Shown here: positions 1 through 64,000 of the stretch, piece after piece
How the letters are laid out: each line of letters opens with the position of its first letter
Numbering within the stretch: position 1 is the first letter of the stretch
Assembly (NCBI RefSeq): GCF_009177095.1
Contig: NZ_AP021861.1
Location: 6,802,501 to 6,866,500 of the forward strand
Length of the DNA stretch: 64,000 nt
Direction of reading: 5' to 3'
Source of the DNA: Lacipirellula parvula
Lineage (GTDB): Bacteria > Planctomycetota > Planctomycetia > Pirellulales > Lacipirellulaceae
Notes under the pieces: generated by a model
The model's input: only the letters and a program-made list of their open reading frames with translations
What the model was told of the DNA's origin: nothing
The model's database searches: none
Translations under genes and position numbers: made by a program

Positions 1-287
1 AGGTCCTCGAAGCGGCCGACGTGCCGTCGCGGCGGGTGAAGAAGATCAGCGAGGGGCATCCCAACCTGCTCGACTTCCTCAGCGATGGCGAAGTGGCGCT
101 GGTGATGAACACCCCGCGCGGCAAAGGCGCCCGCACCGACGAAGGCAAGATCCGCGCTGCGGCGGTGCAAGCGGGCGTGCCGTGCCTCACGACCATCGAA
201 GCCGCGACCGCTGCAGTCCGAGCGATGGAAGCGCTGCGCGTCGAGACGATGCAGGTCGAGTCGCTGCAGGACCGGTTTGGGAAGTAG
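1..287 (+). CDS. carB: Carbamoyl-phosphate synthase large subunit, C-terminal end (partial)
   Basis: This is the 3' end of a gene that begins before the window; the frame is open from base 3 and stops at 287. The roughly 94 visible residues match the C-terminal MGS-like allosteric domain of CarB: VKKISEGHPNLLDFL, then VALVMNTPRGKGARTDEGKIRAAAVQAGVP in the family order, then a final helix with AAVRAMEALR. CarB makes carbamoyl phosphate from bicarbonate, ammonia and ATP for arginine and pyrimidine synthesis, and this domain binds its effectors. The next gene is convergent and ends 50 bases downstream. The assignment is firm; the catalytic domains lie outside the window. Confidence 0.93.
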   Translation, partial: VLEAADVPSRRVKKISEGHPNLLDFLSDGEVALVMNTPRGKGARTDEGKIRAAAVQAGVPCLTTIEAATAAVRAMEALRVETMQVESLQDRFGK

Positions 288-337
288 CAAACCGCGTTTA
301 CATCAGCTGCTGTAGCCGCTAGGACCAAGCGAGGGGT

Positions 338-997
338 TCAGTCCTGCGCTTCGTACGGCGTCAACATGCGATCAATGCGATCCGTGATCTTGTGAAACTC
401 TGCGTCACGGGAGGCGTCCATAATCCGCAAGGGTGGACGCACATAAATGAATGAGAGCAGCCGGTGGCTGTGCGTCGGCAATTTAGCCGGCTCTGTGTTG
501 AGCCATTCGAATGCGTACTGCTCAACACGAACCCGCTCGGCATCGGTCGCAGGGCTGAAGGCGGATGGCGAAGCCGGATCTGCGCCCATGTAACCGAACT
601 TGATTCCCGCCAGATTCTTTCGGACGAAACTCAGCCGTCTTTCAATGAGCTCGTCATTACGCGTCTTCGCTGGCGCAAACTCGTCGGGCTTCATGTATGG
701 CATGCAATGCAACCATAGTGCGACGACTGTGTTCTGGACCGGCGGCCCTCCCGGGGGCGGGTTCGGAGAAAAGTACTTCACAGGCAACGTTTCATTGGAC
801 TCGATCGCGATTTCAAGGCCGCGTCCATCGCCCGCAACGTCGAGCCGCGCGTGCCACCCGTTAGGAATATTCGCATTGAGTTCATCAATAAATTGCTGCG
901 CATCTTGCAGCGACTGTCGGCTATCGACCTCGGCGGCAATTGCGGAAGCTGCCGCACAAAACATGGCAATCATGAAGGCGAGTATCGCGGTTCGCAT
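338..997 (-). CDS. Secreted protein of unknown function
   Basis: A 219-residue protein with a clear Sec signal peptide (MRTAILAFMIAMFCAAASAIA followed by AEV). An ATG 15 bases further upstream (1012) is also in frame, but the one at 997 has a GGAG about 11 bases ahead of it and makes a better signal peptide. The mature part has no motif I recognise; it is mixed alpha/beta in composition, and its last third is rich in Arg and aromatic residues. It is convergent with carB and has a plausible promoter upstream (1032-1061), so it is probably transcribed alone. Function unknown; export to the periplasm is the only supported inference. Confidence 0.7.
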   Translation of the reverse strand: MRTAILAFMIAMFCAAASAIAAEVDSRQSLQDAQQFIDELNANIPNGWHARLDVAGDGRGLEIAIESNETLPVKYFSPNPPPGGPPVQNTVVALWLHCMPYMKPDEFAPAKTRNDELIERRLSFVRKNLAGIKFGYMGADPASPSAFSPATDAERVRVEQYAFEWLNTEPAKLPTHSHRLLSFIYVRPPLRIMDASRDAEFHKITDRIDRMLTPYEAQD

Positions 998-1031
998 AGC
1001 AGCCGTCTCCATCGCTTTTGTTGGGTAAGCT

Positions 1032-1061
1032 ACTATACCTGCACCTCGCTCCCCGCCGCAA
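1032..1061 (-). promoter_or_regulatory. Putative promoter for the secreted protein gene at 338-997
   Basis: On the minus strand TTGCGG (1061-1056) is followed after 18 bases by TATAGT (1037-1032), about 35 bases upstream of the chosen start codon. The -10 box matches well and the -35 box is moderate. Confidence 0.4.
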
Positions 1062-1432
1062 ACTTCTTGGTCTAGAGCAGCTGGCGATTCGATCGCGAAG
1101 ATTAAGCGGCGTGGTCGTTAGCCGAAAGAAGTTGCCGAGCGTCTGCCGGCAAACTAGTCGTCGCCGCCACGCGTAGTGCGAGCACCGCTGCTAAATGGGC
1201 GCTGCGTCGATGGAAATTTTTTCGCGCTACACTGCGTTGTGGAATGGCGAGTCGCTGCTAGCAACCGCCTCGCACGCCACACAACATTTTCCGTCTTGCA
1301 AACCCCGCTCACGCCACACACTGCGGCTTGCATTCCATGCTAACGTCGCACGGGAACGGGGACTGGTTTAGGCCCGACGAGCGCGCGGCGGAGCGCGTCG
1401 AAAAACTTTTTCAGAACTCGTTCAAAGTGCTG

Positions 1433-1461
1433 TTGACCGGTTCTCGGCATGGCCCTATTCT
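1433..1461 (+). promoter_or_regulatory. Sigma-70 type promoter for the candidate ncRNA
   Basis: TTGACC at 1433-1438 and TATTCT at 1456-1461 are separated by exactly 17 bases. The same pair of boxes (TTGACT, TATTCT) occurs ahead of the DEAD-box helicase gene at 51933-51960, which supports this as the housekeeping promoter form in this genome. The expected transcription start is near 1468. No gene starts soon downstream, so the product is probably RNA. Confidence 0.55.
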
Positions 1462-1467
1462 CCCCCC

Positions 1468-1857
1468 ACACACGACGGACATACGACCGCGAGCAACAAC
1501 TCAAGAGGCATGGAAGCCGCGAAAGTTTTGCCCTTTCAGGAAACTTCAAATCTTCCTACTCTTCGCCGACGGTCGTCCGACAGGAAGTCGATCAGTCACC
1601 ATCATACACACAAGGAACACGTGAACGGGTCGATACCAGCGGCGAGACGACGGTTTCGCTGACTTCGACCCTCGCAGCGGCGCCGCGCAGCACGGAAGCT
1701 TCGCCCCGCTTCGAATCACTCCCCGGCGTTTTCGAGCCCGACACATCTCGAAAACGTCCGCCCAGGCGCGCAAGCGTGATTGCGTCCAATCGCTCCCGGA
1801 AAGGTTTCCGCGTCCTTTGCCCCCCTGGGACGTGAGCTTTTCTGGGAGCTTTTTTTA
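1468..1857 (+). ncRNA. Candidate structured non-coding RNA of about 390 nt
   Basis: This lies in a 1.1-kb stretch without a convincing gene, between a good promoter (1433-1461) and a T-tract (1850-1856). Several hairpins can be drawn by eye: a perfect 10-bp stem 1727-1736 with 1747-1756, CGCAA 1769-1773 with TTGCG 1780-1784, CGGAA/TTCCG around 1797-1810, CGTCC 1811-1815 with GGACG near 1828-1832, and an outer closing stem GCTCCC 1792-1797 with GGGAGC 1844-1849 running straight into the T-tract. I could not find the conserved cores of RNase P RNA, tmRNA or the SRP small RNA. It could be a divergent 6S RNA, a lineage-specific RNA, or the 5' region of a small mRNA. A 128-codon frame covers it but starts upstream of the predicted transcript and looks like no known protein. 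Confidence 0.4.
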
Positions 1858-1885
1858 TGCGCCGCTGGAAAGCGGCTAGCGAGGA

Positions 1886-2039
1886 AGCTGTCAGCGATCA
1901 GCTCTCAGCCAGAAGGAAAGCAGACTTAAGTCTAACTAATTCTGCCTGGACCGTAGATGATTGAGTCGCCGGGTCGGCAACTCTCAACGGCGTAGCCCTT
2001 CCTGTTTCTCTGGCTGACTGCTGATCGCTGAGAGCTGAC
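1886..2039. repeat. Long imperfect inverted repeat
   Basis: The left arm (about 1886-1920) and right arm (about 1996-2039) are imperfect reverse complements built from AGCGATCAG, CTCTCAG and CAGCCAGA units. It sits between the ncRNA terminator and kdsD and resembles a small non-autonomous element. No target duplication was identified. Confidence 0.6.
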
Positions 2040-2136
2040 CGCTCTTCTCCCACACTCGCCTACTCGCCGCAGGGCCGCTTCGCTACAATCCGGCCCTGCC
2101 GCAGACCATTCTACGCACGTCAAGGAAGACGGTTCG

Positions 2137-3291
2137 ATGATGAGGGATGCCGCCGCACGGATGCGGCCGATTGATACGACGCGCGACGCCGAGGCCCTCG
2201 CCTACGGCCGCGAAGTGATCCGCGCCGAAGCTCGCGCGCTCGAAGGGCTCGCCGAGCAACTTGACGGCGGGTTTCTCGAAGCCGTCGCAATGATTCACAA
2301 CTGCCGCGGCGCGGTGATCGTCACCGGCATCGGCAAGGCCGGCATGATCGGTCAGAAGCTAACCGCCACGTTCGCCTCGACCGGCGCGCGAGCTCACTTC
2401 CTTCATCCTGCCGAAGCATTTCACGGCGACCTCGGTCGCGTGCACAACGACGACGTCGTGCTCGCCCTCTCGCAAAGCGGCGAGTCGAGCGAAGTCGTCC
2501 AGCTGCTGCCGGCGTTCAAACAATTCGGCGTGAAGATTATCGCCGTCACCGCGAATCACACGAGCACGCTCGGCCGCGCCGCCGCGGTGGTGCTGCCGCT
2601 CGGCAAACTGCAAGAAGCTTGCTCGCTCGGCCTCGCCCCCAGTACCAGCACGACGGCGATGCTCGCCCTCGGCGACGCCTTGGCGCTGGCCGTCAGCCGG
2701 CAACGCGGGTTCCGGGCCGAAGATTTTGCCCGCTTCCACCCAGGCGGTTCGCTGGGCCTGAAACTGAGCGGCGTCGACGACCACATGCGGCCGATTGCCG
2801 AATGCCGGGTCGCCAGCGCGAACCAATCGATCCGCGAAGTTCTCGTCACTAGTACCCGGCCGGGTCGTCGCAGCGGCGCCATCATGCTGCTCGACGCCGA
2901 CGGCCGGCTGTCGGGGCTGTTCACCGACAGCGATCTCGCCCGGTTGATCGAACGGCGCAGCGACGCCGCACTCGATCGGCCAATCAGCGAGGTAATGATC
3001 AACGCGCCGACCACTGTTTGCTCAGGCGAGCGGATGACGGCGGCCATCGAAATTTTGACCGCACGGAAGTTCAGCGAGCTTCCCGTGGTCGACCAACTTG
3101 GGAGGCCCCTGGGCATGATCGACGTAACCGACGTGGTCGGGATGTTGCCCGAACGCAGCCAGCCAGGCGTGATGCAGATCGAAGGCTACGAAGAGGGTGA
3201 TTGGGAAGCCCCGGTCGTCCGCCTGTTCGCAGGAGAAGAGGACGAGCAGGAATTCTCTTGGCCCTTCGCCGAGTTGCCGGAAACGGACTGA
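2137..3291 (+). CDS. kdsD: D-arabinose 5-phosphate isomerase (KpsF/GutQ/KdsD family)
   Basis: 384 residues. A SIS sugar-isomerase domain (about 50-185) has the family motifs TGIGKAGMIGQKL, HPAEAFHGDLG, LSQSGESSEV and the FHPGGSLG segment. Two CBS domains follow (about 205-330), as in KpsF/GutQ. It interconverts ribulose 5-phosphate and arabinose 5-phosphate, the first step towards Kdo. A C-terminal tail of about 50 residues rich in Glu and Asp exceeds the usual length of about 325. The start could be either Met of the MM pair. The next genes, a Kdo-8-phosphate phosphatase and an LptC/LptA-like protein, support a lipopolysaccharide role. Confidence 0.92.
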   Translation: MMRDAAARMRPIDTTRDAEALAYGREVIRAEARALEGLAEQLDGGFLEAVAMIHNCRGAVIVTGIGKAGMIGQKLTATFASTGARAHFLHPAEAFHGDLGRVHNDDVVLALSQSGESSEVVQLLPAFKQFGVKIIAVTANHTSTLGRAAAVVLPLGKLQEACSLGLAPSTSTTAMLALGDALALAVSRQRGFRAEDFARFHPGGSLGLKLSGVDDHMRPIAECRVASANQSIREVLVTSTRPGRRSGAIMLLDADGRLSGLFTDSDLARLIERRSDAALDRPISEVMINAPTTVCSGERMTAAIEILTARKFSELPVVDQLGRPLGMIDVTDVVGMLPERSQPGVMQIEGYEEGDWEAPVVRLFAGEEDEQEFSWPFAELPETD

Positions 3292-3299
3292 TGGAAGAA

Positions 3300-3392
3300 G
3301 TGAGTAGGTGTCTAGGTGAGTAGGTGATGCGTGGAGAAGCATCGCCCTCATCTTTCTTACTTACTCACTTAAACACCTACTCACCTACGCAC
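3300..3392. repeat. Inverted repeat of GTGAGTAGGTG units between kdsD and kdsC
   Basis: Left arm 3300-3332 and right arm 3355-3392 are imperfect reverse complements, each made of tandem variants of GTGAGTAGGTG. The element fills the whole space between two genes that otherwise look co-transcribed, so it would form a long hairpin in the mRNA. Confidence 0.6.
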
Positions 3393-3399
3393 TGCTCCC

Positions 3400-3921
3400 A
3401 TGAAGCTCGCCCAGCGCTGCGCCGCCATTCGCCTCCTGCTAACCGACGTCGACGGCGTGTTGACGGATGGCGGCGTGATTCTCGACAACGCCGGCGTCGA
3501 GACGAAGTGTTTCAACATTCGCGACGGGCTGGCGATTCGGCTGTGGCAGCAAGCCGGCGGGAAGTCGGGCATCGTCACGGGGCGGAGTTCGCAGATCGTC
3601 AAGCTACGGGCGGCGGAGTTGGAATTCGACGTCGTGCGGCAAGGGGTGAAGGACAAACTGCCTGAGGTGCAAGAAATCGCCGCGTCGCTGGGCGTGAAGC
3701 CGGAAGAGATCGCCTACGTTGGCGACGACCTGCCCGACGTGCCGGCGATTCGCTACGCGGGGCTCGGCATCGCGGTGGGCGACGCACCGGAAGAAGTTCG
3801 CGCCGCCGCTGACTACGTGACGAGCGTTCCCGGCGGCAAAGGCGCCGTCCGCGAAGTCGTGGAATTGATCCTGAAAAACACGGATCGGTGGGACGACGTG
3901 ATTCGGAAATATATGGCATAA
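3400..3921 (+). CDS. kdsC: 3-deoxy-D-manno-octulosonate 8-phosphate phosphatase (KdsC, HAD family)
   Basis: 173 residues, the normal length for KdsC. HAD motif I is LLTDVDGVLTDGGV with both Asp residues present; the segment FNIRDGLAIRLWQQAGGKSG and the STGR-like VTGRSS follow; motif IV is YVGDDLPDVPAI and the C-terminal VPGGKGAVREVVELIL is typical. The enzyme removes phosphate from Kdo-8-phosphate in the cytoplasm. It follows kdsD after 108 bases filled by an inverted repeat, and its stop codon touches another palindrome (3921-3941). The Kdo-8-P synthase and the CMP-Kdo enzymes are not in the window. Confidence 0.92.
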   Translation: MKLAQRCAAIRLLLTDVDGVLTDGGVILDNAGVETKCFNIRDGLAIRLWQQAGGKSGIVTGRSSQIVKLRAAELEFDVVRQGVKDKLPEVQEIAASLGVKPEEIAYVGDDLPDVPAIRYAGLGIAVGDAPEEVRAAADYVTSVPGGKGAVREVVELILKNTDRWDDVIRKYMA

Positions 3922-4006
3922 AGCCGCGACCGGTGGTCGCGGGCATTTCATTCGACGTTGGTTACCAATTGACGCCGCATTCCGCGACCGACGGTCGCGG
4001 CTTTTT
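3921..4006. repeat. Pair of CCGCGACC palindromes; the second is a terminator-like hairpin
   Basis: Two copies of a palindrome with arms CCGCGACC/GGTCGCGG lie at 3924-3942 and 3982-4000; the second is followed by TTTTT (4002-4006). The same palindrome recurs after the sigma factor gene (17527-17549) and, in coding frame, inside dnaA (42203-42224). The first copy abuts the kdsC stop codon. Confidence 0.7.
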
Positions 4007-4046
4007 GACCTGAACCCCGAACCCTGACGCCTGAACCCTTCCCTGC

Positions 4047-7000
4047 ATGATCACTCGCCTCACGCATGCTGCGATTGCGTTCGCCGTGACGGCGGTGCTC
4101 TACCAAGCGTACGTGCTGGCAGTGGCGCCATTCATCGAACCCGCCTGGCGCGTCGCGCAAGCGACCGCTCCGCCGGCGGTCGACGAGATGATGACGCCCG
4201 CCGAGGCGCTCCATCGCTATCGCGATCTGCTAACGGCCTACTTCCCGCCCGACCATTGGTGTTTCGCAAAGCCGCCGTTGGCTCTCGAAAACGGCCAGGC
4301 GCTGATCATCTTCAGCGAGTACGACGAAACCCCCGACGGCAAACTCGAAGTGCCGCAATGCGCCGTCATCTTCTTCCCGACTGCGCACGCCAAGTCCGAC
4401 GGCCCGCCGCGCGACGCGATCATCATGGAGTCGGAGCTCGGCGCCAGCTTGCAAATGGAGGCGCAAAAAGGAGACTTCGGCTTCGGCCCCATTCAGCACG
4501 GCGTCCTCAACGGCAAGGTCAACATCCGTAGCGACATGCGCGAGCCAGGGCCGGCCGACGACCTGCTGATCAACACCGATAACCTCGTCATCAACGAAGA
4601 CGGCATCTACACCCGCAGCCCGGTGAACATGCGGCTCGGACCGCACAACGGCTTTGGCCGCGAGCTCGAAATTCGTTTCTCGAAGGCCGAAGGGGGCGGC
4701 GGAGGCGGTTTGGGCGGAATCTACGGCAAGCTGGAAGAACTTATCGTCAAACACGACGTCACGATGACGGCTCAACTTGGTCAGCAATCGCTCTTCGACA
4801 AGCCCGCGGCATCGCCGCCCGGTCAGCCGGGATCGCCTGCTCCGCCGATCCACATCCAAAGCGCCGGACCTTTTCGGCTCAACTTTAACGCGAAAGTAGC
4901 CAGCTTCAACGACCAGGTGCGTGCGCGGCAAACGTATCCCGACGGCAAGCTTGATCAACTGTTTGCCAATGAATTGAAGCTCAATTTTACGACGACGACG
5001 AAGTGGAATAGCGAAGGGGACGGCGTCGTTCCGACAAATGGCTCCCCTGGCTTCGATCCGGCCTCGATCGAGGCGTTGGGATCCCCAGTGATCTTGTCGG
5101 CTCAGTCTCACGACGCCGCAGCGGAGGGGAAGCGTCTATTTATCAACCTCGGGTTACGGCTGATCAGCCTAGAGGGAGGCGACGAAGTCCGATTGTCGCA
5201 TCAGGGGTCGGAGATCCATGCGCCGACCGTGCAATACAAGCTCCCCGAGAAAGATTCGGGACGGCAAATCGGCGAGATTACCGCCCGCGGCGGGGCCGGA
5301 TGGATCAGGGCAATTCCCGATCCCGCGCAGCCGTATCGCGTACTCGATGTTCATTGGGAGGATGCTCTCAACACTCAACGGAGCAACGACGGCCAATTGA
5401 TCCTAATTCTCGACGGCCGGCCGCGCGTCAATCTCACCGGCACTGGCACGCTTTGGGCCGATCGCCTGGAGATCTTCCTCCGCGAGCTTGCCGCCGGGCC
5501 GAATGCAGCCAACGGCGCGAGCGGTCCGCTGGCGAGTTCGGTCGTTCCGGAACTGATTAAAGCGTCGAATAACGTCGCCATCGAATCGTCGCAGCTCACC
5601 TGCAAAGTCAATTCGCTGAAAGTTCGCATTGATCACGACAACGCGAACCCCGCCCCGTCGGCTCCGGCTACGGGACAGGTCGTTGCGACGCCGATCAGCA
5701 CTGGCGGTCCCTCAGCTCCGCCGCCGACTACGCTGCCGGCGAGCAATCCGATCGCTCTCTTCAATCCGAGCGGCGCCGGAAACGGCAAGTCGTACGACAT
5801 CCAAGGCGTGACGCTCGAACTCGACGTCGCGATGCAGGGTAAGATCACGGCGCTGCGTGGCGTCGACGTCGACGGCAACGTGCTGTTTAAGGAAACATCG
5901 CCCGTGGCGCCTGGCGAGCAGCCGATGCGGATCGACGCCGAGCATCTCAAAGTCACCGCCGCCGACACGCCGAACGCGCAGATCGAAATCAGCGGCGGGG
6001 GCGGGCAAAACGGCATCCCGCAGCAAATTGCCGAGCTGACCGCCAACGGCGCCAAGCTCCGCGTCCCGGCGATCGCCGTGCAGCGAGGTTCCAGCCAAGC
6101 GCAAGTCAACACGCCCGGCGAAGTGCAGTTGCTGGTCGATCGCGACATGCAGGGGAACCAACTCGCTCGCCCGGAACCGGTGCTGATCACCTGGCAAGAA
6201 TCAATGCTGCTCAACGGCAGCGAGCTGACCTTCCTCGGCGACGTCCGCGTGCAACACAGTTCCGGCTGGTTGACGACGCGGCGACTCGTCGTGCGGACCG
6301 TGCAGCCGATCGACTTCGGCGGCGGCAACAATGGACAGCGGCCGCAGCTTGAACAGATCGAATGCTGGGAAGGCGTGCTGGCCGAGTTCGACCAACGCGA
6401 TGTCACCGGCATCACCTCGCGGCAGCGGATGCAGCTGCAAGCGATGCAGGTCAACCAGCTGACGGGCGAGATCCGCGGCAACGGTCCGGGGACGATCGAT
6501 TCGATCCATCTCGCGAAAGGCGCCAGCGGGCTGATGGGCGGCAGCGGAGCCGGCGCACCAGCGGCGCCGCGATTGATGAACGAAGAGGTGAAACTCCGCC
6601 ATTTGCACATCGACTTCGTCCGCGGCGTCGGTGGCAACATGCTGGCTTCGAAAACGGTGAAGGTGATCGGCAACGTCGAGGCGGTTTACGGCCCTGTCGA
6701 TTCGTGGGACCAGCGTCTGTCGATGTCGCCCGGCGGCGATCCAGGCGCCGATACGGTTTGGATCACCTGCGACGAACTCGGCGTCACTGAGAGCCCGATA
6801 GCGCGGATCACGCCCGATGCGGCGCGGCAGGTCGAACTGAACGCACTGGGCAACGTCGTGCTCGAAGGGCAAGACAAGCAAGGCAAACTCTACAACGCCA
6901 CCGGCGGCAAGGCGATGTACGACCAGTCAAAGGGCCAGTTCATCCTCGAAGGCGATCAGAACCGGCCGGCGACCGTCGAAACGCAAGCGTATGCGGGCGC

Positions 7001-7109
7001 CCCCAAGTCGCCGCAATCGGCGCAGCGGATTTCGTTCAACCAGAACACGGGGATCGTCGAAGCGCAAGGGTTGCACCATGCGTCGTCGATCAACCCGGCG
7101 CCAAAGTAA
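4047..7109 (+). CDS. Giant LptC/LptA-like (OstA-fold) lipopolysaccharide transport protein
   Basis: 1020 residues. One N-terminal membrane segment (about 5-30) is followed by a long, mostly beta, periplasmic region without enzyme motifs. Repeated stretches of the type 'ESELGA..M....GDFGFG', 'IDAEHLKVTAA', 'LNGSELTFLGDVRV' and 'TTRRLVVRT' resemble LptA/OstA and LptC jellyroll repeats, in which sugar-lipid slides along a beta groove. E. coli has kdsD-kdsC-lptC-lptA in that order; here one protein far larger than LptC plus LptA (about 375 residues) occupies the lptC-lptA place. Proline- and glycine-rich linkers (about 220-275 and 545-590) separate at least three modules. The bridging role is inferred from fold resemblance and position. 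Confidence 0.7.
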   Translation: MITRLTHAAIAFAVTAVLYQAYVLAVAPFIEPAWRVAQATAPPAVDEMMTPAEALHRYRDLLTAYFPPDHWCFAKPPLALENGQALIIFSEYDETPDGKLEVPQCAVIFFPTAHAKSDGPPRDAIIMESELGASLQMEAQKGDFGFGPIQHGVLNGKVNIRSDMREPGPADDLLINTDNLVINEDGIYTRSPVNMRLGPHNGFGRELEIRFSKAEGGGGGGLGGIYGKLEELIVKHDVTMTAQLGQQSLFDKPAASPPGQPGSPAPPIHIQSAGPFRLNFNAKVASFNDQVRARQTYPDGKLDQLFANELKLNFTTTTKWNSEGDGVVPTNGSPGFDPASIEALGSPVILSAQSHDAAAEGKRLFINLGLRLISLEGGDEVRLSHQGSEIHAPTVQYKLPEKDSGRQIGEITARGGAGWIRAIPDPAQPYRVLDVHWEDALNTQRSNDGQLILILDGRPRVNLTGTGTLWADRLEIFLRELAAGPNAANGASGPLASSVVPELIKASNNVAIESSQLTCKVNSLKVRIDHDNANPAPSAPATGQVVATPISTGGPSAPPPTTLPASNPIALFNPSGAGNGKSYDIQGVTLELDVAMQGKITALRGVDVDGNVLFKETSPVAPGEQPMRIDAEHLKVTAADTPNAQIEISGGGGQNGIPQQIAELTANGAKLRVPAIAVQRGSSQAQVNTPGEVQLLVDRDMQGNQLARPEPVLITWQESMLLNGSELTFLGDVRVQHSSGWLTTRRLVVRTVQPIDFGGGNNGQRPQLEQIECWEGVLAEFDQRDVTGITSRQRMQLQAMQVNQLTGEIRGNGPGTIDSIHLAKGASGLMGGSGAGAPAAPRLMNEEVKLRHLHIDFVRGVGGNMLASKTVKVIGNVEAVYGPVDSWDQRLSMSPGGDPGADTVWITCDELGVTESPIARITPDAARQVELNALGNVVLEGQDKQGKLYNATGGKAMYDQSKGQFILEGDQNRPATVETQAYAGAPKSPQSAQRISFNQNTGIVEAQGLHHASSINPAPK

Positions 7110-7135
7110 GCTGCGAGCCAGCTTCCATCCGCATT

Positions 7136-7226
7136 CTAGCCCCGGGCTTCGCCCGGAGGTCGGCGTGAAGTAGGCGCAACGTACCATCTGGATGGTGCGC
7201 AACCCCCGGGCGGAGCCCGGGGCTAA
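7136..7226. repeat. REP pair, CCCCGGGC family, copy 1
   Basis: Two palindromes (CTAGCCCCGGGC..GCCCGG and CCCGGGCGGAGCCCGGGGCTA) stand in inverted orientation about 45 bases apart. The right end carries the stop codon of the minus-strand gene at 7223-7972. Related copies are at 8104-8193, 9326-9416, 30001-30026 and 38035-38061. Confidence 0.85.
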
Positions 7227-7972
7227 ACGCGCAACCGCTCACGTTCCAAACGCTCGGAAATAAACGCCAGCGCCGACTCCAACATCCGCTCGGCGTAGCG
7301 CACTTGATCGCTATCGGCACTCGCTTCCAAATCGGCTTCATACGGCACGCCAAGCGAGTAGAGCTTCATCCGCAACCGATCGGCCCCATCGTGCCGCAGG
7401 TAATCGGCCGGATCGCTGCAGAACCATTGATGCCGCGGCCAGTTGAGCGGATGAATGTGGAGCGTCGCCGTGTCTTGCCGCGCCTGCTCGGCGTCGCGGT
7501 AGAGCGAGTTCAACGTTGGGTCGCCCGCTTCGAGCGCGTGGTGGCAGTCGATCGTCGGAGCAATCGCGGCGCAAATGGGAAACACGTTGGGATGCTTGTA
7601 GCTCAGCTTGAGCGCCCCCTGCCCTCCCATGCCGACGCCGAGCAGCGCGATCTGCGGCGGCCGCACATCCCACTGCTCGCTCAGCCACGCGAGGAGTCGC
7701 TCCAGCACAAACCGCTCCGTTGATAGCTCCGCATCGAATGGGGGCCAGATGCGATCGGTCCACCAACTTCGCCCCGTGCAGGGAGCGAGGCATCGCAGCC
7801 CGCGCCGTTCGACCAGTTGGCTGAACGCCGGCCACGCGTCGACGTCGTCCGCCGCTTCATCATGCAGATAGAGCACCGCGTAGCCGTGCGGCGAAGGGAC
7901 GCTCGGCTCGAACGCACGGCAGCGATGCCCTGCGATCGAAACGTCGGACCAGAATTCTGACAAATTAGTCAT
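7223..7972 (-). CDS. Esterase-like alpha/beta-hydrolase with lost catalytic residues
   Basis: 249 residues of the esterase D / putative esterase type. The nucleophile elbow reads LLGVGMGGQGALKLSY (about 111-126), where active relatives have GHSMGGHGAL: the catalytic Ser is Gly114. At the C-terminus, where these enzymes carry the catalytic His shortly before a final helix, there is SADSDQVRYAERMLESALAF with no His. HPNVFPICAAIAPTID is the usual strand after the elbow, so the fold should be kept. It is therefore probably a non-catalytic binding or structural protein, or an enzyme with different chemistry. It is transcribed towards the LptC/LptA-like gene and its stop codon lies in a REP element. 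Confidence 0.72.
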   Translation of the reverse strand: MTNLSEFWSDVSIAGHRCRAFEPSVPSPHGYAVLYLHDEAADDVDAWPAFSQLVERRGLRCLAPCTGRSWWTDRIWPPFDAELSTERFVLERLLAWLSEQWDVRPPQIALLGVGMGGQGALKLSYKHPNVFPICAAIAPTIDCHHALEAGDPTLNSLYRDAEQARQDTATLHIHPLNWPRHQWFCSDPADYLRHDGADRLRMKLYSLGVPYEADLEASADSDQVRYAERMLESALAFISERLERERLRV

Positions 7973-8103
7973 GCAGCTATCGGCGGTTTCTCGCGGCTAG
8001 TCGTCGCCGAATCATCTTAACTGGTCGCCAGCGTGCAGTCGCGGGCCTACAATGGCGGGCCTTGCTTCGCCATTCGCCCTCCCACGCCATCGCACCGACG
8101 CCT

Positions 8104-8193
8104 CTAGCCCCGGGCTCCGCCCGGGGGTCGCGCATCATGCCGATGGTGCGTCGCTCCTAGTTCACGCCGACCCCCGGGCGGAGCCCGGGGCTG
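8104..8193. repeat. REP pair, CCCCGGGC family, copy 2
   Basis: Same arrangement as copy 1: two inverted CCCCGGGC palindromes around a middle with GCATCATGCCGATGGTGCGTCG. It ends about 26 bases before the glycosyltransferase start, so any longer upstream reading frame there is REP sequence, not protein. Confidence 0.85.
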
Positions 8194-8219
8194 GAAGATT
8201 GAAGTTCAGCCCTGTGCCG

Positions 8220-9329
8220 ATGAAACAACCCCGCACGATCCTGCATCTCACGAGCCGCCTCAACGGTTATGGCGGAACCGCGATGCTGCGCTCGTTGGCG
8301 GCGAGCCAGTCGGCTGCGGGTGAACGAGTAGTCGTCGGAGCGCTCACCGCCGAGAAGCTGCCGGCGCACGCACTCCGCGATCAAGGCGTCGCTGTGCAGA
8401 AACTCGGTAGCCGCTGGCCGATCGACGTTATTGCGATCGGCCGGCTCGCGCGGTTGCGGCGAAAGCTGGTCGCCGACGTGACGCATGCCTGGGATGTGCG
8501 CACGCTGGCCCAAGCGGCGCTCTCGGGGCGACGGCGACCCGGCAGCATCCTCATCGGCTCGCTGTTGGCGACTGGCGAGGCGACGCCCTGGGCCATTCGC
8601 GTCTTACGCTCGATCGAGTCGCGCGTCACGGCGTTTACGGTGCCGGAAGAATCGGCCCGCGAGCGGCTGACAAAACTTGGCATCGCGCCGCAACGCATCC
8701 ATGTGATCGCCCCGGGCGTGCCGCGCGGCGGCGCCGGCGAACGCCCGCACGGACGACGGATGCTATTGAAGGAACTCGGTCTCGGCGACGAATCCAAACT
8801 GATCGCCGTCTCGGGACCGCTGCGCCGCCATCGGCAAGTCGACGAAGCCATCTGGGCCTTCGAACTCGTACGGGTGATTTACCCCACGGCTCGCCTATTA
8901 GTCGTCGGCGATGGCCCAGACCGCGCGCGGCTTGAGCGATTCGCCGAACAAACGAGCGAACCAGGCTGCGTCCGCTTCCTCGGCTATCGCGACGATTGGC
9001 GTCAACTTCTGCCGGGGGTCGATGTCTTCTGGCAACTCAATGCGTCCGTAACGACGCCGCTCGCACTGCTCGAAGCGGGCGCTGCCGGGGTGCCGGCGGT
9101 CGCGAGCGATGTTCCGGCCCACCGCGCGGCCATCGTCAACGATCGGACGGGCATGCTGGTGAAACTCAACGACCGCGCCGAAGCGGTGCGCCCGACGAAT
9201 GATTTGATCGCCAATCCCACGCGAGCGGAGCGGATGGGCCAAGCAGCGGCGGAACACGTTGCCGCAAAGTGGTCGCTCGATGCGACGCTCAGCGCCTTCG
9301 ATCGCTTATACGAACGATTGATCCCCTAG
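8220..9329 (+). CDS. Glycosyltransferase family 4
   Basis: 369 residues with the GT-B layout of family 4. The N-terminal domain opens with TILHLTSRLNGYGGTAMLRSL (donor-side glycine loop). The C-terminal domain has IAVSGPLRRHRQVDEAIWAF, ARLLVVGDGPDRARLERFA, VRFLGYRDDW and then a PLALLEAGAAGVPAVASDVPAHR segment replacing the usual EPfG(l/m)..lEAmA..vPvvas. The acidic ExxxxxxxE pair is only partly kept (LLEAG is present, the first Glu appears to be Thr-Pro). It probably transfers a sugar to a cell-surface glycan; the acceptor is unknown. The start was chosen at 8220 because upstream codons fall in a REP element. The stop codon TAG is the first part of the next REP. Confidence 0.82.
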   Translation: MKQPRTILHLTSRLNGYGGTAMLRSLAASQSAAGERVVVGALTAEKLPAHALRDQGVAVQKLGSRWPIDVIAIGRLARLRRKLVADVTHAWDVRTLAQAALSGRRRPGSILIGSLLATGEATPWAIRVLRSIESRVTAFTVPEESARERLTKLGIAPQRIHVIAPGVPRGGAGERPHGRRMLLKELGLGDESKLIAVSGPLRRHRQVDEAIWAFELVRVIYPTARLLVVGDGPDRARLERFAEQTSEPGCVRFLGYRDDWRQLLPGVDVFWQLNASVTTPLALLEAGAAGVPAVASDVPAHRAAIVNDRTGMLVKLNDRAEAVRPTNDLIANPTRAERMGQAAAEHVAAKWSLDATLSAFDRLYERLIP

Positions 9330-9416
9330 CCCCGGGCTCCGCCCGGGGGTCGCGCACCATGCCGATGGTACGTCGCCTCTACTTCATGCCGACCCCCGGG
9401 CGGAGCCCGGGGCTAG
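9326..9416. repeat. REP pair, CCCCGGGC family, copy 3
   Basis: Nearly identical to copy 2. Its left end gives the TAG stop of the plus-strand glycosyltransferase and its right end gives the stop of the minus-strand gene at 9413-9625, so one element terminates two convergent genes. Confidence 0.88.
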
Positions 9417-9625
9417 ACCGCGTCAGCCACGATCTTTCGCACACGCGCCAAGCACTGCGAAGTGAGAATCTGCGGCGGCATCCAGACGTCGCTCGTCACC
9501 GGCACGCCGTGCCCGACCGATCGGCGACGGTGTTCCGATGCGGTCCAAAGGCGGCGAATCTCGGCACACTCTTCAACAATCTGCCGACGGCTCGGCAGAT
9601 ACTGCGGTCGTTCCAGGCGGCTCAT
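9413..9625 (-). CDS. Small conserved-looking basic protein of unknown function
   Basis: 70 residues beginning MSRLERPQYLPSRRQIVEECAEIRR, with a GAGGGGG ribosome-binding site just before the ATG. It is Arg-rich in the middle (SEHRRRSVG) and has no signal peptide or membrane segment. I recall similar small proteins in planctomycete genomes but cannot verify this here. The stop codon lies within a REP element. Function unknown. Confidence 0.55.
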   Translation of the reverse strand: MSRLERPQYLPSRRQIVEECAEIRRLWTASEHRRRSVGHGVPVTSDVWMPPQILTSQCLARVRKIVADAV

Positions 9626-10106
9626 ACCCCCTCGCTACTGGTGAGTACATCATCGGGACGCGCCATCCTGGGCAGAGCAATGAAGCTCGCCCCGTCGCAT
9701 GAGCCTCCAGCTGCTACGCGGAGTTAACGCTGACGGGATGAAGAGCTCAGAATGGCCGGACTGCATGAAAAGTTCGCAAGAAACCGCCGGGGCCAGGCAG
9801 CTCGCAGTGGCGAAGCAGGTGGTGGGTATCCAGCAGCGGCGACCCGGCCCCGGCAGTCAGGTGGTGAGATCGTTGTAACCGGCGACCATGGAGATTGTGT
9901 GTAGGCCGAGCGAAAAATGGGCGAAGATTCCCGTGGCGGCCACCCTCGTTCTCGGCAATCCCCTTAGCCCCCGGTTCTTCAAACCGGGGGCAATTGCCGT
10001 TAAACGCCGACGCCCGCAACCGCCCGCACATATTACTTCCGCTGCCCAAATTCTCTAGAATCATCAGCCACGGCCGATCGGCCGAGCACCACGGAGGATG
10101 CACGAG
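9626..10106. other. Gene-free stretch upstream of glgC with one strong hairpin
   Basis: No convincing gene. The main feature is a hairpin GCCCCCGGTT(9967-9976)/AACCGGGGGC(9982-9991), preceded by TTA so that it begins TAGCCCCCGG like the REP family. It has no T-tract. The last 13 bases hold the GGAGG site for glgC. Confidence 0.5.
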
Positions 10107-11342
10107 ATGAAAGACGTTCTGGCGGTCGTTTTGGCGGGTGGCAAAGGATCGCGGCTCGAGCCGCTCACTCGCGATCGGGCCAAGCCCGCCGTTCCCTTCG
10201 GCGGCATCTACCGGATCATCGACTTCACGTTATCGAATTGCCTCAACAGCGGCATTCGCAAGATCCTGGTCCTCACCCAGTACAAGGCGATGAGCCTCGC
10301 CCGCCACGTCACCAACGGCTGGCGGCATCTTCTCTGCCGCGAGCTGGGCGAATTCATCGACGTCGTGCCCCCGCAGCAGCGGATCGACGAGCAGTGGTAC
10401 CAAGGGACCGCCGACGCGGTCTACCAAAACATCTACACGCTCGAACAAGAGCGGCCGAAGTACGTGGTGATCCTCGCTGGCGACCACATCTACAAGATGG
10501 ACTACAGCAAGATGGTCGCCTACCACATCGAGAACGCCGCCGACCTCACGATCGGCGCCCTCCGCGTGACGCCCAAGGAGGCTCGCGAGTTCGGCGTGAT
10601 GGAAATCGACGCGAGTCGGCGGATTATCGGCTTCGAAGAAAAAGTGCCGAACCCCAAGACGATTCCCGGCGACCCCGACCACTGCCTGGCATCAATGGGC
10701 ATCTACGTCTTCAACGCGCCGTTCCTGTTCGACCAACTCTGCCAAGATGCGACGTTGCCGGAAAGCGCGCACGACTTCGGCCGAAACATCATTCCGTCGA
10801 TCATCAACACCCACAAAGTGATGGCGTTCCCGTTCCAAGACGAGAACAGCAAGCAGGACGCTTACTGGAAGGACGTGGGGACGCTCGATGCGTACTACGA
10901 AGCCAACATCGAGCTAACGGCGGTCGATCCGCTGCTCAATATGTACGACTACCACTGGCCGGTGCGGACCGACCAGCCGAACCTGCCGCCGCCCAAGTTC
11001 GTGTTCGACGAGAACTCGGGCCGGCGCGGCGAAGCCCACGACAGCATCGTCGCCGCGGGGACAATCATCGCCGGCGGGCATGTCACGCGCTCGATCATCG
11101 GGCCGAAGAGCCGCGTCGAAGAACGGGCCGAAGTGACCGAGTCGATCTTGTTCTCGGGCGTTCACATCGGCAAAGGGGCGATCATCCGCCGCGCGATCAT
11201 CGACAAGAACGTCTTCATCCCGGACGGCGCCCAAGTCGGCGTCGATCTGGAAGCCGATCGCCGCCGTGGGTTCGAGGTGACTGAAAAGGGCGTGGTGGTG
11301 ATCCCGACGATCGACGGGTCGGAGGCGTTGTTCTCGCGGTAG
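10107..11342 (+). CDS. glgC: Glucose-1-phosphate adenylyltransferase (ADP-glucose pyrophosphorylase)
   Basis: 411 residues. It has the nucleotidyltransferase signature VLAGGKGSRLEPLTRDRAKP, the KPAVPFGGIYRIIDFTLSN segment, GTADAVYQN, the metal-binding LAGDHIYKMDY, and a C-terminal left-handed beta helix (IAGGHVTRSIIGPKSRVEE, GVHIGKGAIIRRAIID). It makes ADP-glucose from glucose 1-phosphate and ATP, the committed step of glycogen synthesis. GGAGG at 10093-10097 overlaps an upstream ATG at 10098 but is correctly spaced for the ATG at 10107, so that start is used. A gene of unknown function follows 21 bases downstream. No other glycogen gene is present in the window. Confidence 0.95.
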   Translation: MKDVLAVVLAGGKGSRLEPLTRDRAKPAVPFGGIYRIIDFTLSNCLNSGIRKILVLTQYKAMSLARHVTNGWRHLLCRELGEFIDVVPPQQRIDEQWYQGTADAVYQNIYTLEQERPKYVVILAGDHIYKMDYSKMVAYHIENAADLTIGALRVTPKEAREFGVMEIDASRRIIGFEEKVPNPKTIPGDPDHCLASMGIYVFNAPFLFDQLCQDATLPESAHDFGRNIIPSIINTHKVMAFPFQDENSKQDAYWKDVGTLDAYYEANIELTAVDPLLNMYDYHWPVRTDQPNLPPPKFVFDENSGRRGEAHDSIVAAGTIIAGGHVTRSIIGPKSRVEERAEVTESILFSGVHIGKGAIIRRAIIDKNVFIPDGAQVGVDLEADRRRGFEVTEKGVVVIPTIDGSEALFSR

Positions 11343-11363
11343 GCCGTCGCTCACGGAGGCTCC

Positions 11364-12233
11364 ATGCAGGTCGCCAGATTCTGGGCCACCGAGAAGGCAG
11401 TCGGCTTGAATTCCCAAGGCGTCGAAGTGGAAACGTCGGCCTGGGGTTGGTCGTCGGACAGCCTTGAGGAAGCTCAAGCCCGCGCGAAAGCAACGGCGGC
11501 CAGCGTGGTCCGTTGGCTGAGCTCTGATCGCGATGAGTCGTTGCCATCGCAAAGCGAGTACCAGTACCTTGTCGACCGACCGCCTTGCGAGCAGCTGCTC
11601 GAAGAGTTTCAGGACGATGCGGGCGAGACTGCGGCGTTGATCACCCGCAACAAGTACGGCAGCCTCGTGCTGAATTGCCGCGATCTGATGTTCGTCGACG
11701 TCGACTTCCCCAGTCCCTCCTTCTGGCGAGTCTTATGGTGTAAGTTCCGCGGACAGCCCGTTCGCCCCACGCCTAAGGAAGCGGCGGCAAGAGAGCGAGT
11801 CCAGCAGTGGCGCCTCGCCAATCGCCAGTACTCAACCCGCCTCTACGAAACCGCTGCCGGGCTGAGGCTAATCATCGTCGACCGCATGCTAAGCGCCGAG
11901 TCCGACGAGTCGCGCAAGATTCTACGGGAGCTCGGCAGCGACCCGCTCTATCAGAAGCTTTGCCAAACGCAAAGCTGCTTCCGCGCGAGACTCAGCCCGA
12001 AACCCTGGCGGCTAGGAGTGGCGGCGCCCCCAAAGCGATTTCCGTTCTTCGCCAATGGCGACGAAGGTGGCTTTCGCCAATGGATTGAGACGTACGAGCA
12101 GGCCTCGGCGAGTGCAGCGTCATGCAAGCTAATCGACGTCTCCGGCCCGCCGCGAGTCGATCCGGCGCTGGCGCCGCTGCTAGAACTTCACGACGCCATG
12201 ACCAAAGCAACTTCCGGGCTGCGGCTGGCATAG
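11364..12233 (+). CDS. Conserved-looking protein of unknown function, downstream of glgC
   Basis: 289 residues, with GGAGG nine bases before the ATG and only 21 bases after glgC, so probably co-transcribed with it. There is no signal peptide or membrane segment. The central part has LVLNCRDLMFVDVDFP (about 105-120), a DxD on a predicted strand, then RLYETAAGLRLIIVD (about 160-174), then DPLYQKLCQTQSCFRARLSPKPWRLG, which looks strongly constrained (two Cys, an Arg-rich turn). A DxD strand followed by an Arg-containing strand is compatible with nucleotidyltransferase or primase-like folds, but this is inference only. The function is not known to me. Confidence 0.72.
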   Translation: MQVARFWATEKAVGLNSQGVEVETSAWGWSSDSLEEAQARAKATAASVVRWLSSDRDESLPSQSEYQYLVDRPPCEQLLEEFQDDAGETAALITRNKYGSLVLNCRDLMFVDVDFPSPSFWRVLWCKFRGQPVRPTPKEAAARERVQQWRLANRQYSTRLYETAAGLRLIIVDRMLSAESDESRKILRELGSDPLYQKLCQTQSCFRARLSPKPWRLGVAAPPKRFPFFANGDEGGFRQWIETYEQASASAASCKLIDVSGPPRVDPALAPLLELHDAMTKATSGLRLA

Positions 12234-12512
12234 CAGCGCAGCTAGTCACAGCGATTTTCGTTGTTACAAAAACGTAGGGGAAACCGACCAAAGAACGCTC
12301 TGTTCGTCCTGCTCTCATGCTCATCCTCGCCGGTTCCGGCGGGCCTTCGTCTACCAAGCTCGCCGAGTTGCTTTATTCTCCGCCGGGAAGATGAGATACT
12401 AGAAGCGGCGACCTGATCGCCAGTTGCGAGTCTTGCAACGCTAATCACCATTCTGAATTTCGGCCGCCGCTTCTGCAGCGGCCGATGTTCGCTCATCGCG
12501 GAGAAGTAAACC

Positions 12513-13583
12513 ATGACCGCCGGACGCAGCGGGTTGCTGTTGGCAGGCTTGATCGCCGTCGCCATCGTCTTTGGATATCGAGCCAACGTCTACCAGCAGC
12601 CGACGCCAAAGCCGATGAAGTCGATCGTCTTGGTCACCGGCGGCTCCGGTCCGTTCTGGCAACTTGTCGAGCAAGGCGCCAAGAAGGCGTCGAAAGACCT
12701 CGACGTCGACGTCATCTTCAAAGCTCCGGAGGATGAGGAGAATGCAGGAGAGCAAACCGATATTCTCTCGCAGCTGAATCTCGACGAGGTCGACGGCGTA
12801 GCAATCAGCCCTCTCGATCCCGAATCGCAATCGCCGCTCATCAATCGCATGTGCGAGCACGCGCTGGTGATCACCTACGATTCCGACGCACCGCTTAGCG
12901 CCCGCGACACCTACGTCGGCGCGAGCAATTTGGCTGCAGGAAAATTAGTCGCCCAACTCGTCCGCGAAGCCGCGCCCTCTGGCGGAGAAGTCGCCTGCGT
13001 CGCCGTTAACTTCACCAAGGACAACATGAAGGAGCGTCGCGAAGGCTTCGAGAGCGGACTCGCCAAGTCGCCTAACGATGCGGCCTCAAAAGAGTCAGAA
13101 GAGTCAGAAGAAAAGCAACCGACGTATGAAATCGTCGAGTTCCTCACCGACGATAGCGACAACGACCGTTGCCGCGAACTAGCGGCGAAGCTTCTCGACG
13201 AGCATCCAAAGCTCGTCTGCTTCGTCGGCATGAACGCCCAACACGCCGGCATCTTGCTCGACGTACTCAAGGAAAAGAATCGGCTCGATCAGGTAAAGGT
13301 CGTCGGCTTCGACGAAGCGAGCGACACGCTCGACGGTATCCGCGGCGGAGAGGTCTATGCGACCGTCGTTCAAGACCCATTCCGCTATGGCTACGAATCG
13401 ATCCGCCGCATCGCCACGATCTGCCGCGGCGAAGAGGGATTGCGGCCGCTGTCAGGGACGCACAGCACCTACAACATCGGCGTCCAGGCGGTGCGGAAGG
13501 ACAACGTCGACGCCTTCCAGAAGCAGCTTGATGAGCGGCTGAAGAACGGCAAGGACAAGGAAGCGAAAGAGGCCGGCGGCTAG
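12513..13583 (+). CDS. Periplasmic sugar-binding protein (RbsB-like), orphan
   Basis: 356 residues. An N-terminal hydrophobic segment (about 7-24) acts as signal or anchor; it lacks a clear lipobox Cys. The rest follows the Peripla_BP_4 / RbsB fold: IVLVTGGSGPFWQLVEQGAKKA, DGVAISPLDPESQSPLIN, VITYDSDAPLSARDTYVGASN, VCFVGMNAQHAGILLDVLKE, VKVVGFDEASDTLDGIRGG and ATVVQDPFRYGYESI. In ABC systems this protein hands sugars to a permease, but no permease or ATPase gene is adjacent. It may serve a remote transporter or act as a sensor. A Ser/Glu-rich insert (about 190-206) has low complexity. The gene stands alone between two gaps. Confidence 0.85.
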   Translation: MTAGRSGLLLAGLIAVAIVFGYRANVYQQPTPKPMKSIVLVTGGSGPFWQLVEQGAKKASKDLDVDVIFKAPEDEENAGEQTDILSQLNLDEVDGVAISPLDPESQSPLINRMCEHALVITYDSDAPLSARDTYVGASNLAAGKLVAQLVREAAPSGGEVACVAVNFTKDNMKERREGFESGLAKSPNDAASKESEESEEKQPTYEIVEFLTDDSDNDRCRELAAKLLDEHPKLVCFVGMNAQHAGILLDVLKEKNRLDQVKVVGFDEASDTLDGIRGGEVYATVVQDPFRYGYESIRRIATICRGEEGLRPLSGTHSTYNIGVQAVRKDNVDAFQKQLDERLKNGKDKEAKEAGG

Positions 13584-13609
13584 AGAGCTTCTCAAGATAA
13601 CTGTTGTGG

Positions 13610-13703
13610 CTCCCTCCCCCTTGAGGGGAGGGCTGGGGAGGGGGTGGATCGCTGGTACCAGCTTCAGTTACCCCTCCCTAACTCTCCCCCTCAAGGGGAG
13701 GGG
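13610..13703. repeat. Inverted repeat, CTCCCCTTGAGGGGAG family, copy 1
   Basis: Left part 13610-13645 and right part 13670-13703 are imperfect reverse complements, each containing its own CCCC..TTGA..GGGG hairpin, with GGTACCA in the centre. A second copy in the opposite orientation is at 51576-51670, and a third, diverged copy lies inside the flavoprotein gene at 56528-56651. It lies between the convergent genes of the sugar-binding and secreted proteins. Confidence 0.8.
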
Positions 13704-13826
13704 ACCTCAGCGTTTCATTTCCGCCGTGCTTCCGGCGGCTTGCTGATGAATAGCCTTCGGAGCCCGGGGCGAGGGTGCGGCAACCATCTGCTCCACTCAG
13801 GATTCAGACGTTCTCACGTTGCCGGC

Positions 13827-15212
13827 CTACTTCTTCTCGGCCCCAGGCTTCGCCGCCGTGCTGGTCGGAGCGTCAAGCAGCACCAACGTGTCGATGATCG
13901 CCCGATCGGCGTCCGCGAACCGCTCTTCCGCCGACTGCTCGACCGTGACGGCAACCGTCGTCGGTCGCTTGCCTGCATCGGCGATAAAGTAGTACCGCCA
14001 CTGCATCGGCACGTCGTCGACCTTGCCGACGGCGACAATCCCGAGGCACTGGTGCCCCGAAGCGTTCGCCCATTCGGTAGCCGCCTTTACCTCGCCGAGC
14101 TTGTCGCCCAGCGACTTCACGACATTATCTTCGAAGTGCTGCAGCGTCATCGGCTTGTCGGCAGGACGCACCGGCAGCGTCGTGATGTTGCAGTGGCCAA
14201 GTAATTCGCCCGCGACCATCAACCGTAGCGAGAGCGCCTCGCGTTGTTCGGCGGTGAGGAACCACGCCTTGTCGTGCATGAAGCGGTAGCCGCGGTCGGC
14301 CGACTCCAGCCGCAGGCGGCGGAGATCCGCCGGCGCCTTCGCTTTGGCGGCGTCAATCTGGGCGGTGTCGAAGGCGTCCGCTTGATTGGTCTTCGAGAGG
14401 GGCGTCATCACCAGCGACAGCTTGGCGACGACGTCGAGGCCTGGCGACACTTCGCCCGCTTTGCGGACTTCCTTGATCGCCATGTTGAACTTGGTAATCC
14501 GGCGTTCGTCGAGGTGGAACAAGTAAGCGCCGCGGAGGTCCATCTCGCTGGCAGCCCCGTCGACCGTGCCGTGGATCACGCCGGCCAGGCGGATTTGCAC
14601 CTGCCGATTTTCCATGCCGGTGACGACGCTACGGACTTCGCAGACGGCGACGTTGTCCATGCCGACCAACCCGCCGATGGTTTGCGCGTCGTGGTCCCAG
14701 CCTTCCGATTCCTTTAGCGCTCGTCCGGGCAGCAGCCGCTCGATGAGCAACGAATTGCCGATGACGTTGACGAGATCGAACTCGTCACGCGTGAGCGTTT
14801 GTTCTAACCCGTTGAGGGCTGACGAACCGTCGGCGGCGACGTCGACGACAATCACGCGATCATCCTTCGCCAGCTGGCGATCGGCGCCCAGTTCGTCGGT
14901 CTTCAGCGTCGCCTTGGCCGTGAAGTAGTTCCGCAGCGAGCGGGCTGGCTTCTCGGCGTAGGACGACCAATTGATCAGCCGCTCGTCGTAGCTCATGTCC
15001 GCGACGACGCTGGTGGCTAGTTTGGCTTCGTTCCCTTCGGCGTCTTTCGCAAACAGGTCGCCGCCGACTTCCATCTTGGCGTCGACGTGGATCACGTCGC
15101 CTGCTTTCACGCCGGTCGACAGGTCATAGGCCTCGCCGGGCGCGGCCCAGCATTGCAAAACTGGCAAAGTTGCGGCGAATAAAGAAACGACGGCAACGAG
15201 GATACGCGACAT
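13827..15212 (-). CDS. Secreted protein of unknown function
   Basis: 461 residues with a Sec signal peptide (MSRILVAVVSLFAATLPVLQCWAAPGEA). The mature protein is mixed, with several segments recalling beta-sandwich secreted proteins (VIHVDAKMEVGGDLF, GAYLFHLDERRITKFNMAIKEVRKAG). No catalytic motif is evident. The C-terminus is Ala- and Lys-rich (TSTAAKPGAEKK). The gene is divergent from the sigma factor gene across 632 bases. It may belong to a planctomycete-restricted family; the function is unknown. Confidence 0.72.
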   Translation of the reverse strand: MSRILVAVVSLFAATLPVLQCWAAPGEAYDLSTGVKAGDVIHVDAKMEVGGDLFAKDAEGNEAKLATSVVADMSYDERLINWSSYAEKPARSLRNYFTAKATLKTDELGADRQLAKDDRVIVVDVAADGSSALNGLEQTLTRDEFDLVNVIGNSLLIERLLPGRALKESEGWDHDAQTIGGLVGMDNVAVCEVRSVVTGMENRQVQIRLAGVIHGTVDGAASEMDLRGAYLFHLDERRITKFNMAIKEVRKAGEVSPGLDVVAKLSLVMTPLSKTNQADAFDTAQIDAAKAKAPADLRRLRLESADRGYRFMHDKAWFLTAEQREALSLRLMVAGELLGHCNITTLPVRPADKPMTLQHFEDNVVKSLGDKLGEVKAATEWANASGHQCLGIVAVGKVDDVPMQWRYYFIADAGKRPTTVAVTVEQSAEERFADADRAIIDTLVLLDAPTSTAAKPGAEKK

Positions 15213-15844
15213 TTTTTGGGTTCCGACTCTTGATTGGACGCCGGACAGTGCGAATCGATGGCGACCAGGAGGGCCGCGAAGTCCGGCGAGCGCGGCGGAT
15301 CATAACGGTTAGCGGGCAATCGCCCAAGATCGGCTGGAAATTCACCGCGATCAGGCTGCCACGGTGGACAAGGATCCGCCGCCCCCTCCCCGGCAGGGGC
15401 CGATTTCGTCGACACCGCCCATCGCGGGAAACCGAGGGTTTTTGCGGAATTCCGCCCATTATTCCCGCCGGACCGGACATCGTAAGTTATCTTTCAGTAG
15501 TCACTTACGACAAACTTTTCTCATTCGGCGGAATCTATTGCGCCGAAAACCGCGAACTTTCTATCGACCCAAATCGCTCTTTCTTCGTACAACCAGTAAC
15601 CCTTGAAGTCGCTAGCAACCCTCGGAATGGGGTCAAGATAGCGACCTCGAGCGGCGCGATGCGCCACCCCGGGGGAGTCGCTGGCAATCAAATGCCAAAT
15701 CGCTCCACCCGCCGCAAACAAGTGGGCACGATTTTCGTACAGGAGACATCAGAGCTAATAGACGCCGTTACCGCCGTGGGCGAAGGAATCGCAAGGAACA
15801 CCACGTGCCCGCCGTTTGAGGACTGTCAGAGAAGAAGGTGTACC
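15213..15844. other. Long divergent intergenic region upstream of the sigma factor gene
   Basis: 632 bases with no convincing gene. Two inverted repeats stand out: CGTAAGT 15481-15487 with ACTTACG 15503-15509, which could be a protein-binding site, and GTCGCTA 15608-15614 with TAGCGAC 15639-15645, which could form an RNA hairpin in a long leader. A reading frame continues upstream from the sigma factor ATG, but its composition is unlike the protein and it is treated as non-coding. No confident promoter was found. Confidence 0.45.
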
Positions 15845-17512
15845 ATGCATATCGACTATAAAAGCCCGCTCGTTCGTGAGATCCGTGATCGCCAGCGGCA
15901 AGCGGCGACGCGTGAACAACTCCTTCAACGCATCGAAGCCGCCGAACGGCTGATGGCGACTGTCGACCTCGGCCAAACCTATCAACCGACCCAGGTGTTC
16001 GAGCACCTTGCCGGCGCCGAGGAGACTCCCGCCGAAGCGAGCCGCAAAATCGCCGGCCGCGACTTGGTGCACGATCTCCGCCTGCTCGTGGAAGACCTTT
16101 CCGACGTTGCCGAACTCCCGGCCGACGCCATGGGCGAGCAAGTCTTCACCGTCGAGGAACTGGCCCGCCAGTTCAACGTCTCGACGAAGACGATCTCGCG
16201 GTGGCGCGAACTTGGTCTCGTGAGCCGTCGGCTCGTGTTCGACGGCCGGAAGCGCGTTGGTTTCCTCCGTTCGAGCGTCGACCGCTTCGTGCGGAACAAC
16301 GCCGAACGCGTGGAACGGGGCGCCAAGTTCAGCCAGCTGACCGACGAGCAACGGCACGAATTTATCGATCAAGCCCGCGAAATGGCTTCGAACGGCATCG
16401 GACAGGCGGAAATCGCCCGCCGGCTCGCCGAGCGGAGCGGTCGCAGCGTCGAAACGATTCGTACCGCGATTCGCCAACACGACGCGGAAAACCCCGAATT
16501 GGCGGTTTTCCCGGTCCTCGGCGGCCCGCTCACCGAACCGCAAAAGCAGAACGTTTACGAGGCCTACAGCCGCGGAGCGTCCGTCGATAAGCTTTGCAGC
16601 GACTACAACCGGACGAAGACGACGATCTATCGGGTGATCAACGAGGTTCGCGCTCAGCGGATCGTTGAGTTGCCGCTCGATTTCATCGACAACGCCCGGT
16701 TCGCTCGCAAAGGCGCCGACAACGCGATCCTCGGCCCGATGCCTCAAACCGACGAACCCTCGCGGAAGCCGCGTCGTCCCACCGGGCTGCCCCCTTACCT
16801 GGCCAGCCTGTACGAGATGCCGTTGCTCACCCGCGAGCAAGAACAACACCTGTTCCGCAAGTACAACTATCTCAAGTTCAAGGCGGCCCGCCTGCGGAAG
16901 GAGCTCGACGTCGAGCAGCCGAAGGCCCCGCTGATGGACGAGATTGAAGACCTGAACGAACAGGCCGTAGGACTGAAGAACCAAATCGCGAAGGCAAACC
17001 TCCGGTTGGTCGTGTCGATCGCCAAGCGGCACGTCACGCCCGATCAGAACTTCTTCGAACTCGTCAGCGACGGCAACGTGTCGCTGCTGCGAGCGATCGA
17101 GAAGTTCGACTACTCGCGCGGCAACAAGTTCAGCACGTACGCCAGCTGGGCGATCATGAAGAACTTTGCCCGCACGATTCCGGGAGAGTACCGCCAACGC
17201 GATCGGTTCCGCACGAGCTACGACGAACTGTTTGCCGCTACCCAAGAGGAACGCGGCAACCCAATGGTCGACGAGCGGGCGCAATCGGACCGCCTGGAGA
17301 AGATCCAGCGGATCCTGCAGAAGCTCGACGAACGGGAACAGCAGATCATCATCGGCCGGTTCGGCCTCGATCACAACCGCGAGCCGCTGACCTTGAAAGA
17401 GGTCGGCGCCGAGATGGGCGTGACCAAGGAACGGATCCGGCAGATCGAAGCCCGTGCCTTGACGAAGCTGCGTCTGGCGGCCCAGGAAGAAAAGATCTCG
17501 ATCGACCTGTAA
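15845..17512 (+). CDS. Sigma-70 family sigma factor with three N-terminal helix-turn-helix segments
   Basis: 555 residues. Residues about 100-150 read as a MerR-like helix-turn-helix (FTVEELARQFNVSTKTISRW), about 166-212 as a second (QAEIARRLAERSGRSVETIRTAIRQ has helix-turn-helix spacing), and about 230-268 as a third (YSRGASVDKLCSDYNRTKTT). Then come a region-1.2-like segment (about 315-345), region 2 (about 380-450: ANLRLVVSIAKRHV, FDYSRGNKFSTYASWAIMKN) and region 4 (about 485-545: MGVTKERIRQIEARALTKLR). Region 3 seems missing or very short. It should direct RNA polymerase to promoters; the extra segments suggest additional DNA or partner contacts. The start ATG follows GAAGAAGGTG. A strong terminator follows. 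Confidence 0.88.
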   Translation: MHIDYKSPLVREIRDRQRQAATREQLLQRIEAAERLMATVDLGQTYQPTQVFEHLAGAEETPAEASRKIAGRDLVHDLRLLVEDLSDVAELPADAMGEQVFTVEELARQFNVSTKTISRWRELGLVSRRLVFDGRKRVGFLRSSVDRFVRNNAERVERGAKFSQLTDEQRHEFIDQAREMASNGIGQAEIARRLAERSGRSVETIRTAIRQHDAENPELAVFPVLGGPLTEPQKQNVYEAYSRGASVDKLCSDYNRTKTTIYRVINEVRAQRIVELPLDFIDNARFARKGADNAILGPMPQTDEPSRKPRRPTGLPPYLASLYEMPLLTREQEQHLFRKYNYLKFKAARLRKELDVEQPKAPLMDEIEDLNEQAVGLKNQIAKANLRLVVSIAKRHVTPDQNFFELVSDGNVSLLRAIEKFDYSRGNKFSTYASWAIMKNFARTIPGEYRQRDRFRTSYDELFAATQEERGNPMVDERAQSDRLEKIQRILQKLDEREQQIIIGRFGLDHNREPLTLKEVGAEMGVTKERIRQIEARALTKLRLAAQEEKISIDL

Positions 17513-17524
17513 GCCCGACGCCCA

Positions 17525-17550
17525 CAAAGCCGCGACCGCCGGTCGCGGCC
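17525..17550. repeat. CCGCGACC palindrome after the sigma factor gene
   Basis: AAAGCCGCGACC followed by GGTCGCGGCC. It is the same palindrome as at 3921-4006 and in dnaA at 42203-42224. Confidence 0.7.
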
Positions 17551-17570
17551 GAACAACCCGAAGCCCCCCA

Positions 17571-17610
17571 GGCCGTCGCGGAGTCGCAAGACCTCGCGGC
17601 GGCCTTTTTT
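17571..17610 (+). terminator. Intrinsic terminator of the sigma factor gene
   Basis: A 15-bp stem (17571-17585 with 17590-17604; two G-T wobbles, one mismatch) with a GCAA tetraloop is followed directly by TTTTTT (17605-17610). This is the clearest intrinsic terminator in the window. Confidence 0.85.
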
Positions 17611-17704
17611 CGTGGCTTATTAAGCGACAAGTCCTCGCATATGCTTTGCTGGAAAGCCCGTGCTAGAATTCAGTTGGTAAGCGTACCCCGCTAGGATCAA
17701 TAAA

Positions 17705-17917
17705 ATGCTGAGCGAGGAAACCCTCAACGAATACCGCCGGATGACGCCGGGACAACGGTTCAACCTCACCTTGCGCGCGATTCGCGAAAGCATACCTTAC
17801 CTCGATTCGGGCACGCCCGACCAAGTCGAGCGACGGTTTCAATTAATTCGGCGCGAGAACGACCTTCGCAACGAAAACATGCTGAAAGCAATGGCCCGGC
17901 TGCAGGACGCAGAATGA
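17705..17917 (+). CDS. Small protein paired with a nucleotidyltransferase
   Basis: 70 residues (MLSEETLNEYRRMTPGQRF...), mostly helical and charged, ending MLKAMARLQDAE. Its stop codon overlaps the start of the next gene (ATGA), so the two are translationally coupled. The arrangement of a small charged first gene and an overlapping nucleotidyltransferase resembles toxin-antitoxin or substrate-adaptor pairs such as MNT/HEPN and AbiE, but the sequence does not match a family I can name. An AGGATC sits before the ATG. Function unknown. Confidence 0.65.
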   Translation: MLSEETLNEYRRMTPGQRFNLTLRAIRESIPYLDSGTPDQVERRFQLIRRENDLRNENMLKAMARLQDAE

Positions 17918-18483
17918 AGGACGTCTACGACACGCTCCTGGAGTTCGTCGAGATCCTCGATGAACTCAACGTGCGTTATGCCGTCATGGGCGGCCTAGCA
18001 GTAAGGGCATACAGCATTCCCCGCTCAACCTGGGACGTCGACCTGACGATCGGCATGGATCGCGACGACCTACCGCGATTCTTCGAAGCCGTCGAAGCAC
18101 GTGGTTACTCCGTCCCCGAAGCCTATACGCGCGGTTGGGTCGATCAGGTGTCAGACATGCCGCTCGTAAAGTTCAAGGCCTACTGCGCCAGCGGAACAGT
18201 CGACGTCGACGTCTTCATCGCTGAGAACGACTTTCAGAAGTCATTGCTCGCTCGCAGTGAAATCATGACCACCGAAGTCGGTCCAGTCTCGATCGTCACG
18301 GCAGAAGATCTAATTCTGCTCAAGCTCATCGCCAACCGTCCGCGCGACCTGATCGACGTGGCCGACCTGCTTTTTATCCAAGGCAAGTTAGACGAGGACT
18401 ATCTCAAGCACTGGGCCAAGCGGTTCGGCGTGCTTGAGACATTGGAAGAACGACTTGCGAATCGCCCGACGGAACGCCCGTAA
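17914..18483 (+). CDS. Nucleotidyltransferase-fold protein (AbiEii/MNT-like)
   Basis: 189 residues with the beta-strand and acidic signature of minimal nucleotidyltransferases: VRYAVMGGLAVRAYSIPRSTWDVDLTIG (about 20-48), with GG and the metal-binding DxD, then a third acidic strand GTVDVDVFIA (about 89-98). The closing part VSIVTAEDLILLKLIANRPRDLIDVADLL is typical of nucleotidyl-transferase AbiEii/AbiGii-like and DUF6036-like proteins. Such enzymes transfer a nucleotide to protein, tRNA or drug targets; some are toxins. The overlap with the upstream 70-residue gene suggests they act together. Which is toxin or antitoxin, if either, cannot be told from sequence. Confidence 0.8.
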   Translation: MKDVYDTLLEFVEILDELNVRYAVMGGLAVRAYSIPRSTWDVDLTIGMDRDDLPRFFEAVEARGYSVPEAYTRGWVDQVSDMPLVKFKAYCASGTVDVDVFIAENDFQKSLLARSEIMTTEVGPVSIVTAEDLILLKLIANRPRDLIDVADLLFIQGKLDEDYLKHWAKRFGVLETLEERLANRPTERP

Positions 18484-18515
18484 TCACGTCGCGCGAAATC
18501 GTATCGACGGCCCGC

Positions 18516-19709
18516 TCACCCTTCATCCGCATACCGCATCAGCACGTCCGCCACCTCGTCCCGCCGCCGCAGGAACGCGTCTAGCACCCGCGGATCGAAC
18601 TGAGTTCCCCGCTTCTCGGCCATCGTGTCGAAGCATTCATCGACGGGGAACGAATCTTTGTAGCAACGCCGCGAGCTCAGGGCGTCGAATACGTCGGCCA
18701 CGGCCGTGATACGGCCCTCAAGCGGAATCGCCTCGGCAGCGAGGCCGACGGGGTAACCGCTGCCGTCCCAATGTTCGTGGTGGCTCATCGCGATGCGGTG
18801 GGCGAGCACCAGCAGCGGCGTCGCGCCGCCGTTGGCGACGCTGAGCGGGGGCTCGCCGATCTCAAGCTGCGGTTCGTCGCCCGAGTAAGGCTGCAAGATG
18901 CGATCGCCGAACGCACAGTGGCGCTTCATCAACTCGAACTCATCGTCCGTCAGCCGCCCCGGCTTCAGCAAAATCGAATCGGGGATGCCGATCTTGCCGA
19001 CGTCGTGGAGCTGTGCAGCTCGTTCAAGCAAGTCGGCGTCGTCGCCAACGATGCCGAGCTCTTCGCCAATGATCCGCGCGTAGCGGCCGACGCGAACAAC
19101 GTGCAGCCCCGTATCGTTGTCGCGATACTCGGCCGCCCGAGCGAGCACGAGTCCAATCTCGCGATAGGCCTGCTCCAACAACCGCGTCCGCTCGCGCACA
19201 GCCGCTTCAAGGCTGTGGTTATACTCGACGAGCTGATCCTGGTACGCCTTCGCCGCCAGGACGTTGATGACGCGCGGCGCGAGCTCGGCCGGATCCACCG
19301 GCTTGTTCAGGAAGTCGGTTGCGCCGCGTTTGAGCGCCTCGCAGCGGACTTTGTGATCAGTCACCGCGGTAAGAATGATCGCCGGAATGTGTGCCGTCGC
19401 CGGATCGTGCCGCATCTCGTCGAGGACGTCGAGCCCCGTCACGAACGGCATCATCAGATCGAGCAGCACGCAATCGGGCTTTTCGTCGCGGATCAGCGTC
19501 ATCGCCTTCCGCCCGTCGGTCGTCGTGACGAACTGCGAGAAGCCTTCGAGTTCCAAGAGCCGCCGCACGATCTTCACGTTCGTCGGCTCGTCGTCGACGA
19601 CCATCAGCTTGCACTCTTTCACAAGTGCGGCGTCGGCAACGGCATGCGGCGGCTGACGCAGTGCGGCAGGCGGCGCGAGTCGTTCGGCGATGATGGTTTG
19701 CGAGCTCAT
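18516..19709 (-). CDS. Response regulator with HD-GYP c-di-GMP phosphodiesterase domain (RpfG-like)
   Basis: 397 residues. The receiver domain (about 33-150) has the phospho-acceptor in DCVLLDLMMPFVTGLDVL and the usual LNKPVDP Lys. A coiled linker leads to the HD-GYP domain (about 190-390) with LLERAAQLHDVGKIGIPDSIL, KRHCAFG, SHHEHWDGSGYPVGLA and ITAVADVFDAL, so all metal-binding His and Asp and the GYP motif are present. It should hydrolyse cyclic di-GMP when phosphorylated. It lies last in a three-gene minus-strand operon, about 50 bases after the hybrid kinase that may phosphorylate it. The ATG at 19709 is preferred to a TTG at 19727. Confidence 0.9.
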   Translation of the reverse strand: MSSQTIIAERLAPPAALRQPPHAVADAALVKECKLMVVDDEPTNVKIVRRLLELEGFSQFVTTTDGRKAMTLIRDEKPDCVLLDLMMPFVTGLDVLDEMRHDPATAHIPAIILTAVTDHKVRCEALKRGATDFLNKPVDPAELAPRVINVLAAKAYQDQLVEYNHSLEAAVRERTRLLEQAYREIGLVLARAAEYRDNDTGLHVVRVGRYARIIGEELGIVGDDADLLERAAQLHDVGKIGIPDSILLKPGRLTDDEFELMKRHCAFGDRILQPYSGDEPQLEIGEPPLSVANGGATPLLVLAHRIAMSHHEHWDGSGYPVGLAAEAIPLEGRITAVADVFDALSSRRCYKDSFPVDECFDTMAEKRGTQFDPRVLDAFLRRRDEVADVLMRYADEG

Positions 19710-19759
19710 AGGAATGTCGGCGATCAAGTCGATCTGGCGGCCGTCTGAATCGGGCGGCG

Positions 19760-22339
19760 TTAAACGACGATTAGCGGCTCCATCTCCCTCAGTTCATTGA
19801 GCAGGGCCGCCGCTTGGTCTCCCTGTCCTGCTGTGGCGCACGCCTCAAGTTCCGCGGAAACTTCCGACAGGCAAAGAAACCCGGCCGTTCCGCCGGAGCC
19901 CTTCAGCCCATGGACGTGCTGCTGCAGTTCTTCGTAGTTTTCTTCGGCCAACGCCTGCTCCATCGCGTCAAGCCGCGCTGAAATGCTGTCGACGAACTCG
20001 GCGACGATCTCGCGCAGCATGGCGTCGTCGGTTGGCAGGGTCGAACGAATCGGCCCGTTCAAAGCGCGTTTGATCCTGAGCTCCTTCTCGCCTCGTACGC
20101 TCAGCCCGCGACGCCCTTCCGCCCCGATCGCGGCCTCGATCGTCCGCACAAGATCGTCGACGTTCAGCGGCTTCGAGAGATAACCCGAGCAACCGGCGTA
20201 CGTGCACTTCTCGCGATCGCCCTTCATGGCGTGCGCCGTGAGGGCGATGATCGGTTTCTCGAACCCGAGCGAACGAAGCTTGCGCGTCGCTGCGTAGCCG
20301 TCCATCTGCGGCATCTGCATGTCCATCAAGACGACGTCGAACTCATCCGCGAGGGCCAACCGACAAGCCATCTCGCCGTTTTCGACCGCTTGCACCTCGG
20401 CCCCGTGGCGAGCAAGAAAGACCTGGATTAGCTTGCGGTTGGTTTCGCCGTCGTCGGCCAGCAAGACGCGCACGCCGCGCAGATTGGCGGTCGTTGGAAC
20501 GTCGACGTAGTCGCCGGTCGGCGTCTCTGGCGGCGATTCGAGCATGCGCACGTGCCGCAGGTCGCCGATCGCGAGCCGCACGGTGAACGTTGTTCCGCAT
20601 CCCAGTTCGCTCGCGACGGAAAGCTCGCCACCCAGCGCCGTGACGATGTTCTTGCAAATCGTCAGCCCCAGGCCGGTGCCGCCGTAGCGGCGCGTCATCG
20701 AGCTATCGGCCTGCACGAACGGCTGGAACACGTCCTCCAACTTTTTAGCATCGATGCCGATGCCGGTGTCGCGGACTTCCAGCACCAGATGGCAACCGTC
20801 CGCTTCGCGCTCGGCGCGAGCCACGATCATCACGCTTCCCTGCTCGGTGAACTTGATCGCGTTCCCCACGAGGTTGAGCAACAACTGCCGCACGCGATGC
20901 GGGTCGGTCGCCACCGACTCCGGTATGGCGCCGTCCCAGCGATAGTTTAGTACGATCCCCTTCTCGACGGCTCGCACTCGCAGCAGCGACACCACTTCGG
21001 CGATCAGCTGATGGGGCGAGAAGCGGGCTTGCTCGACTTGCAGTTTACCCGCTTCGATCTTCGACAGGTCGAGGACGTTGTTGATCAGTTCCAGCAAATG
21101 GCGGGCGCTGGTGCGAATCGTATCGGCATAGTCGCGACGAGTTCGCTCATCCCCTTCGTCGGCGTTGCGAACCAGCAATTCTGCGAAACCAAGAATGCTG
21201 TTCAGCGGCGTGCGAATCTCGTGGCTCATGTTGGCCAGGAACTCGCTCTTTGTACGGTTGGCGGCCTCGGCCTCTTCCATCGCCCGCTGCATGTCGAGTT
21301 CGTGCGATTTGCGGTCGGTAATGTCCCGCACGAACGCGCAGAAGGTCGTTTCTTCGCTACCATGAATCAACACGATGGCGAGTTCGACGGCGAACGGCCG
21401 GCCATTCCGGTCAACGCATTCCATCTCGAACCGCTGCGGCGAAGCCTGTCCCGCCTGCGTTTTGGAAAGTTCCCGCAAACCTTCCAGGTACTGCTGGCGA
21501 TCGTGCTCCGGGATGACGAGTTGATCGAACCGACGCCCTGCCGCCTCTTGCACCGTCCAGCCAAAAAGTCGTTCAGCGGGGCCGTTGAGGTTCAGCACGT
21601 CGCCCCGTGCATCGAGTTCAACCACCGCGTCGAGCGAGCCATCGATAATCGAGCGCTCTTTCTCGAACGAACGATGCACCTGCGCCGAATAGCGTTGCAA
21701 ATCTTCGTGATGCCGCTCAGCCAGCGCCGTCTGCAGCGCGTTGTTTTCCATTTCTTCGGTGCTCTTGCGAATCGTAATCAGCAAGAACAAATCTTCGAAC
21801 AGCACCCAGCCGGTGTGCTCGACCCACCGCCATTCGTCGGCAATCGCGACGCCAAACACCGACTGCGGCCAGAAGACGCCGCGAATCAAATGGTCGGCGC
21901 CCACCAGAGCGGTCGCGACCATCAGAATCCCCCAGTCGCGATAGGCGGCGAGAAATGCGAGCGAACCGAACACGTGAAAGTGCGTTTCCAGGCGCCCGCC
22001 GCTCACTTGCACCAGCAGCGACGAAAACAGCATCTGCGCCACCGCGATGACGTATCGCGTCACCGTCCGCCCCGGCATGCGCCAGGCCATCCACACCGGC
22101 AGCGACGAAATAATGCCCCCGCCGATCAGCGCAAACCACACGTGCGGATGAACAGTGGCCTTCGCCCCCGACCAAGTCTGCGGCGAGACGCAAAGCGCCG
22201 TGCCGACGGCCCCGACCCACTGGACGATCATCAACACCGCAAACATCCGGTCGATGCGGCGGTAAATGTGCAATTCGCGCTGCTGGAGAATCTCCTGCGC
22301 GCGGCTCTGAATCTGAACATCGTCCGTACGGGCGATCAT
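19760..22339 (-). CDS. Hybrid sensor histidine kinase (membrane sensor, PAS, kinase, receiver, Hpt)
   Basis: 859 residues. An N-terminal membrane region of five or six helices (about 33-190) contains ETHFHVFGSLAFLAAYRDW and WPQSVFGVAIADEWRWVEH, a sensor type seen in other bacterial kinases. Then come PAS (about 228-345), HisKA with His373 (MSHEIRTPLNSILGF), HATPase with DTGIGIDAKKLEDVFQPF and GGTGLGLTI, a receiver with DVVLMDMQMPQMDG, and a C-terminal Hpt domain with HVHGLKGSGG. The stimulus is unknown. Its start overlaps the stop of the thioredoxin-like gene (ATGA), and the HD-GYP regulator follows, suggesting a relay that sets cyclic di-GMP levels. Confidence 0.92.
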   Translation of the reverse strand: MIARTDDVQIQSRAQEILQQRELHIYRRIDRMFAVLMIVQWVGAVGTALCVSPQTWSGAKATVHPHVWFALIGGGIISSLPVWMAWRMPGRTVTRYVIAVAQMLFSSLLVQVSGGRLETHFHVFGSLAFLAAYRDWGILMVATALVGADHLIRGVFWPQSVFGVAIADEWRWVEHTGWVLFEDLFLLITIRKSTEEMENNALQTALAERHHEDLQRYSAQVHRSFEKERSIIDGSLDAVVELDARGDVLNLNGPAERLFGWTVQEAAGRRFDQLVIPEHDRQQYLEGLRELSKTQAGQASPQRFEMECVDRNGRPFAVELAIVLIHGSEETTFCAFVRDITDRKSHELDMQRAMEEAEAANRTKSEFLANMSHEIRTPLNSILGFAELLVRNADEGDERTRRDYADTIRTSARHLLELINNVLDLSKIEAGKLQVEQARFSPHQLIAEVVSLLRVRAVEKGIVLNYRWDGAIPESVATDPHRVRQLLLNLVGNAIKFTEQGSVMIVARAEREADGCHLVLEVRDTGIGIDAKKLEDVFQPFVQADSSMTRRYGGTGLGLTICKNIVTALGGELSVASELGCGTTFTVRLAIGDLRHVRMLESPPETPTGDYVDVPTTANLRGVRVLLADDGETNRKLIQVFLARHGAEVQAVENGEMACRLALADEFDVVLMDMQMPQMDGYAATRKLRSLGFEKPIIALTAHAMKGDREKCTYAGCSGYLSKPLNVDDLVRTIEAAIGAEGRRGLSVRGEKELRIKRALNGPIRSTLPTDDAMLREIVAEFVDSISARLDAMEQALAEENYEELQQHVHGLKGSGGTAGFLCLSEVSAELEACATAGQGDQAAALLNELREMEPLIVV

Positions 22340-23061
22340 CGTGCGTCGCCCTCAGCGGCCGTATCGAGTTTTTCGACCGAGTCGCTCGACGACGCGCCCT
22401 CGGCGCTGCCGACCGCCGCCTCGCGCGACGGCTCTTCGCGAACGACGCTGCAACCAAAGGCGGGAACGGACGGGGCGTTGGCGTCGGGGTTGATCAGCAG
22501 ATCGGCCACGGCTTGAATGCCGGCGTTGTGTCCGTCATGGCCGCGAGCCATCGTGACGCCCCCGGCGTAGAGCCGCCGGCCATCGACGTCGTACAGCATC
22601 ACGGTGCCGCTCAAGCGGGCGCCAAATCTCGCCGCTTCCACTCCGCCGGCGTCATGAAACACATACGAATTGGGCAATCGCGGAATGCTGTTCAAGAGCG
22701 GCGTCGACTCCCACAGTCTTCCGGTTGACCGCGGCGCCGACGCGACGACGCAAATCGTCGGCAACAACCGCGCCGGAACAAGCGTCGTCAACCGCTCCAG
22801 TTGTTCGACCGTCGCTTGCGAGCAAGCGCAGTGCGGATGCAGAAACAGCAACAGCATCGGCTGCTGCTTGCTGCGAACGATCGTCGAGTCCGCCGGCCAG
22901 ACGGCAGGCGTGTCTCCGGCAGCCAGACGTTCGCCGACGAAACCAAACGATGTGATCCCGTACCACGCCGACAACGACGCGCCGAGCCATGCGACGAGCG
23001 CAAGGGCAATCAGCCACGACGTCTGGCCAACGGTTCGGGTTGGAAAGTTGGTTTCGTGCAT
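22336..23061 (-). CDS. Membrane-anchored thioredoxin-like protein (RedB-like)
   Basis: 241 residues. One membrane segment (about 15-35) precedes a thioredoxin-like domain with MLLLFLHPHCACSQATVEQL (about 69-88), a CxC in place of CxxC, then LPTICVVASAP, NSYVFHDAGGVEAARFGARLSGTVMLYD and GGVTMARGHDGHNAG. I associate this layout with the RedB family, which often sits beside histidine kinases. The C-terminus is a disordered Ser/Glu-rich tail. It is first in the operon with the hybrid kinase and HD-GYP regulator, and could report redox or act on the sensor in the periplasm. That role is inference. Confidence 0.72.
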   Translation of the reverse strand: MHETNFPTRTVGQTSWLIALALVAWLGASLSAWYGITSFGFVGERLAAGDTPAVWPADSTIVRSKQQPMLLLFLHPHCACSQATVEQLERLTTLVPARLLPTICVVASAPRSTGRLWESTPLLNSIPRLPNSYVFHDAGGVEAARFGARLSGTVMLYDVDGRRLYAGGVTMARGHDGHNAGIQAVADLLINPDANAPSVPAFGCSVVREEPSREAAVGSAEGASSSDSVEKLDTAAEGDAR

Positions 23062-23265
23062 AGCAGTGACGCAAAAAGTCTACGGCGCTGTGGCGAAACA
23101 GGCGTTTCCCGCCCGTTCCCCGTTGCCGCGATCTCAGAATCTAGGTCAGCCGCCTCCCTTTCTCCGGCGTCCTGCGGTAAACCAATCGTTCCGGCGGCGT
23201 CCGGCGATGCCGATTACAATGACGACGCCGGTTTTGACCGTCCCCATTCTTCCACAACTCGCGAT

Positions 23266-25050
23266 ATGACGATCTCACATCTCCTTTGCAACTTCTTGCT
23301 GTTCTGCTTGCTACTTTCGCCGCTCGCTTCGCAAGCCGAAGAGAGTCGCTTCGCAACGGTCGAACCGGACATGCGGATCTACGCGAACGCGCCGACCCCG
23401 CTAGCGGCTCCGACCGAAATTTCGCCCGGCCGGGTAATGATCTTCGCCCTGCCGAATGGCAACACGCTGGAGCAGACGCTCGGTTGCCAGCTAGCCGATG
23501 GGCTCGATTGGCACTACGACATTCAGCATGTCCTCGCACAAACGCGGCTGCTCCGTACGCTGGCCCCCGAAGAGCCACTCACGCTGGTGTGCGCGGAAGC
23601 GAAGGGACTCAGCTGGCCGTCATGGCGCGGTAGTCGCGCCGACGGCAACGCGCGGATCGCCGCCCTCGCTGATGAGTGGCGCCGCGAGTTCGGCGGCGAC
23701 GACGCCCGCGTGACGCTCACCGGCCACAGCGGCGGCGGCAGTTTTATTTTTGGCGTCATCGAAGGGAACGACGAAATTCCAGCGTGGATCGATCGCATCG
23801 CTATCCTCGACGCGAACTATTCGTTCGACGCCGCAAAGCATGGCGCCAAGCTCATTCGCTGGCTGCAGGGGGATGAGTCCCGTCGGCTGATCGTCCTCGC
23901 CTACGACGATCGCAACATCGAATTCCAAGGCAAAAAAGTCGTCGGCCCCGACGGCGGCACGTTCCGTGCAACGCAGCGGATGGTCGAAGCCTTCAAGCCC
24001 GCCTTCGCAATCGAAGAGCGCAAAACGGGGCCGTTCACAGAACACTATGGCCTCGACGGACGCGTGCGGTTCTACGTCCACCCCAACCCGGAGAACAAAA
24101 TTCTCCACACAGCGCTCGTCGGCGATATGAACGGCCTCGTTCACACGCAAACTCTGGGAACAGCCGCCGAAGAAACCTGGGGAACGTTCGGTGGGCCGCG
24201 AGCTTACACGAAGTTTGTCGAAGCAAAACCGATTGTCGACGAATCACGTATGCCAAAGCCAACGGCTGCCGATTCCAACGCGAAGGCGGCGCCACTCCCC
24301 GTTCGCGAAATCACGACGATCCCGCCCCGCCCTGCCGACGCCCTCGGCGGCACAGCGTTCATGGCGAAGTTGGCCGATTTGCCGCGCGAAAAGCGCGAAG
24401 CGGCGATCCTCGCCGAGCTCGCCGCGGGCAACGTGCCGGCATTCTTGCGGCAGTTCAAACAGGTTCCAATTTCCGCCGGCGAGGTGCAGGGCACGATCGA
24501 AGTCGCCCCCGACTACCTCGCCGTCGGCAGCGACGATGATTTCGTCCGCCTGCCGGTGACGCCGCAGACGGCTCAAGCCATCGCAGACAAATTCGAGTGC
24601 GTTCTGCCGACCCGTAAAATGGTCGACGCGATCGACGCCGGCGGCGAAGTCCGTCTCGCGCCGCAACCGCTGACGGAAGATCGCGAGTCGGTCGCCGCGT
24701 TTCTGCTATCCAACGAAAAAATCGAAGCCCAGCGGAAGGGGCAGCCGCTTGGCCCTCTTACCATCGGCGGCAAGAAAGACGTCGTCGTGTCGCCCAAGAT
24801 GTACGAGCGACCGGATCGTCTCGTGATCTACGGCTGGCGCCAACTCAACGGCCAACCGATACAGCCCCTCACCAACGTCCACGTCGATTGGTACGTCGAC
24901 TACAGTCATGGCGTCCGGCTCGTGCGCGACGAAATCACGATCGACGGCAAGCAGCTCAAAATTGCAGAGCTACTGCGCGACCCGGAACGATGCGCGATCG
25001 TGAGCGACGAAGGCGTCGTCGATCCATCTCGCTACCCTACGAAACCGTAA
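23266..25050 (+). CDS. Secreted alpha/beta-hydrolase-like protein fused to a second domain
   Basis: 594 residues starting MTISHLLCNFLLFCLLLSPLASQA, a signal peptide; an upstream extension of the frame is antisense to the neighbouring gene and was dropped. The N-terminal half (about 45-330) is alpha/beta-hydrolase-like, with VTLTGHSGGGSFIFGVI as a nucleophile elbow (GHSGG). The C-terminal half (about 390-594) looks like a separate domain with SDDDFVRLPVTPQTAQAIADKF, LPTRKMVDAIDA and PIQPLTNVHVDWYVDYSHGVRLV, which I have seen as an independent secreted domain elsewhere. Substrate unknown; sugar or polyester esters are possible. Confidence 0.7.
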   Translation: MTISHLLCNFLLFCLLLSPLASQAEESRFATVEPDMRIYANAPTPLAAPTEISPGRVMIFALPNGNTLEQTLGCQLADGLDWHYDIQHVLAQTRLLRTLAPEEPLTLVCAEAKGLSWPSWRGSRADGNARIAALADEWRREFGGDDARVTLTGHSGGGSFIFGVIEGNDEIPAWIDRIAILDANYSFDAAKHGAKLIRWLQGDESRRLIVLAYDDRNIEFQGKKVVGPDGGTFRATQRMVEAFKPAFAIEERKTGPFTEHYGLDGRVRFYVHPNPENKILHTALVGDMNGLVHTQTLGTAAEETWGTFGGPRAYTKFVEAKPIVDESRMPKPTAADSNAKAAPLPVREITTIPPRPADALGGTAFMAKLADLPREKREAAILAELAAGNVPAFLRQFKQVPISAGEVQGTIEVAPDYLAVGSDDDFVRLPVTPQTAQAIADKFECVLPTRKMVDAIDAGGEVRLAPQPLTEDRESVAAFLLSNEKIEAQRKGQPLGPLTIGGKKDVVVSPKMYERPDRLVIYGWRQLNGQPIQPLTNVHVDWYVDYSHGVRLVRDEITIDGKQLKIAELLRDPERCAIVSDEGVVDPSRYPTKP

Positions 25051-25243
25051 CCATCAGCGGCGCGCACGGGTTGCGGTTACCCCCAACGGCAGCATGCCAG
25101 CGCTGCAATCTCGCGCGTTGTCGAGCGACGTCTGCGCAACGGCGCGATCGGTTCCGTCGCCGCCTCGCTGTGCGCCATTTACAATCCAAGAGTACTGGCG
25201 GCGCTCGATCCAGCCCCTCTGCTCTCTGACGGAACAATAGAAG

Positions 25244-26932
25244 ATGCTTCGTTTCCGCCTCGGTCTGCGCTGCGCCGCGTGCGCTCTCATCAGCTCATTG
25301 CTGTCGACGTCGACGACAGTCGCCCAGATCACCATCGATGCGAACTTCGACTCCGGCTCGCTGAAAAGCTATTCCGTCACCCGCGCGGCCATCAACCTCG
25401 TCGGCCGCGACAGCTACGCCTTCGGCCAACATCCGCTCGGCGGCGACCATTGGCGGTGGATGTACTTCAAAGCCACCGGCGTGCTGAACACGAATCCGAC
25501 CTTCTCGGTTGCCGGCGAGTTCGGCGGCGATAACACCGACTATCCGCCGACGCTCGCGAATCACGAACTTGCCGATCACGAGATGGTCTACTCGTACGAC
25601 GGCGTGAACTGGGAATTCTTCCCCCACGCGAACAACACGCTGCAAAACATCGGCGACGGCAATTCAGCCAACGACCTCTTCACGTTCAACCTCGGTTCCA
25701 ATTTCACGCAGAACGAGGTCTACGTCGCTTACGCCATTCCCTACACCTACGCCCGCAGCACGGCCCACACGCAGAAGGTAATCGCCTCGCCCTGGGCGAC
25801 GCCGACGGCTTCCGGCAACGCGAATGGCGTGATCGGCCAATCGCCGGCAGGGGTCGACGACATTGGCCGCTCGATCCCCGCCCTCGACCTCTACGCCTAC
25901 CGCATCACGAACCCTGCGACAGACTCCGCGACGCCGAAGCATCGGGTGATGATCGCCACCGGTCAGCACGCATCGGAAACGCTCGGCATCTACACCTACG
26001 AAGGGCTCGTCGATTGGTTGATCTCCGACGACCCGCGCGCCGCAGCGCTTCGCGATAAAACAGAGATTCTCGGCTATCCGACGCTCAACGCCTCGGGGCG
26101 CTACGCAGGCCTGAATCGTTCGATGCTGCAGTGGCAGAACACCGACTCGAACGGCTACTGGTATCCCAATGCCGTCTCCTCGAGCGACTACGTTTCGCCC
26201 CAGCGGACGGAGCAGATGATCAACGGCGAAGCGATGCGGGCCGACAAAGCCGCCACGCCGGGCGCCGTGACTGATCTGTTCTTGGACTTCCACTCCTCCG
26301 TCCCCGACTACAACATCGCCGGGCCCAACGGCGAAGGGGGCGGCGGCCGCGACGATTGGGGCTACATCACCAACAACGCCGCGTCGCTGAACAACCCGTG
26401 GTGGCTGGCGCTCAAGGAACTGCAACCCAATCTGCTCGAAGAAACCTCCGGCACGACGGCCGCCAGCAAGACGCTCACCGGTTTCGCGCTCGGCTTCCTC
26501 AACGCGCAGATGTCGGTCACGCTCGAGAATCAGTTTGGCATCAGCCGACCGATCTCTTTCTACCAAGACTACGGCAAGAACGTCGGCCTCGCGATGTACG
26601 AAGCGTGGATCCGCGTCGACAATCCGCTGGCGGCCGACTTCGACGAAGACGGCGACGTCGACGCAGGCGATCTCGCCGCCTGGAAACTCGGCTTCGGCAC
26701 GCTGTCAGACGCCCAGCACTACCAAGGCGACGCGAACAACGACGGCGTCGTCGACGGCGCCGACCTGCTCGTCTGGCAGCGGCAGTTCGGCGGGACGTCG
26801 CCTCCCATTGCAATCCCAGAACCCACAGGAGTACTACAGCTTTTTACTGGACTTATGTTCATGTCGCTGCTATGGTATCAATCGCACCGCCGATTGTTAC
26901 TGAAACACGAACTCCAACTAGCCCCGACCTAG
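25244..26932 (+). CDS. Secreted M14-type zinc carboxypeptidase with dockerin-like and PEP-CTERM tail
   Basis: 562 residues with a signal peptide. An N-terminal beta region precedes an M14 catalytic part: TGQHASETLGIY supplies the metal His and Glu, DLFLDFHSSVPD the third metal His, and VTLENQFG the likely general-base Glu. Then comes a dockerin-type-I-like Ca-binding pair (ADFDEDGDVDAGDLAAWK, GDANNDGVVDGADLLVWQ) and a PEP-CTERM sorting signal (IPEPTGVLQLF, hydrophobic helix, HRR), which directs an exosortase to process and export the protein. Family members cleave C-terminal residues or peptidoglycan-like peptides. The last codons, including the TAG stop, lie in a REP palindrome. Confidence 0.82.
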   Translation: MLRFRLGLRCAACALISSLLSTSTTVAQITIDANFDSGSLKSYSVTRAAINLVGRDSYAFGQHPLGGDHWRWMYFKATGVLNTNPTFSVAGEFGGDNTDYPPTLANHELADHEMVYSYDGVNWEFFPHANNTLQNIGDGNSANDLFTFNLGSNFTQNEVYVAYAIPYTYARSTAHTQKVIASPWATPTASGNANGVIGQSPAGVDDIGRSIPALDLYAYRITNPATDSATPKHRVMIATGQHASETLGIYTYEGLVDWLISDDPRAAALRDKTEILGYPTLNASGRYAGLNRSMLQWQNTDSNGYWYPNAVSSSDYVSPQRTEQMINGEAMRADKAATPGAVTDLFLDFHSSVPDYNIAGPNGEGGGGRDDWGYITNNAASLNNPWWLALKELQPNLLEETSGTTAASKTLTGFALGFLNAQMSVTLENQFGISRPISFYQDYGKNVGLAMYEAWIRVDNPLAADFDEDGDVDAGDLAAWKLGFGTLSDAQHYQGDANNDGVVDGADLLVWQRQFGGTSPPIAIPEPTGVLQLFTGLMFMSLLWYQSHRRLLLKHELQLAPT

Positions 26933-26946
26933 CTAGGTCGGGGCTG
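26919..26946. repeat. REP palindrome, left of the RAYT gene
   Basis: CTAGCCCCGACCTAGCTAGG continues to TCGGGGCT; arms of 13 bases with no loop. It shares the TAGCCCCG start with the CCCCGGGC family. Confidence 0.85.
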
Positions 26947-26966
26947 CTTCAAACGGAGCAACGCCC

Positions 26967-27446
26967 TTGCCTTGCTACCTCTTCACCTGGCATGCCTACG
27001 GCACGTGGATGCCTGATCGCCCGCAAGGCTATGTAAAAAAGAGGCAAGGCGTTTTGCCTCCCGACCCAGAACAAGCTCGCCGCTATCGAGCACGGCAGAA
27101 AGAGCCAACGGCTAGCTTCGCTTCAACTGAACAGCGCCTAATCATCGACGAATCGCTCATCGCCGCCGAAAAACGCCGCTTCCGCCTCCACGGCGTCGCG
27201 ACCGAGCCTACGCATCTGCATTTACTACTGAGTTGGCGCGACGAACGAACGTTCGAATTGTTGCGTCGCGGGGTGCGTGAATCAATTTCGCGGCGATTGA
27301 ACGCACACCTACGCCACCGCTGGCTAGAGCAAGGCGGCAGCCGCAAACAAGTGCGCGAGCAGTCGCACTTCAACTATCTGATGGCGACGTACCTGCCAAA
27401 ACACCACGGCTGGAAGTGGCGCGAAGGCCTTGGCTTCTATCAATGA
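26967..27446 (+). CDS. REP-associated tyrosine transposase (Y1/HUH family)
   Basis: 159 residues. PTHLHLLLSW (about 74-83) is the HUH metal-binding motif, and FNYLMATYLPKHHGWKW (about 135-151) carries the candidate catalytic Tyr of the Y1 transposase family, like IS200/IS605 and RAYT proteins. The N-terminus YLFTWHAYGTWMP is typical. It starts with TTG about 10 bases after CGGAGC. RAYTs nick and transfer single strands at REP palindromes; the flanking palindromes fit that. The gene is intact, so activity is possible. It is the only transposase seen in the window. Confidence 0.85.
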   Translation: MPCYLFTWHAYGTWMPDRPQGYVKKRQGVLPPDPEQARRYRARQKEPTASFASTEQRLIIDESLIAAEKRRFRLHGVATEPTHLHLLLSWRDERTFELLRRGVRESISRRLNAHLRHRWLEQGGSRKQVREQSHFNYLMATYLPKHHGWKWREGLGFYQ

Positions 27447-27487
27447 GACTTTCTAATTCGCGGCGCAATCATTCAACGCGCAGCGAA

Positions 27488-27515
27488 TAGCCCCGACCTA
27501 GCTAGGTCGGGGCTA
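27488..27515. repeat. REP palindrome, right of the RAYT gene
   Basis: Identical over 26 bases to the left copy; TAGCCCCGACC / GGTCGGGGCTA. Confidence 0.85.
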
Positions 27516-27573
27516 GTTTGAGCTGAAGATGCGTACGAGCGCGAGCTCTCAAAGAAGCGTGCAAGAAGCCCGC

Positions 27574-29715
27574 TTATTCCTTGACGCGTTCTTCGGTCAC
27601 TTCATCAAGCGCCGGTTCTTGGCGTTCCTCCTCAACTGCTTCCAACGCCTTAAGTCGCTCCTGCAGCTTTTTGAGTTCCTCTTCAGCCGCCAGCAGCTTC
27701 TTCAGTTCATCCTTCGGCACGACGCTGAACTCTTGGCCGTTAGATGAAATTTCGGGAACAAATCCTTTCGGCAGCGGCGGGGCAATCGGCGCCGTCTTGA
27801 ACTGCGGCGGAGCCGGTGCGGGCGGGGCGGTGAGCACCATATCGGGCGCGTCTGGGGTGGCCTTAAAGTGGATGACTCCCGGCCGAACTTCAACCCTCGG
27901 CGCGGCCAATTTCGCGGGCCGAGCCTCGCGCACCTTCCGTTCAACTCGGTCAAGTTCGACGCGAGCTCGCTCCTTGGCCTTGATCGTCGCTGCCACCTGT
28001 GCTTCGGCGGCCGCCTTCATCGCGTTGTGCTGCGCCTTGATGGCCTGCAGTTCCGCCACCTTGGCAAGTTCGTGGACCTGCTCGACCTTGAAGTGGACGT
28101 TCTTCCTCGCTTCGTCATCCTCTGCGGCGGCCTTCGCCTCAAGGGACTCCTTCACCCGCTGAGCATTCATCTCGCATAACTTCACTTCGGCTAGCGTGAG
28201 ATCTTTCTCTGCGGAGAGTTCGAGGATCTCTCCTTCGTTTTGCTTGGCGATGCCTTGCTCGGCCAACGCCGTCGTGTGCTGGACTTTGAATTGGATCGCC
28301 TCGGCCTTCTTCTTCAGCCCCTCCGCCTTCAGAGCCCAATACTCCCCTTCGAGCTTCAGCGTCGCTACGCTGCCGCCGGACACCGGCGAGGCGCTGGTCT
28401 CAAATCGGGGCACAAGCACGTCCGCCGGCGGCGGCGTGAACTGTGTAGTGCGTCCATAGGCGAATGCCTGCACCTGTGGCGCCCCGTCCGCAACCGTCTG
28501 CCATGATTGAACTGGAACGGACATTTCCACCGGTACTTCGTTGGTAACCGTCACCGCGGCGATGTTCTCCGCCGCGACGGTATTGGGTGCAGGCGTCGGA
28601 TTTGGACTTGGGCTCGCCTGTGCGCCCTGCTCCGGCGACGTGGTCGCTACCGCGGCGTCAGTCACCACATCGACCAGATCAGCAGTCAGCGTCTGCACTT
28701 CTGATACGAGCGCCACGGCGTTTTCTTCAATCGCTTTCTCTTCGAGCTTCGCGCCGCTCTCGCCATCGACGTTCGTCGAGATGATCACGACGTTTCCATC
28801 GCCGCCCGCCTTCCCCTTCGGCGGATCAGCCTCGGCGACGGCGAGCATCCCTACGGCCAGGCAAACTCCCAGCACGCCAACGGCGGGCTTCGATGCAGCG
28901 GCGATCGTCATGGCAAGGATTCCCTTTTCAGCGAGTGAACAAGCGGCGCCGCCCTTCAGCGGCGCCCCTTTGATAACCATTGAGGCAAGTTTTGATTTCA
29001 CGGCGAAGCCCATGCCGAGCGTCGCGGTCGACGCCACCAGGCCCGGCGTCGCGGCCGGAGCGCTCGACGCCGTCGATTGCACAATCCCCAGCGCCGCCGA
29101 GAGCGCGACGCCGCGGCGAAGCAGTCGCGAACGCAGCAGCCGCGTTCCGCGAGCGAGCAACCCTTTGATCGTTTGCGTGCTAACGCCCAACTGCTCGGCC
29201 GCCTCGCTCCGCGTGCGACCTTCCATGTAGCAGAGGACCAGCGGCTGCTGGTACCTGGCCGGCAGTGAGTTGAGTTCATCGAGTAGTCGCAACGCCTGCT
29301 CGTTCCGCTCGATGTCGGTCAGCTGATCGTCGAGCGAAGGAATGTCGGCCAGCAGCGGCGCTTCATTCCGCCGGCGATGCCGCGAGTGAGCGAGCAGCGC
29401 CGTCCGGTAAGCAACGCGGTAGAGCCAGCCTGCGGCGCTCTCGGTGGCGCGAATCGAGCGCGACTTCCGGGCGAGAATCAAAAATGTGGCTTGAAAGGCG
29501 TCCTCGACGTCTTGCTGATGACGGAGGATTTGCGAACAGACGCTCCACACCATGTTGGCGTGGGTTTCCACCACCTGGGCGAACGCCCGCTCGTCGCGGT
29601 AGCGTTGAAACCGCATCAACTGCTCGCCATCGGTCGGCGCGACGACCGGGGCGTCGACGGCCTGCCCTTCCGCAAAAGGGGCGTCGAAATCGGCGGTAGG
29701 TAAGAAGTCTGGCAT
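27574..29715 (-). CDS. ECF sigma factor with membrane segment and long coiled-coil C-terminus
   Basis: 713 residues from MPDFLPTADF (start 29715; an upstream extension runs into a repeat and is not favoured). Region 2 (about 35-110: FAQVVETHANMVWSVCSQIL, DVEDAFQATFLILARK) and region 4 (about 140-195: YQQPLVLCYMEGRTRSEAAE, then GVSTQTIKGLLARG) are clear. A membrane segment follows at about 278-296 (PAVGVLGVCLAVGMLAVA). The remaining 400 residues include a charged coiled coil (about 490-640, Ala/Glu/Lys rich) and Pro-rich ends. So the sigma domain is cytoplasmic and the C-terminus probably periplasmic, suggesting a sigma factor held at the membrane and perhaps freed by proteolysis (inference). 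No anti-sigma gene is adjacent. Confidence 0.85.
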   Translation of the reverse strand: MPDFLPTADFDAPFAEGQAVDAPVVAPTDGEQLMRFQRYRDERAFAQVVETHANMVWSVCSQILRHQQDVEDAFQATFLILARKSRSIRATESAAGWLYRVAYRTALLAHSRHRRRNEAPLLADIPSLDDQLTDIERNEQALRLLDELNSLPARYQQPLVLCYMEGRTRSEAAEQLGVSTQTIKGLLARGTRLLRSRLLRRGVALSAALGIVQSTASSAPAATPGLVASTATLGMGFAVKSKLASMVIKGAPLKGGAACSLAEKGILAMTIAAASKPAVGVLGVCLAVGMLAVAEADPPKGKAGGDGNVVIISTNVDGESGAKLEEKAIEENAVALVSEVQTLTADLVDVVTDAAVATTSPEQGAQASPSPNPTPAPNTVAAENIAAVTVTNEVPVEMSVPVQSWQTVADGAPQVQAFAYGRTTQFTPPPADVLVPRFETSASPVSGGSVATLKLEGEYWALKAEGLKKKAEAIQFKVQHTTALAEQGIAKQNEGEILELSAEKDLTLAEVKLCEMNAQRVKESLEAKAAAEDDEARKNVHFKVEQVHELAKVAELQAIKAQHNAMKAAAEAQVAATIKAKERARVELDRVERKVREARPAKLAAPRVEVRPGVIHFKATPDAPDMVLTAPPAPAPPQFKTAPIAPPLPKGFVPEISSNGQEFSVVPKDELKKLLAAEEELKKLQERLKALEAVEEERQEPALDEVTEERVKE

Positions 29716-29816
29716 CCGGCGGCGTCTCTCCACCCCATTAGAGGCCGGAACCGCCGCCGCGGACTGCGGAATTTTTAGAAAAAAGATAGCCGCTAGCGAG
29801 CGTGCTTTACTGGATT

Positions 29817-29967
29817 GGGTGCCACTGGCGTGTCGCCAGTGGGAAGTACCGGAACGCGACGACGACTGTTGGATGCGAAGCGGCCTAAAAAACAAGGCTG
29901 CCTGCTGCTCGCGATTGATTGTTAGTTAGTACCCGCTTCCGCACTGGCAAGATGCCAGTGGCACCCC
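29817..29967. repeat. Inverted repeat, GTGCCACTGGC family, copy 1
   Basis: A hairpin at 29817-29843 (TGCCACTGGCG/CGCCAGTGG) is mirrored by 29941-29967 (CACTGGC/GCCAGTGGCACCC), so the whole is an inverted pair of palindromes about 100 bases apart. A second copy is at 35648-35812. Confidence 0.8.
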
Positions 29968-30000
29968 CCACGCCGTGATATGTCATCCCTACTTCAAACC

Positions 30001-30026
30001 GACCCCCGGACGGAGCCCGGGGCTAG
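30001..30026. repeat. Single REP of the CCCCGGGC family
   Basis: GACCCCCGGACGGAGCCCGG then GGCTAG; half of the two-part element found at 7136, 8104 and 9326. Confidence 0.8.
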
Positions 30027-30042
30027 TGGGATGGCGGTCAGG

Positions 30043-30294
30043 TTACTTCCGCCCGTAGATCGCCTTCAACTGTCCCGCCGTCTCATCCGGCGCCGTCGCC
30101 TCGATCACCCGGGCGACTTCCTCGGCCGACATTCCGCGGTCCAGCATCTCTCGCTTCAGTTCCGCCTCGATCCGCCGCTGGTGTGCCTTCGAGACGACCG
30201 ACGAAATCAGGCAAGCAAGCGTGACGATCACCCCCGTGAGGCACCCGATGCCGACAATCAGCAGCGAAAACCGCTGGTCGGATTCCAATCCCAT
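30043..30294 (-). CDS. Small membrane protein with SHOCT-like tail
   Basis: 83 residues (MGLESDQRFSLLIVGIGCLTG...). One membrane helix (about 10-35) is followed by AHQRRIEAELKREMLDRGMSAEEVARVIEA, the short Leu/Glu-rich helix pair seen in SHOCT-like C-termini of oligomeric membrane proteins. The start at 30294 has GAGAAG six bases upstream; an in-frame ATG at 30372 would add 26 residues. Downstream of the stop is a REP. Function unknown. Confidence 0.6.
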   Translation of the reverse strand: MGLESDQRFSLLIVGIGCLTGVIVTLACLISSVVSKAHQRRIEAELKREMLDRGMSAEEVARVIEATAPDETAGQLKAIYGRK

Positions 30295-30656
30295 GAACTT
30301 CTCTGTCCAGGGATCTATGGGTGGCGGGATTGAAACCTGGCCAAGAACTAAGGAGAGAGGGTGGAGATTCATCGTCGTTCACACCGCTTGAGTGGGCGCC
30401 GCCGGCTAGGACCGCCTGCCAGGCTACGAGTCGAACAAACGACCGCCCACGCCTGTTGTAGTATATCTGTCCCTGGCCATTCGTCGCCGCGGGTCAAATC
30501 TTGGCGCCTTCCGCCAGATTCGCCAGCCGCCATTCGGGGGGAGGCGTGAACTCTCCCAAGCGGCACAATAAGACCCCTGCCGCACTGTTCTGGCCGCGAT
30601 TTCTAAACCCTTTTCCAATCGTGCCTATTTCTTGGGCGACCGGTGCCCGCGGCCGA
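30295..30656. other. Gene-free stretch
   Basis: No supported gene, repeat or RNA was seen in this part; it may hold the promoter of the small membrane protein gene. Confidence 0.4.
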
Positions 30657-30685
30657 TTGACGCCTCACTCTAAGCCGTTTACCGT
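30657..30685 (+). promoter_or_regulatory. Putative argH promoter
   Basis: TTGACG (30657-30662), 17 bases, TACCGT (30680-30685). The -35 box is good and the -10 box weak. It lies about 87 bases ahead of the argH start codon. Confidence 0.35.
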
Positions 30686-30771
30686 AAAGATGTTGGAGCC
30701 ATTTTTATGGCTGCACCGGCAAACTCTCTCGGCTCCTTTCAGTCCGATTTCATTTCGCGTCGGAACTCCCT

Positions 30772-32166
30772 TTGGCCAAGCAACAACACAAACCATGGGG
30801 CGGCGTGTTTGACGGCGACGTCGACCCGCGCGTTGAGCGCTTCAGCGAAAGCGTCAGCTTCGACCATCGCCTCCACGCCCAAGATATCCGCGGCTCGATC
30901 GCGCACGCCCGCATGCTGGCAGAAACCGGCATGCTATCGGCAGATGAACGCGACCAGATCGTCGCCGGCCTCGAACAGATCGGCCGCGAGATCGCTGCTG
31001 GCGAGTTCCCGTTCAAGCAAGAGCTCGAAGACGTTCACATGAACATCGAGCGGGCCCTCACCGAACGCATCGGCGACGTCGGCCGCAAGCTCCACACGGG
31101 CCGCAGCCGCAACGACCAGGTGTCGACCGACTTCCGCCTCTGGATTCGCGACGCGATCGACCGGACGGACGAACTCCTCGCCAACTTGCAGCGAGCGTTC
31201 GTCGACCGTTGCGATCGCGACCACGGCATCATCCTGCCCGGCTACACCCACCTGCAACGGGCCCAGCCAGTGCTGGCGAACCACTACTGGCTCGCCTACA
31301 CCGAGAAGTTCCAACGCGATCGCGACCGTCTCGCCGATTGCCGCCGCCGCGTCAACCAGCTCCCGCTCGGCACGGCCGCCCTCGCCGGGACGACGATCCC
31401 GATCGACCGCCGTCACGTCGCCGCGGCCCTCGATTTCGAAGGGATCGTCGCCAACAGCCTCGATTCCTCGAGCGATCGCGACTTTGCGATCGAGTTCGCC
31501 TTCGCCCTCACCCTCGTGGCTGAGCACCTCAGTACCTGGGCAGAGGAGTGGATTCTGTGGTCGACCGTCGAGTTCCGCTTCCTGCGGCTGCCGCATGCGT
31601 ATTGCACCGGCTCGTCGATCATGCCGCAGAAGATCAACCCCGACGTGCTGGAGCTGATCCGCGGCAAAACGGCCCGCGTGGTAGGCAACCTCACGTCGCT
31701 CCTGGTGCTGGTGAAGGGGCTGCCGCTCGCCTACAACCGCGACCTGCAAGAAGACAAGCCACGGGTGTTCGACTCGGCCGATACCGTCGAAGCGTGCGTG
31801 GAACTGGCCGCCGCGGTCGTCACCGGCGCCGAGCTCAATCGCCCGGCGATCCACGAAAAGCTCGGCCGCGGCTACCTCGACGCCACGACGCTGATGGAAC
31901 ACCTCATCAAGCTCGGCGTCCCGCAGCGCACGGCTCACGAGATCATCGGCAAGCTGGTCGGCGTGGCGATGAAGCGCGATCTGCCGCTGAACAAGCTCGA
32001 AGTCGCCGAGTTTCAGGCCGCCCACCCGGCGCTCGACGAATCGGTCTACCAAGTCCTCGGCGTCGACCACGCAATCCTGGCGTTCAGCAGCGAGGGCTCG
32101 ACGGCGCCGGCGCAAGTCGCCAAACAAGTCACGCTGTGGAAGGACCGCCTCGGTCTGGAACCGTAG
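30772..32166 (+). CDS. argH: Argininosuccinate lyase
   Basis: 464 residues. It starts at TTG with the typical opening KPWGGVFDG, and has the family segments [21 protein letters not shown] (substrate binding), [10 protein letters not shown], and the fumarase/aspartase signature [12 protein letters not shown] (catalytic Ser loop). The enzyme splits argininosuccinate into arginine and fumarate, the last step of arginine synthesis. No other arg gene is adjacent; carB at the window start is the nearest pathway partner. The TTG was chosen because the alignment begins here and a stop-free but unrelated frame precedes it. The next gene begins 44 bases downstream. Confidence 0.96.
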
Positions 32167-32210
32167 CCTCCGAAATTGCCGCACACATCAACATCTGCTG
32201 CTTCTCATCC

Positions 32211-34460
32211 ATGATTGATCGCTTCCTCACGTATCGCAGCCTGAGCGCCGTCGCCGCGACGATGATTCTCGCGACATCGCTCGTTCCGTCGCTGTCGGCG
32301 CAAGAACCAGCCGCCGATCCCGCCGCCGCGGCAGCGCCGACGTTGGATCAGTTCGCCCGCCGCGATCCCGCGGTCGCCTCGGTCCTCGAACTCAAGCGAA
32401 CCACCCCCGCCGAGCAGCTGCGCGCGATCCTCATGCTGCTCGACCTCGGCCATGCCGACGTCGCCGCCCAGTTGCTGCCCGAATTGCTCGCCGCCAAGCT
32501 CGACGACGCCCAGAAGGCAGCCCTGGTCGGCGAGTTCGGCACCGCGAAATTCCTGAAGCTAATCCGCCTCGACCCACCGGTAGCGAAGGACGCAGCGCCC
32601 AATCAATTGGCCGGCGTTCGCGAGTTCGCCCAAAGCTGCATCATCGCCGCCGAGGCCGCGGCGAAAGATCCCAAGCGGATCGCCCAACTGATCGCGCAGC
32701 TCAACGCACCGACCGAGGGCGAGCGCTACGCCGCCCGCGTCGATCTCCGGGCCGCGGGCGACGCCGGCATGCTCGCCGCCATCAACGCCCTCGCCGCAGC
32801 CCAGGACGAAACCGTTCGCGGCAACCTGCTGGCGGCCCTCGCCGACATGCGGCCCGCCATCGACGCCCCGCTCCTCGCACTGCTGGCCGATTCGCAGGGC
32901 CAACTCCGTCGCGACGCCGCGGAACTCGCCGGCCATCTACACGTCGCCGCCGCCCTCCCCTGGCTGTCGACGATCGCGGTTACCGCAACCGATGCCTCGG
33001 CCGAATCGGCCGCTCGCAAGGCGATCTCCCAGCTCGGCTATCCCGAGCCGACGATCCACGAAGTTCAGAAGCTCCTGCGCGACCGTCTCGCCTCGATCAA
33101 ATCGACGCCGGTGACGACCTTCGACGACGGCACCGTCGGCGTCTGGTGGTCGTGGAACCCGCAAACCAAAGAGCTCGCCGCCGCGACCTATGGCGTACCG
33201 CAACTGCGGGCGCTCACCGCGGCTCGCTTGGCCCGCGCGCTCGGCGAAGTCGGCGGCCTCACCGAACCCAACGACCGCCGCGCCGTGCTGCTCTACTCGC
33301 TCGAAGAGTCGGCCCTGCTCGGTCGCGGCGTCGACGCTCCGTTGAAGGAAGTCGTCGCCGCGCTCACGCCGAGCGAACTTTCGACGACGCTCGCCACGGC
33401 GATGAAGGAGCAATACACGGCCGCCGCTGTGATGATCGCCGAAGAACTCGGCCGCCGCGGCGACCTTTCGATTCTGTCGTCAGGCGGCGGGGAACCCTCG
33501 CCGCTCGCCGCCGCGTTGACGAGCCCCGACCGCGCCGTCCGCTTCGCCGCGCTCTCCGCGATCATGCAGCTCAACCCGCAACGGTCGTTCCCCGGTTCGA
33601 GTCAGGTGGCTAAATCGCTCTGGTACTTCGTCGGCGGCGCGGGCGAACCGACCGCCGTCGCCGCGGCGCCTGCGATCCTGGTTGCCAGCGATTGGGCCGG
33701 CAAACTCCGCGGCCAGGGCTACGACGCGATGCCAGTGAAGACGGGCCGCGAAGCCCTCGTCGCCGCCATCGATCCCGCCGTCGCCCCGCGGCTCGGCGTC
33801 ATCGTGCTCGACAGCGATATCGGCCAACCGCTCCTTGGCGAGGTCGTTTACCAACTACGGGCGAGCGACCTTACCGCGAACGTGCCGATTTTGATCGCCG
33901 CGAGTGGTCCGCGATTCGCCTCGGCCCAACGCGTCGCCGAAGCGAACTCGTTGGTCTACGCGACGCCTCGTCCTCACGGCGACGGCTCCCTCGCCAACGT
34001 CGTGAAGGAAACTCTCGCCCTCAAGCCGACGCCGCTCGCGTCGACCGAGGTCCGCACCGCCCAGGCGAAGCAGGCCCTCGAATGGATCGCCAAACTGCTT
34101 GCTGCGAACGCCCCTTACGACGAACTCAAGCGCGACGCCTTCCTCGTCGATCGCACGTTGATGGCGCCTGAACTGGCCGCCGCGTCCGTGGGCGTGCTGG
34201 GCGCCCTCGGCACTCCCGAAAGCCAAACCGCTCTGGTCGATTTCGCCAGCGTGACGTCGCTGCCGATCGAAACCCGCCAAGCCGCAGCCGACGCCCTCGC
34301 CGCCAGCGTGAAGCAGTTCGGCGTTCAGCTAAAACGCGAGCAAGTCGTTCGCCAATACGACCGCTATAACGCCAGCGAAACTGCCGACAAGCCGACGCAA
34401 GAACTAATGGGCCGCCTCCTCGACGTCATCGAAAAGAAAGACTCCGCCTTGCAGAAGTAA
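32211..34460 (+). CDS. Exported HEAT-repeat protein with receiver-like segment
   Basis: 749 residues. A signal peptide (AATMILATSLVPSLSAQEPAA) and an Ala/Pro-rich linker precede a long helical region of HEAT-type repeats (about 130-470: repeated RxxAAxxLxxAG and similar units). About 480-600 looks like a degenerate receiver fold: AAPAILVASDWAGKLRGQGYD, LGVIVLDSDIGQP, VPILIAASGP. The candidate acceptor Asp is in LDSD. A second helical block follows. It is probably a periplasmic scaffold; a receiver outside the cytoplasm would be unusual. The frame is open upstream inside argH in another register, which was rejected as coding. Confidence 0.75.
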   Translation: MIDRFLTYRSLSAVAATMILATSLVPSLSAQEPAADPAAAAAPTLDQFARRDPAVASVLELKRTTPAEQLRAILMLLDLGHADVAAQLLPELLAAKLDDAQKAALVGEFGTAKFLKLIRLDPPVAKDAAPNQLAGVREFAQSCIIAAEAAAKDPKRIAQLIAQLNAPTEGERYAARVDLRAAGDAGMLAAINALAAAQDETVRGNLLAALADMRPAIDAPLLALLADSQGQLRRDAAELAGHLHVAAALPWLSTIAVTATDASAESAARKAISQLGYPEPTIHEVQKLLRDRLASIKSTPVTTFDDGTVGVWWSWNPQTKELAAATYGVPQLRALTAARLARALGEVGGLTEPNDRRAVLLYSLEESALLGRGVDAPLKEVVAALTPSELSTTLATAMKEQYTAAAVMIAEELGRRGDLSILSSGGGEPSPLAAALTSPDRAVRFAALSAIMQLNPQRSFPGSSQVAKSLWYFVGGAGEPTAVAAAPAILVASDWAGKLRGQGYDAMPVKTGREALVAAIDPAVAPRLGVIVLDSDIGQPLLGEVVYQLRASDLTANVPILIAASGPRFASAQRVAEANSLVYATPRPHGDGSLANVVKETLALKPTPLASTEVRTAQAKQALEWIAKLLAANAPYDELKRDAFLVDRTLMAPELAAASVGVLGALGTPESQTALVDFASVTSLPIETRQAAADALAASVKQFGVQLKREQVVRQYDRYNASETADKPTQELMGRLLDVIEKKDSALQK

Positions 34461-34547
34461 AGAACCAACGGAGTCGGTCCGGGCGCTAGCGCTTCCGGCT
34501 CACTTCCCCACTCAGCATTCCGCATTCATCCTTCAGCATTTCCCTCC

Positions 34548-35615
34548 ATGTCCCCTCGCACCCCGCAACTCGATGAATCACCCTCGGCTCCGCTGCCGGG
34601 CGTCATCGGCAATAGTGCGGCGATGCAGGAAGTCTTCCGCACCACGCGACAAGTCGCGCGGTCGAGCGCCTCGGTGCTCCTGCTCGGCGAGACGGGAACC
34701 GGCAAGGAACTGATCGCCCACGCGGTCCACACGCTCAGCGCTCGCCGCGATCGGCCGTTCGTCCGCGTCAACTGCGGCGCCCTCAGCGAGAGCCTGCTCG
34801 AAAGCGAACTCTTCGGCCACGTCCGCGGCGCCTTCACCGGCGCCATCGACAACCGCACCGGCCGGTTCGAAGCCGCGCATCAGGGTTCAATCTTCCTCGA
34901 CGAAATCAACTCGACGACGCTCCACCTGCAGGTAAAGCTGCTCCGCGTCCTGCAGGAGCGAGAGTTCGAACGCGTCGGCGATACCCGCACGATCCGCGTC
35001 GACACCCGCATCATCGCCGCCAGCAACCGAGACCTGCTCGACTTGGCGATGGCCGGCACGTTCCGCGAGGACTTGTTCTATCGGCTCAACGTCGTGCCGA
35101 TTTACATCCCGCCGCTGCGCGATCGGACCGAAGACATCCCGCTGCTAGTGACCCACTTTCTCAATCACTACAACGAGAAGAACGACCGCTACGTCGCCCA
35201 CATCGAGCCGCGGGCCATGGAAGCCCTGCAGCGCTACTCGTGGCCCGGAAATGTCCGGGAACTCCAAAATTACGTCGAACGGGTCGTCGTCATGGCGCTC
35301 GGCGACGAGCTCACTTTTGAGCTCCTCCCCGAAGCGGTCCGCACCGGTCGGCAGCCGAAATCGCTCGGCCCCCGTACGATGACCTTTGAGGAGCTGTCGG
35401 AGGAACTGGTCGTTCAGGGACTCACCTCCGCGGGTGAAGACGACTGCGATCTGCATGGCCGAATCGTCAATCGCGTGGAACGCGAGGTGATTTCGCAAGT
35501 GATGAACCTGTGCGACGGCGTGCAAATCAAGGCCGCCGCCCGCCTGGGGATCAACCGCAACACCCTCCACAAGAAGCTGAAAGAGTACGGCCTCGACGAC
35601 GCCGAAGGGGAATAA
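34548..35615 (+). CDS. Sigma-54-dependent transcriptional activator (AAA+ and Fis-type HTH)
   Basis: 355 residues without a receiver or other sensor domain. The AAA+ domain (about 18-245) has Walker [18 protein letters not shown], the GAFTGA loop that contacts sigma-54 ([17 protein letters not shown]), Walker [13 protein letters not shown], and [20 protein letters not shown]. The C-terminal Fis-like helix-turn-helix (about 325-350) is [22 protein letters not shown]. It remodels sigma-54 polymerase at promoters using ATP. With no N-terminal sensor it is probably controlled by its own level or by a partner. It follows the HEAT gene by 87 bases. Confidence 0.92.
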
Positions 35616-35647
35616 GTTCCCAGTAGCCGCGGGTCAACGACCCGCCA

Positions 35648-35812
35648 GGTGCCACTGGCGTCTTGCCAGTGCTCTTCGTTGCCTGAAGGGCCACATATCC
35701 ACCCTTAGAAGAGTTTGAATTTTTATCCTCAGGCCAGCCGAGCCCAACTTACGAGCGGTTGATCTCTTAAACCTGCCGAGCACTTCTCACTGGCGATACG
35801 CCAGTGGCACCC
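35648..35812. repeat. Inverted repeat, GTGCCACTGGC family, copy 2
   Basis: Hairpin 35648-35672 (GGTGCCACTGGCG/TTGCCAGTGC) and hairpin 35788-35812 (CACTGGCG/CGCCAGTGGCACCC) in inverted order. It fills the space between the activator gene and the CcsA-like gene, ending 10 bases before the latter. Confidence 0.82.
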
Positions 35813-35822
35813 GACACACGAC

Positions 35823-36740
35823 ATGCCTGCCGCCGTCACCATGCTCAGCTTCACCCTCTGCTACGGGGCGGCGCTCGCGCTGGAAGTCTTGGGCCTATGG
35901 GCGCGCCCACGCTGGCGGCGTTTGGCGGTAGTCGCCGCCGCCATCGCCGGCCTGGTCGCGCAGACCTGGTACCTCGCTGAGCGCGCCGCCAGTTCGCCCT
36001 GGGCGCCGCTGTCGAGCCAGCACGATTGGTACCTCTCGGCCGCGTGGGTGCTCGCCCTCATTTACGTCGGATTGGTCCTCTACCAACCGCGGGCCTCGAT
36101 CGGCCTGTTTCTGCTCCCCATCGTCCTCGCTCTCATCGGCGCCGCCCGTTTCGCTAGCATCGAACCAATGGCCGGCGCCGAAATGCCCCGCATTTGGGGA
36201 ATCTTGCACGGCGTCTTCCTGATGCTCGGCGCCGTCGCCGTGCTGCTCGGTTTCGTCGCGGGATTGATGTACCTCGTGCAAAGCGCACGACTGAAGAACA
36301 AGGCGCCGCTGAGCGATCGCTTCCGCCTGCCGAGCCTTGAATGGCTCGAACGTGTGAACGCCCGCTCGCTGATCGCCGCCACCGTGCTCGTCGGCCTCGG
36401 CTTCATTTCGGGCGTATTGATGCGGCTCGCCCTCCGCGACGGCAGTGGACTCCGCTGGACCGACCCGGTGGTGCTCAGCCTGAGCGGCATGTTCTCGTGG
36501 CTCGTCGCGGCCGAGGCGTTCCGCCTGGCTTACCCCGCCGCCCGGCGCGGCCGCAAGGTGGCGTATCTGACGCTCGCGGGGTTTGTGTTCCTAGTGATCA
36601 CGCTGGCCGCGTTCATGAGCAGCCAATCGATGCACGGAAGGGCAGTTTCGAGTCGCGAGTCGCGAGTTGCGACTGAAGACATTGCGACTTCTCTCGAAAC
36701 TCGAAACCCGAAACTCGAAACTTCGGGAGGCTCGCCATGA
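35823..36740 (+). CDS. Cytochrome c assembly / HemX-like membrane protein
   Basis: 305 residues with seven or eight membrane helices. The helix WGILHGVFLMLGAVAVLLGFVAGLMYLVQ with a conserved-type His, then a loop and LIAATVLVGLGFISGVLM, matches the CcsA/HemX group that handles heme or regulates glutamyl-tRNA reductase level. It overlaps hemA by four bases (ATGA), which supports the HemX role. The last 28 residues (SRESRVATEDIATSLETRNP...) are encoded by a direct/inverted repeat (36643-36725) and have no membrane character; they look like sequence added by a repeat insertion. Confidence 0.82.
   Translation: MPAAVTMLSFTLCYGAALALEVLGLWARPRWRRLAVVAAAIAGLVAQTWYLAERAASSPWAPLSSQHDWYLSAAWVLALIYVGLVLYQPRASIGLFLLPIVLALIGAARFASIEPMAGAEMPRIWGILHGVFLMLGAVAVLLGFVAGLMYLVQSARLKNKAPLSDRFRLPSLEWLERVNARSLIAATVLVGLGFISGVLMRLALRDGSGLRWTDPVVLSLSGMFSWLVAAEAFRLAYPAARRGRKVAYLTLAGFVFLVITLAAFMSSQSMHGRAVSSRESRVATEDIATSLETRNPKLETSGGSP
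36643..36725. repeat. Inverted repeat of TCGAAACTCGAAAC type inside the CcsA-like 3' end
   Basis: AGTTTCGAG and GTCGCGAGTCGCGAGTTGCG on the left are mirrored by CTCGAAACTCGAAAC...CTCGAAACT on the right. It encodes the C-terminal tail of the membrane protein. Confidence 0.7.
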
Positions 36741-38014
36741 ACCTCCGCATGATCGGTTGCACCCATCGCGCCTCCGGCGTCGACCTCCGCCAACAACTCG
36801 CCTTCGGCAACGAGCAAACCAGCGAAGCCCTCGCCCGCTGGCGCGAACGCTTCCCCACGGCCGAGTTCGCGCTGCTGTCGACGTGCAACCGCGTTGAGCT
36901 CTACGCCGCCGGCGACGGCCCGGTGGACGCCCCCGAAACCGAAGACCTCGTTGACGCCTTGCTCGGCTACCACGGAGTTCCCGCGCAGCGCGTCGAAGGG
37001 CAAATCCTCTCGCTCTACCAACGCGAGGCGGTCGCTCACCTTTACCGCGTCGCGGCGAGCCTCGACAGCATGGTCGTCGGCGAGCCGCAGATCCTCGCCC
37101 AGGTGAAGCAGGCCTACCAACGCTCGGTCGATAGCGGCGCCGCGGGGCCGGCGCTGCACGATCTGTTTCAATCGGCCCTCCGCGCCGCCCGCCGCGTTTA
37201 CAACGAAACGGGCCTCCACAAACACCGCGTCAGCATCCCCAGCGTCGCGATCGCCGACTTCGCCAGCCGTGTCTTTGAACGCTTCGACGACAAACACGTT
37301 CTCGTGATCGGCGCCGGCGAAATGGCCGAGGAAACGATCCGCTACCTGCAAGACGCCGGCGCCACGCGGATCCATGTCGTGAACCGCAGCCCCGAACGAG
37401 CGATGGAACTGGCCGCGGAGTGGAAGGGCGTGGCCGTCCCGTGGGAACGGCTGTGGGACGAGCTTGCCACGGCCGATCTCGTCATCGGCGCCACGGGGGC
37501 GACCGAACCGATTGTCGCCGCCGATCGGTTTGCACGCGTCGTCGCCCCACTGCGGCAACAACGGCCGCTGTTCATTCTCGATCTCGCCGTGCCGCGGAAC
37601 TTTGAATCTGCCGTCGGCGAACAACTCGGCGTCTACCTCTACTCGCTCGACGATCTGGCGACGGCCTGCGAGCTGAACCGCGCCGCCCGGGCCGCGGAAC
37701 TTCCTGCCGCGGAAGAGATCATCCTCGCCGAGACCGACGCCTTCATGGCGGCCGCGCATCGCCGTCTCGCTGGCCCAGTGATCAGCGGCCTGCGACGGAA
37801 TCTTGAAGAGCCGAAAGTGGCGGAGCTCGAACGGCTGTTCAAAAAGCTCCCCGATCTCGATTCGCGGGCCCGCGCCGAGATCGAACAGTTCGCCGACCGC
37901 CTGGTGAACAAACTACTCCACCCGCCGCTCGAATCGCTCCGCGACGCCTCGCAAGAAGGCCCGCCGCACGGCCTGCTCGACGCCATCCGCAGACTCTTCC
38001 GGCTGGAAGAGTAG
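36737..38014 (+). CDS. hemA: Glutamyl-tRNA reductase
   Basis: 425 residues. The catalytic domain has GCTHRASGVDLRQQLAF and the active-site Cys in ALLSTCNRVELYAAG. GEPQILAQVKQAY and the NADPH domain (HVLVIGAGEMAEETIRYL, VNRSPERAMELA, LVIGATGATEPIV) follow, then the C-terminal dimerisation helices. It reduces glutamyl-tRNA to glutamate 1-semialdehyde, the first step of tetrapyrrole synthesis. It is translationally coupled to the HemX-like gene. A REP follows at 38035 and then a terminator-like hairpin. Confidence 0.95.
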   Translation: MNLRMIGCTHRASGVDLRQQLAFGNEQTSEALARWRERFPTAEFALLSTCNRVELYAAGDGPVDAPETEDLVDALLGYHGVPAQRVEGQILSLYQREAVAHLYRVAASLDSMVVGEPQILAQVKQAYQRSVDSGAAGPALHDLFQSALRAARRVYNETGLHKHRVSIPSVAIADFASRVFERFDDKHVLVIGAGEMAEETIRYLQDAGATRIHVVNRSPERAMELAAEWKGVAVPWERLWDELATADLVIGATGATEPIVAADRFARVVAPLRQQRPLFILDLAVPRNFESAVGEQLGVYLYSLDDLATACELNRAARAAELPAAEEIILAETDAFMAAAHRRLAGPVISGLRRNLEEPKVAELERLFKKLPDLDSRARAEIEQFADRLVNKLLHPPLESLRDASQEGPPHGLLDAIRRLFRLEE

Positions 38015-38034
38015 TCGAAGCTCTCGCGGGCACC

Positions 38035-38061
38035 CTAGCCCCGGGCGGAGCCCGGGGCTAG
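38035..38061. repeat. Compact CCCCGGGC REP after hemA
   Basis: A perfect palindrome with 12-base arms CTAGCCCCGGGC / GCCCGGGGCTAG and GGA in the loop. Confidence 0.85.
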
Positions 38062-38091
38062 AATAGGACCATTCAGTCCATCAAACAAAAA

Positions 38092-38116
38092 AGCCGCGGG
38101 GATAAACCCCGCGGCT
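38092..38116 (-). terminator. Terminator hairpin between hemA and the acidic protein gene
   Basis: Arms AGCCGCGGGG (38092-38101) and CCCCGCGGCT (38107-38116), loop of five. Read on the minus strand it is followed by TTTTTTG, so it suits the acidic protein gene; on the plus strand it may also stop hemA transcription. It resembles the GCCGCGGGG repeat at 39755 and 42855. Confidence 0.75.
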
Positions 38117-38186
38117 CGCTTGTTTCTGTTCAGCGCTTGTTTTTATTCAAATCGCCTGGATCGGTCTCAGCGATCAGAAGCGACGA

Positions 38187-38495
38187 TCAATCTTCGTCGT
38201 CTTCTTCTTGCTCGTAGGCGAGTTCGTCTTCTTCTTCGTCGTCCTCGTACTCGTACTCTTCTTCCTCATCATCGTCGTCCGAGTCTTCTTCTTCCTCGTC
38301 CTCGTCCTCGTCGTCGACTTCTTCCCACTCGTCTTCTTCTAGTTCTTCTTCCTCGGCGTCCTCTTCATCGTCGTCTTCCTCTTCTTCATCTTCGTACTCG
38401 TACTCGTCGCCGTCTTCGGCGTCGTCATCATCGTCGTCGTCGTCGTCATCCTCGTCTTCGTACTCGTACTCGTCATCGTCGTCGTCCTTGGCCAT
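38187..38495 (-). CDS. Extremely acidic Asp/Glu-rich protein
   Basis: 102 residues from MAKDDDDDEYEYEDEDDDDD; about 85 percent are Asp or Glu, with regularly spaced Tyr (YEYE) and few others. It has no signal peptide from this start; an upstream in-frame GTG/ATG would add a less acidic N-terminus. It has its own terminator (38092-38116). The composition suggests a disordered polyanion, such as a nucleic-acid mimic, histone-like chaperone tail or divalent-cation buffer. The gene is GAC/GAA/GAG repeat DNA and could expand or contract. It sits near the putative origin. Function unknown. Confidence 0.65.
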   Translation of the reverse strand: MAKDDDDDEYEYEDEDDDDDDDDDDAEDGDEYEYEDEEEEDDDEEDAEEEELEEDEWEEVDDEDEDEEEEDSDDDDEEEEYEYEDDEEEDELAYEQEEDDED

Positions 38496-38639
38496 GACCA
38501 ACCCTTCGGTCAGGAAGCTCGTCGACCATGGCGCCACGGGCGCGAACTCATCTTCATTCGCCGCTAAGGCGACGGAACCGTCAGCAATCGAAAACTGGGA
38601 CCGCACGATAAATACTCCTAAACCAACTTCAACCGCACG

Positions 38640-39362
38640 TTACTCGCTCGCGCCCCTTAGCTCGAGCGATTCAGCCGCGCGTGATGCAGCGTTACAAATT
38701 TGATCGACTGGCGGCAGTTGTTCCAAGCGGCGGAGGCCAAAAACTTGCAAAAACTTTCGCGTGGTGCCGTACAGGAAGGGGCGTCCTAACTCCTCACTCC
38801 GTCCGACGATACGCAAAAAGTCCCGTTCCATCAACACGCGGAGGATTTCCCCGCACTGGACTCCCCGAATCGACTCGATTTCCGCCCGCGTCACCGGCTG
38901 CCGATAAGCCGCCACGGCCAGCGTTTCGAGCGCCGGCGCCGATAACCGCATTTCGCTCGGCGGAGCGTGAACTTTCCCCAGCCAATCGGCCAATTGGGGC
39001 CGCGTTAATAACTGAATTCCGTGGGCCACTTCCACCGGCTGGAGTGCACTTCCCCGCCGCCGCATTCTTCGGCTCAGTTCCCGCACCAGCGAGCGAGCCT
39101 CCGTTCCATCGGCCAAATCGGCGAGCGCGGCCAACTTTCTTGAGGGAAGCGGCTCGCGGGCTAACAGCAAAATCGCTTCGAGCCGAGCCAACTTGTCGGC
39201 CATCCGCTCGGTGCTGACGCGAACGAGCTCAACCGGCCCGGGAGTTGCTGCGGGGGACGCCGGCGGGGCCTTTCGAGTTGCCGCAAACGCCGCCCAGGGC
39301 TCGCGCGCAGCGACTGCCGGACTGTTCAACCGGGCGGCCAGCGTTGTCGAGAGTTTGCGCAT
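38640..39362 (-). CDS. scpB: Segregation and condensation protein B
   Basis: 240 residues. The core (about 65-215) follows ScpB: MADKLARLEAILLLAREPLPSRKLAAL, the winged-helix region with AHGIQLLTRPQLADWL, SAPALETLAVAAYRQPVTRAEIESIRGV, and ILRVLMERDFLRIVGRSEELGRPFLYGTT. ScpB is a kleisin-complex partner of SMC and ScpA in chromosome compaction. An N-terminal extension of about 60 residues is low in complexity. The ATG at 39362 is preferred over a GTG at 39440 that would overlap the upstream gene. ScpA and SMC are not in the window. Its closeness to dnaA fits a chromosome-maintenance neighbourhood. Confidence 0.9.
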   Translation of the reverse strand: MRKLSTTLAARLNSPAVAAREPWAAFAATRKAPPASPAATPGPVELVRVSTERMADKLARLEAILLLAREPLPSRKLAALADLADGTEARSLVRELSRRMRRRGSALQPVEVAHGIQLLTRPQLADWLGKVHAPPSEMRLSAPALETLAVAAYRQPVTRAEIESIRGVQCGEILRVLMERDFLRIVGRSEELGRPFLYGTTRKFLQVFGLRRLEQLPPVDQICNAASRAAESLELRGASE

Positions 39363-39406
39363 GATCGCTTTCGCCGCCAGGGTCGCGGGGATCAACCCGT
39401 GCGAAC

Positions 39407-40030
39407 CTACATCCCGCCCGCCTGTCGCGCCACTCGCCACTGCGAGACTTCGGTCACGACCTGCTCAACGCTCGCTTCGGGATCCGCGGTCACCGCCTCA
39501 AATTGCTGTGTCAGCGAGCCGCCGCTGATCGGCATCTCGCAATGGAAGCGGTAGAGCTTCCCCTCGCCGCCCCACCGTTCAAGGGCATACTCCGCCACGC
39601 CAAGTTGACGCAACTGCACGAGCAAAGGTTCGACACGTTCCGCCAACGTGGTCGGCGGAGCAGGCGCCGGAGCCTCAACCGGCGGCAACGCCGACCCAAA
39701 CCCCGGCGCGATCGTCGCTGAAGTTTGCTCCGTTGACGGCTGCGATTGTTCAATGCGAGCCGCGGGGTTCATCCCCGCGGTCTTCTGATTCATCCCCGCA
39801 ACCTGCGACGGAGCTCGCTCAGCCCCCACAATCGGCTCCGATTTCGTAAAATCCCAAGCCGGCTTCACCGCCGGTTCCGCCGACTTCCACCCCGTCGCCT
39901 CTTTGGCGATCGTCACGAAACGATCAACCACGCGTTGCGCACTGCTCGGCAACGGGCCATAGTAGATCCAGGCGCCGGGCAAGCCGACGAGCACCGACAT
40001 CATCACCGCCGCACGAAACAGCGTCGCCAT
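39407..40030 (-). CDS. Membrane-anchored protein of unknown function carrying a repeat insertion
   Basis: 207 residues. An N-terminal membrane segment (about 5-28, VMMSVLVGLPGAWIYYG) is followed by a Pro-rich linker and a C-terminal domain (about 125-200) with EPLLVQLRQLGVAEYALERW and GKLYRFHCEMPISGGSLTQQFEAV. In the linker, codons for QKTAGMNPAAR (about 81-92) are a copy of the GCCGCGGGGTTCATCCCCGCGG palindrome, so the protein has taken up an intergenic element in frame. It is probably co-transcribed with scpB, which begins 44 bases downstream. Function unknown. Confidence 0.7.
   Translation of the reverse strand: MATLFRAAVMMSVLVGLPGAWIYYGPLPSSAQRVVDRFVTIAKEATGWKSAEPAVKPAWDFTKSEPIVGAERAPSQVAGMNQKTAGMNPAARIEQSQPSTEQTSATIAPGFGSALPPVEAPAPAPPTTLAERVEPLLVQLRQLGVAEYALERWGGEGKLYRFHCEMPISGGSLTQQFEAVTADPEASVEQVVTEVSQWRVARQAGGM
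39755..39801. repeat. GCCGCGGGGTTCATCCCCGC palindrome within a gene
   Basis: GCGAGCCGCGGGG / CCCCGCGGTC with loop TTCAT, followed by a second half copy TTCATCCCCGCA. It matches the element beside the origin at 42855-42886. Confidence 0.75.
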
Positions 40031-40176
40031 AAGTTCGAAAATCCGTTTTCGCAGACTGGCACGAAAAGCTCAGGGCACGGCCCTCGCCCCTTCCATGGGG
40101 CGGCGGATGATATCGTCGACCAATTGCTAGCAGCAAGATCGGTATGCGGCAGGGCATTCGTCGTATAATCGACCCC

Positions 40177-41355
40177 ATGCCCGCCGCCCCGATTTACCTC
40201 GACCACAACGCCACCGCCCCCATCCTTCCCGAGGTGGCCGACGCCATGCGCGAGGCGTCGCTCCGCTACCGAGGCAACCCCGCCAGCCAGCACGACGCCG
40301 GCCGACAGGCCCGCCGAGCCCTCGAACAAGCCCGCCTCCGCATCGCCGAAATGCTCGGCGTCCGCACCACCGGAATGGACGCCGACCAGCTGATTTTCAC
40401 CAGCGGCGGCACGGAATCGAACAACTTAGCCCTCCACGGCCTCCAGCGAGCCGGGGCGTCCCCGCCCCCGGCCGATCCCCACCTCCTCATCTCCGCCATC
40501 GAACACCCCAGCATCGCCCGCCCCGCCGAGCACCTCGCCGCCACGAGCGCCGCCACCCTCCAAACCCTCGGCATCGACGCCCACGGTCTCATCCGCCTCG
40601 ACGAACTGACCCCCCTCCTCACCCCCGCCACCCGCGTTGCTAGCATCATGCTCGCTAGCAACGAAACGGGCGTCATCCAGCCGATTGCAGCCGCCGCCGA
40701 GATCTGCCGCCGCCACGGCACGCCCCTCCACACCGACGCCACCCAGGCCGTCGGCAAGATCCCCGTCGACTTCCAAGCCCTCGGCGTCGACGCCCTCACC
40801 GCCACCGCCCACAAGTTCCACGGCCCGCTCGGCGTCGGCATTCTGCTACTGCGCCACGGCGTAAAACTCGAACCAGCCCTCTTCGGCGGCTTCCAACAAG
40901 CTGCCCTCCGTCCAGGGACCGAATCGGCGCCGCTCGCCATCGGCATGCAAACCGCACTCGAACTCTGGCAGCGCGAAGCGACCGATCGACGCGCACGAAT
41001 GACCGCGCTCCGTGACCAGTTCGAGCAGACCCTCCTCGCCGGTTGGCCCGCAGCGGTCGTCATCGGCGGCCAAGCGCCCCGCCTTCCGCACACGTCAAAC
41101 ATCGCCCTGGTCGGCCTCAACCGGCAGGCGTTGGTGATGGCTCTCGACCTCGCGGGCGTCGCCTGTTCGAGCGGTTCCGCCTGTGCCAGCGGATCGAGCG
41201 AACCCTCCCCCACCCTCCTCGCGATGGGCCTTCCCGAGGCCCTGGTTTCGTCCTCCGTGCGGTTCAGTTTGGGGGCTACGACGACCCCCGCTGAAATCGA
41301 CGAGGCCGCTCGACGTATCTTGAACGTGTGTAACAATTTGCGTCGCGCCGGATAA
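40177..41355 (+). CDS. Cysteine desulfurase (NifS/IscS family)
   Basis: 392 residues from MPAAPIYLDHNATAPILPEV, the standard opening. The PLP Lys is in ALTATAHKFHGPLGVG, GGTESNNLALHG and IEHPSI hold substrate contacts, and the catalytic Cys lies in GVACSSGSACASGSSEPSPTLLAMG. It releases sulfur from cysteine for Fe-S clusters or tRNA thiolation. TATAAT at 40164-40169 lies only 7 bases before the ATG, so a leaderless transcript is possible. No scaffold protein gene is adjacent. The dnaA-like gene follows 100 bases downstream. Confidence 0.92.
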   Translation: MPAAPIYLDHNATAPILPEVADAMREASLRYRGNPASQHDAGRQARRALEQARLRIAEMLGVRTTGMDADQLIFTSGGTESNNLALHGLQRAGASPPPADPHLLISAIEHPSIARPAEHLAATSAATLQTLGIDAHGLIRLDELTPLLTPATRVASIMLASNETGVIQPIAAAAEICRRHGTPLHTDATQAVGKIPVDFQALGVDALTATAHKFHGPLGVGILLLRHGVKLEPALFGGFQQAALRPGTESAPLAIGMQTALELWQREATDRRARMTALRDQFEQTLLAGWPAAVVIGGQAPRLPHTSNIALVGLNRQALVMALDLAGVACSSGSACASGSSEPSPTLLAMGLPEALVSSSVRFSLGATTTPAEIDEAARRILNVCNNLRRAG

Positions 41356-41455
41356 CGCTCTTTTATTGGCCGCGACCGCTAACGCTGGCAAGGCAAATCG
41401 GGTAAATTGTGGGGCTGTTTCGCGGCCCCCGGTATGCGCTGATTTTGAGCCCGCC

Positions 41456-42556
41456 ATGCCGAGCGATTTCGACGGACGGATCCACGTGATTGACGGCGTT
41501 CTTCAACTCGAACTTCCTGGCAGCGACGCCCCCGCGGCGGCCTCCGGAATGTTGCCGTCGTTCGTCGTCGGCCCCGAGAATGAACTCGTCGTCGCCCCCC
41601 TCCTGCGGCTGTTGGGCGACCTCGATTTGGCCAAACGCGACGTCGCCGACGGAACCCAGCTGTTCAATCCGCTGGTGCTGGTCGGCGGCAGCGGCAGCGG
41701 CAAATCACAGCTCGTCCAGGGAATTGTCCGCCACTGGCGGCAACGCCTCGACGCGGCGCAGGTCGAGTATTTCACCGCCGCCGACTTCTGCCGCGAGGTT
41801 CAGGCCGCCACCGACGACGATCGCCTCCCTGCTTGGCGCGACTCCATTCGCAGCTTGCGATTGCTGGTAATCGACGACCTCCACCGCCTGCGGCCGCGGC
41901 CCGCCTTCCAGCAGGAACTCCGCTACGCGATCGACGCCATCGTCGCCGCGGGCGGGATCGTCGTGCTGACGGCCGACCGCGAACCGATCGCCATCGGTCA
42001 TTTAGATACGGGACTCCGTGATCGCCTATCGGCCGGCCTCACCGTCCGCTTGCAACGCCCCAGCCTCGCCGCCCGCCGCGCGATCTTGCAACTCGCCGCC
42101 AGCGCCCGCGGCACGGTTTTCACCGACGCGGAACTAGCCCGCCTCGCCCAACGCGAAGCCAGTTCCCCCGCCGAACTAATCGGCCGCGTCACCACAGCCA
42201 TAAAGCCGCGACCGCCGGTCGCAGTCCCCGCACCAACACCCCCCCCAACCACCGACAACGCCGCCACCGATTTCGCCCAACTCAAGCAAATCATCGCCGT
42301 CACCGCCCGCTATTTCTCGATCACCCAAGCCGCCCTCACCGGCCCCGCCCGCCGGGCGTCGCTGGTCGAGGCCCGCAACATCGCCGTCTACCTCGCCCGC
42401 CGCCTCACCAGCCTGAGCTACGCCGACATCGGCCGCGGCCTCGGCGGCCGCGACCACACGACGATCATGCACGCCGAACGCCGCTTGGCTGAACGAATCA
42501 CGCACGATCCAGTCACCCAGCAAGCCGTCGATGAACTCGACCGGCTGCTGCGTTGA
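41456..42556 (+). CDS. dnaA: Chromosomal replication initiator DnaA, short form
   Basis: 366 residues. The AAA+ domain begins with SFVVGPENELVVAPLL, has Walker A VGGSGSGKSQLVQGI (77-84) and Walker B LLVIDDLHRL (about 139-146), and a C-terminal DNA-binding domain with the DnaA signature GRDHTTIMHAERRLAERI (about 335-352). The N-terminal oligomerisation/helicase-loading domain I of typical DnaA (about 450 residues) is missing; only about 34 residues precede the AAA+ domain. Between the AAA+ and DNA-binding domains is a Pro-rich linker partly encoded by a palindrome (42203-42224). Gene order to dnaN and gyrB confirms identity. Confidence 0.9.
   Translation: MPSDFDGRIHVIDGVLQLELPGSDAPAAASGMLPSFVVGPENELVVAPLLRLLGDLDLAKRDVADGTQLFNPLVLVGGSGSGKSQLVQGIVRHWRQRLDAAQVEYFTAADFCREVQAATDDDRLPAWRDSIRSLRLLVIDDLHRLRPRPAFQQELRYAIDAIVAAGGIVVLTADREPIAIGHLDTGLRDRLSAGLTVRLQRPSLAARRAILQLAASARGTVFTDAELARLAQREASSPAELIGRVTTAIKPRPPVAVPAPTPPPTTDNAATDFAQLKQIIAVTARYFSITQAALTGPARRASLVEARNIAVYLARRLTSLSYADIGRGLGGRDHTTIMHAERRLAERITHDPVTQQAVDELDRLLR
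42203..42224. repeat. CCGCGACC palindrome in frame inside dnaA
   Basis: AAAGCCGCGACC then GGTCGCAG, encoding KPRPPVA in the linker between the AAA+ and DNA-binding domains. It is the same element as at 3921-4006 and 17525-17550. Confidence 0.7.
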
Positions 42557-42968
42557 ATTCGCGCTGAACACCGGAGTTCAGCGCCGTATGTGGACAACCT
42601 GTTAGCAACCAGTCGTCAACGCCACGCAACTATTGCCGCACCAACATCTGCCTGACCGCACCCGACAAACGCCCTCAACCATCGACACGGGCCCAACACG
42701 CTACGAACACGAAAGCAACGAGTTATCCACCGCGACGACATCACCTTAAACCTTTACACACAAACAACTTAACGGCAGTACGCGAGACCTATCGACAGTA
42801 AACAGCCTCGCTATTCTTCTGTTACTAACTTTTGAAATACATAAGAAGCAAAAACCGCGAGCCGCGGGGTTCATCCCTGCGGTCTGTCTCAGATAGAAGT
42901 CGAACATCGTGGCGGGAACGCCATCCAATAGTTTGCGTTCCGCCAGTTACCCGAAGGTAAAAACCTCC
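42557..42968. other. oriC: Putative chromosomal replication origin (oriC)
   Basis: The 412-base gap between dnaA and dnaN. DnaA-box-like nonamers: TGTGGACAA at 42589-42597 (minus-strand TTGTCCACA, one change from TTATCCACA), TTATCCACC at 42723-42731 (one change), and TTTACACAC at 42753-42761 (weaker). A locally AT-rich stretch (about 42740-42855) follows the second and third and could be the unwinding element. No gene or terminator is seen. A GCCGCGGGG palindrome lies at 42855-42886. The dnaA-origin-dnaN-gyrB order is the classical one. Confidence 0.7.
42855..42886. repeat. GCCGCGGGG palindrome beside the putative origin
   Basis: CGCGAGCCGCGGGGTTCATC then CCTGCGGTCTG; one mismatch in the arm compared with 39755-39801. 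Confidence 0.75.
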
Positions 42969-44084
42969 ATGAAAATTTCCTGCGATCGCGAGCAACTCCT
43001 GCAAGCCTTCCAGACGGTCGCCGCCGTCGCTCCCAGCCGTAGCCCGAAACCGATCCTGCAGAACGTCAAACTCGACGTCACCCCGGACGGCGCCTCGCTC
43101 ACCGCCACCGACCTCGAAGTTGGCATCCGTCACGCTGTCGGCGGCGTCGACGTTCAGGCCCCCGGCTCGGTGGTGCTGCCGGTCACGCGGTTCGGATCGA
43201 TCCTACGCGAGTCGGCCGATCAAACCATTCACATCGAATCGGACGGCAACGGCGCCACGATCCGCGGCGAGCGAAGCCGCTTCCAACTCCCCGCCGAGAA
43301 CCCGGCCGAGTTCCCCCCCGTCGGCGGCTTTGAAGAGACGAGCTACTTCGAAGTCCCCGCTCGGCTCCTTCGCGAACTGATCCGCCGCACGGTCTTCGCC
43401 ACCGATAACGAAAGCAGCCGTTACGCCCTCGGCGGCGTGAAGCTGGAATTCGATACGGACATGGTCACCGCGATCGGCACCGACGGCCGCCGCCTCGCGA
43501 AAATGGTTGGCCCCGTCACGAAGCAAGGCGAACCCGCCGCGGTGCAGCAGAACACGATCGTGCCGACCCGCGCGATGCAACTGATCGAACGGGCGATCGC
43601 TCCGACCGATACTGAAGTGCAACTCGCCGTCCGCGGCAACGAGTTCATCGTCCACAGTCCGCGGGCGACGATCTCGGCTCGCTTGCTTGAAGGCCGCTTC
43701 CCCGAATGGCGGAAGGTCTTCCCTGAACGCGGCGTCGGCCAGCAGATCGAACTCGCCGCCGGCCCGACGCACGCCGCCGTTCGCCAAGCGGCGATCGTCA
43801 CGAGCGAAGAAAGCCGCGGCATCGATTTCACGTTCGGCGACGGTTCGCTGGTCCTCGCCGGCAAGGCGGCCGAAGTGGGCCAATCGCGCGTCGAACTCCC
43901 GATCGGCTACGACGGCCAGGAGATCACAATCACGCTCGACCCGCGATTCGTGATCGACTTCCTGAAGGTGCTCGACAGCGACAAGACATTCAGCATCGAG
44001 CTCAAGGACGGCGAAAGCGCCGCGGTCTGCAGCACGGAAGACGGCTACGGCTACGTGATCATGCCGCTGGCACGTGATCGTTAG
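42969..44084 (+). CDS. dnaN: DNA polymerase III beta sliding clamp
   Basis: 371 residues, standard length. MKISCDREQLLQAFQTVAAV, then LQNVKLDVTPDG, GSVVLPVTRFGSILRES, FPPVGGFEET, FATDNESSRYALGGVKLEF, GTDGRRLAKM, the third domain LLEGRFPEWRKVFPE, and the closing YVIMPLARDR, which matches the clamp's C-terminal (M/L)P(M/V)R(L) type end. The ring tethers polymerase III to DNA. The ATG at 42969 follows CCTCC; an upstream in-frame start falls in the origin region and was not used. The recF that usually follows dnaN is absent here; a DciA-like gene takes its place. Confidence 0.96.
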   Translation: MKISCDREQLLQAFQTVAAVAPSRSPKPILQNVKLDVTPDGASLTATDLEVGIRHAVGGVDVQAPGSVVLPVTRFGSILRESADQTIHIESDGNGATIRGERSRFQLPAENPAEFPPVGGFEETSYFEVPARLLRELIRRTVFATDNESSRYALGGVKLEFDTDMVTAIGTDGRRLAKMVGPVTKQGEPAAVQQNTIVPTRAMQLIERAIAPTDTEVQLAVRGNEFIVHSPRATISARLLEGRFPEWRKVFPERGVGQQIELAAGPTHAAVRQAAIVTSEESRGIDFTFGDGSLVLAGKAAEVGQSRVELPIGYDGQEITITLDPRFVIDFLKVLDSDKTFSIELKDGESAAVCSTEDGYGYVIMPLARDR

Positions 44085-44096
44085 TCCTTCAAAAGA

Positions 44097-44245
44097 CTTT
44101 CAACACAGAGAGCACAGAGTTCACAGAGGAAGAATTCAACTTCAGACCAAATCGCAGCGATCGATTTCAGCGAACGTTCTGAACCAGTTTGTTACCTGAC
44201 TAAACAACGTATTTCTCCGTGTCCTCTGTGCTCTCTGTGTTAAAC
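44097..44245. repeat. Inverted repeat of CACAGAGAGCACAGAG type
   Basis: Left arm 44097-44131 (AACACAGAGAGCACAGAG) and right arm 44213-44245 (CTCTGTGCTCTCTGTGTTAAAC). The next gene's first possible ATG (44219) lies in the right arm, so the true start is further on, at 44261. Confidence 0.8.
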
Positions 44246-44260
44246 GCATTGAAGTTTTTC

Positions 44261-44644
44261 ATGACCATCCCTCCGACAGAACCGCACCCCGACGATTGGA
44301 ACGACCTGACGCGTCGCGCTCAGTCGCACAAGCGTTGGTTCTACGGGAAGCAGCCGAAACCAGTCGCTGAGGTGATGTCGCAATTAATCCAGCGTCGCGG
44401 CTACGCCCAGGTCCGCAACCTCGGCGAGTGGAACGACGCCTGGCTGGCCGCAGCCGGCGAAGCGTTCGCCGCGGTGACGGAAGTTGGCCAACTTCGCCGC
44501 GGCGTGTTAGAAGTCGTCGCCGCCAACTCGCTGGTGATGCAAGAACTCGGCTTCGAAAAAGAACGCATCCTCCAAGAACTAAAAGCCGCCCGCCCCGACG
44601 TCGGACTGAAGCAACTTCGCTTCCGCGTCGGCAAAATCGGGTAA
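44261..44644 (+). CDS. DciA-like protein (DUF721)
   Basis: 127 residues. The C-terminal part follows the DUF721 / DciA fold: WNDAWLAAAGEAFAAVTEVGQLRRGVLEVVAANSLVMQELGFEKERILQELKAARP and KQLRFRVGKIG at the end. DciA is the ancestral loader or operator of the replicative helicase DnaB in bacteria without DnaC/DnaI. Finding it between dnaN and gyrB supports that role. With DnaA here lacking domain I, which contacts helicase in other species, DciA may carry more of the loading function (inference). Confidence 0.8.
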   Translation: MTIPPTEPHPDDWNDLTRRAQSHKRWFYGKQPKPVAEVMSQLIQRRGYAQVRNLGEWNDAWLAAAGEAFAAVTEVGQLRRGVLEVVAANSLVMQELGFEKERILQELKAARPDVGLKQLRFRVGKIG

Positions 44645-44679
44645 CCCTGAATAAATCAAATCGTTTCAGAAAGAAGTTA

Positions 44680-44768
44680 TTTCACGCAAAGGCGCGAAGG
44701 CGCAAAGAAGAATCGCGGAATGTGATCTCTGCCTGTTTTCTTCGCGCCTTTGCGCCTTTGCGTGAGAT
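44680..44768. repeat. Inverted repeat of CGCAAAGGCGCGAAGG type
   Basis: Left arm 44680-44711 (TTTCACGCAAAGGCGCGAAG) and right arm 44737-44768 (CTTCGCGCCTTTGCGCC, TTTGCGTGA). It fills the space between the DciA-like gene and gyrB. Elements of this look are common in several bacterial groups. Confidence 0.82.
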
Positions 44769-44787
44769 AAATCAAAAGCAAAAGTAA

Positions 44788-47367
<2,580 letters not shown>

Positions 47368-47401
47368 TAGCGAACGAGCCGCCGGCGATTAGCATGTCGG
47401 T

Positions 47402-48022
47402 ATGTTCAATTTTCTGAAAATCGACGCTGCTTGCCGGAAGCTAGTCATGGCCGTGCTGTCATGCGTGTTTTGGGGAGCAAGCCATGCTAAGACGAGTTTC
47501 ACCACAGATTCTCCCAACTGCATTTCCGCCCAGTTAGTTCAAGGGCGTTTTGCCGTTGGGTTTGTCTCTCAGCGCGGAGATAGCAGTTTTTTCGTCACGA
47601 CTTCGAAGTACGATTCTTCTGAATCGTCTTGGTCGGAACGGAGAGACGGCCATTTCTGTGGATTCCCGGTGCCGCCATCGGGAATAGCGGTGGAGCCCAA
47701 AGGACTCAACGTGCATGCGAGCTCGCAGGGTCTTTCTTGGACCTGTCCGTATTGGCTCATGACAACGATCTGGAGCATCTCGCTGCTGAGATTGCGACGC
47801 AGCCTGCAATTCAATCTTCGCGAATTTTTGATCGTCATGCTCTGCCTCGCAGCCGCATTCTCGCTCGTCGAGTTGCGAATCGCACTGCCAATGGCGATCT
47901 TCTTGAACCTTGCCACGGCGTGGCTTCTCGTGCGAGGAGCCTACGCAGCTGTTCGAGGAAACGTCACATTGCGGCAGCCTTCGCCGAACTGCACGGAAGT
48001 TGTGGACAAAGACCATGTGTAA
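47402..48022 (+). CDS. Membrane protein of unknown function
   Basis: 206 residues. A signal-like start (VMAVLSCVFWGASHA) is followed by an exported part and then two membrane helices (about 138-185) within LQFNLREFLIVMLCLAAAFSLVELRIALPMAIFLNLATAW. The 'FNLREFLIVM' entry resembles the small membrane proteins common in planctomycetes that begin such a helix with FSLRTLLI. It starts 34 bases after gyrB and may be co-transcribed. Function unknown. Confidence 0.6.
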   Translation: MFNFLKIDAACRKLVMAVLSCVFWGASHAKTSFTTDSPNCISAQLVQGRFAVGFVSQRGDSSFFVTTSKYDSSESSWSERRDGHFCGFPVPPSGIAVEPKGLNVHASSQGLSWTCPYWLMTTIWSISLLRLRRSLQFNLREFLIVMLCLAAAFSLVELRIALPMAIFLNLATAWLLVRGAYAAVRGNVTLRQPSPNCTEVVDKDHV

Positions 48023-48075
48023 CTCATAGCCTTTGGATGTTGCCAGATTATGGTTTGGTAGAGCCCCAGACGCTT

Positions 48076-48104
48076 TTCCTTTCGCTTCCAGCTAGTGGTA
48101 TAAT
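48076..48104 (+). promoter_or_regulatory. Putative promoter of the PIN toxin-antitoxin pair
   Basis: TATAAT at 48099-48104, 34 bases before the antitoxin ATG. The only -35 candidate at 17 bases is TTCCTT (48076-48081), a poor match. Confidence 0.4.
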
Positions 48105-48137
48105 AAAATCAGCCACCCACGACCTGGATACCAAGCC

Positions 48138-48353
48138 ATGGAAACCATTCAAGGCATCTACGAAAACGGCGTTATCCGACCGCTTGAACCGCTCGCTCTA
48201 CCCGAGTCGACGCCGGTCAGCATCGTTGTGCCATCGCCGGATGAGAACGGTGAGCTTGGCTCAAACTCGGCAGAACTCTACGAAATACTCAGTCATTCTT
48301 ACGACACCGGCGATACAGATCTCGCGGCTCGTATTGATGAGCTGCACCCGTGA
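48138..48353 (+). CDS. AF2212-like (DUF104) antitoxin
   Basis: 71 residues. METIQGIYENGVIRPLEPLAL with a following beta hairpin (PVSIVVP) is the typical opening of DUF104/AF2212-like antitoxins, which bind and block PIN toxins and usually bind their own promoter. The stop codon overlaps the toxin start (GTGA), ensuring coupled translation. Confidence 0.85.
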   Translation: METIQGIYENGVIRPLEPLALPESTPVSIVVPSPDENGELGSNSAELYEILSHSYDTGDTDLAARIDELHP

Positions 48354-48751
48354 AGCCCATCTTTCTCGACTCTGTGGGGCTCGTGGCGCTCTGGCTCCAG
48401 GCAGACCAGTGGCACCAAGCTGCACGTGGCGTTTTCGGTCAGATGCTGGTGTCTCGTCGTCGTGTCGTGACGACTAGCTTGGTGCTTTGCGAGTGTGGCA
48501 ATGCAGTCGCTCGCAAACCGGCCCGACAAGACGTTATTCGACTTCGCAGTGATTTGTTAGCGAACAAAGGCTTAATTATTCCCACGCAAGATGATTGGGA
48601 TAAGGGCTGGCAGCAGTACGATCAAGGTCGTCCCGGCGATCCCGGCATCGTCGACTGCATTTCGTTCGCCATCATGCGCCGCCTCGGTCTGACCGAGGTC
48701 TTCACGAACGACCAACACTTCGCCGCGGCGGGATTCACGCCGCTCTTCTAG
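48350..48751 (+). CDS. PIN-domain toxin (VapC-like ribonuclease)
   Basis: 133 residues beginning with GTG that overlaps the antitoxin stop. PIN residues are in place: FLDSVGLVALW (first Asp), VTTSLVLCECGNAVAR (Glu), GIVDCISFAIMRRLG (Asp) and VFTNDQHFAAAGFTPLF (closing Asp). Such toxins are Mg-dependent RNases that cut tRNA or rRNA. With the upstream DUF104 antitoxin this is a type II module, in the chromosome core beside gyrB rather than in an obvious island. Confidence 0.88.
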   Translation: MKPIFLDSVGLVALWLQADQWHQAARGVFGQMLVSRRRVVTTSLVLCECGNAVARKPARQDVIRLRSDLLANKGLIIPTQDDWDKGWQQYDQGRPGDPGIVDCISFAIMRRLGLTEVFTNDQHFAAAGFTPLF

Positions 48752-48808
48752 CGTGTAGCAGGCGCACTCCGTGTACGCGACGCAAATCACCGAGTGGCTT
48801 GGTCAGCG

Positions 48809-49531
48809 TCAAGCACCCCGCCTACGCCAGCGAAGCTTGCCGATGCACCCAATGGCGAGCGACAGTGCGAGGAGCACAACTGATTGCGGCTCTGGAACTT
48901 CTTCCACAGTGATACGAAAGCTCATGTCCACCCGCGTGTTCACCGGTGGCGGCGTAGGAGCGTTCACCATCGTCGTCCATTTGTATGGCGCTGTTCCATA
49001 TCGCTTGGGAGAGTAAAGGTAGAAATCCCCGCCCGGATGGGGATTCTGCGTGCCTCCATACCACAGGTAATCGAATCGTCGATCCGAAAAGGATTGATCT
49101 TCGCCCGTTTGCTCGCTGATGAGAACGATAGCCAGGACATCGCCGACAGAGACTAAAATGTTCCATGGACTCGCATCGAACGCGGGATGCGGTTTGTCGT
49201 TGACGCCATATTGGTCGAGCTCTGTCCACTTGAATGAATGGGTGGCAAGAACTTGGTCGATAACGGGAACTCCCAATGCATCCGTCCGAACGATCTTCAT
49301 GTGGAGATCGTCGATTGGCGGCTTGGAGTCAGCATAGCCAGTTAAGATGACGTCGACGCTCACCTGCGCAAGCTTTCCCGCATTGCGAATGGTGAAGGTT
49401 TGCGCCATGTAATCGCCGGGATAGTCCAGAGCGTAGTTCCAGCTGTGAGCTTGATGTGCCTGGTCGACGATTGTTGCGGCGACGCCTTGCGAAGCAAGCG
49501 TCGTGAGAATTAGCGCCAGTAGAAAACGCAT
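48809..49531 (-). CDS. Secreted PEP-CTERM protein
   Basis: 240 residues with a signal peptide (MRFLLALILTTLASQGVAA) and a C-terminal PEP-CTERM sorting signal (VPEPQSVVLLALSLAIGCIG, then LRWRRR). The body is beta-rich (MAQTFTIRNAGKLAQVSVDVIL, DLHMKIVRTD) without a known catalytic motif; it could be a matrix or surface protein. Such proteins are sorted by exosortase. Upstream is a palindrome (49583-49600). Confidence 0.8.
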   Translation of the reverse strand: MRFLLALILTTLASQGVAATIVDQAHQAHSWNYALDYPGDYMAQTFTIRNAGKLAQVSVDVILTGYADSKPPIDDLHMKIVRTDALGVPVIDQVLATHSFKWTELDQYGVNDKPHPAFDASPWNILVSVGDVLAIVLISEQTGEDQSFSDRRFDYLWYGGTQNPHPGGDFYLYSPKRYGTAPYKWTTMVNAPTPPPVNTRVDMSFRITVEEVPEPQSVVLLALSLAIGCIGKLRWRRRGA

Positions 49532-49582
49532 CTAGAGAATTACCCAGTAGGATATCGATTGACTGACGGAAGGTAGGCGATC

Positions 49583-49600
49583 CTACCCCCCGAGGGGTGG
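49583..49600. promoter_or_regulatory. Palindrome upstream of the PEP-CTERM gene
   Basis: CTACCCCCCGAGGGGTGG (minus strand CCACCCCTCGGGGGGTAG), 52 bases ahead of the start codon. It may be an operator or a leader hairpin. Confidence 0.4.
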
Positions 49601-49662
49601 CATATTCAAGACAAGTTTGCAGTATCAATTACCGGCTCAGGAGTGGCCGACTCTCGCGGTGA

Positions 49663-51312
49663 CTAGGGTCGTCCAGTCCGCCCCGCCAGCGTAGCCACCA
49701 CCGCCGCTAGCTCGTTCGCATCCACCGGCTTCGCCAAATGCGCCTGGTACCCCGCCAGCAGCGCCTTCGTCCGGTCCTCGCTCCGCGCGAACGCCGTCAA
49801 CGCCACTGCCGGCGTACGGCCCCCTTGCTCGTCGCTCAGGCTGCGAACCTTTCGCATGAACTGATAGCCGTCGGTCCCCGGCATGCCGACGTCGCTCACG
49901 ATCACGTCAGGTTTCACACGTGCGACGAGCGCTAATGCCTCGTCCGCGGATCCCGCCGTGTACACGTCGACGCCATGCTGGCCCAGCATCCGCTCGACCA
50001 AAGCGCGGGCATCCGCCTCGTCGTCGACAATGACGACCTTCAGGTCAGAGATTGGCAGCCGCGGGATGCTCAATAGCCCGTCGCCAGCGGCGGCGGGATG
50101 AACGCGATCGCCGTCCTCCTCCGCAACGTCAGGCACGGCAATCTGCACCGGCAAGCAAACTAAAAACGTGCTCCCCTGCCCCGCCCCAGCACTTCGCGCG
50201 ACCACCGAGCCTCCATGCATCTCAACGAAATGTTTCACAAGCGACAAACCGAGCCCCAGCCCGCCGTGTCGCCGCTGCGTGCTCGTGTCCCCCTGCCGAA
50301 ATCGATCGAACACGAACGGCAGCAGCTCCGCCGGCATCCCCTGCCCCGTGTCGGCGACCCGTACCTCGACGTGCGAGTTCACCCGCTCGAGCGACACTTG
50401 CACCTTTCCATGCTTGGGCGTGAACTTGATCGCGTTCGACAGCAAGTTCCAAAACACCTGCTCCAGCCGGCTCGGATCGCCGAGCACCTGCCCGGCCCGC
50501 GGATCAAGCACCACCTGCAAGTCGATCTCTCGTGCCGCCGCCGCGGGAGTGACGGCGCTCACCGCCGCGCGAATCGAATCGCACAGATCGATCGACTGCA
50601 CGTCGAGCCGCATCTTGCCGGTGATGACGCGACTCATGTCGAGCAAATCTTCGATGATTTGCACCTGAGCGCGGCCATTCCGTTCGATCACCGTCGCCGC
50701 GTTGGTCACTTCGTCCGGACTGCGAGGATTCATCAGCAGCAACTGAGCGTATCCCATCATCGCGTTGAGCGGCGTCCGCAACTCATGCGAGACGAGCGAT
50801 AAAAACTCGTCCTTCATGCGGTTCGCCTTCTCTGCTTCGCTCCGCGCGTGCCGTTCGCTTTCCAGCAGCCGCTCGCGCTCTTCCTCGGCTAGCTTCCGCT
50901 CGGCAATCTCGTGAGCCAGTTGCTCGTTCAACTTCGCCATCCCTGGAAAGTGGAGCACGCCAGGCGTGATCTGGATGAGTGCGAACACCGTTCCCCACGA
51001 GACGACCGCCGTCGCAAATTTCACCAACCCCGCCAACCGATAGACCGGCTGCCAAAAGATGATCGCATCGATGAGGTGCGTCGTCCCGCAAGCGAAAATA
51101 AAGGCCACGAACAACCACAAGATCCGCGGAAACGGCACGTCCTTTCGCCGCAAAATGAAAAATGCCAGCACGCACGGAATCGCGGTGTAAGCGCCCCAGA
51201 TCGCGATGTCGGAGAGAATGTGAAGCCAACCGAGCTCGTCGCTCCAGACGCCGCACTTCCACCGCGGCGGAAAGCCGGTGGTATCAAACGCCCCGGTCAG
51301 AATCTCGAACAT
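49663..51312 (-). CDS. Hybrid histidine kinase with ethylene-receptor-like membrane sensor
   Basis: 549 residues. Three membrane helices (about 30-115) match the ETR1 ethylene-binding domain: LSDIAIWGAYTAIPCVLAFF (Asp35, Tyr42, Pro46) and FACGTTHLIDAIIFWQPVYR (Cys75, His79). In ETR1 the corresponding essential residues are Asp25, Tyr32, Pro36, Cys65 and His69, and the spacing is identical. After a coiled linker come HisKA (His176 in LVSHELRTPLNAM), HATPase with ADTGQGMPAELLPFVFDRF and HGGLGLGLSLV, and a receiver with VKPDVIVSDVGMPGTDG. It may sense ethylene via Cu(I) or a related small ligand. No output regulator gene is adjacent. Confidence 0.85.
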   Translation of the reverse strand: MFEILTGAFDTTGFPPRWKCGVWSDELGWLHILSDIAIWGAYTAIPCVLAFFILRRKDVPFPRILWLFVAFIFACGTTHLIDAIIFWQPVYRLAGLVKFATAVVSWGTVFALIQITPGVLHFPGMAKLNEQLAHEIAERKLAEEERERLLESERHARSEAEKANRMKDEFLSLVSHELRTPLNAMMGYAQLLLMNPRSPDEVTNAATVIERNGRAQVQIIEDLLDMSRVITGKMRLDVQSIDLCDSIRAAVSAVTPAAAAREIDLQVVLDPRAGQVLGDPSRLEQVFWNLLSNAIKFTPKHGKVQVSLERVNSHVEVRVADTGQGMPAELLPFVFDRFRQGDTSTQRRHGGLGLGLSLVKHFVEMHGGSVVARSAGAGQGSTFLVCLPVQIAVPDVAEEDGDRVHPAAAGDGLLSIPRLPISDLKVVIVDDEADARALVERMLGQHGVDVYTAGSADEALALVARVKPDVIVSDVGMPGTDGYQFMRKVRSLSDEQGGRTPAVALTAFARSEDRTKALLAGYQAHLAKPVDANELAAVVATLAGRTGRP

Positions 51313-51575
51313 GAGAAGCCCCGCGTCGTGCCTGCGAAGGTGATTGCCGAGCGAGAGCGACCGCGCGGCGTCGCCTCATGATATCGGCCGAACCAAGCGT
51401 CGGCGACGGAGAGCGGGCGAGCCGAATGCAAGCCTGCCATTTCTGCCATCTGCGCATCGGCCGGCAAATCGCTAACAATTACAGACGTGCGGATCGGGGA
51501 TCGCGATGCGCGCCGAGTAGTTGCACCACCGTTGGGTTCGTATCCCGTGCCCGAAGAGAATTTTCTTAATGAGGT

Positions 51576-51670
51576 TCCCTCCCCTTGAGGGGGAGGGTTA
51601 GGGAGGGGTGGTTGAAGCGGGTACCAACTACGCCCCCCTCCCCAGCCCTCCCCTCCAGGGGGAGGGAGCC
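51576..51670. repeat. Inverted repeat, CTCCCCTTGAGGGGAG family, copy 2
   Basis: The same element as at 13610-13703 in the opposite orientation, with GGTACCA in its centre. Confidence 0.8.
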
Positions 51671-51709
51671 AGAACATCTAGTACCAACGGCCACGCTCGC
51701 CATTCTGTC

Positions 51710-51846
51710 GCGACAAAATAGACGAGACGACAAAATGCCAACCATCGAAACCAACGCAAACCCCCGAGAAAACGGCTCTCGAAACGGCCTCACCGTGTCA
51801 CCATTGCCTTTTTGTCGCCAAAAATCGCACGACGCGACAAAATGCC
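51710..51846. promoter_or_regulatory. Cluster of CGACAAAAT motifs upstream of the helicase promoter
   Basis: CGACAAAAT occurs at 51711-51719, 51728-51736 and 51835-51843; TTTTGTCG in reverse lies near 51809-51816. It could be a set of protein-binding sites or the remains of a repeat. The rest of 51313-51575 and 51847-51932 shows nothing supported. Confidence 0.35.
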
Positions 51847-51932
51847 GCCAACGCTACCCGATAATCAACGTAACTACAATCATTAAAAAGACTTACGGAG
51901 CGGACGACTCGCAGTCCCGCTCCCACCCGGCA

Positions 51933-51960
51933 TTGACTTCCCCCTCCACAGTGGTATTCT
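51933..51960 (+). promoter_or_regulatory. Sigma-70 type promoter for the DEAD-box helicase
   Basis: TTGACT (51933-51938), 16 bases, TATTCT (51955-51960). It predicts transcription from about 51967. Confidence 0.55.
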
Positions 51961-51966
51961 TGTCTC

Positions 51967-52323
51967 CGTACCTCAGGTGCGAGACCGGCCACCAGCCTCC
52001 TTTTGGCGTCGCCGGATCATTCGATTTCGTTGTCGCGGTCCAGCGGCGAGTTCTTTCCCCTCCGGAAAGCCCCTTCGCCAGCGGATTCCTGCCTTCGACC
52101 ACGACTGATTTTCTTGCCCCTCGTGGCAATTGCGTGCACCACGCGGACTTCGTCGTTCCACGACGTCGTCGAATATCAGTCTCTCACCAGACCGATTCTC
52201 GTGTTCCCCGCACGTTAGCAATCAACCGTCGCGGCCCTCGTTCTTTCACGAGTGCGGCCGCGGTATCCAGTCAAGCTCTGCGCTCAATGTGCGCGGGGTC
52301 AACGCTCGCATCCGCGGGCAGAA
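51967..52323 (+). promoter_or_regulatory. Long 5' leader of the DEAD-box helicase mRNA
   Basis: About 357 bases from the predicted start to the first codon, with no supported gene. Long structured leaders are known for cold-induced or self-regulated RNA helicase genes; this is inference here. Confidence 0.4.
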
Positions 52324-54033
52324 ATGAATTTGAGAATGGTTAAGTTCGATTCACTCAACCTTGGTCCGGCTCTGCTTCGCGCGATCGCCGACAAAGGTTA
52401 CGAGATCGCGACGCCGATTCAGGCTGATGCGATTCCCCCGATCCTCGAAGGTCGCGACCTGATCGGTTGCGCCCAGACCGGCACCGGCAAGACGGCCGCT
52501 TTCGCGCTGCCGACAATCCACCGTATTCTCGTCGCGCTCCAAAAAGAACGCGACGAAGCGGCCAAGGCCAACGGTCAACCGACCGACCAACCCGAAGCGG
52601 CGGAAGCTCCTGCCGAACCTCAAGATTCGCGCCGCCAAGGCAATCGGGCCGATCGCCGCGCCGGTCGCCACCAAACTTCACGCCGTCCGCAAGCTCGTCG
52701 CAAGACCCGCGCCCTGGTGCTCGCTCCGACCCGCGAACTCGTTTCGCAAATCGCGGCCAGCTTCGCTGTCTACGGCAAGCACACCGCGCTGCGTCATGCC
52801 GTGATCTACGGCGGCGTCGGCCAGGGCCCGCAAGTGAAGGCCCTGCAACACGGTTCTGACGTGATCATCGCCACGCCGGGCCGCTTGCTCGACCTGATGA
52901 ACCAAGGGCACGTTGATCTCAGCAAGATCGAGAGCCTGATTCTCGACGAAGCCGATCAAATGCTCGACATGGGCTTCATCCCCGACCTGAAGCGGATCAT
53001 CTCGAAGGTGCCGAAGCAGCGCCAAACGCTGATGTTCTCGGCCACGATGCCGCAAGCGATTCGCGAACTCGCTCACGAGTGGCTTGAGTTCCCCGTGAGC
53101 GTGCAAACCGCTCCGGTCGCGACGCCGGCCGAGAAGGTCGACCAAACGGTTTACTTCGTCTCGAAGGACGGCAAGATTCGCCTCCTCGAGCAGTGGCTGC
53201 AGAACACAGCGAACAGCCGCACGATCGTCTTCTCGCGCACCAAGCACGGGGCCGACAAGATCGTGAAGTACCTCTGCAAGAGCAAGATCAACGCCGCGGC
53301 GATTCACGGCAACAAAAGCCAGAACTTCCGCGAACGGACGCTGCAGCAGTTCAAGTCGAACCGTCCGCCGGTGTTGGTGGCGACCGACATCGCCGCTCGC
53401 GGTCTCGACATCAAAGAGGTGTCGCACGTCATTAATTACGACATCCCGGAAACCCCGGAAACCTACGTGCACCGCATCGGTCGCACGGCTCGCGCCGGCG
53501 CCACGGGTTCAGCGATCTCGTTCTGCTCGGCGGAAGAGATTCGCTACTTCCGCGGCATCGAGAAGTTGACCCGTCGGCGGATCGAAGTCGGCGTCGGTCA
53601 CGAAGACCTTACGTTCACCGCTCCCCCGGCCCCGGTCGACGAACCACGCCCGCAGCGTGGCGGCCAACGTGGCCGTCGCGGCGGACCGGGCGGTCCTGGC
53701 GGCGGCGGTAATCGTCGTTCGCGGTTCAGCAAGTCGAACGGCGGCGGCTACGGCAATAACAATGGCGGCGGTAGCAACGGCGCCCCGGCCGCTGGTCACG
53801 CCACTGGCAACGGCGCTGGCGGAGCCCGCCCAGCTGGCGGTCGTCGTTTCAACGGCGCGAATGGCGCCAGCCGTCCGAAGCCACCTCGTCCGCCGAAGCG
53901 TCGCACCGACGGTCGCGCCGCCGACAGCGAGCCGCTGACGCTCGACGGTCCCGCGCCCGCCAACAACAAGCCGCCGGCCACCGGCAGCGGCCGTCGCCCC
54001 AAGCGCCGCAAGAAGGTGACTTCGAAGCTGTAA
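52324..54033 (+). CDS. DEAD-box RNA helicase (RhlE-like) with basic insert and RGG/Gly-rich tail
   Basis: 569 residues. Q motif (FDSLNLGPALLRAIADKGYE, TPIQADAIP), motif I AQTGTGKTAAF, Ia LAPTRELVSQI, II LDEADQMLDMGF, III FSATMP, IV-V in the C-terminal domain (VFSRTKHGADKIVKYL, VLVATDIAARGLDI) and VI HRIGRTARAG. Between motifs I and Ia is an unusual insert (about 75-125) of Glu/Ala then Arg-rich sequence. The tail (about 440-569) is Gly/Arg/Asn-rich and basic, as in RNA-chaperone helicases. It unwinds RNA using ATP, probably in ribosome assembly or cold adaptation. Met at 52336 is an equally possible start. Confidence 0.92.
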   Translation: MNLRMVKFDSLNLGPALLRAIADKGYEIATPIQADAIPPILEGRDLIGCAQTGTGKTAAFALPTIHRILVALQKERDEAAKANGQPTDQPEAAEAPAEPQDSRRQGNRADRRAGRHQTSRRPQARRKTRALVLAPTRELVSQIAASFAVYGKHTALRHAVIYGGVGQGPQVKALQHGSDVIIATPGRLLDLMNQGHVDLSKIESLILDEADQMLDMGFIPDLKRIISKVPKQRQTLMFSATMPQAIRELAHEWLEFPVSVQTAPVATPAEKVDQTVYFVSKDGKIRLLEQWLQNTANSRTIVFSRTKHGADKIVKYLCKSKINAAAIHGNKSQNFRERTLQQFKSNRPPVLVATDIAARGLDIKEVSHVINYDIPETPETYVHRIGRTARAGATGSAISFCSAEEIRYFRGIEKLTRRRIEVGVGHEDLTFTAPPAPVDEPRPQRGGQRGRRGGPGGPGGGGNRRSRFSKSNGGGYGNNNGGGSNGAPAAGHATGNGAGGARPAGGRRFNGANGASRPKPPRPPKRRTDGRAADSEPLTLDGPAPANNKPPATGSGRRPKRRKKVTSKL

Positions 54034-54254
54034 AAGTTGCGAAGCCTTCGTAAGGATTGCGCGAAGCTTAGTAAGCCGCTGCGCTTAACGGCGAATTGCC
54101 GGGGAATTCCTCGGCAATTCGCCGCGCAGGCCGCTGCTTGAAAAGCGCTAACGTCGCGACTGGCGTTTACACTAGAGAGAGCGTCACGGCCCGCATTGTC
54201 GGCGACGCCCTCGGTGGCGAAGGTCGTCGCCTCTCACTCCAGGCGGTTCTTGCG

Positions 54255-55844
54255 ATGCATCGTTCGCGGCAACTCATTTTGCTAACGCTCTTGGCTGTTT
54301 GTTGTTGCCAACAACGCGGCGCCGCGCAGCCATACGTTCCCGGCATCGACGTCTCGCTCTTTCAGGATGCGATTGACTGGAATGCCGTCCGCACGGCCGG
54401 CGTCGAGTTCGCCGTCGTCCGCGCGAGCCGCGGCGAGACCTACAACGACCCGCTGTTCCTCGCCAATATGCGTGAGGCGACGAAGGCGGGCGTGTTGGTC
54501 GGAACGTATCACTTCTGCAACCTCGACACGAACTACGGTTCGCTGTCGAACGCCGATGCGATCGCCGACGCCACGGCCGAAGCCAATCATTACCTCAGCG
54601 TCATCAAACCCTACTACGACGCCGGTCAGATGCTGCCCCCGGTGGCCGACGTCGAAGGCTTCCCAGACTTTGCCTCGACGGCTCAGGCGAAGAACTACAC
54701 TTCGGTTTGGACAAAACAGTTCTCCGACACGATCTACAACTCGCTCGGCGTGAAGCCGATGGTTTACACGAGTCTCTCGAAGGCGAACAGCTTCTTCACC
54801 ACCGCGGTGTCGAACCAGAACGACCTCTGGCTCGCGTGGTGGAAGTCGACCGGTACGGCCAACCCGCCCACGGCCGCCGACACGCCGACATGGGGCGCCT
54901 GGGACTTTTGGCAGTGGGCCGACGACTGGACGGTCAACGGCATCGAAGGAGCCGTCGACGGCGACTTGTTCAACGGCAACCGCGCTCAATTGGAAGCGAA
55001 GCTCAGCGGCCATGGCCAGCTTGGCGGTCTGCCCGGCGGGCGGATGCTGATTACCGACTTCGACGGCGGCGATCAGGAAGGTTACTTCGGGCAATCGCCG
55101 ACTTACTCAGGTTCGAACACCGGCATCGCCTCGGCGACCGCGGAGCGCGTCACGAACCAAGCGCACGAAGGGACCGGTTCGCAACGACTTACGGTCACCC
55201 CGAGCAGCGCCACGTGGTCGATGCGCTTCCTGCCCGGCCTCGGCGCCTCGCCCTCAACGCCCGATGCGAATCTCAAGCTTGAGACGACAGGTTCGATCGG
55301 CTTCTGGCTGAAGACGGCTAGCACCGGGATGTCGGTCCAACTTGCAATCGACGATTCCGATGGCACGGAGCGCAGCATTTCAAAGTCTGTCGCGTCCGAC
55401 AATCAGTGGCATCTCTACGAATGGCAGTTCGACGACGCAGCCCAGTGGAACACGTGGCTGTCGGGCTCAAACGGCGCGATCAACGCTGCGACGACGACGA
55501 TCGACTCAATCCTGTTCTCGGGCAACGCTGCGTCAACGTTCTATATGGATACGGTGGCCCATAATCCCAATGGGAGTTTGGCGCCGATTGCGGGCGACTT
55601 CAACCAGGACTGGCTCGTCGACGGTCGCGACCTCGACGTGTGGAAGACGGCGTTCGGCGCCACCGCAGCGGGCGATGCGAACAACGACGGCGTCACCAAT
55701 GGCGCCGACTTCCTCGTTTGGCAAAGCCATCAAACGGTCGTGAACGCCTCTGCCGCCGTCGCCGCCGTGCCCGAACCTGCCGCGGTGACGCTCGTCGGCG
55801 TCGCTCTCCTCTGCGGGTGGCGTCGCCGAGGCCATGCGGGGTAA
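54255..55844 (+). CDS. Secreted GH25 lysozyme with dockerin-like repeats and PEP-CTERM tail
   Basis: 529 residues from MHRSRQLILLTLLAVCCC, a signal peptide. The GH25 domain (about 28-235) has GIDVSLFQDAIDW and the catalytic PVADVEGFPDF (Asp132, Glu134), with WLAWW and WDFWQW typical of muramidases. A beta-sandwich, carbohydrate-binding-like region (about 255-430) follows, then dockerin-type-I-like loops (GDFNQDWLVDGRDLDVWK, GDANNDGVTNGADFLVWQ) and a PEP-CTERM signal (VPEPAAVTLVGVALLCG, WRRRG). It should cleave peptidoglycan, either its own or that of prey or competitors. The next gene starts 11 bases after the stop. Confidence 0.88.
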   Translation: MHRSRQLILLTLLAVCCCQQRGAAQPYVPGIDVSLFQDAIDWNAVRTAGVEFAVVRASRGETYNDPLFLANMREATKAGVLVGTYHFCNLDTNYGSLSNADAIADATAEANHYLSVIKPYYDAGQMLPPVADVEGFPDFASTAQAKNYTSVWTKQFSDTIYNSLGVKPMVYTSLSKANSFFTTAVSNQNDLWLAWWKSTGTANPPTAADTPTWGAWDFWQWADDWTVNGIEGAVDGDLFNGNRAQLEAKLSGHGQLGGLPGGRMLITDFDGGDQEGYFGQSPTYSGSNTGIASATAERVTNQAHEGTGSQRLTVTPSSATWSMRFLPGLGASPSTPDANLKLETTGSIGFWLKTASTGMSVQLAIDDSDGTERSISKSVASDNQWHLYEWQFDDAAQWNTWLSGSNGAINAATTTIDSILFSGNAASTFYMDTVAHNPNGSLAPIAGDFNQDWLVDGRDLDVWKTAFGATAAGDANNDGVTNGADFLVWQSHQTVVNASAAVAAVPEPAAVTLVGVALLCGWRRRGHAG

Positions 55845-55854
55845 GCTGCTCGGC

Positions 55855-57201
55855 ATGGATGAATCGTTCGAAGTGGTCGTCATCGGCGCCGGAGCGGCTG
55901 GGCTTATGGCGGCGACGCGCGCCGCCGAACGGGGCCGCCGTACGCTGCTGCTCGAGAAGAACACGAAGCCTGGCGTGAAGATCCTCATGTCGGGCGGCAC
56001 CCGCTGCAACCTCACCCACTCAACCGACGCCCGCGGCATCGTCGCGGGCTTCGGCGCGGGGGGGCCGTTCCTCCACTCGGCGCTCGCGGCGCTCGGGCCG
56101 GACGAACTCGTGTGGATGTTCGAAGCCGAGGGGGTCGCGACCAAAGTTGAAGAGACCGGCAAGGTGTTCCCGGCCAGCGACCGTGCGCTCGACGTGCTGC
56201 TCGCGCTACGGCGAATGCTCGATCGCAGCGGCGCCGAGTTGCGACTCGCGACGCCAGTGCTGGAGATCGCCCGCGAAGGCGACGGCTATCGCGTGTTTAC
56301 CGACGACGGCGGCATCCATGCCGAGCGGCTGATCATCACCGTCGGCGGCCAGTCGTACCCCGGCTGCGGCACGATCGGCGAAGGGTACGCGTGGGCGAAG
56401 ACGTTCGGCCACAAAATCATCCCGCCCCGCCCCGCGCTCGTGCCGCTCACGTCGAACGAACGCTGGGTGCAAGAACTAAGCGGCGTGACCGTGCCCGACG
56501 TTCTAGTAGAGGTCGTGGCCGACGATTCTCCCCCTCCCTCGAAGGGAGGGGCCAGGGGAGGGATTCCCAACCGCCCCACCCCGCAAGAAAAAGCAGACAA
56601 GAAAAACCAAAAACCCCTCACCCAACCTCTCCCCTCAGGGGAGAGGGTTCGGATGTCTCGCCGCGCTTCGTTCTTGTTCACCCACTTCGGCCTCTCCGGC
56701 CCCGCGCCGATGGACGTCAGCCGCGCGATCACGGAACGTCCCCAAGCCGGGTTGTGGAAGGCGATCTGCGACTTCGTTCCCAATGTGAAAGAGAACGAAA
56801 TCCTCGACCGCCTCGCCGCCGAAGCCGCACACTCCGGCAAGAAGGGCGTCCTCAACATCATCGCGGAACTCGCGCCGCGCCGTTTGGCCGAGGCGCTGAT
56901 GACCCGCGCTCGCGTCCCGCACGATCGCCGCGCCGCCGAACTCTCGCGTAACGAGCGCTTGGCGCTCGTCGAAGGATTGAAACGGACCGCCATCCCCATC
57001 AGCGGCACGCTCGGCTTCAAGAAGGCCGAGGTCACCGCCGGCGGCGTCTCGCTCGACGAAGTCGACTCGCGGACGATGGAAAGCAAGCTCGCGCCGAACC
57101 TGTTTTTCGCCGGCGAGATTCTCGATCTCGACGGCCGCATCGGCGGTTTTAATTTTCAGGCGGCGTTCAGCACCGGCTTTCTCGCCGGCGAGAAGGCGTA
57201 A
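55855..57201 (+). CDS. HI0933-family flavoprotein with an in-frame repeat insertion
   Basis: 448 residues from MDESFEVVVIGAGAAGLMAA (Rossmann FAD motif), with KPGVKILMSGGTRCNLTH, then GGQSYPGCGTIGEGYAWAK, LLFTHFGLSGPAPMDVSR-type (FLFTHFGLSGPAP) and the end AGEILDLDGRIGGFNFQAAFSTG: all HI0933 (YhiN) signatures of a putative FAD-dependent oxidoreductase. Residues about 225-266 (PPPSKGGARGGIP ... PLPSGERVR) are encoded by a diverged copy of the CTCCCC inverted repeat (56528-56651) and interrupt a beta hairpin just before RASFLFTHF. The reading frame stays open through it. Substrate unknown. Confidence 0.9.
   Translation: MDESFEVVVIGAGAAGLMAATRAAERGRRTLLLEKNTKPGVKILMSGGTRCNLTHSTDARGIVAGFGAGGPFLHSALAALGPDELVWMFEAEGVATKVEETGKVFPASDRALDVLLALRRMLDRSGAELRLATPVLEIAREGDGYRVFTDDGGIHAERLIITVGGQSYPGCGTIGEGYAWAKTFGHKIIPPRPALVPLTSNERWVQELSGVTVPDVLVEVVADDSPPPSKGGARGGIPNRPTPQEKADKKNQKPLTQPLPSGERVRMSRRASFLFTHFGLSGPAPMDVSRAITERPQAGLWKAICDFVPNVKENEILDRLAAEAAHSGKKGVLNIIAELAPRRLAEALMTRARVPHDRRAAELSRNERLALVEGLKRTAIPISGTLGFKKAEVTAGGVSLDEVDSRTMESKLAPNLFFAGEILDLDGRIGGFNFQAAFSTGFLAGEKA
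56528..56651. repeat. CTCCCC inverted repeat inside the HI0933 flavoprotein gene
   Basis: Left part CCCCCTCCCTCGAAGGGAGG and right part CTCTCCCCTCAGGGGAGAG each form hairpins, as in the intergenic copies at 13610 and 51576. The length of 124 bases keeps the protein in frame. Confidence 0.72.
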
Positions 57202-57309
57202 ACCGCCCGATTGCTGCGCAGTTTCGGGGCTGGCGACGGCGCCGAACGTCTAACTAAAATAGGCCTCTTCGGCCAACAGACTTTTCTGCACCACCCTGCG
57301 AGCACATCC

Positions 57310-59067
57310 ATGGATCGCCGCCAGTTCCTCGCCGCCAGCGCTCTCACGCCGGCACTCACTCTCGCCGCGTCTCGCCTCGGCTTCGCAGCGGAGAGCGACG
57401 GTTGGATCCAACTCTTCAACGGCAAGGACCTCACGGGCTGGACGCCGAAGATTCGCGGGCATGAACTCGGCGTCAACTACGCCGACACGTTCCGCGTCGA
57501 GAACGGCGTCATCAAAACCGCCTACGATAAGTACGAAGGCCCCTTCCGCGGCCGCTACGGCCACCTGTTCTATAAGGAGCCGTACTCGAACTACATCCTG
57601 CGCATCGAGTACCGCTTCGTCGGCGAGCAGGCCAACGGCGGCCCCGGCTGGGCGACCCGCAACAGCGGCGTGATGATCCATGGGCAAGATCCGAAGGGGA
57701 TGACGAAGGACCAGGAGTTTCCCGTTTCGATCGAGGTGCAGTTCCTCGGCGGCGATGGCAAGAACCCGCGGCCAACGGGCAACCTCTGCACGCCTGGTAC
57801 GAACGTCGTGCTCGATGGCAAGCTCCACACGGCCCACTGCACGAACAGTACGAGCGACACCTTCCACGGCGACCAATGGGTGACCGCCGAGATTGAAGTC
57901 CACGCCGGCAAACTGATCCGCCACAAGATCAACGGCAAGACGGTGCTCGAGTACACCGAGCCGCAACTCGATCCGCAAGACGCGGATGCCAAGAAGTTGC
58001 TCGAGGCCGGTGCGGCGAAGATCATCACTGGCGGCACGATCGCGCTGCAGTCGGAAAGCCATCCCGTCGAGTTCCGCAAAGTGGAACTCAAGCCGCTGCC
58101 AGCCGAGACAGGCGCCAAGAACGATCCGCAGGAGCCGTGCGACCCTGTGGAACTCACCGAGCCGGGTTCGTTCATGATCGTCGCGATGCCCGATACCCAG
58201 ATCTACGCGATGCATCTCAAGTGGAATCATCACTTCCACAACCAAACGCAGTGGATCGCCGACAACGCCGAGCGGCTCAACATCAAGTACGTCCTCCACG
58301 AAGGGGACATCACGAACAACAACGTGCCGAAGCAGTGGGAAGTTGCGAAGGCGGCGATGAGCCGGCTCGACGGTAAGGTTCCCTACGCCTTGACGCCGGG
58401 CAATCACGACTACGGCAAGAACGGTTCGTCGGCCGATCGCACGACGATGCTCAACGACTATTTCTCCGCCGAGGAACTGGCGAAGGTTCCCGGCTTCGGC
58501 GGCGTGATGGAAGCGGGCAAGCTGGAGAATAGCTACCACACGTTCGAAGCGAACGGCAAGAAGTATCTCATCCTCGCGCTCGAATGGGGACCGCGGGACG
58601 AAGCGGTGGCGTGGGCCGACAAGATCGTCAGCAAGCATCCCGATCATCAAGTGATCCTGCTCACACATGCCTACATGTACTACGACGATACGCGGTACGA
58701 CTGGAAGACGCGCGGCGACAAGCAAACCTGGAACCCGCACGCTTACGCCCAGTCGAAGCTGCCAGGCGGCGTCAACGACGGCCAAGAGCTATGGGACAAG
58801 CTCGTGAAGAAGCACCCTGGCTTTATCATGACGCTCAACGGCCACGTCCTCGAAGATGGCGCCGGCCGCACGTCGACCCCCGGCGACGCGGGTAACATGG
58901 TCCATCAAATGCTGGCCAACTATCAGAACCGCGCTGAGGGAGGCGAAGGCTTCATGCGACTGATCGAGTTCCTGCCCGACGGCAAGACGATCAAGGTACG
59001 GAGCTTTAGCCCGTCGACGAAGCGGTGCAAAGTGGCCGAGGATCAGCAGTTCACGCTGAGCCTGTAG
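57310..59067 (+). CDS. Exported DUF1080 and metallophosphoesterase fusion
   Basis: 585 residues. The start MDRRQFLAASALTPALTLAA is a Tat-type signal. The first domain (about 30-265) is DUF1080 (3-keto-disaccharide hydrolase-like, LamG fold): WIQLFNGKDLTGW, GVMIHGQDPKG, TIALQSESHPVEFRKVEL. The second (about 275-580) is a calcineurin-like phosphoesterase with MPDTQIYA, HEGDITNNN, LTPGNHDYG, LLTHAYMYYDDT and LNGHVLEDG, so the metal ligands are present. DUF1080 proteins often act on glycans; the fusion suggests removal of phosphate from a modified sugar (inference). It stands alone with an inverted repeat downstream. Confidence 0.86.
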   Translation: MDRRQFLAASALTPALTLAASRLGFAAESDGWIQLFNGKDLTGWTPKIRGHELGVNYADTFRVENGVIKTAYDKYEGPFRGRYGHLFYKEPYSNYILRIEYRFVGEQANGGPGWATRNSGVMIHGQDPKGMTKDQEFPVSIEVQFLGGDGKNPRPTGNLCTPGTNVVLDGKLHTAHCTNSTSDTFHGDQWVTAEIEVHAGKLIRHKINGKTVLEYTEPQLDPQDADAKKLLEAGAAKIITGGTIALQSESHPVEFRKVELKPLPAETGAKNDPQEPCDPVELTEPGSFMIVAMPDTQIYAMHLKWNHHFHNQTQWIADNAERLNIKYVLHEGDITNNNVPKQWEVAKAAMSRLDGKVPYALTPGNHDYGKNGSSADRTTMLNDYFSAEELAKVPGFGGVMEAGKLENSYHTFEANGKKYLILALEWGPRDEAVAWADKIVSKHPDHQVILLTHAYMYYDDTRYDWKTRGDKQTWNPHAYAQSKLPGGVNDGQELWDKLVKKHPGFIMTLNGHVLEDGAGRTSTPGDAGNMVHQMLANYQNRAEGGEGFMRLIEFLPDGKTIKVRSFSPSTKRCKVAEDQQFTLSL

Positions 59068-59112
59068 GGCGAATGCGTTAACCGCGAATCACGCGAATCT
59101 GCAGCAGCATGA

Positions 59113-59209
59113 GAAGACTGGACAGGATTACGGGATCGTATCGGATCGACAGGATTGGAAAGACGAAATCCTGTCGATCCTCTTTATCATGTGATCCCGT
59201 CCAGTCTTA
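59113..59209. repeat. Nested inverted repeat after the DUF1080 gene
   Basis: Outer arms AAGACTGGACAGGATTACGG (left) and GATCCCGTCCAGTCTT (right); inner arms GATCGACAGGATT and AATCCTGTCGATC. It lies between convergent genes and could act as a bidirectional terminator. Confidence 0.78.
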
Positions 59210-59244
59210 ATTTGCGTCAAGTAACGGTTAATCGCCGTACCGAC

Positions 59245-62200
59245 TTACTCGCCGCCGGAGGCCGTTTCGGCGGGAGGCGTCGGCGCCGTCTGCTGCGCGG
59301 CGAGGAACTCGAGCAGGTCGAGGAACTCGACGCCGCTCATTCCTTCGTGCAGTTTCTCCGGCATGCTGGAGACTTCGAGCTCTTCGCGAATGTCGATGTC
59401 TTCCTTCGGCACCTTCTCAACGGTGCCCTGGCCGACGACGAGGGTCAGTTCCTTGTCGTCCTCAGCGACGACAAGCCCCGAGACCGCTTTGCCGTCGATC
59501 GTGAGAATGTTGGTCGCCCGGTACTTCGGATCGATCTTCTTGTTGGGGAACAGCACCGATTCGAGGATTTCGTCGAGCCGCAGCCGCTTGCCGACGTCGC
59601 TCAGGTTTGGTCCGAAGTCGGCCCCCTCGGCGCCGACGCGATGGCAGGCGGCGCACGCCCGCTTGAAGACCTTGGCGCCTTCGCCCGCGTTGCCGTCGAG
59701 GGCGTTGAGCCGCGACATCACCGTGGTGCGATGGCCTTCGCTGTCGTAGCGTTCGATGATCGAGTTCACCAGCGAAGTCACTTCGCGGCCCTTATCGTTG
59801 CCGGAAGCAACGCGAACGAGAAAAGCCGCCGCTGCCGGATCTTCAATCGACCACGGTGCATTCCCGGCGAGGGCCGGTTCCCACACCGGTCGTAGCGAAC
59901 CAAGCGCACTTTCAAGCGTGAACGTGAGCTCGGCATCCATCGGGTGCTTGAGCACGCCGAGCGCGAGTTGCACCGCCGTCGGTACGGGGAAGTAGCTCAA
60001 CCCGCGAACCGCTTCGAGTCGCACCCGCGGGTGAGGATCGCTTGCGAGCTTCGCCAGCATGTCGAGGGCGCCCGGATAGAGATCGCGTTGGTCGGCGATC
60101 GTGTGCGCCGCCGCCGCGCGAGCGTTGAAGTCTTGCGCCGCGGCGACCTGTTCGATCAGCTTCGCATCGAACGCATGCTGCCCGGCGAGCGCCCACATTG
60201 CTTCGGTGATAAGTCGATCGTGCAGCGGATCGTTCGCATCGATCTTGCCGACCCACTCCTGCACTGCCGCGACGACCTGATCTTTCGGTCGATCGCGCAG
60301 TTCGCGCTGTACGCGGTACCGCGCTGCGGGCTCGTATTCGCGGAGTTGTTCCAAGAGTTCCGGCACGCTCTTCCCCGCTTGGGTGACCGGCGTCACCAGC
60401 GGCCGGCCCTTCGCGGTCATGCGGTAGATGCGGCCATGCGTGTGATCGCGATTCGGATCGCGCTGCGAGTACTGCATGTGGCCGATGAGCGGGTTATGCC
60501 AATCGATGAAGTAGAGGGCGCCATCGGGGCCAATTTGCGGATCGCCGGGGCGGAAGTTGCGGTCGGTCGACGTCACCAGATCTTCGACGCGACTTCCTTT
60601 GTAGCCCGAGCCATTGTCCTCAACCTTGAACTGCAAAATGCCGTTCATGTTGATGACGCAGGCGTAGAAGAAGTTCCCCTGCTCCGATTCGGGGAAGTGG
60701 CGGCTAAACAAAAAGCCGTTGCCGAGCGCCGGCCGCATCGTTGGGCCGTCGTAGGCGATGAACTGCTCGTTGTTGCCTCGCTGCTCGCTCGGCGCCACGG
60801 TCAGCGGCGTCGCCCAGTGCTGGTTGGCGCCGGTGCCGTCGCCGAGGAACGGCTGGCCCCAATCGTTGTGGCTAAAGCACCACGCGTTCACCAGACAGGG
60901 GTAGATGTACTTTTCCAGCTTCCAGTTACGCGGGTCGAGGGCGTAGCCGGACGATTTGTCTTTGTTGCGGACCGGTCCGTACGGCGTTTCGACCGTGCCG
61001 CTCATCGAGATCCCTTCGAGCATGATGAGCCGCCCGTCGGGGGTCCACTCGAACGCGCTGATCGCGTGATGCGTATCGTCGGTAGCGAAGCCGTCGAGCA
61101 CCACCTCGTGGACGTCGGCCTTATCGTCGCCGTCGGTATCCTTGAAAAACATCAGCTTCGGCTGATTCACGACGAGCACGCCGCCGTTCCAGAACTCGAA
61201 CCCGACCGGCACGTGCAATCCGTCGGCGAAGACAGTCGACTTGTCGGCCTTACCGTCCCCGTCGGTGTCTTCGAAGATGATCAGCTTGTCGTTCGGTTTC
61301 GGATCGCCCGGCTTCCACTGCGGGTAGCTTGGCATGCACGCGGCCCACAGGCGGCCCTTGTTATCAAACGCCATCTGCACCGGCTTGGCGAGGTCGGGGA
61401 AGTCTTCTTCCGATGCGAAGGTTTGGATTTCGTATCCCTCGGGAACCTTCATCGCCTTGAGCGCTTCATCGGGCGTGAGGATGCGGAGGTCAGCCGGTTC
61501 GGAATAGGGTTTTGTGCCGAAGGCGGTCGGCGGGATCGCGAGCACGGGGTTCACGTCGTCGGGGACCGGCGGCGTCTTGCCTTGAGCGATCGCCCAGATG
61601 ACTTCGTCACGCTGCGCGCACATCTTGCGAATCTTCGCATACTCGGCAGGGAACGTTTCGACGTCGAGCGGTTTCGAACGGCTGCCGTAGACGTACCAGC
61701 CGTTGACCATGCGGTAGTCTTGCTGGTGGTGCCATTGGAGGTCGACGATGGCGTTGCGCAACGGCTCAAGCTTTTTCCAGTCGGACGCTTTCGTGATATC
61801 GACCGTCCCTTTTCCAAAGAGTGCTCCGTCAAGAATGCCCGCGACGAACGCATCTCCGACGGGATTAAGGTGGACGCCGTCAGTCGTGAAATGGAGTACT
61901 AGTCCCTTCTTTCCTTCCTTTGATCGCTTCGGCTCCTGCGGAGTCTTTGCGAACAGATCAACGAACGGCAACTTCTCCGTCTGCGCGAACTCCTTCATCG
62001 CCTTCGTATACTCATAGAGATTCTCATTCTCCTTAGCCCCATTCGGCATCAACGGATTGCCGGTTGCTTCGTACGCAATTGGCGATACCAGTACAATCCG
62101 CGGCGCCACGCCATCTTTGGTGAACTGGTCGCGGGTCCGTTTCACCCATGCCGCCAAGTCTTCCTTGAACTTCGGCAGCCCGTCGTATCCGGCATACGAC

Positions 62201-62559
62201 TCGTTGTAACCAAAGAACGCGATGATCACGTTGGGTGCAAATTCCTCCAGCGGGTCGTCGATCGCCGTGTAGTCGTTCGAACGCTGCTGGTTGCCGACCT
62301 CGTCCGCCGGCCAGCCGAAGTTGCGGACGACGAGCTCGTAGGCCGGGAATCGCGTGTGGAGCAGCGCCTCGAAATTGCCGTAGAGCCGCATCCGCTCGGC
62401 GAGACCGTTGCCGACGAGGGCGATGCGATCGTGCGGCTTCAGTTCAAGCTGCGGCTGGGAGGCGTCAGCCGCGAGGACTCGACTGTCGGTCGCAATGAAG
62501 CCGAGAGCCAAGAGAAACAGAGCGAGACTAAGGAAGCGAATGCTTGCGAGACTACGCAC
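59245..62559 (-). CDS. PVC-type membrane-bound dehydrogenase: SGNH-like, beta-propeller, HEAT, cytochrome c
   Basis: 1104 residues. It starts with GTG behind GGAG (spacing 7). After a signal peptide comes an SGNH-hydrolase-like part (about 40-245) with RIALVGNGLAERMRLYGNFEAL; the GDS Ser position is Asn/Gly, so catalysis is doubtful, while FFGYNESYAG keeps the Asn block. A sugar-dehydrogenase-like beta propeller (about 370-720) has LIIFEDTDGDGKADKSTVFADG and similar Ca-binding-like strands. HEAT-like helices (about 760-920) and a cytochrome c domain with CAACH (heme) follow, with a C-terminal heme-binding wrap. This is a hallmark family of Planctomycetes and Verrucomicrobia; substrate unknown, probably a sugar. 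Confidence 0.92.
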   Translation of the reverse strand: MRSLASIRFLSLALFLLALGFIATDSRVLAADASQPQLELKPHDRIALVGNGLAERMRLYGNFEALLHTRFPAYELVVRNFGWPADEVGNQQRSNDYTAIDDPLEEFAPNVIIAFFGYNESYAGYDGLPKFKEDLAAWVKRTRDQFTKDGVAPRIVLVSPIAYEATGNPLMPNGAKENENLYEYTKAMKEFAQTEKLPFVDLFAKTPQEPKRSKEGKKGLVLHFTTDGVHLNPVGDAFVAGILDGALFGKGTVDITKASDWKKLEPLRNAIVDLQWHHQQDYRMVNGWYVYGSRSKPLDVETFPAEYAKIRKMCAQRDEVIWAIAQGKTPPVPDDVNPVLAIPPTAFGTKPYSEPADLRILTPDEALKAMKVPEGYEIQTFASEEDFPDLAKPVQMAFDNKGRLWAACMPSYPQWKPGDPKPNDKLIIFEDTDGDGKADKSTVFADGLHVPVGFEFWNGGVLVVNQPKLMFFKDTDGDDKADVHEVVLDGFATDDTHHAISAFEWTPDGRLIMLEGISMSGTVETPYGPVRNKDKSSGYALDPRNWKLEKYIYPCLVNAWCFSHNDWGQPFLGDGTGANQHWATPLTVAPSEQRGNNEQFIAYDGPTMRPALGNGFLFSRHFPESEQGNFFYACVINMNGILQFKVEDNGSGYKGSRVEDLVTSTDRNFRPGDPQIGPDGALYFIDWHNPLIGHMQYSQRDPNRDHTHGRIYRMTAKGRPLVTPVTQAGKSVPELLEQLREYEPAARYRVQRELRDRPKDQVVAAVQEWVGKIDANDPLHDRLITEAMWALAGQHAFDAKLIEQVAAAQDFNARAAAAHTIADQRDLYPGALDMLAKLASDPHPRVRLEAVRGLSYFPVPTAVQLALGVLKHPMDAELTFTLESALGSLRPVWEPALAGNAPWSIEDPAAAAFLVRVASGNDKGREVTSLVNSIIERYDSEGHRTTVMSRLNALDGNAGEGAKVFKRACAACHRVGAEGADFGPNLSDVGKRLRLDEILESVLFPNKKIDPKYRATNILTIDGKAVSGLVVAEDDKELTLVVGQGTVEKVPKEDIDIREELEVSSMPEKLHEGMSGVEFLDLLEFLAAQQTAPTPPAETASGGE

Positions 62560-62643
62560 GTCGAAACTCCGTCGCGTGGAAGCCGCCGTGGTGGATGGCG
62601 GCGATAGATCAGAAGCAACTACGCTGAGGCAGCGCAGTATGCC

Positions 62644-62649
62644 ATTATA
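62644..62649 (-). promoter_or_regulatory. -10 box for the PVC cytochrome gene
   Basis: TATAAT on the minus strand inside a GTATGGC...GGCATAC-like symmetrical site (about 62637-62656). No good -35 was found, which suggests activator control. Confidence 0.4.
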
Positions 62650-62795
62650 GCCATACGTACGGCCGCGAGGGGAACTGCCTCGGCCGCGAAAAGCCGGCAG
62701 AGAATCCGCAAAACACCGGCGGAAATCTTGTAAGATATTTGGCTCATCCAGCGTAGTGCGAGCAACGCCACGACTTCTTTCGCGAGGACAGCCTG

Positions 62796-63737
62796 ATGCT
62801 CAGCCGTTCTCTCCGCCGCCGGTTCGGCGTGACTTCATTTGCAATCTGTGTAGCGATTTTCGCAATGGCCTCCGCCGCTGACGCCGTGGAGCCGACGAAG
62901 AAGGTGCTCGTCATTGGCATCGACGGTTGTCGTTTCGACGCCCTCCAGCGGGCCGAGACTCCGCATCTCGACGCGCTGATGGAAGCGGGCGCCGTCGCCC
63001 AACCGACGCGGATTTTTCCGGCGCGGTATCGAGAGGCCGACACGATCAGCGGTCCCGGGTGGTCGAACATCCTATGCGGCGTCTGGTCCGACAAGCATCG
63101 CGCGATGGACAACGAATTCACGGCGCCGAACTACGAGGAGTACCCTCACTTCTTCAAACGGTTGAAGCAGGCGCAGCCCGACGCCGCGACGGCGTCGTTC
63201 TCCGACTGGAGCCCGATCGCAAAAAACATCCTCAGCGATTCGGACGTGACGCTCGACGCCGAACGCGAGGATCACAACTACCAACTCAGCGACGTCGAGA
63301 TCGTCGCCGCGGCGAGCAAGCATTTGCGCGAAGCCGATCCGACGGCGACGGTCGTTTACTTCGGACAGGTTGACGGCGCCGGGCATGCCGACGGGTTTCA
63401 TCCCTCGGTGCCGACTTACGTGAAGGCGATCGAACGGGTCGATGGCTATGTTGGCGAACTGCTCGCAGCGATCGAATCGCGCCCCACTCGCGCCAATGAA
63501 GATTGGCTGATCCTGGTAACGACCGACCACGGCGGCAGCGGCACGAGCCATAGCAACGGGCACGAGAATCCGGAGGTCGCGTGCTCGTGGCTGGTCGTCA
63601 GCGGCGATGCGGCCCATCGCGGCAAGATCGCCGGTGAACGGGGACAGGTCGACCTCGTGCCGACGGCGCTCAAGCACCTCGGCGTCTCCGTTGATCCGGC
63701 TTGGAAGCTGGATGGCGAAGCGGTGGGATTGAAGTAG
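62796..63737 (+). CDS. Exported alkaline-phosphatase-superfamily phosphodiesterase
   Basis: 313 residues with a signal peptide (FAICVAIFAMASAADAV). VLVIGIDGCRFDAL supplies the first metal Asp; ISGPGWSNILCGVWSDKHRAMDN is the nucleophile region; VYFGQVDGAGHADGFH and LVTTDHGGSGTSHSNGHEN supply the other metal His and Asp residues, and VDLVPTALKHLGV is the usual close. It belongs with type I phosphodiesterase / nucleotide pyrophosphatase-like and sulfatase-like proteins and cleaves phosphate esters outside the cytoplasm. It is divergent from the cytochrome gene. A palindrome ATCTTGTAAGAT lies at 62725-62736 between them. Confidence 0.87.
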   Translation: MLSRSLRRRFGVTSFAICVAIFAMASAADAVEPTKKVLVIGIDGCRFDALQRAETPHLDALMEAGAVAQPTRIFPARYREADTISGPGWSNILCGVWSDKHRAMDNEFTAPNYEEYPHFFKRLKQAQPDAATASFSDWSPIAKNILSDSDVTLDAEREDHNYQLSDVEIVAAASKHLREADPTATVVYFGQVDGAGHADGFHPSVPTYVKAIERVDGYVGELLAAIESRPTRANEDWLILVTTDHGGSGTSHSNGHENPEVACSWLVVSGDAAHRGKIAGERGQVDLVPTALKHLGVSVDPAWKLDGEAVGLK

Positions 63738-63782
63738 GTGCGAGTGGCTGGCGGTTGCGTGGTTCTGAATGCGGGGATTTTT

Positions 63783-63815
63783 AACCACGAAACACGCGAA
63801 AGGACACGAAAAGAA
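63783..63815. repeat. ACCACGAAACACGCGAAAGG repeat unit
   Basis: A short run of (A)CACGAAA-like units after the phosphodiesterase gene, of the type seen in the other inverted-repeat families; only one arm is clear. The rest of 63738-63992 shows nothing else supported. Confidence 0.4.
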
Positions 63816-63992
63816 AGCGAGAGGGAATGCAATAAGTTGCGTTCGTTAGCGTCGGTCGGCGTTGACTCTTCTTTATTTTCGGTGCTCTCGTACTTTGCTA
63901 AGTAAAATTTCCTCTCTCCGCTATCTTTTGCCAGTAGAGATCCTTCAGGTCCGACTCGCTAACAAATCACATCTCGAAGAACGGAGACCGTC

Positions 63993-64000
63993 ATGGGCGT
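63993..64000 (+). CDS. Start of a gene cut by the window end
   Basis: ATGGGCGT is preceded by CGGAG at a spacing of about six bases. Only the first two codons are visible, so nothing can be said of the product. Confidence 0.45.

Follow-up and report, generated by a model that had tools for sequence, protein, structure and literature searches.

The window, a 64,000-nt stretch of the Lacipirellula parvula genome with a G+C content of 62.4%, contains on its minus strand an ORF of 549 amino acids with an ATG start (Table 1). A Pfam scan of the product reported four domains at E up to 0.001. An N-terminal ETR1_N membrane sensor is joined to a two-component kinase made of HisKA (E=2e-16), HATPase_c (E=7.5e-30) and receiver (E=6.6e-23) domains. 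The signature residues of the kinase are intact (SHELRTP with His176, NLLSNAIKF at 289-297, Asp321, DTGQG and GGLGLGL), as are those of the receiver (VDDE, SDVGMP with Asp474, and Lys528). The same scan detected neither a GAF domain, which sets the protein apart from plant-type ethylene receptors, nor a PAS domain. The description given in the initial annotation, a hybrid kinase with a receiver and without GAF, is therefore borne out and extends to PAS.

Table 1. Coordinates of the receptor gene, its parts, two neighbouring genes and the split-receptor loci (window positions unless a locus is named).
Feature	Position	Strand	Basis
Hybrid histidine kinase ORF, ETR1_N - coiled linker - HisKA - HATPase_c - receiver	49663..51312	-	ORF list, Pfam
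ETR1_N (PF25487) membrane sensor domain, residues 27-121	50950..51234	-	Pfam, E=4.4e-35, 120.3 bits, cut-off 27
Membrane helix 1, residues 25-55, with Asp35, Tyr42, Ile45, Pro46	51148..51240	-	AlphaFold2, hydropathy
Membrane helix 2, residues 62-84, with Ile72, Cys75, His79	51061..51129	-	AlphaFold2, hydropathy
Membrane helix 3, residues 91-120, with Lys98	50953..51042	-	AlphaFold2, hydropathy
Cys75 codon, equivalent of ETR1 Cys65	51088..51090	-	Sequence, alignment with AzoEtr1 and AtETR1
His79 codon, counterpart of ETR1 His69	51076..51078	-	Sequence, alignment with AzoEtr1 and AtETR1
Charged coiled linker, helix 3 to kinase, residues 122-165	50818..50949	-	AlphaFold2 model, comparison of relatives
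HisKA dimerisation and phosphoacceptor domain, residues 166-229, His176 in SHELRTP	50626..50817	-	Pfam, motif
HATPase_c catalytic domain, residues 278-390	50143..50481	-	Pfam, motifs
Receiver domain, residues 426-539, phospho-Asp474 by position in SDVGMP	49696..50037	-	Pfam, motif
PIN-domain protein of VapC size	48350-48751	+	PF01850, E=2.6e-8
Glycosyl hydrolase family 25 protein with PEP-CTERM end	54096-55844	+	
Split-receptor loci	L051:5977-8784; L071:5980-9439; L078:5905-8186; L083:5618-8291; L087:5776-8363		

Of six neighbouring ORFs scanned with Pfam, two matched no family and the others are gyrB and genes for a PIN-domain protein, a DEAD-box helicase and a GH25 protein. No ethylene hint, receiver domain or copper domain was found among these six. 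A copper-translocating P-type ATPase is encoded in the window genome above the family cut-off. However, 13 of the 14 control genomes have one too, and hence it lends the copper site only weak and no special support.

The membrane domain matches the ETR1_N profile (PF25487) far above the curated cut-off (Table 1). This is the outcome of an HMM search against ETR1-type domains that the initial annotation had proposed, together with a search for any other sensor family that would refute the assignment. The latter was run on the N-terminal 171 residues at E up to 10. It returned three other Pfam matches with E of 0.013 or worse, all under their own cut-offs. ETR1_N alone exceeded its cut-off in this region, so that a different membrane-sensor family was rejected for the N-terminus and the assignment was not refuted. 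None of the 14 control genomes matched the PF25487 profile. Hydropathy peaks of the protein are centred on residues 39-47, 66-79 and 101-113. An AlphaFold2 model (monomer, residues 1-150, alignment of 80 sequences) has a mean pLDDT of 95.7 and places helices at residues 25-55, 62-84 and 91-120; a further, charged helix comes after them at 125-149. The prediction of three membrane helices in the initial annotation is thus supported by both approaches. A profile search of the PDB yielded no ETR1-type membrane domain, its one match being a synthetic protein (E 0.068), and a Foldseek search with the model matched no solved structure (best E 0.53). Among the best 60 of 285 matches in a whole-protein PDB search there was one named ethylene receptor, 4pl9, which covers the ATPase part of the kinase.

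We take the seven ethylene-binding positions of AtETR1 to be D25, Y32, I35, P36, I62, C65 and H69. Residues D35, Y42, I45, P46, I72, C75 and H79 of the window protein presumably align with these positions in that order, and Lys98 presumably with AtETR1 Lys91. Asp35, Tyr42, Pro46, Cys75 and His79, singled out in the initial annotation, are present and fall on the ETR1 positions that it had named, in an ungapped alignment. Ile45 and Ile72, which it did not list, complete the set of seven. Residues 27-121 align without gaps to AzoEtr1 with 42 of 95 positions identical. AzoEtr1 is represented here by the Azospirillum brasilense Sp7 locus L111, taken as such from the agreement of strain, length (525 aa) and domains. 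Identity over the same residues is 44/95 to a Pseudanabaena plasmid protein and 35/95, again ungapped, to AtETR1. Seven AtETR1 residues, C65, D25 and H69 among them, are reported to be needed for ethylene binding. Cys65 is described as needed to hold copper, His69 as coordinating it, and K91 as linked to output (PMC11819568).

We compared these positions across relatives. In alignment A1, all 30 rows share D35, Y42, I45, P46, C75, H79 and K98, and 28 of 30 share I72. A1 holds 30 of the 55 match places in the phylum, window included, one per genome. These are mostly the higher-scoring profile matches, with weaker ones such as G045 (E 4e-11) lying outside, and the constraint at the site is therefore perhaps somewhat overstated. 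Identity at I72, C75 and G76 in A2 and A3 proves nothing, because the pattern used to scan named genomes (best 80 of 545 matches) itself requires these three residues. A3 leaves out L061 and four plasmid loci. The Lys98 position is occupied in A2 by Arg in 20 of 85 proteins and by Phe or Leu in 4 of 85, though ETR1 Lys91 is linked to output. The Pro46 equivalent is missing in 3 of 10 loci from a Verrucomicrobiota search (L125, L127 and L128), all of which pass the profile, and a profile match alone is therefore no guarantee of the full residue set. These three loci keep the Cys and the His and may be regarded as natural site variants. Loci L130-L132 from the same search have a longer loop.

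The window genome contains a single PF25487 match. The domain is nevertheless not an oddity of one planctomycete, since we found it in 42 of 392 genomes of the phylum, inside and outside the class of the window (centre genome counted). Among phylum genomes with a completeness of 90% or more and no more than 5% contamination, 32 of 217 carry it. In a Verrucomicrobiota sample around a Luteolibacter genome the domain occurs in 14 of 194 genomes (centre genome counted). Eighteen plasmid records contain it as well, including records from Azospirillum, Rhizobium, Novosphingobium and cyanobacteria. Relatives among the best 80 of 545 pattern-scan matches are labelled as coming from Planctomycetota, Verrucomicrobiota, Bacteroidota, Myxococcota, Acidobacteria and Hydrogenedentota, and from a Vampirovibrionales and a cyanobacterial bin, bin labels to be read with the reservation that bins can hold foreign contigs.

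The output modules joined to the domain vary. In 85 proteins scanned, each over at most about 610 residues so that the module counts are lower bounds, ETR1_N was present in all 85, HATPase_c in at least 54, HisKA in at least 53, the PAS family PF00989 in at least 43 and a receiver in at least 8. Three GAF families matched at least 5, at least 5 and at least 4 of these proteins. The absence of GAF noted in the initial annotation is thus real, but it is not a special trait of the window protein, the GAF-less state being the common one among the 85 bacterial proteins over the part scanned (4 or 5 matching each GAF family). A fused receiver is less common, yet it is also present in the near relatives L031, L032 and L040. 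Both L032 and the Blastopirellula marina protein (L040) have the layout of the window protein, ETR1_N-HisKA-HATPase_c-receiver. The nearest named relative among the best 80 of 545 is that of Lacipirellula limnantheis I41 (L031), with 85% identity in the domain and 78% over the aligned protein. The domain identity suggests constraint. A counterpart of the helicase gene of the window, recognized by its C-terminal sequence, divergently adjoins the L. limnantheis receptor gene, and the two receptors are probable orthologs. They are alike in the receiver end; in contrast, residues 174-260 of the L. limnantheis protein form an additional PAS domain, inserted between helix 3 and the kinase in a stretch that is missing from the window protein. 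Probable orthologs of one genus thus appear to differ by a whole PAS domain (window 50818-50949 versus L031:5983-8007). Since L. limnantheis has the PAS domain whereas the window protein, L032 and L040 do not, the coupling module between sensor and kinase varies among near relatives. In the window protein a short charged helix alone joins the membrane domain to the kinase.

Separation of sensor and kinase was also observed. In 5 of 84 loci ETR1_N forms a small protein of its own and a separate kinase-like ORF comes next (Table 1). Each sensor protein terminates in a coiled tail that contains an ELKxExxxL motif. The paired genes range from a 50-base overlap to 18 bases apart, depending on the start codons chosen. 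Pfam confirmed kinase domains in the second gene of L087 only; for L051, L071, L078 and L083 the kinase-like end was judged by eye. Four further loci (L099, L107, L108 and L109), from three Phycisphaerae-named bins and one Planctomycetota bin, encode ETR1_N proteins of about 300 residues with no kinase in the ORF. The C-terminal parts of the two that were scanned, L099 and L109, matched no Pfam family. At two Bacteroidota loci (L072:5974-6930 and L081:5860-6952) a stand-alone ETR1_N protein is followed by a small ORF of 122 and 150 residues, respectively. The small ORFs have C-terminal ends that look similar by eye, and the pair may be a two-gene cassette without a kinase.

A tree of 113 domains (115 input rows less two exact duplicates) pairs the window protein with that of Lacipirellula limnantheis (support 100/84). 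One group contains AtETR1, AzoEtr1, a Rhizobium protein, two cyanobacterial plasmid proteins and L002, L003 and L005, which are three proteins of one planctomycete family; it is joined by L008. The other 104 of 113 rows, window included, lie across a branch from the AzoEtr1 group whose support (91/83) is below the starred level and which rests on few columns. The tree is midpoint-rooted with an unsettled bootstrap, and the long AtETR1 and Rhizobium rows are placed unsurely. The N-terminal motif in A1 is RWxC in 25 of 30 rows and HGxC in 3, with no letters in the other 2. The cysteine and the tryptophan that follows it are kept in both kinds. With modest support, the tree would place the window protein in an RWxC branch set apart from AzoEtr1. 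The proven binders compared, AzoEtr1 and AtETR1, both lack RWxC; SynEtr1 and the fungal Rhizophagus receptor were left out of this comparison.

The observed gene and domains, the complete residue set, the homology and the confident three-helix model together point to a Cu(I)-dependent receptor-type hybrid histidine kinase for ethylene or a small alkene, and we consider this identification probable. The wording chosen in the initial annotation, "ethylene or a similar ligand", fits it. From the sequence and the model we infer copper and ethylene binding, a direction of signalling, a downstream partner and a cellular response. Cys75 and His79 would hold Cu(I) within a three-helix site of ETR1 type, with Asp35 and Lys98 forming a polar pair that orients the histidine and connects the site to output. 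Binding of ethylene or another small alkene to the copper inside the membrane would shift helix 3, a movement that the short coiled linker would transmit directly to the HisKA dimer. In consequence, both the autophosphorylation of His176 and the transfer of phosphate to Asp474, in the fused receiver, would change. From Asp474 the signal would probably reach an unlinked phosphotransfer protein and a response regulator. An unlinked protein seems likely because the six neighbouring ORFs have no receiver domain.

Alternatively, the same fold and Cu(I) site might be kept for a different natural signal, such as Cu(I) itself, another alkene, CO or a sulfur compound, in which case ethylene may bind in the test tube without being the biological cue. 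The six scanned neighbours, with no ethylene or copper gene among them, and the N-terminus of the branch, RWxC versus PHGxC in AzoEtr1, are compatible with such a signal. So are the aquatic habitats from which the family's strains are described (PMC7717034) and in which an ethylene source is not obvious. Aquatic cyanobacteria, however, are reported to respond to low ethylene with SynEtr1 as the receptor (PMC6682694). Moreover, the window protein keeps the residues reported to be needed for ethylene binding beyond the two metal ligands. We therefore regard a different cue as unlikely, although it is the most serious of the alternatives considered.

Less plausible still is a degenerate family member, whose membrane domain would be a mere anchor or dimeriser while the signal enters through the kinase linker or the receiver. 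Loss of the Pro46 equivalent in 3 of 10 loci of the Verrucomicrobiota search would agree with such decay, as would the PAS domain that the nearest relative has and the window protein does not. Against this stand the complete residue set of the window protein and the domain identity to L. limnantheis, which suggests constraint. Hydrophobic helices can also give spurious residue matches, and with a best Foldseek E of 0.53 no solved structure supports the fold, so that an unrelated membrane sensor could in principle mimic the site. We rejected a chance match on the strength of the PF25487 profile (E=4.4e-35), which was the only N-terminal family above cut-off and had no match in the control genomes, and of the ungapped identity to AzoEtr1 (42/95); it can practically be dismissed. 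Overall, a receptor for ethylene or a small alkene is the reading that we prefer.

Bacterial proteins of the ethylene-receptor kind are already known, and the domain has its own Pfam family. Taken alone, the window protein is one more member and brings no new mechanism. The wider interest is that a site-bearing domain occurs in about one in ten sampled genomes of the planctomycete phylum (residues read in 30 places). Planctomycetes would thus lend themselves to studying the meaning of ethylene for other microbes and to separating the indispensable parts of the ETR1 domain from the rest. The part most worth experimental attention is the RWxC branch. It is conceivable, though we hold it somewhat less probable than not, that this is a large branch spanning Planctomycetota, Bacteroidota, Verrucomicrobiota and others, in which the copper site is kept while the outputs are very different and include two-gene forms with a free-standing ethylene domain next to a kinase encoded separately. 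Should members of this branch bind ethylene, sensing of the gas-hormone type would be a common bacterial trait also beyond the photosynthetic and plant-associated lineages that have been studied. The literature searched contained no binding or signalling experiment on this branch. A search of the open literature for planctomycetes with ethylene receptors or histidine kinases, by title and the start of the abstract, gave nothing relevant; the main reviews were not covered and printed reports are possible.

Plant ethylene receptors carry a GAF domain between the membrane domain and the kinase, and the window protein does not. To our knowledge, the plant CTR1/EIN2 pathway is not to be expected in bacteria. 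AtETR1, as described in PMC13012798, shares with the window protein the presence of both kinase and receiver. Direct work on ethylene binding is reported for receptors of plants and cyanobacteria, of a mycorrhizal fungus and, more recently, of a single plant-associated alphaproteobacterium. Putative receptors are described from several bacterial phyla (PMC11819568), with many proteobacteria and cyanobacteria among the carriers (PMC7700396). By their description, SynEtr1 of Synechocystis (slr1212) and GeiEtr1 and GeiEtr2 of Geitlerinema resemble the window protein in having an N-terminal ethylene-binding domain, one N-terminal cysteine and a kinase. Unlike it, they carry GAF, PAS or cyanobacteriochrome modules that separate the sensor from the kinase, and SynEtr1 is also light-sensing (PMC6682694). 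The closest comparison is with AzoEtr1 of Azospirillum brasilense, which is reported as a proven ethylene receptor: AzoEtr1[1-130] expressed in yeast binds ethylene, cells with the gene disrupted show little or no ethylene binding, and mutating the ETR1 equivalents of its C75 and D35 abolishes binding (PMC11819568). ETR1_N lies at residues 27-122 in AzoEtr1 and 27-121 in the window protein, and HisKA and HATPase_c follow the membrane domain in both. Cys20, Asp35, Tyr42, Ile45, Pro46, Ile72, Cys75, His79 and Lys98 have the same residue numbers in the two proteins. They differ at the N-terminus (PHGxC in AzoEtr1, RWxC in the window protein), in the PAS domain, which only AzoEtr1 has, and in the receiver, which is fused in the window protein, whereas the response regulator next to AzoEtr1 is described as encoded by a gene of its own immediately downstream (PMC11819568).
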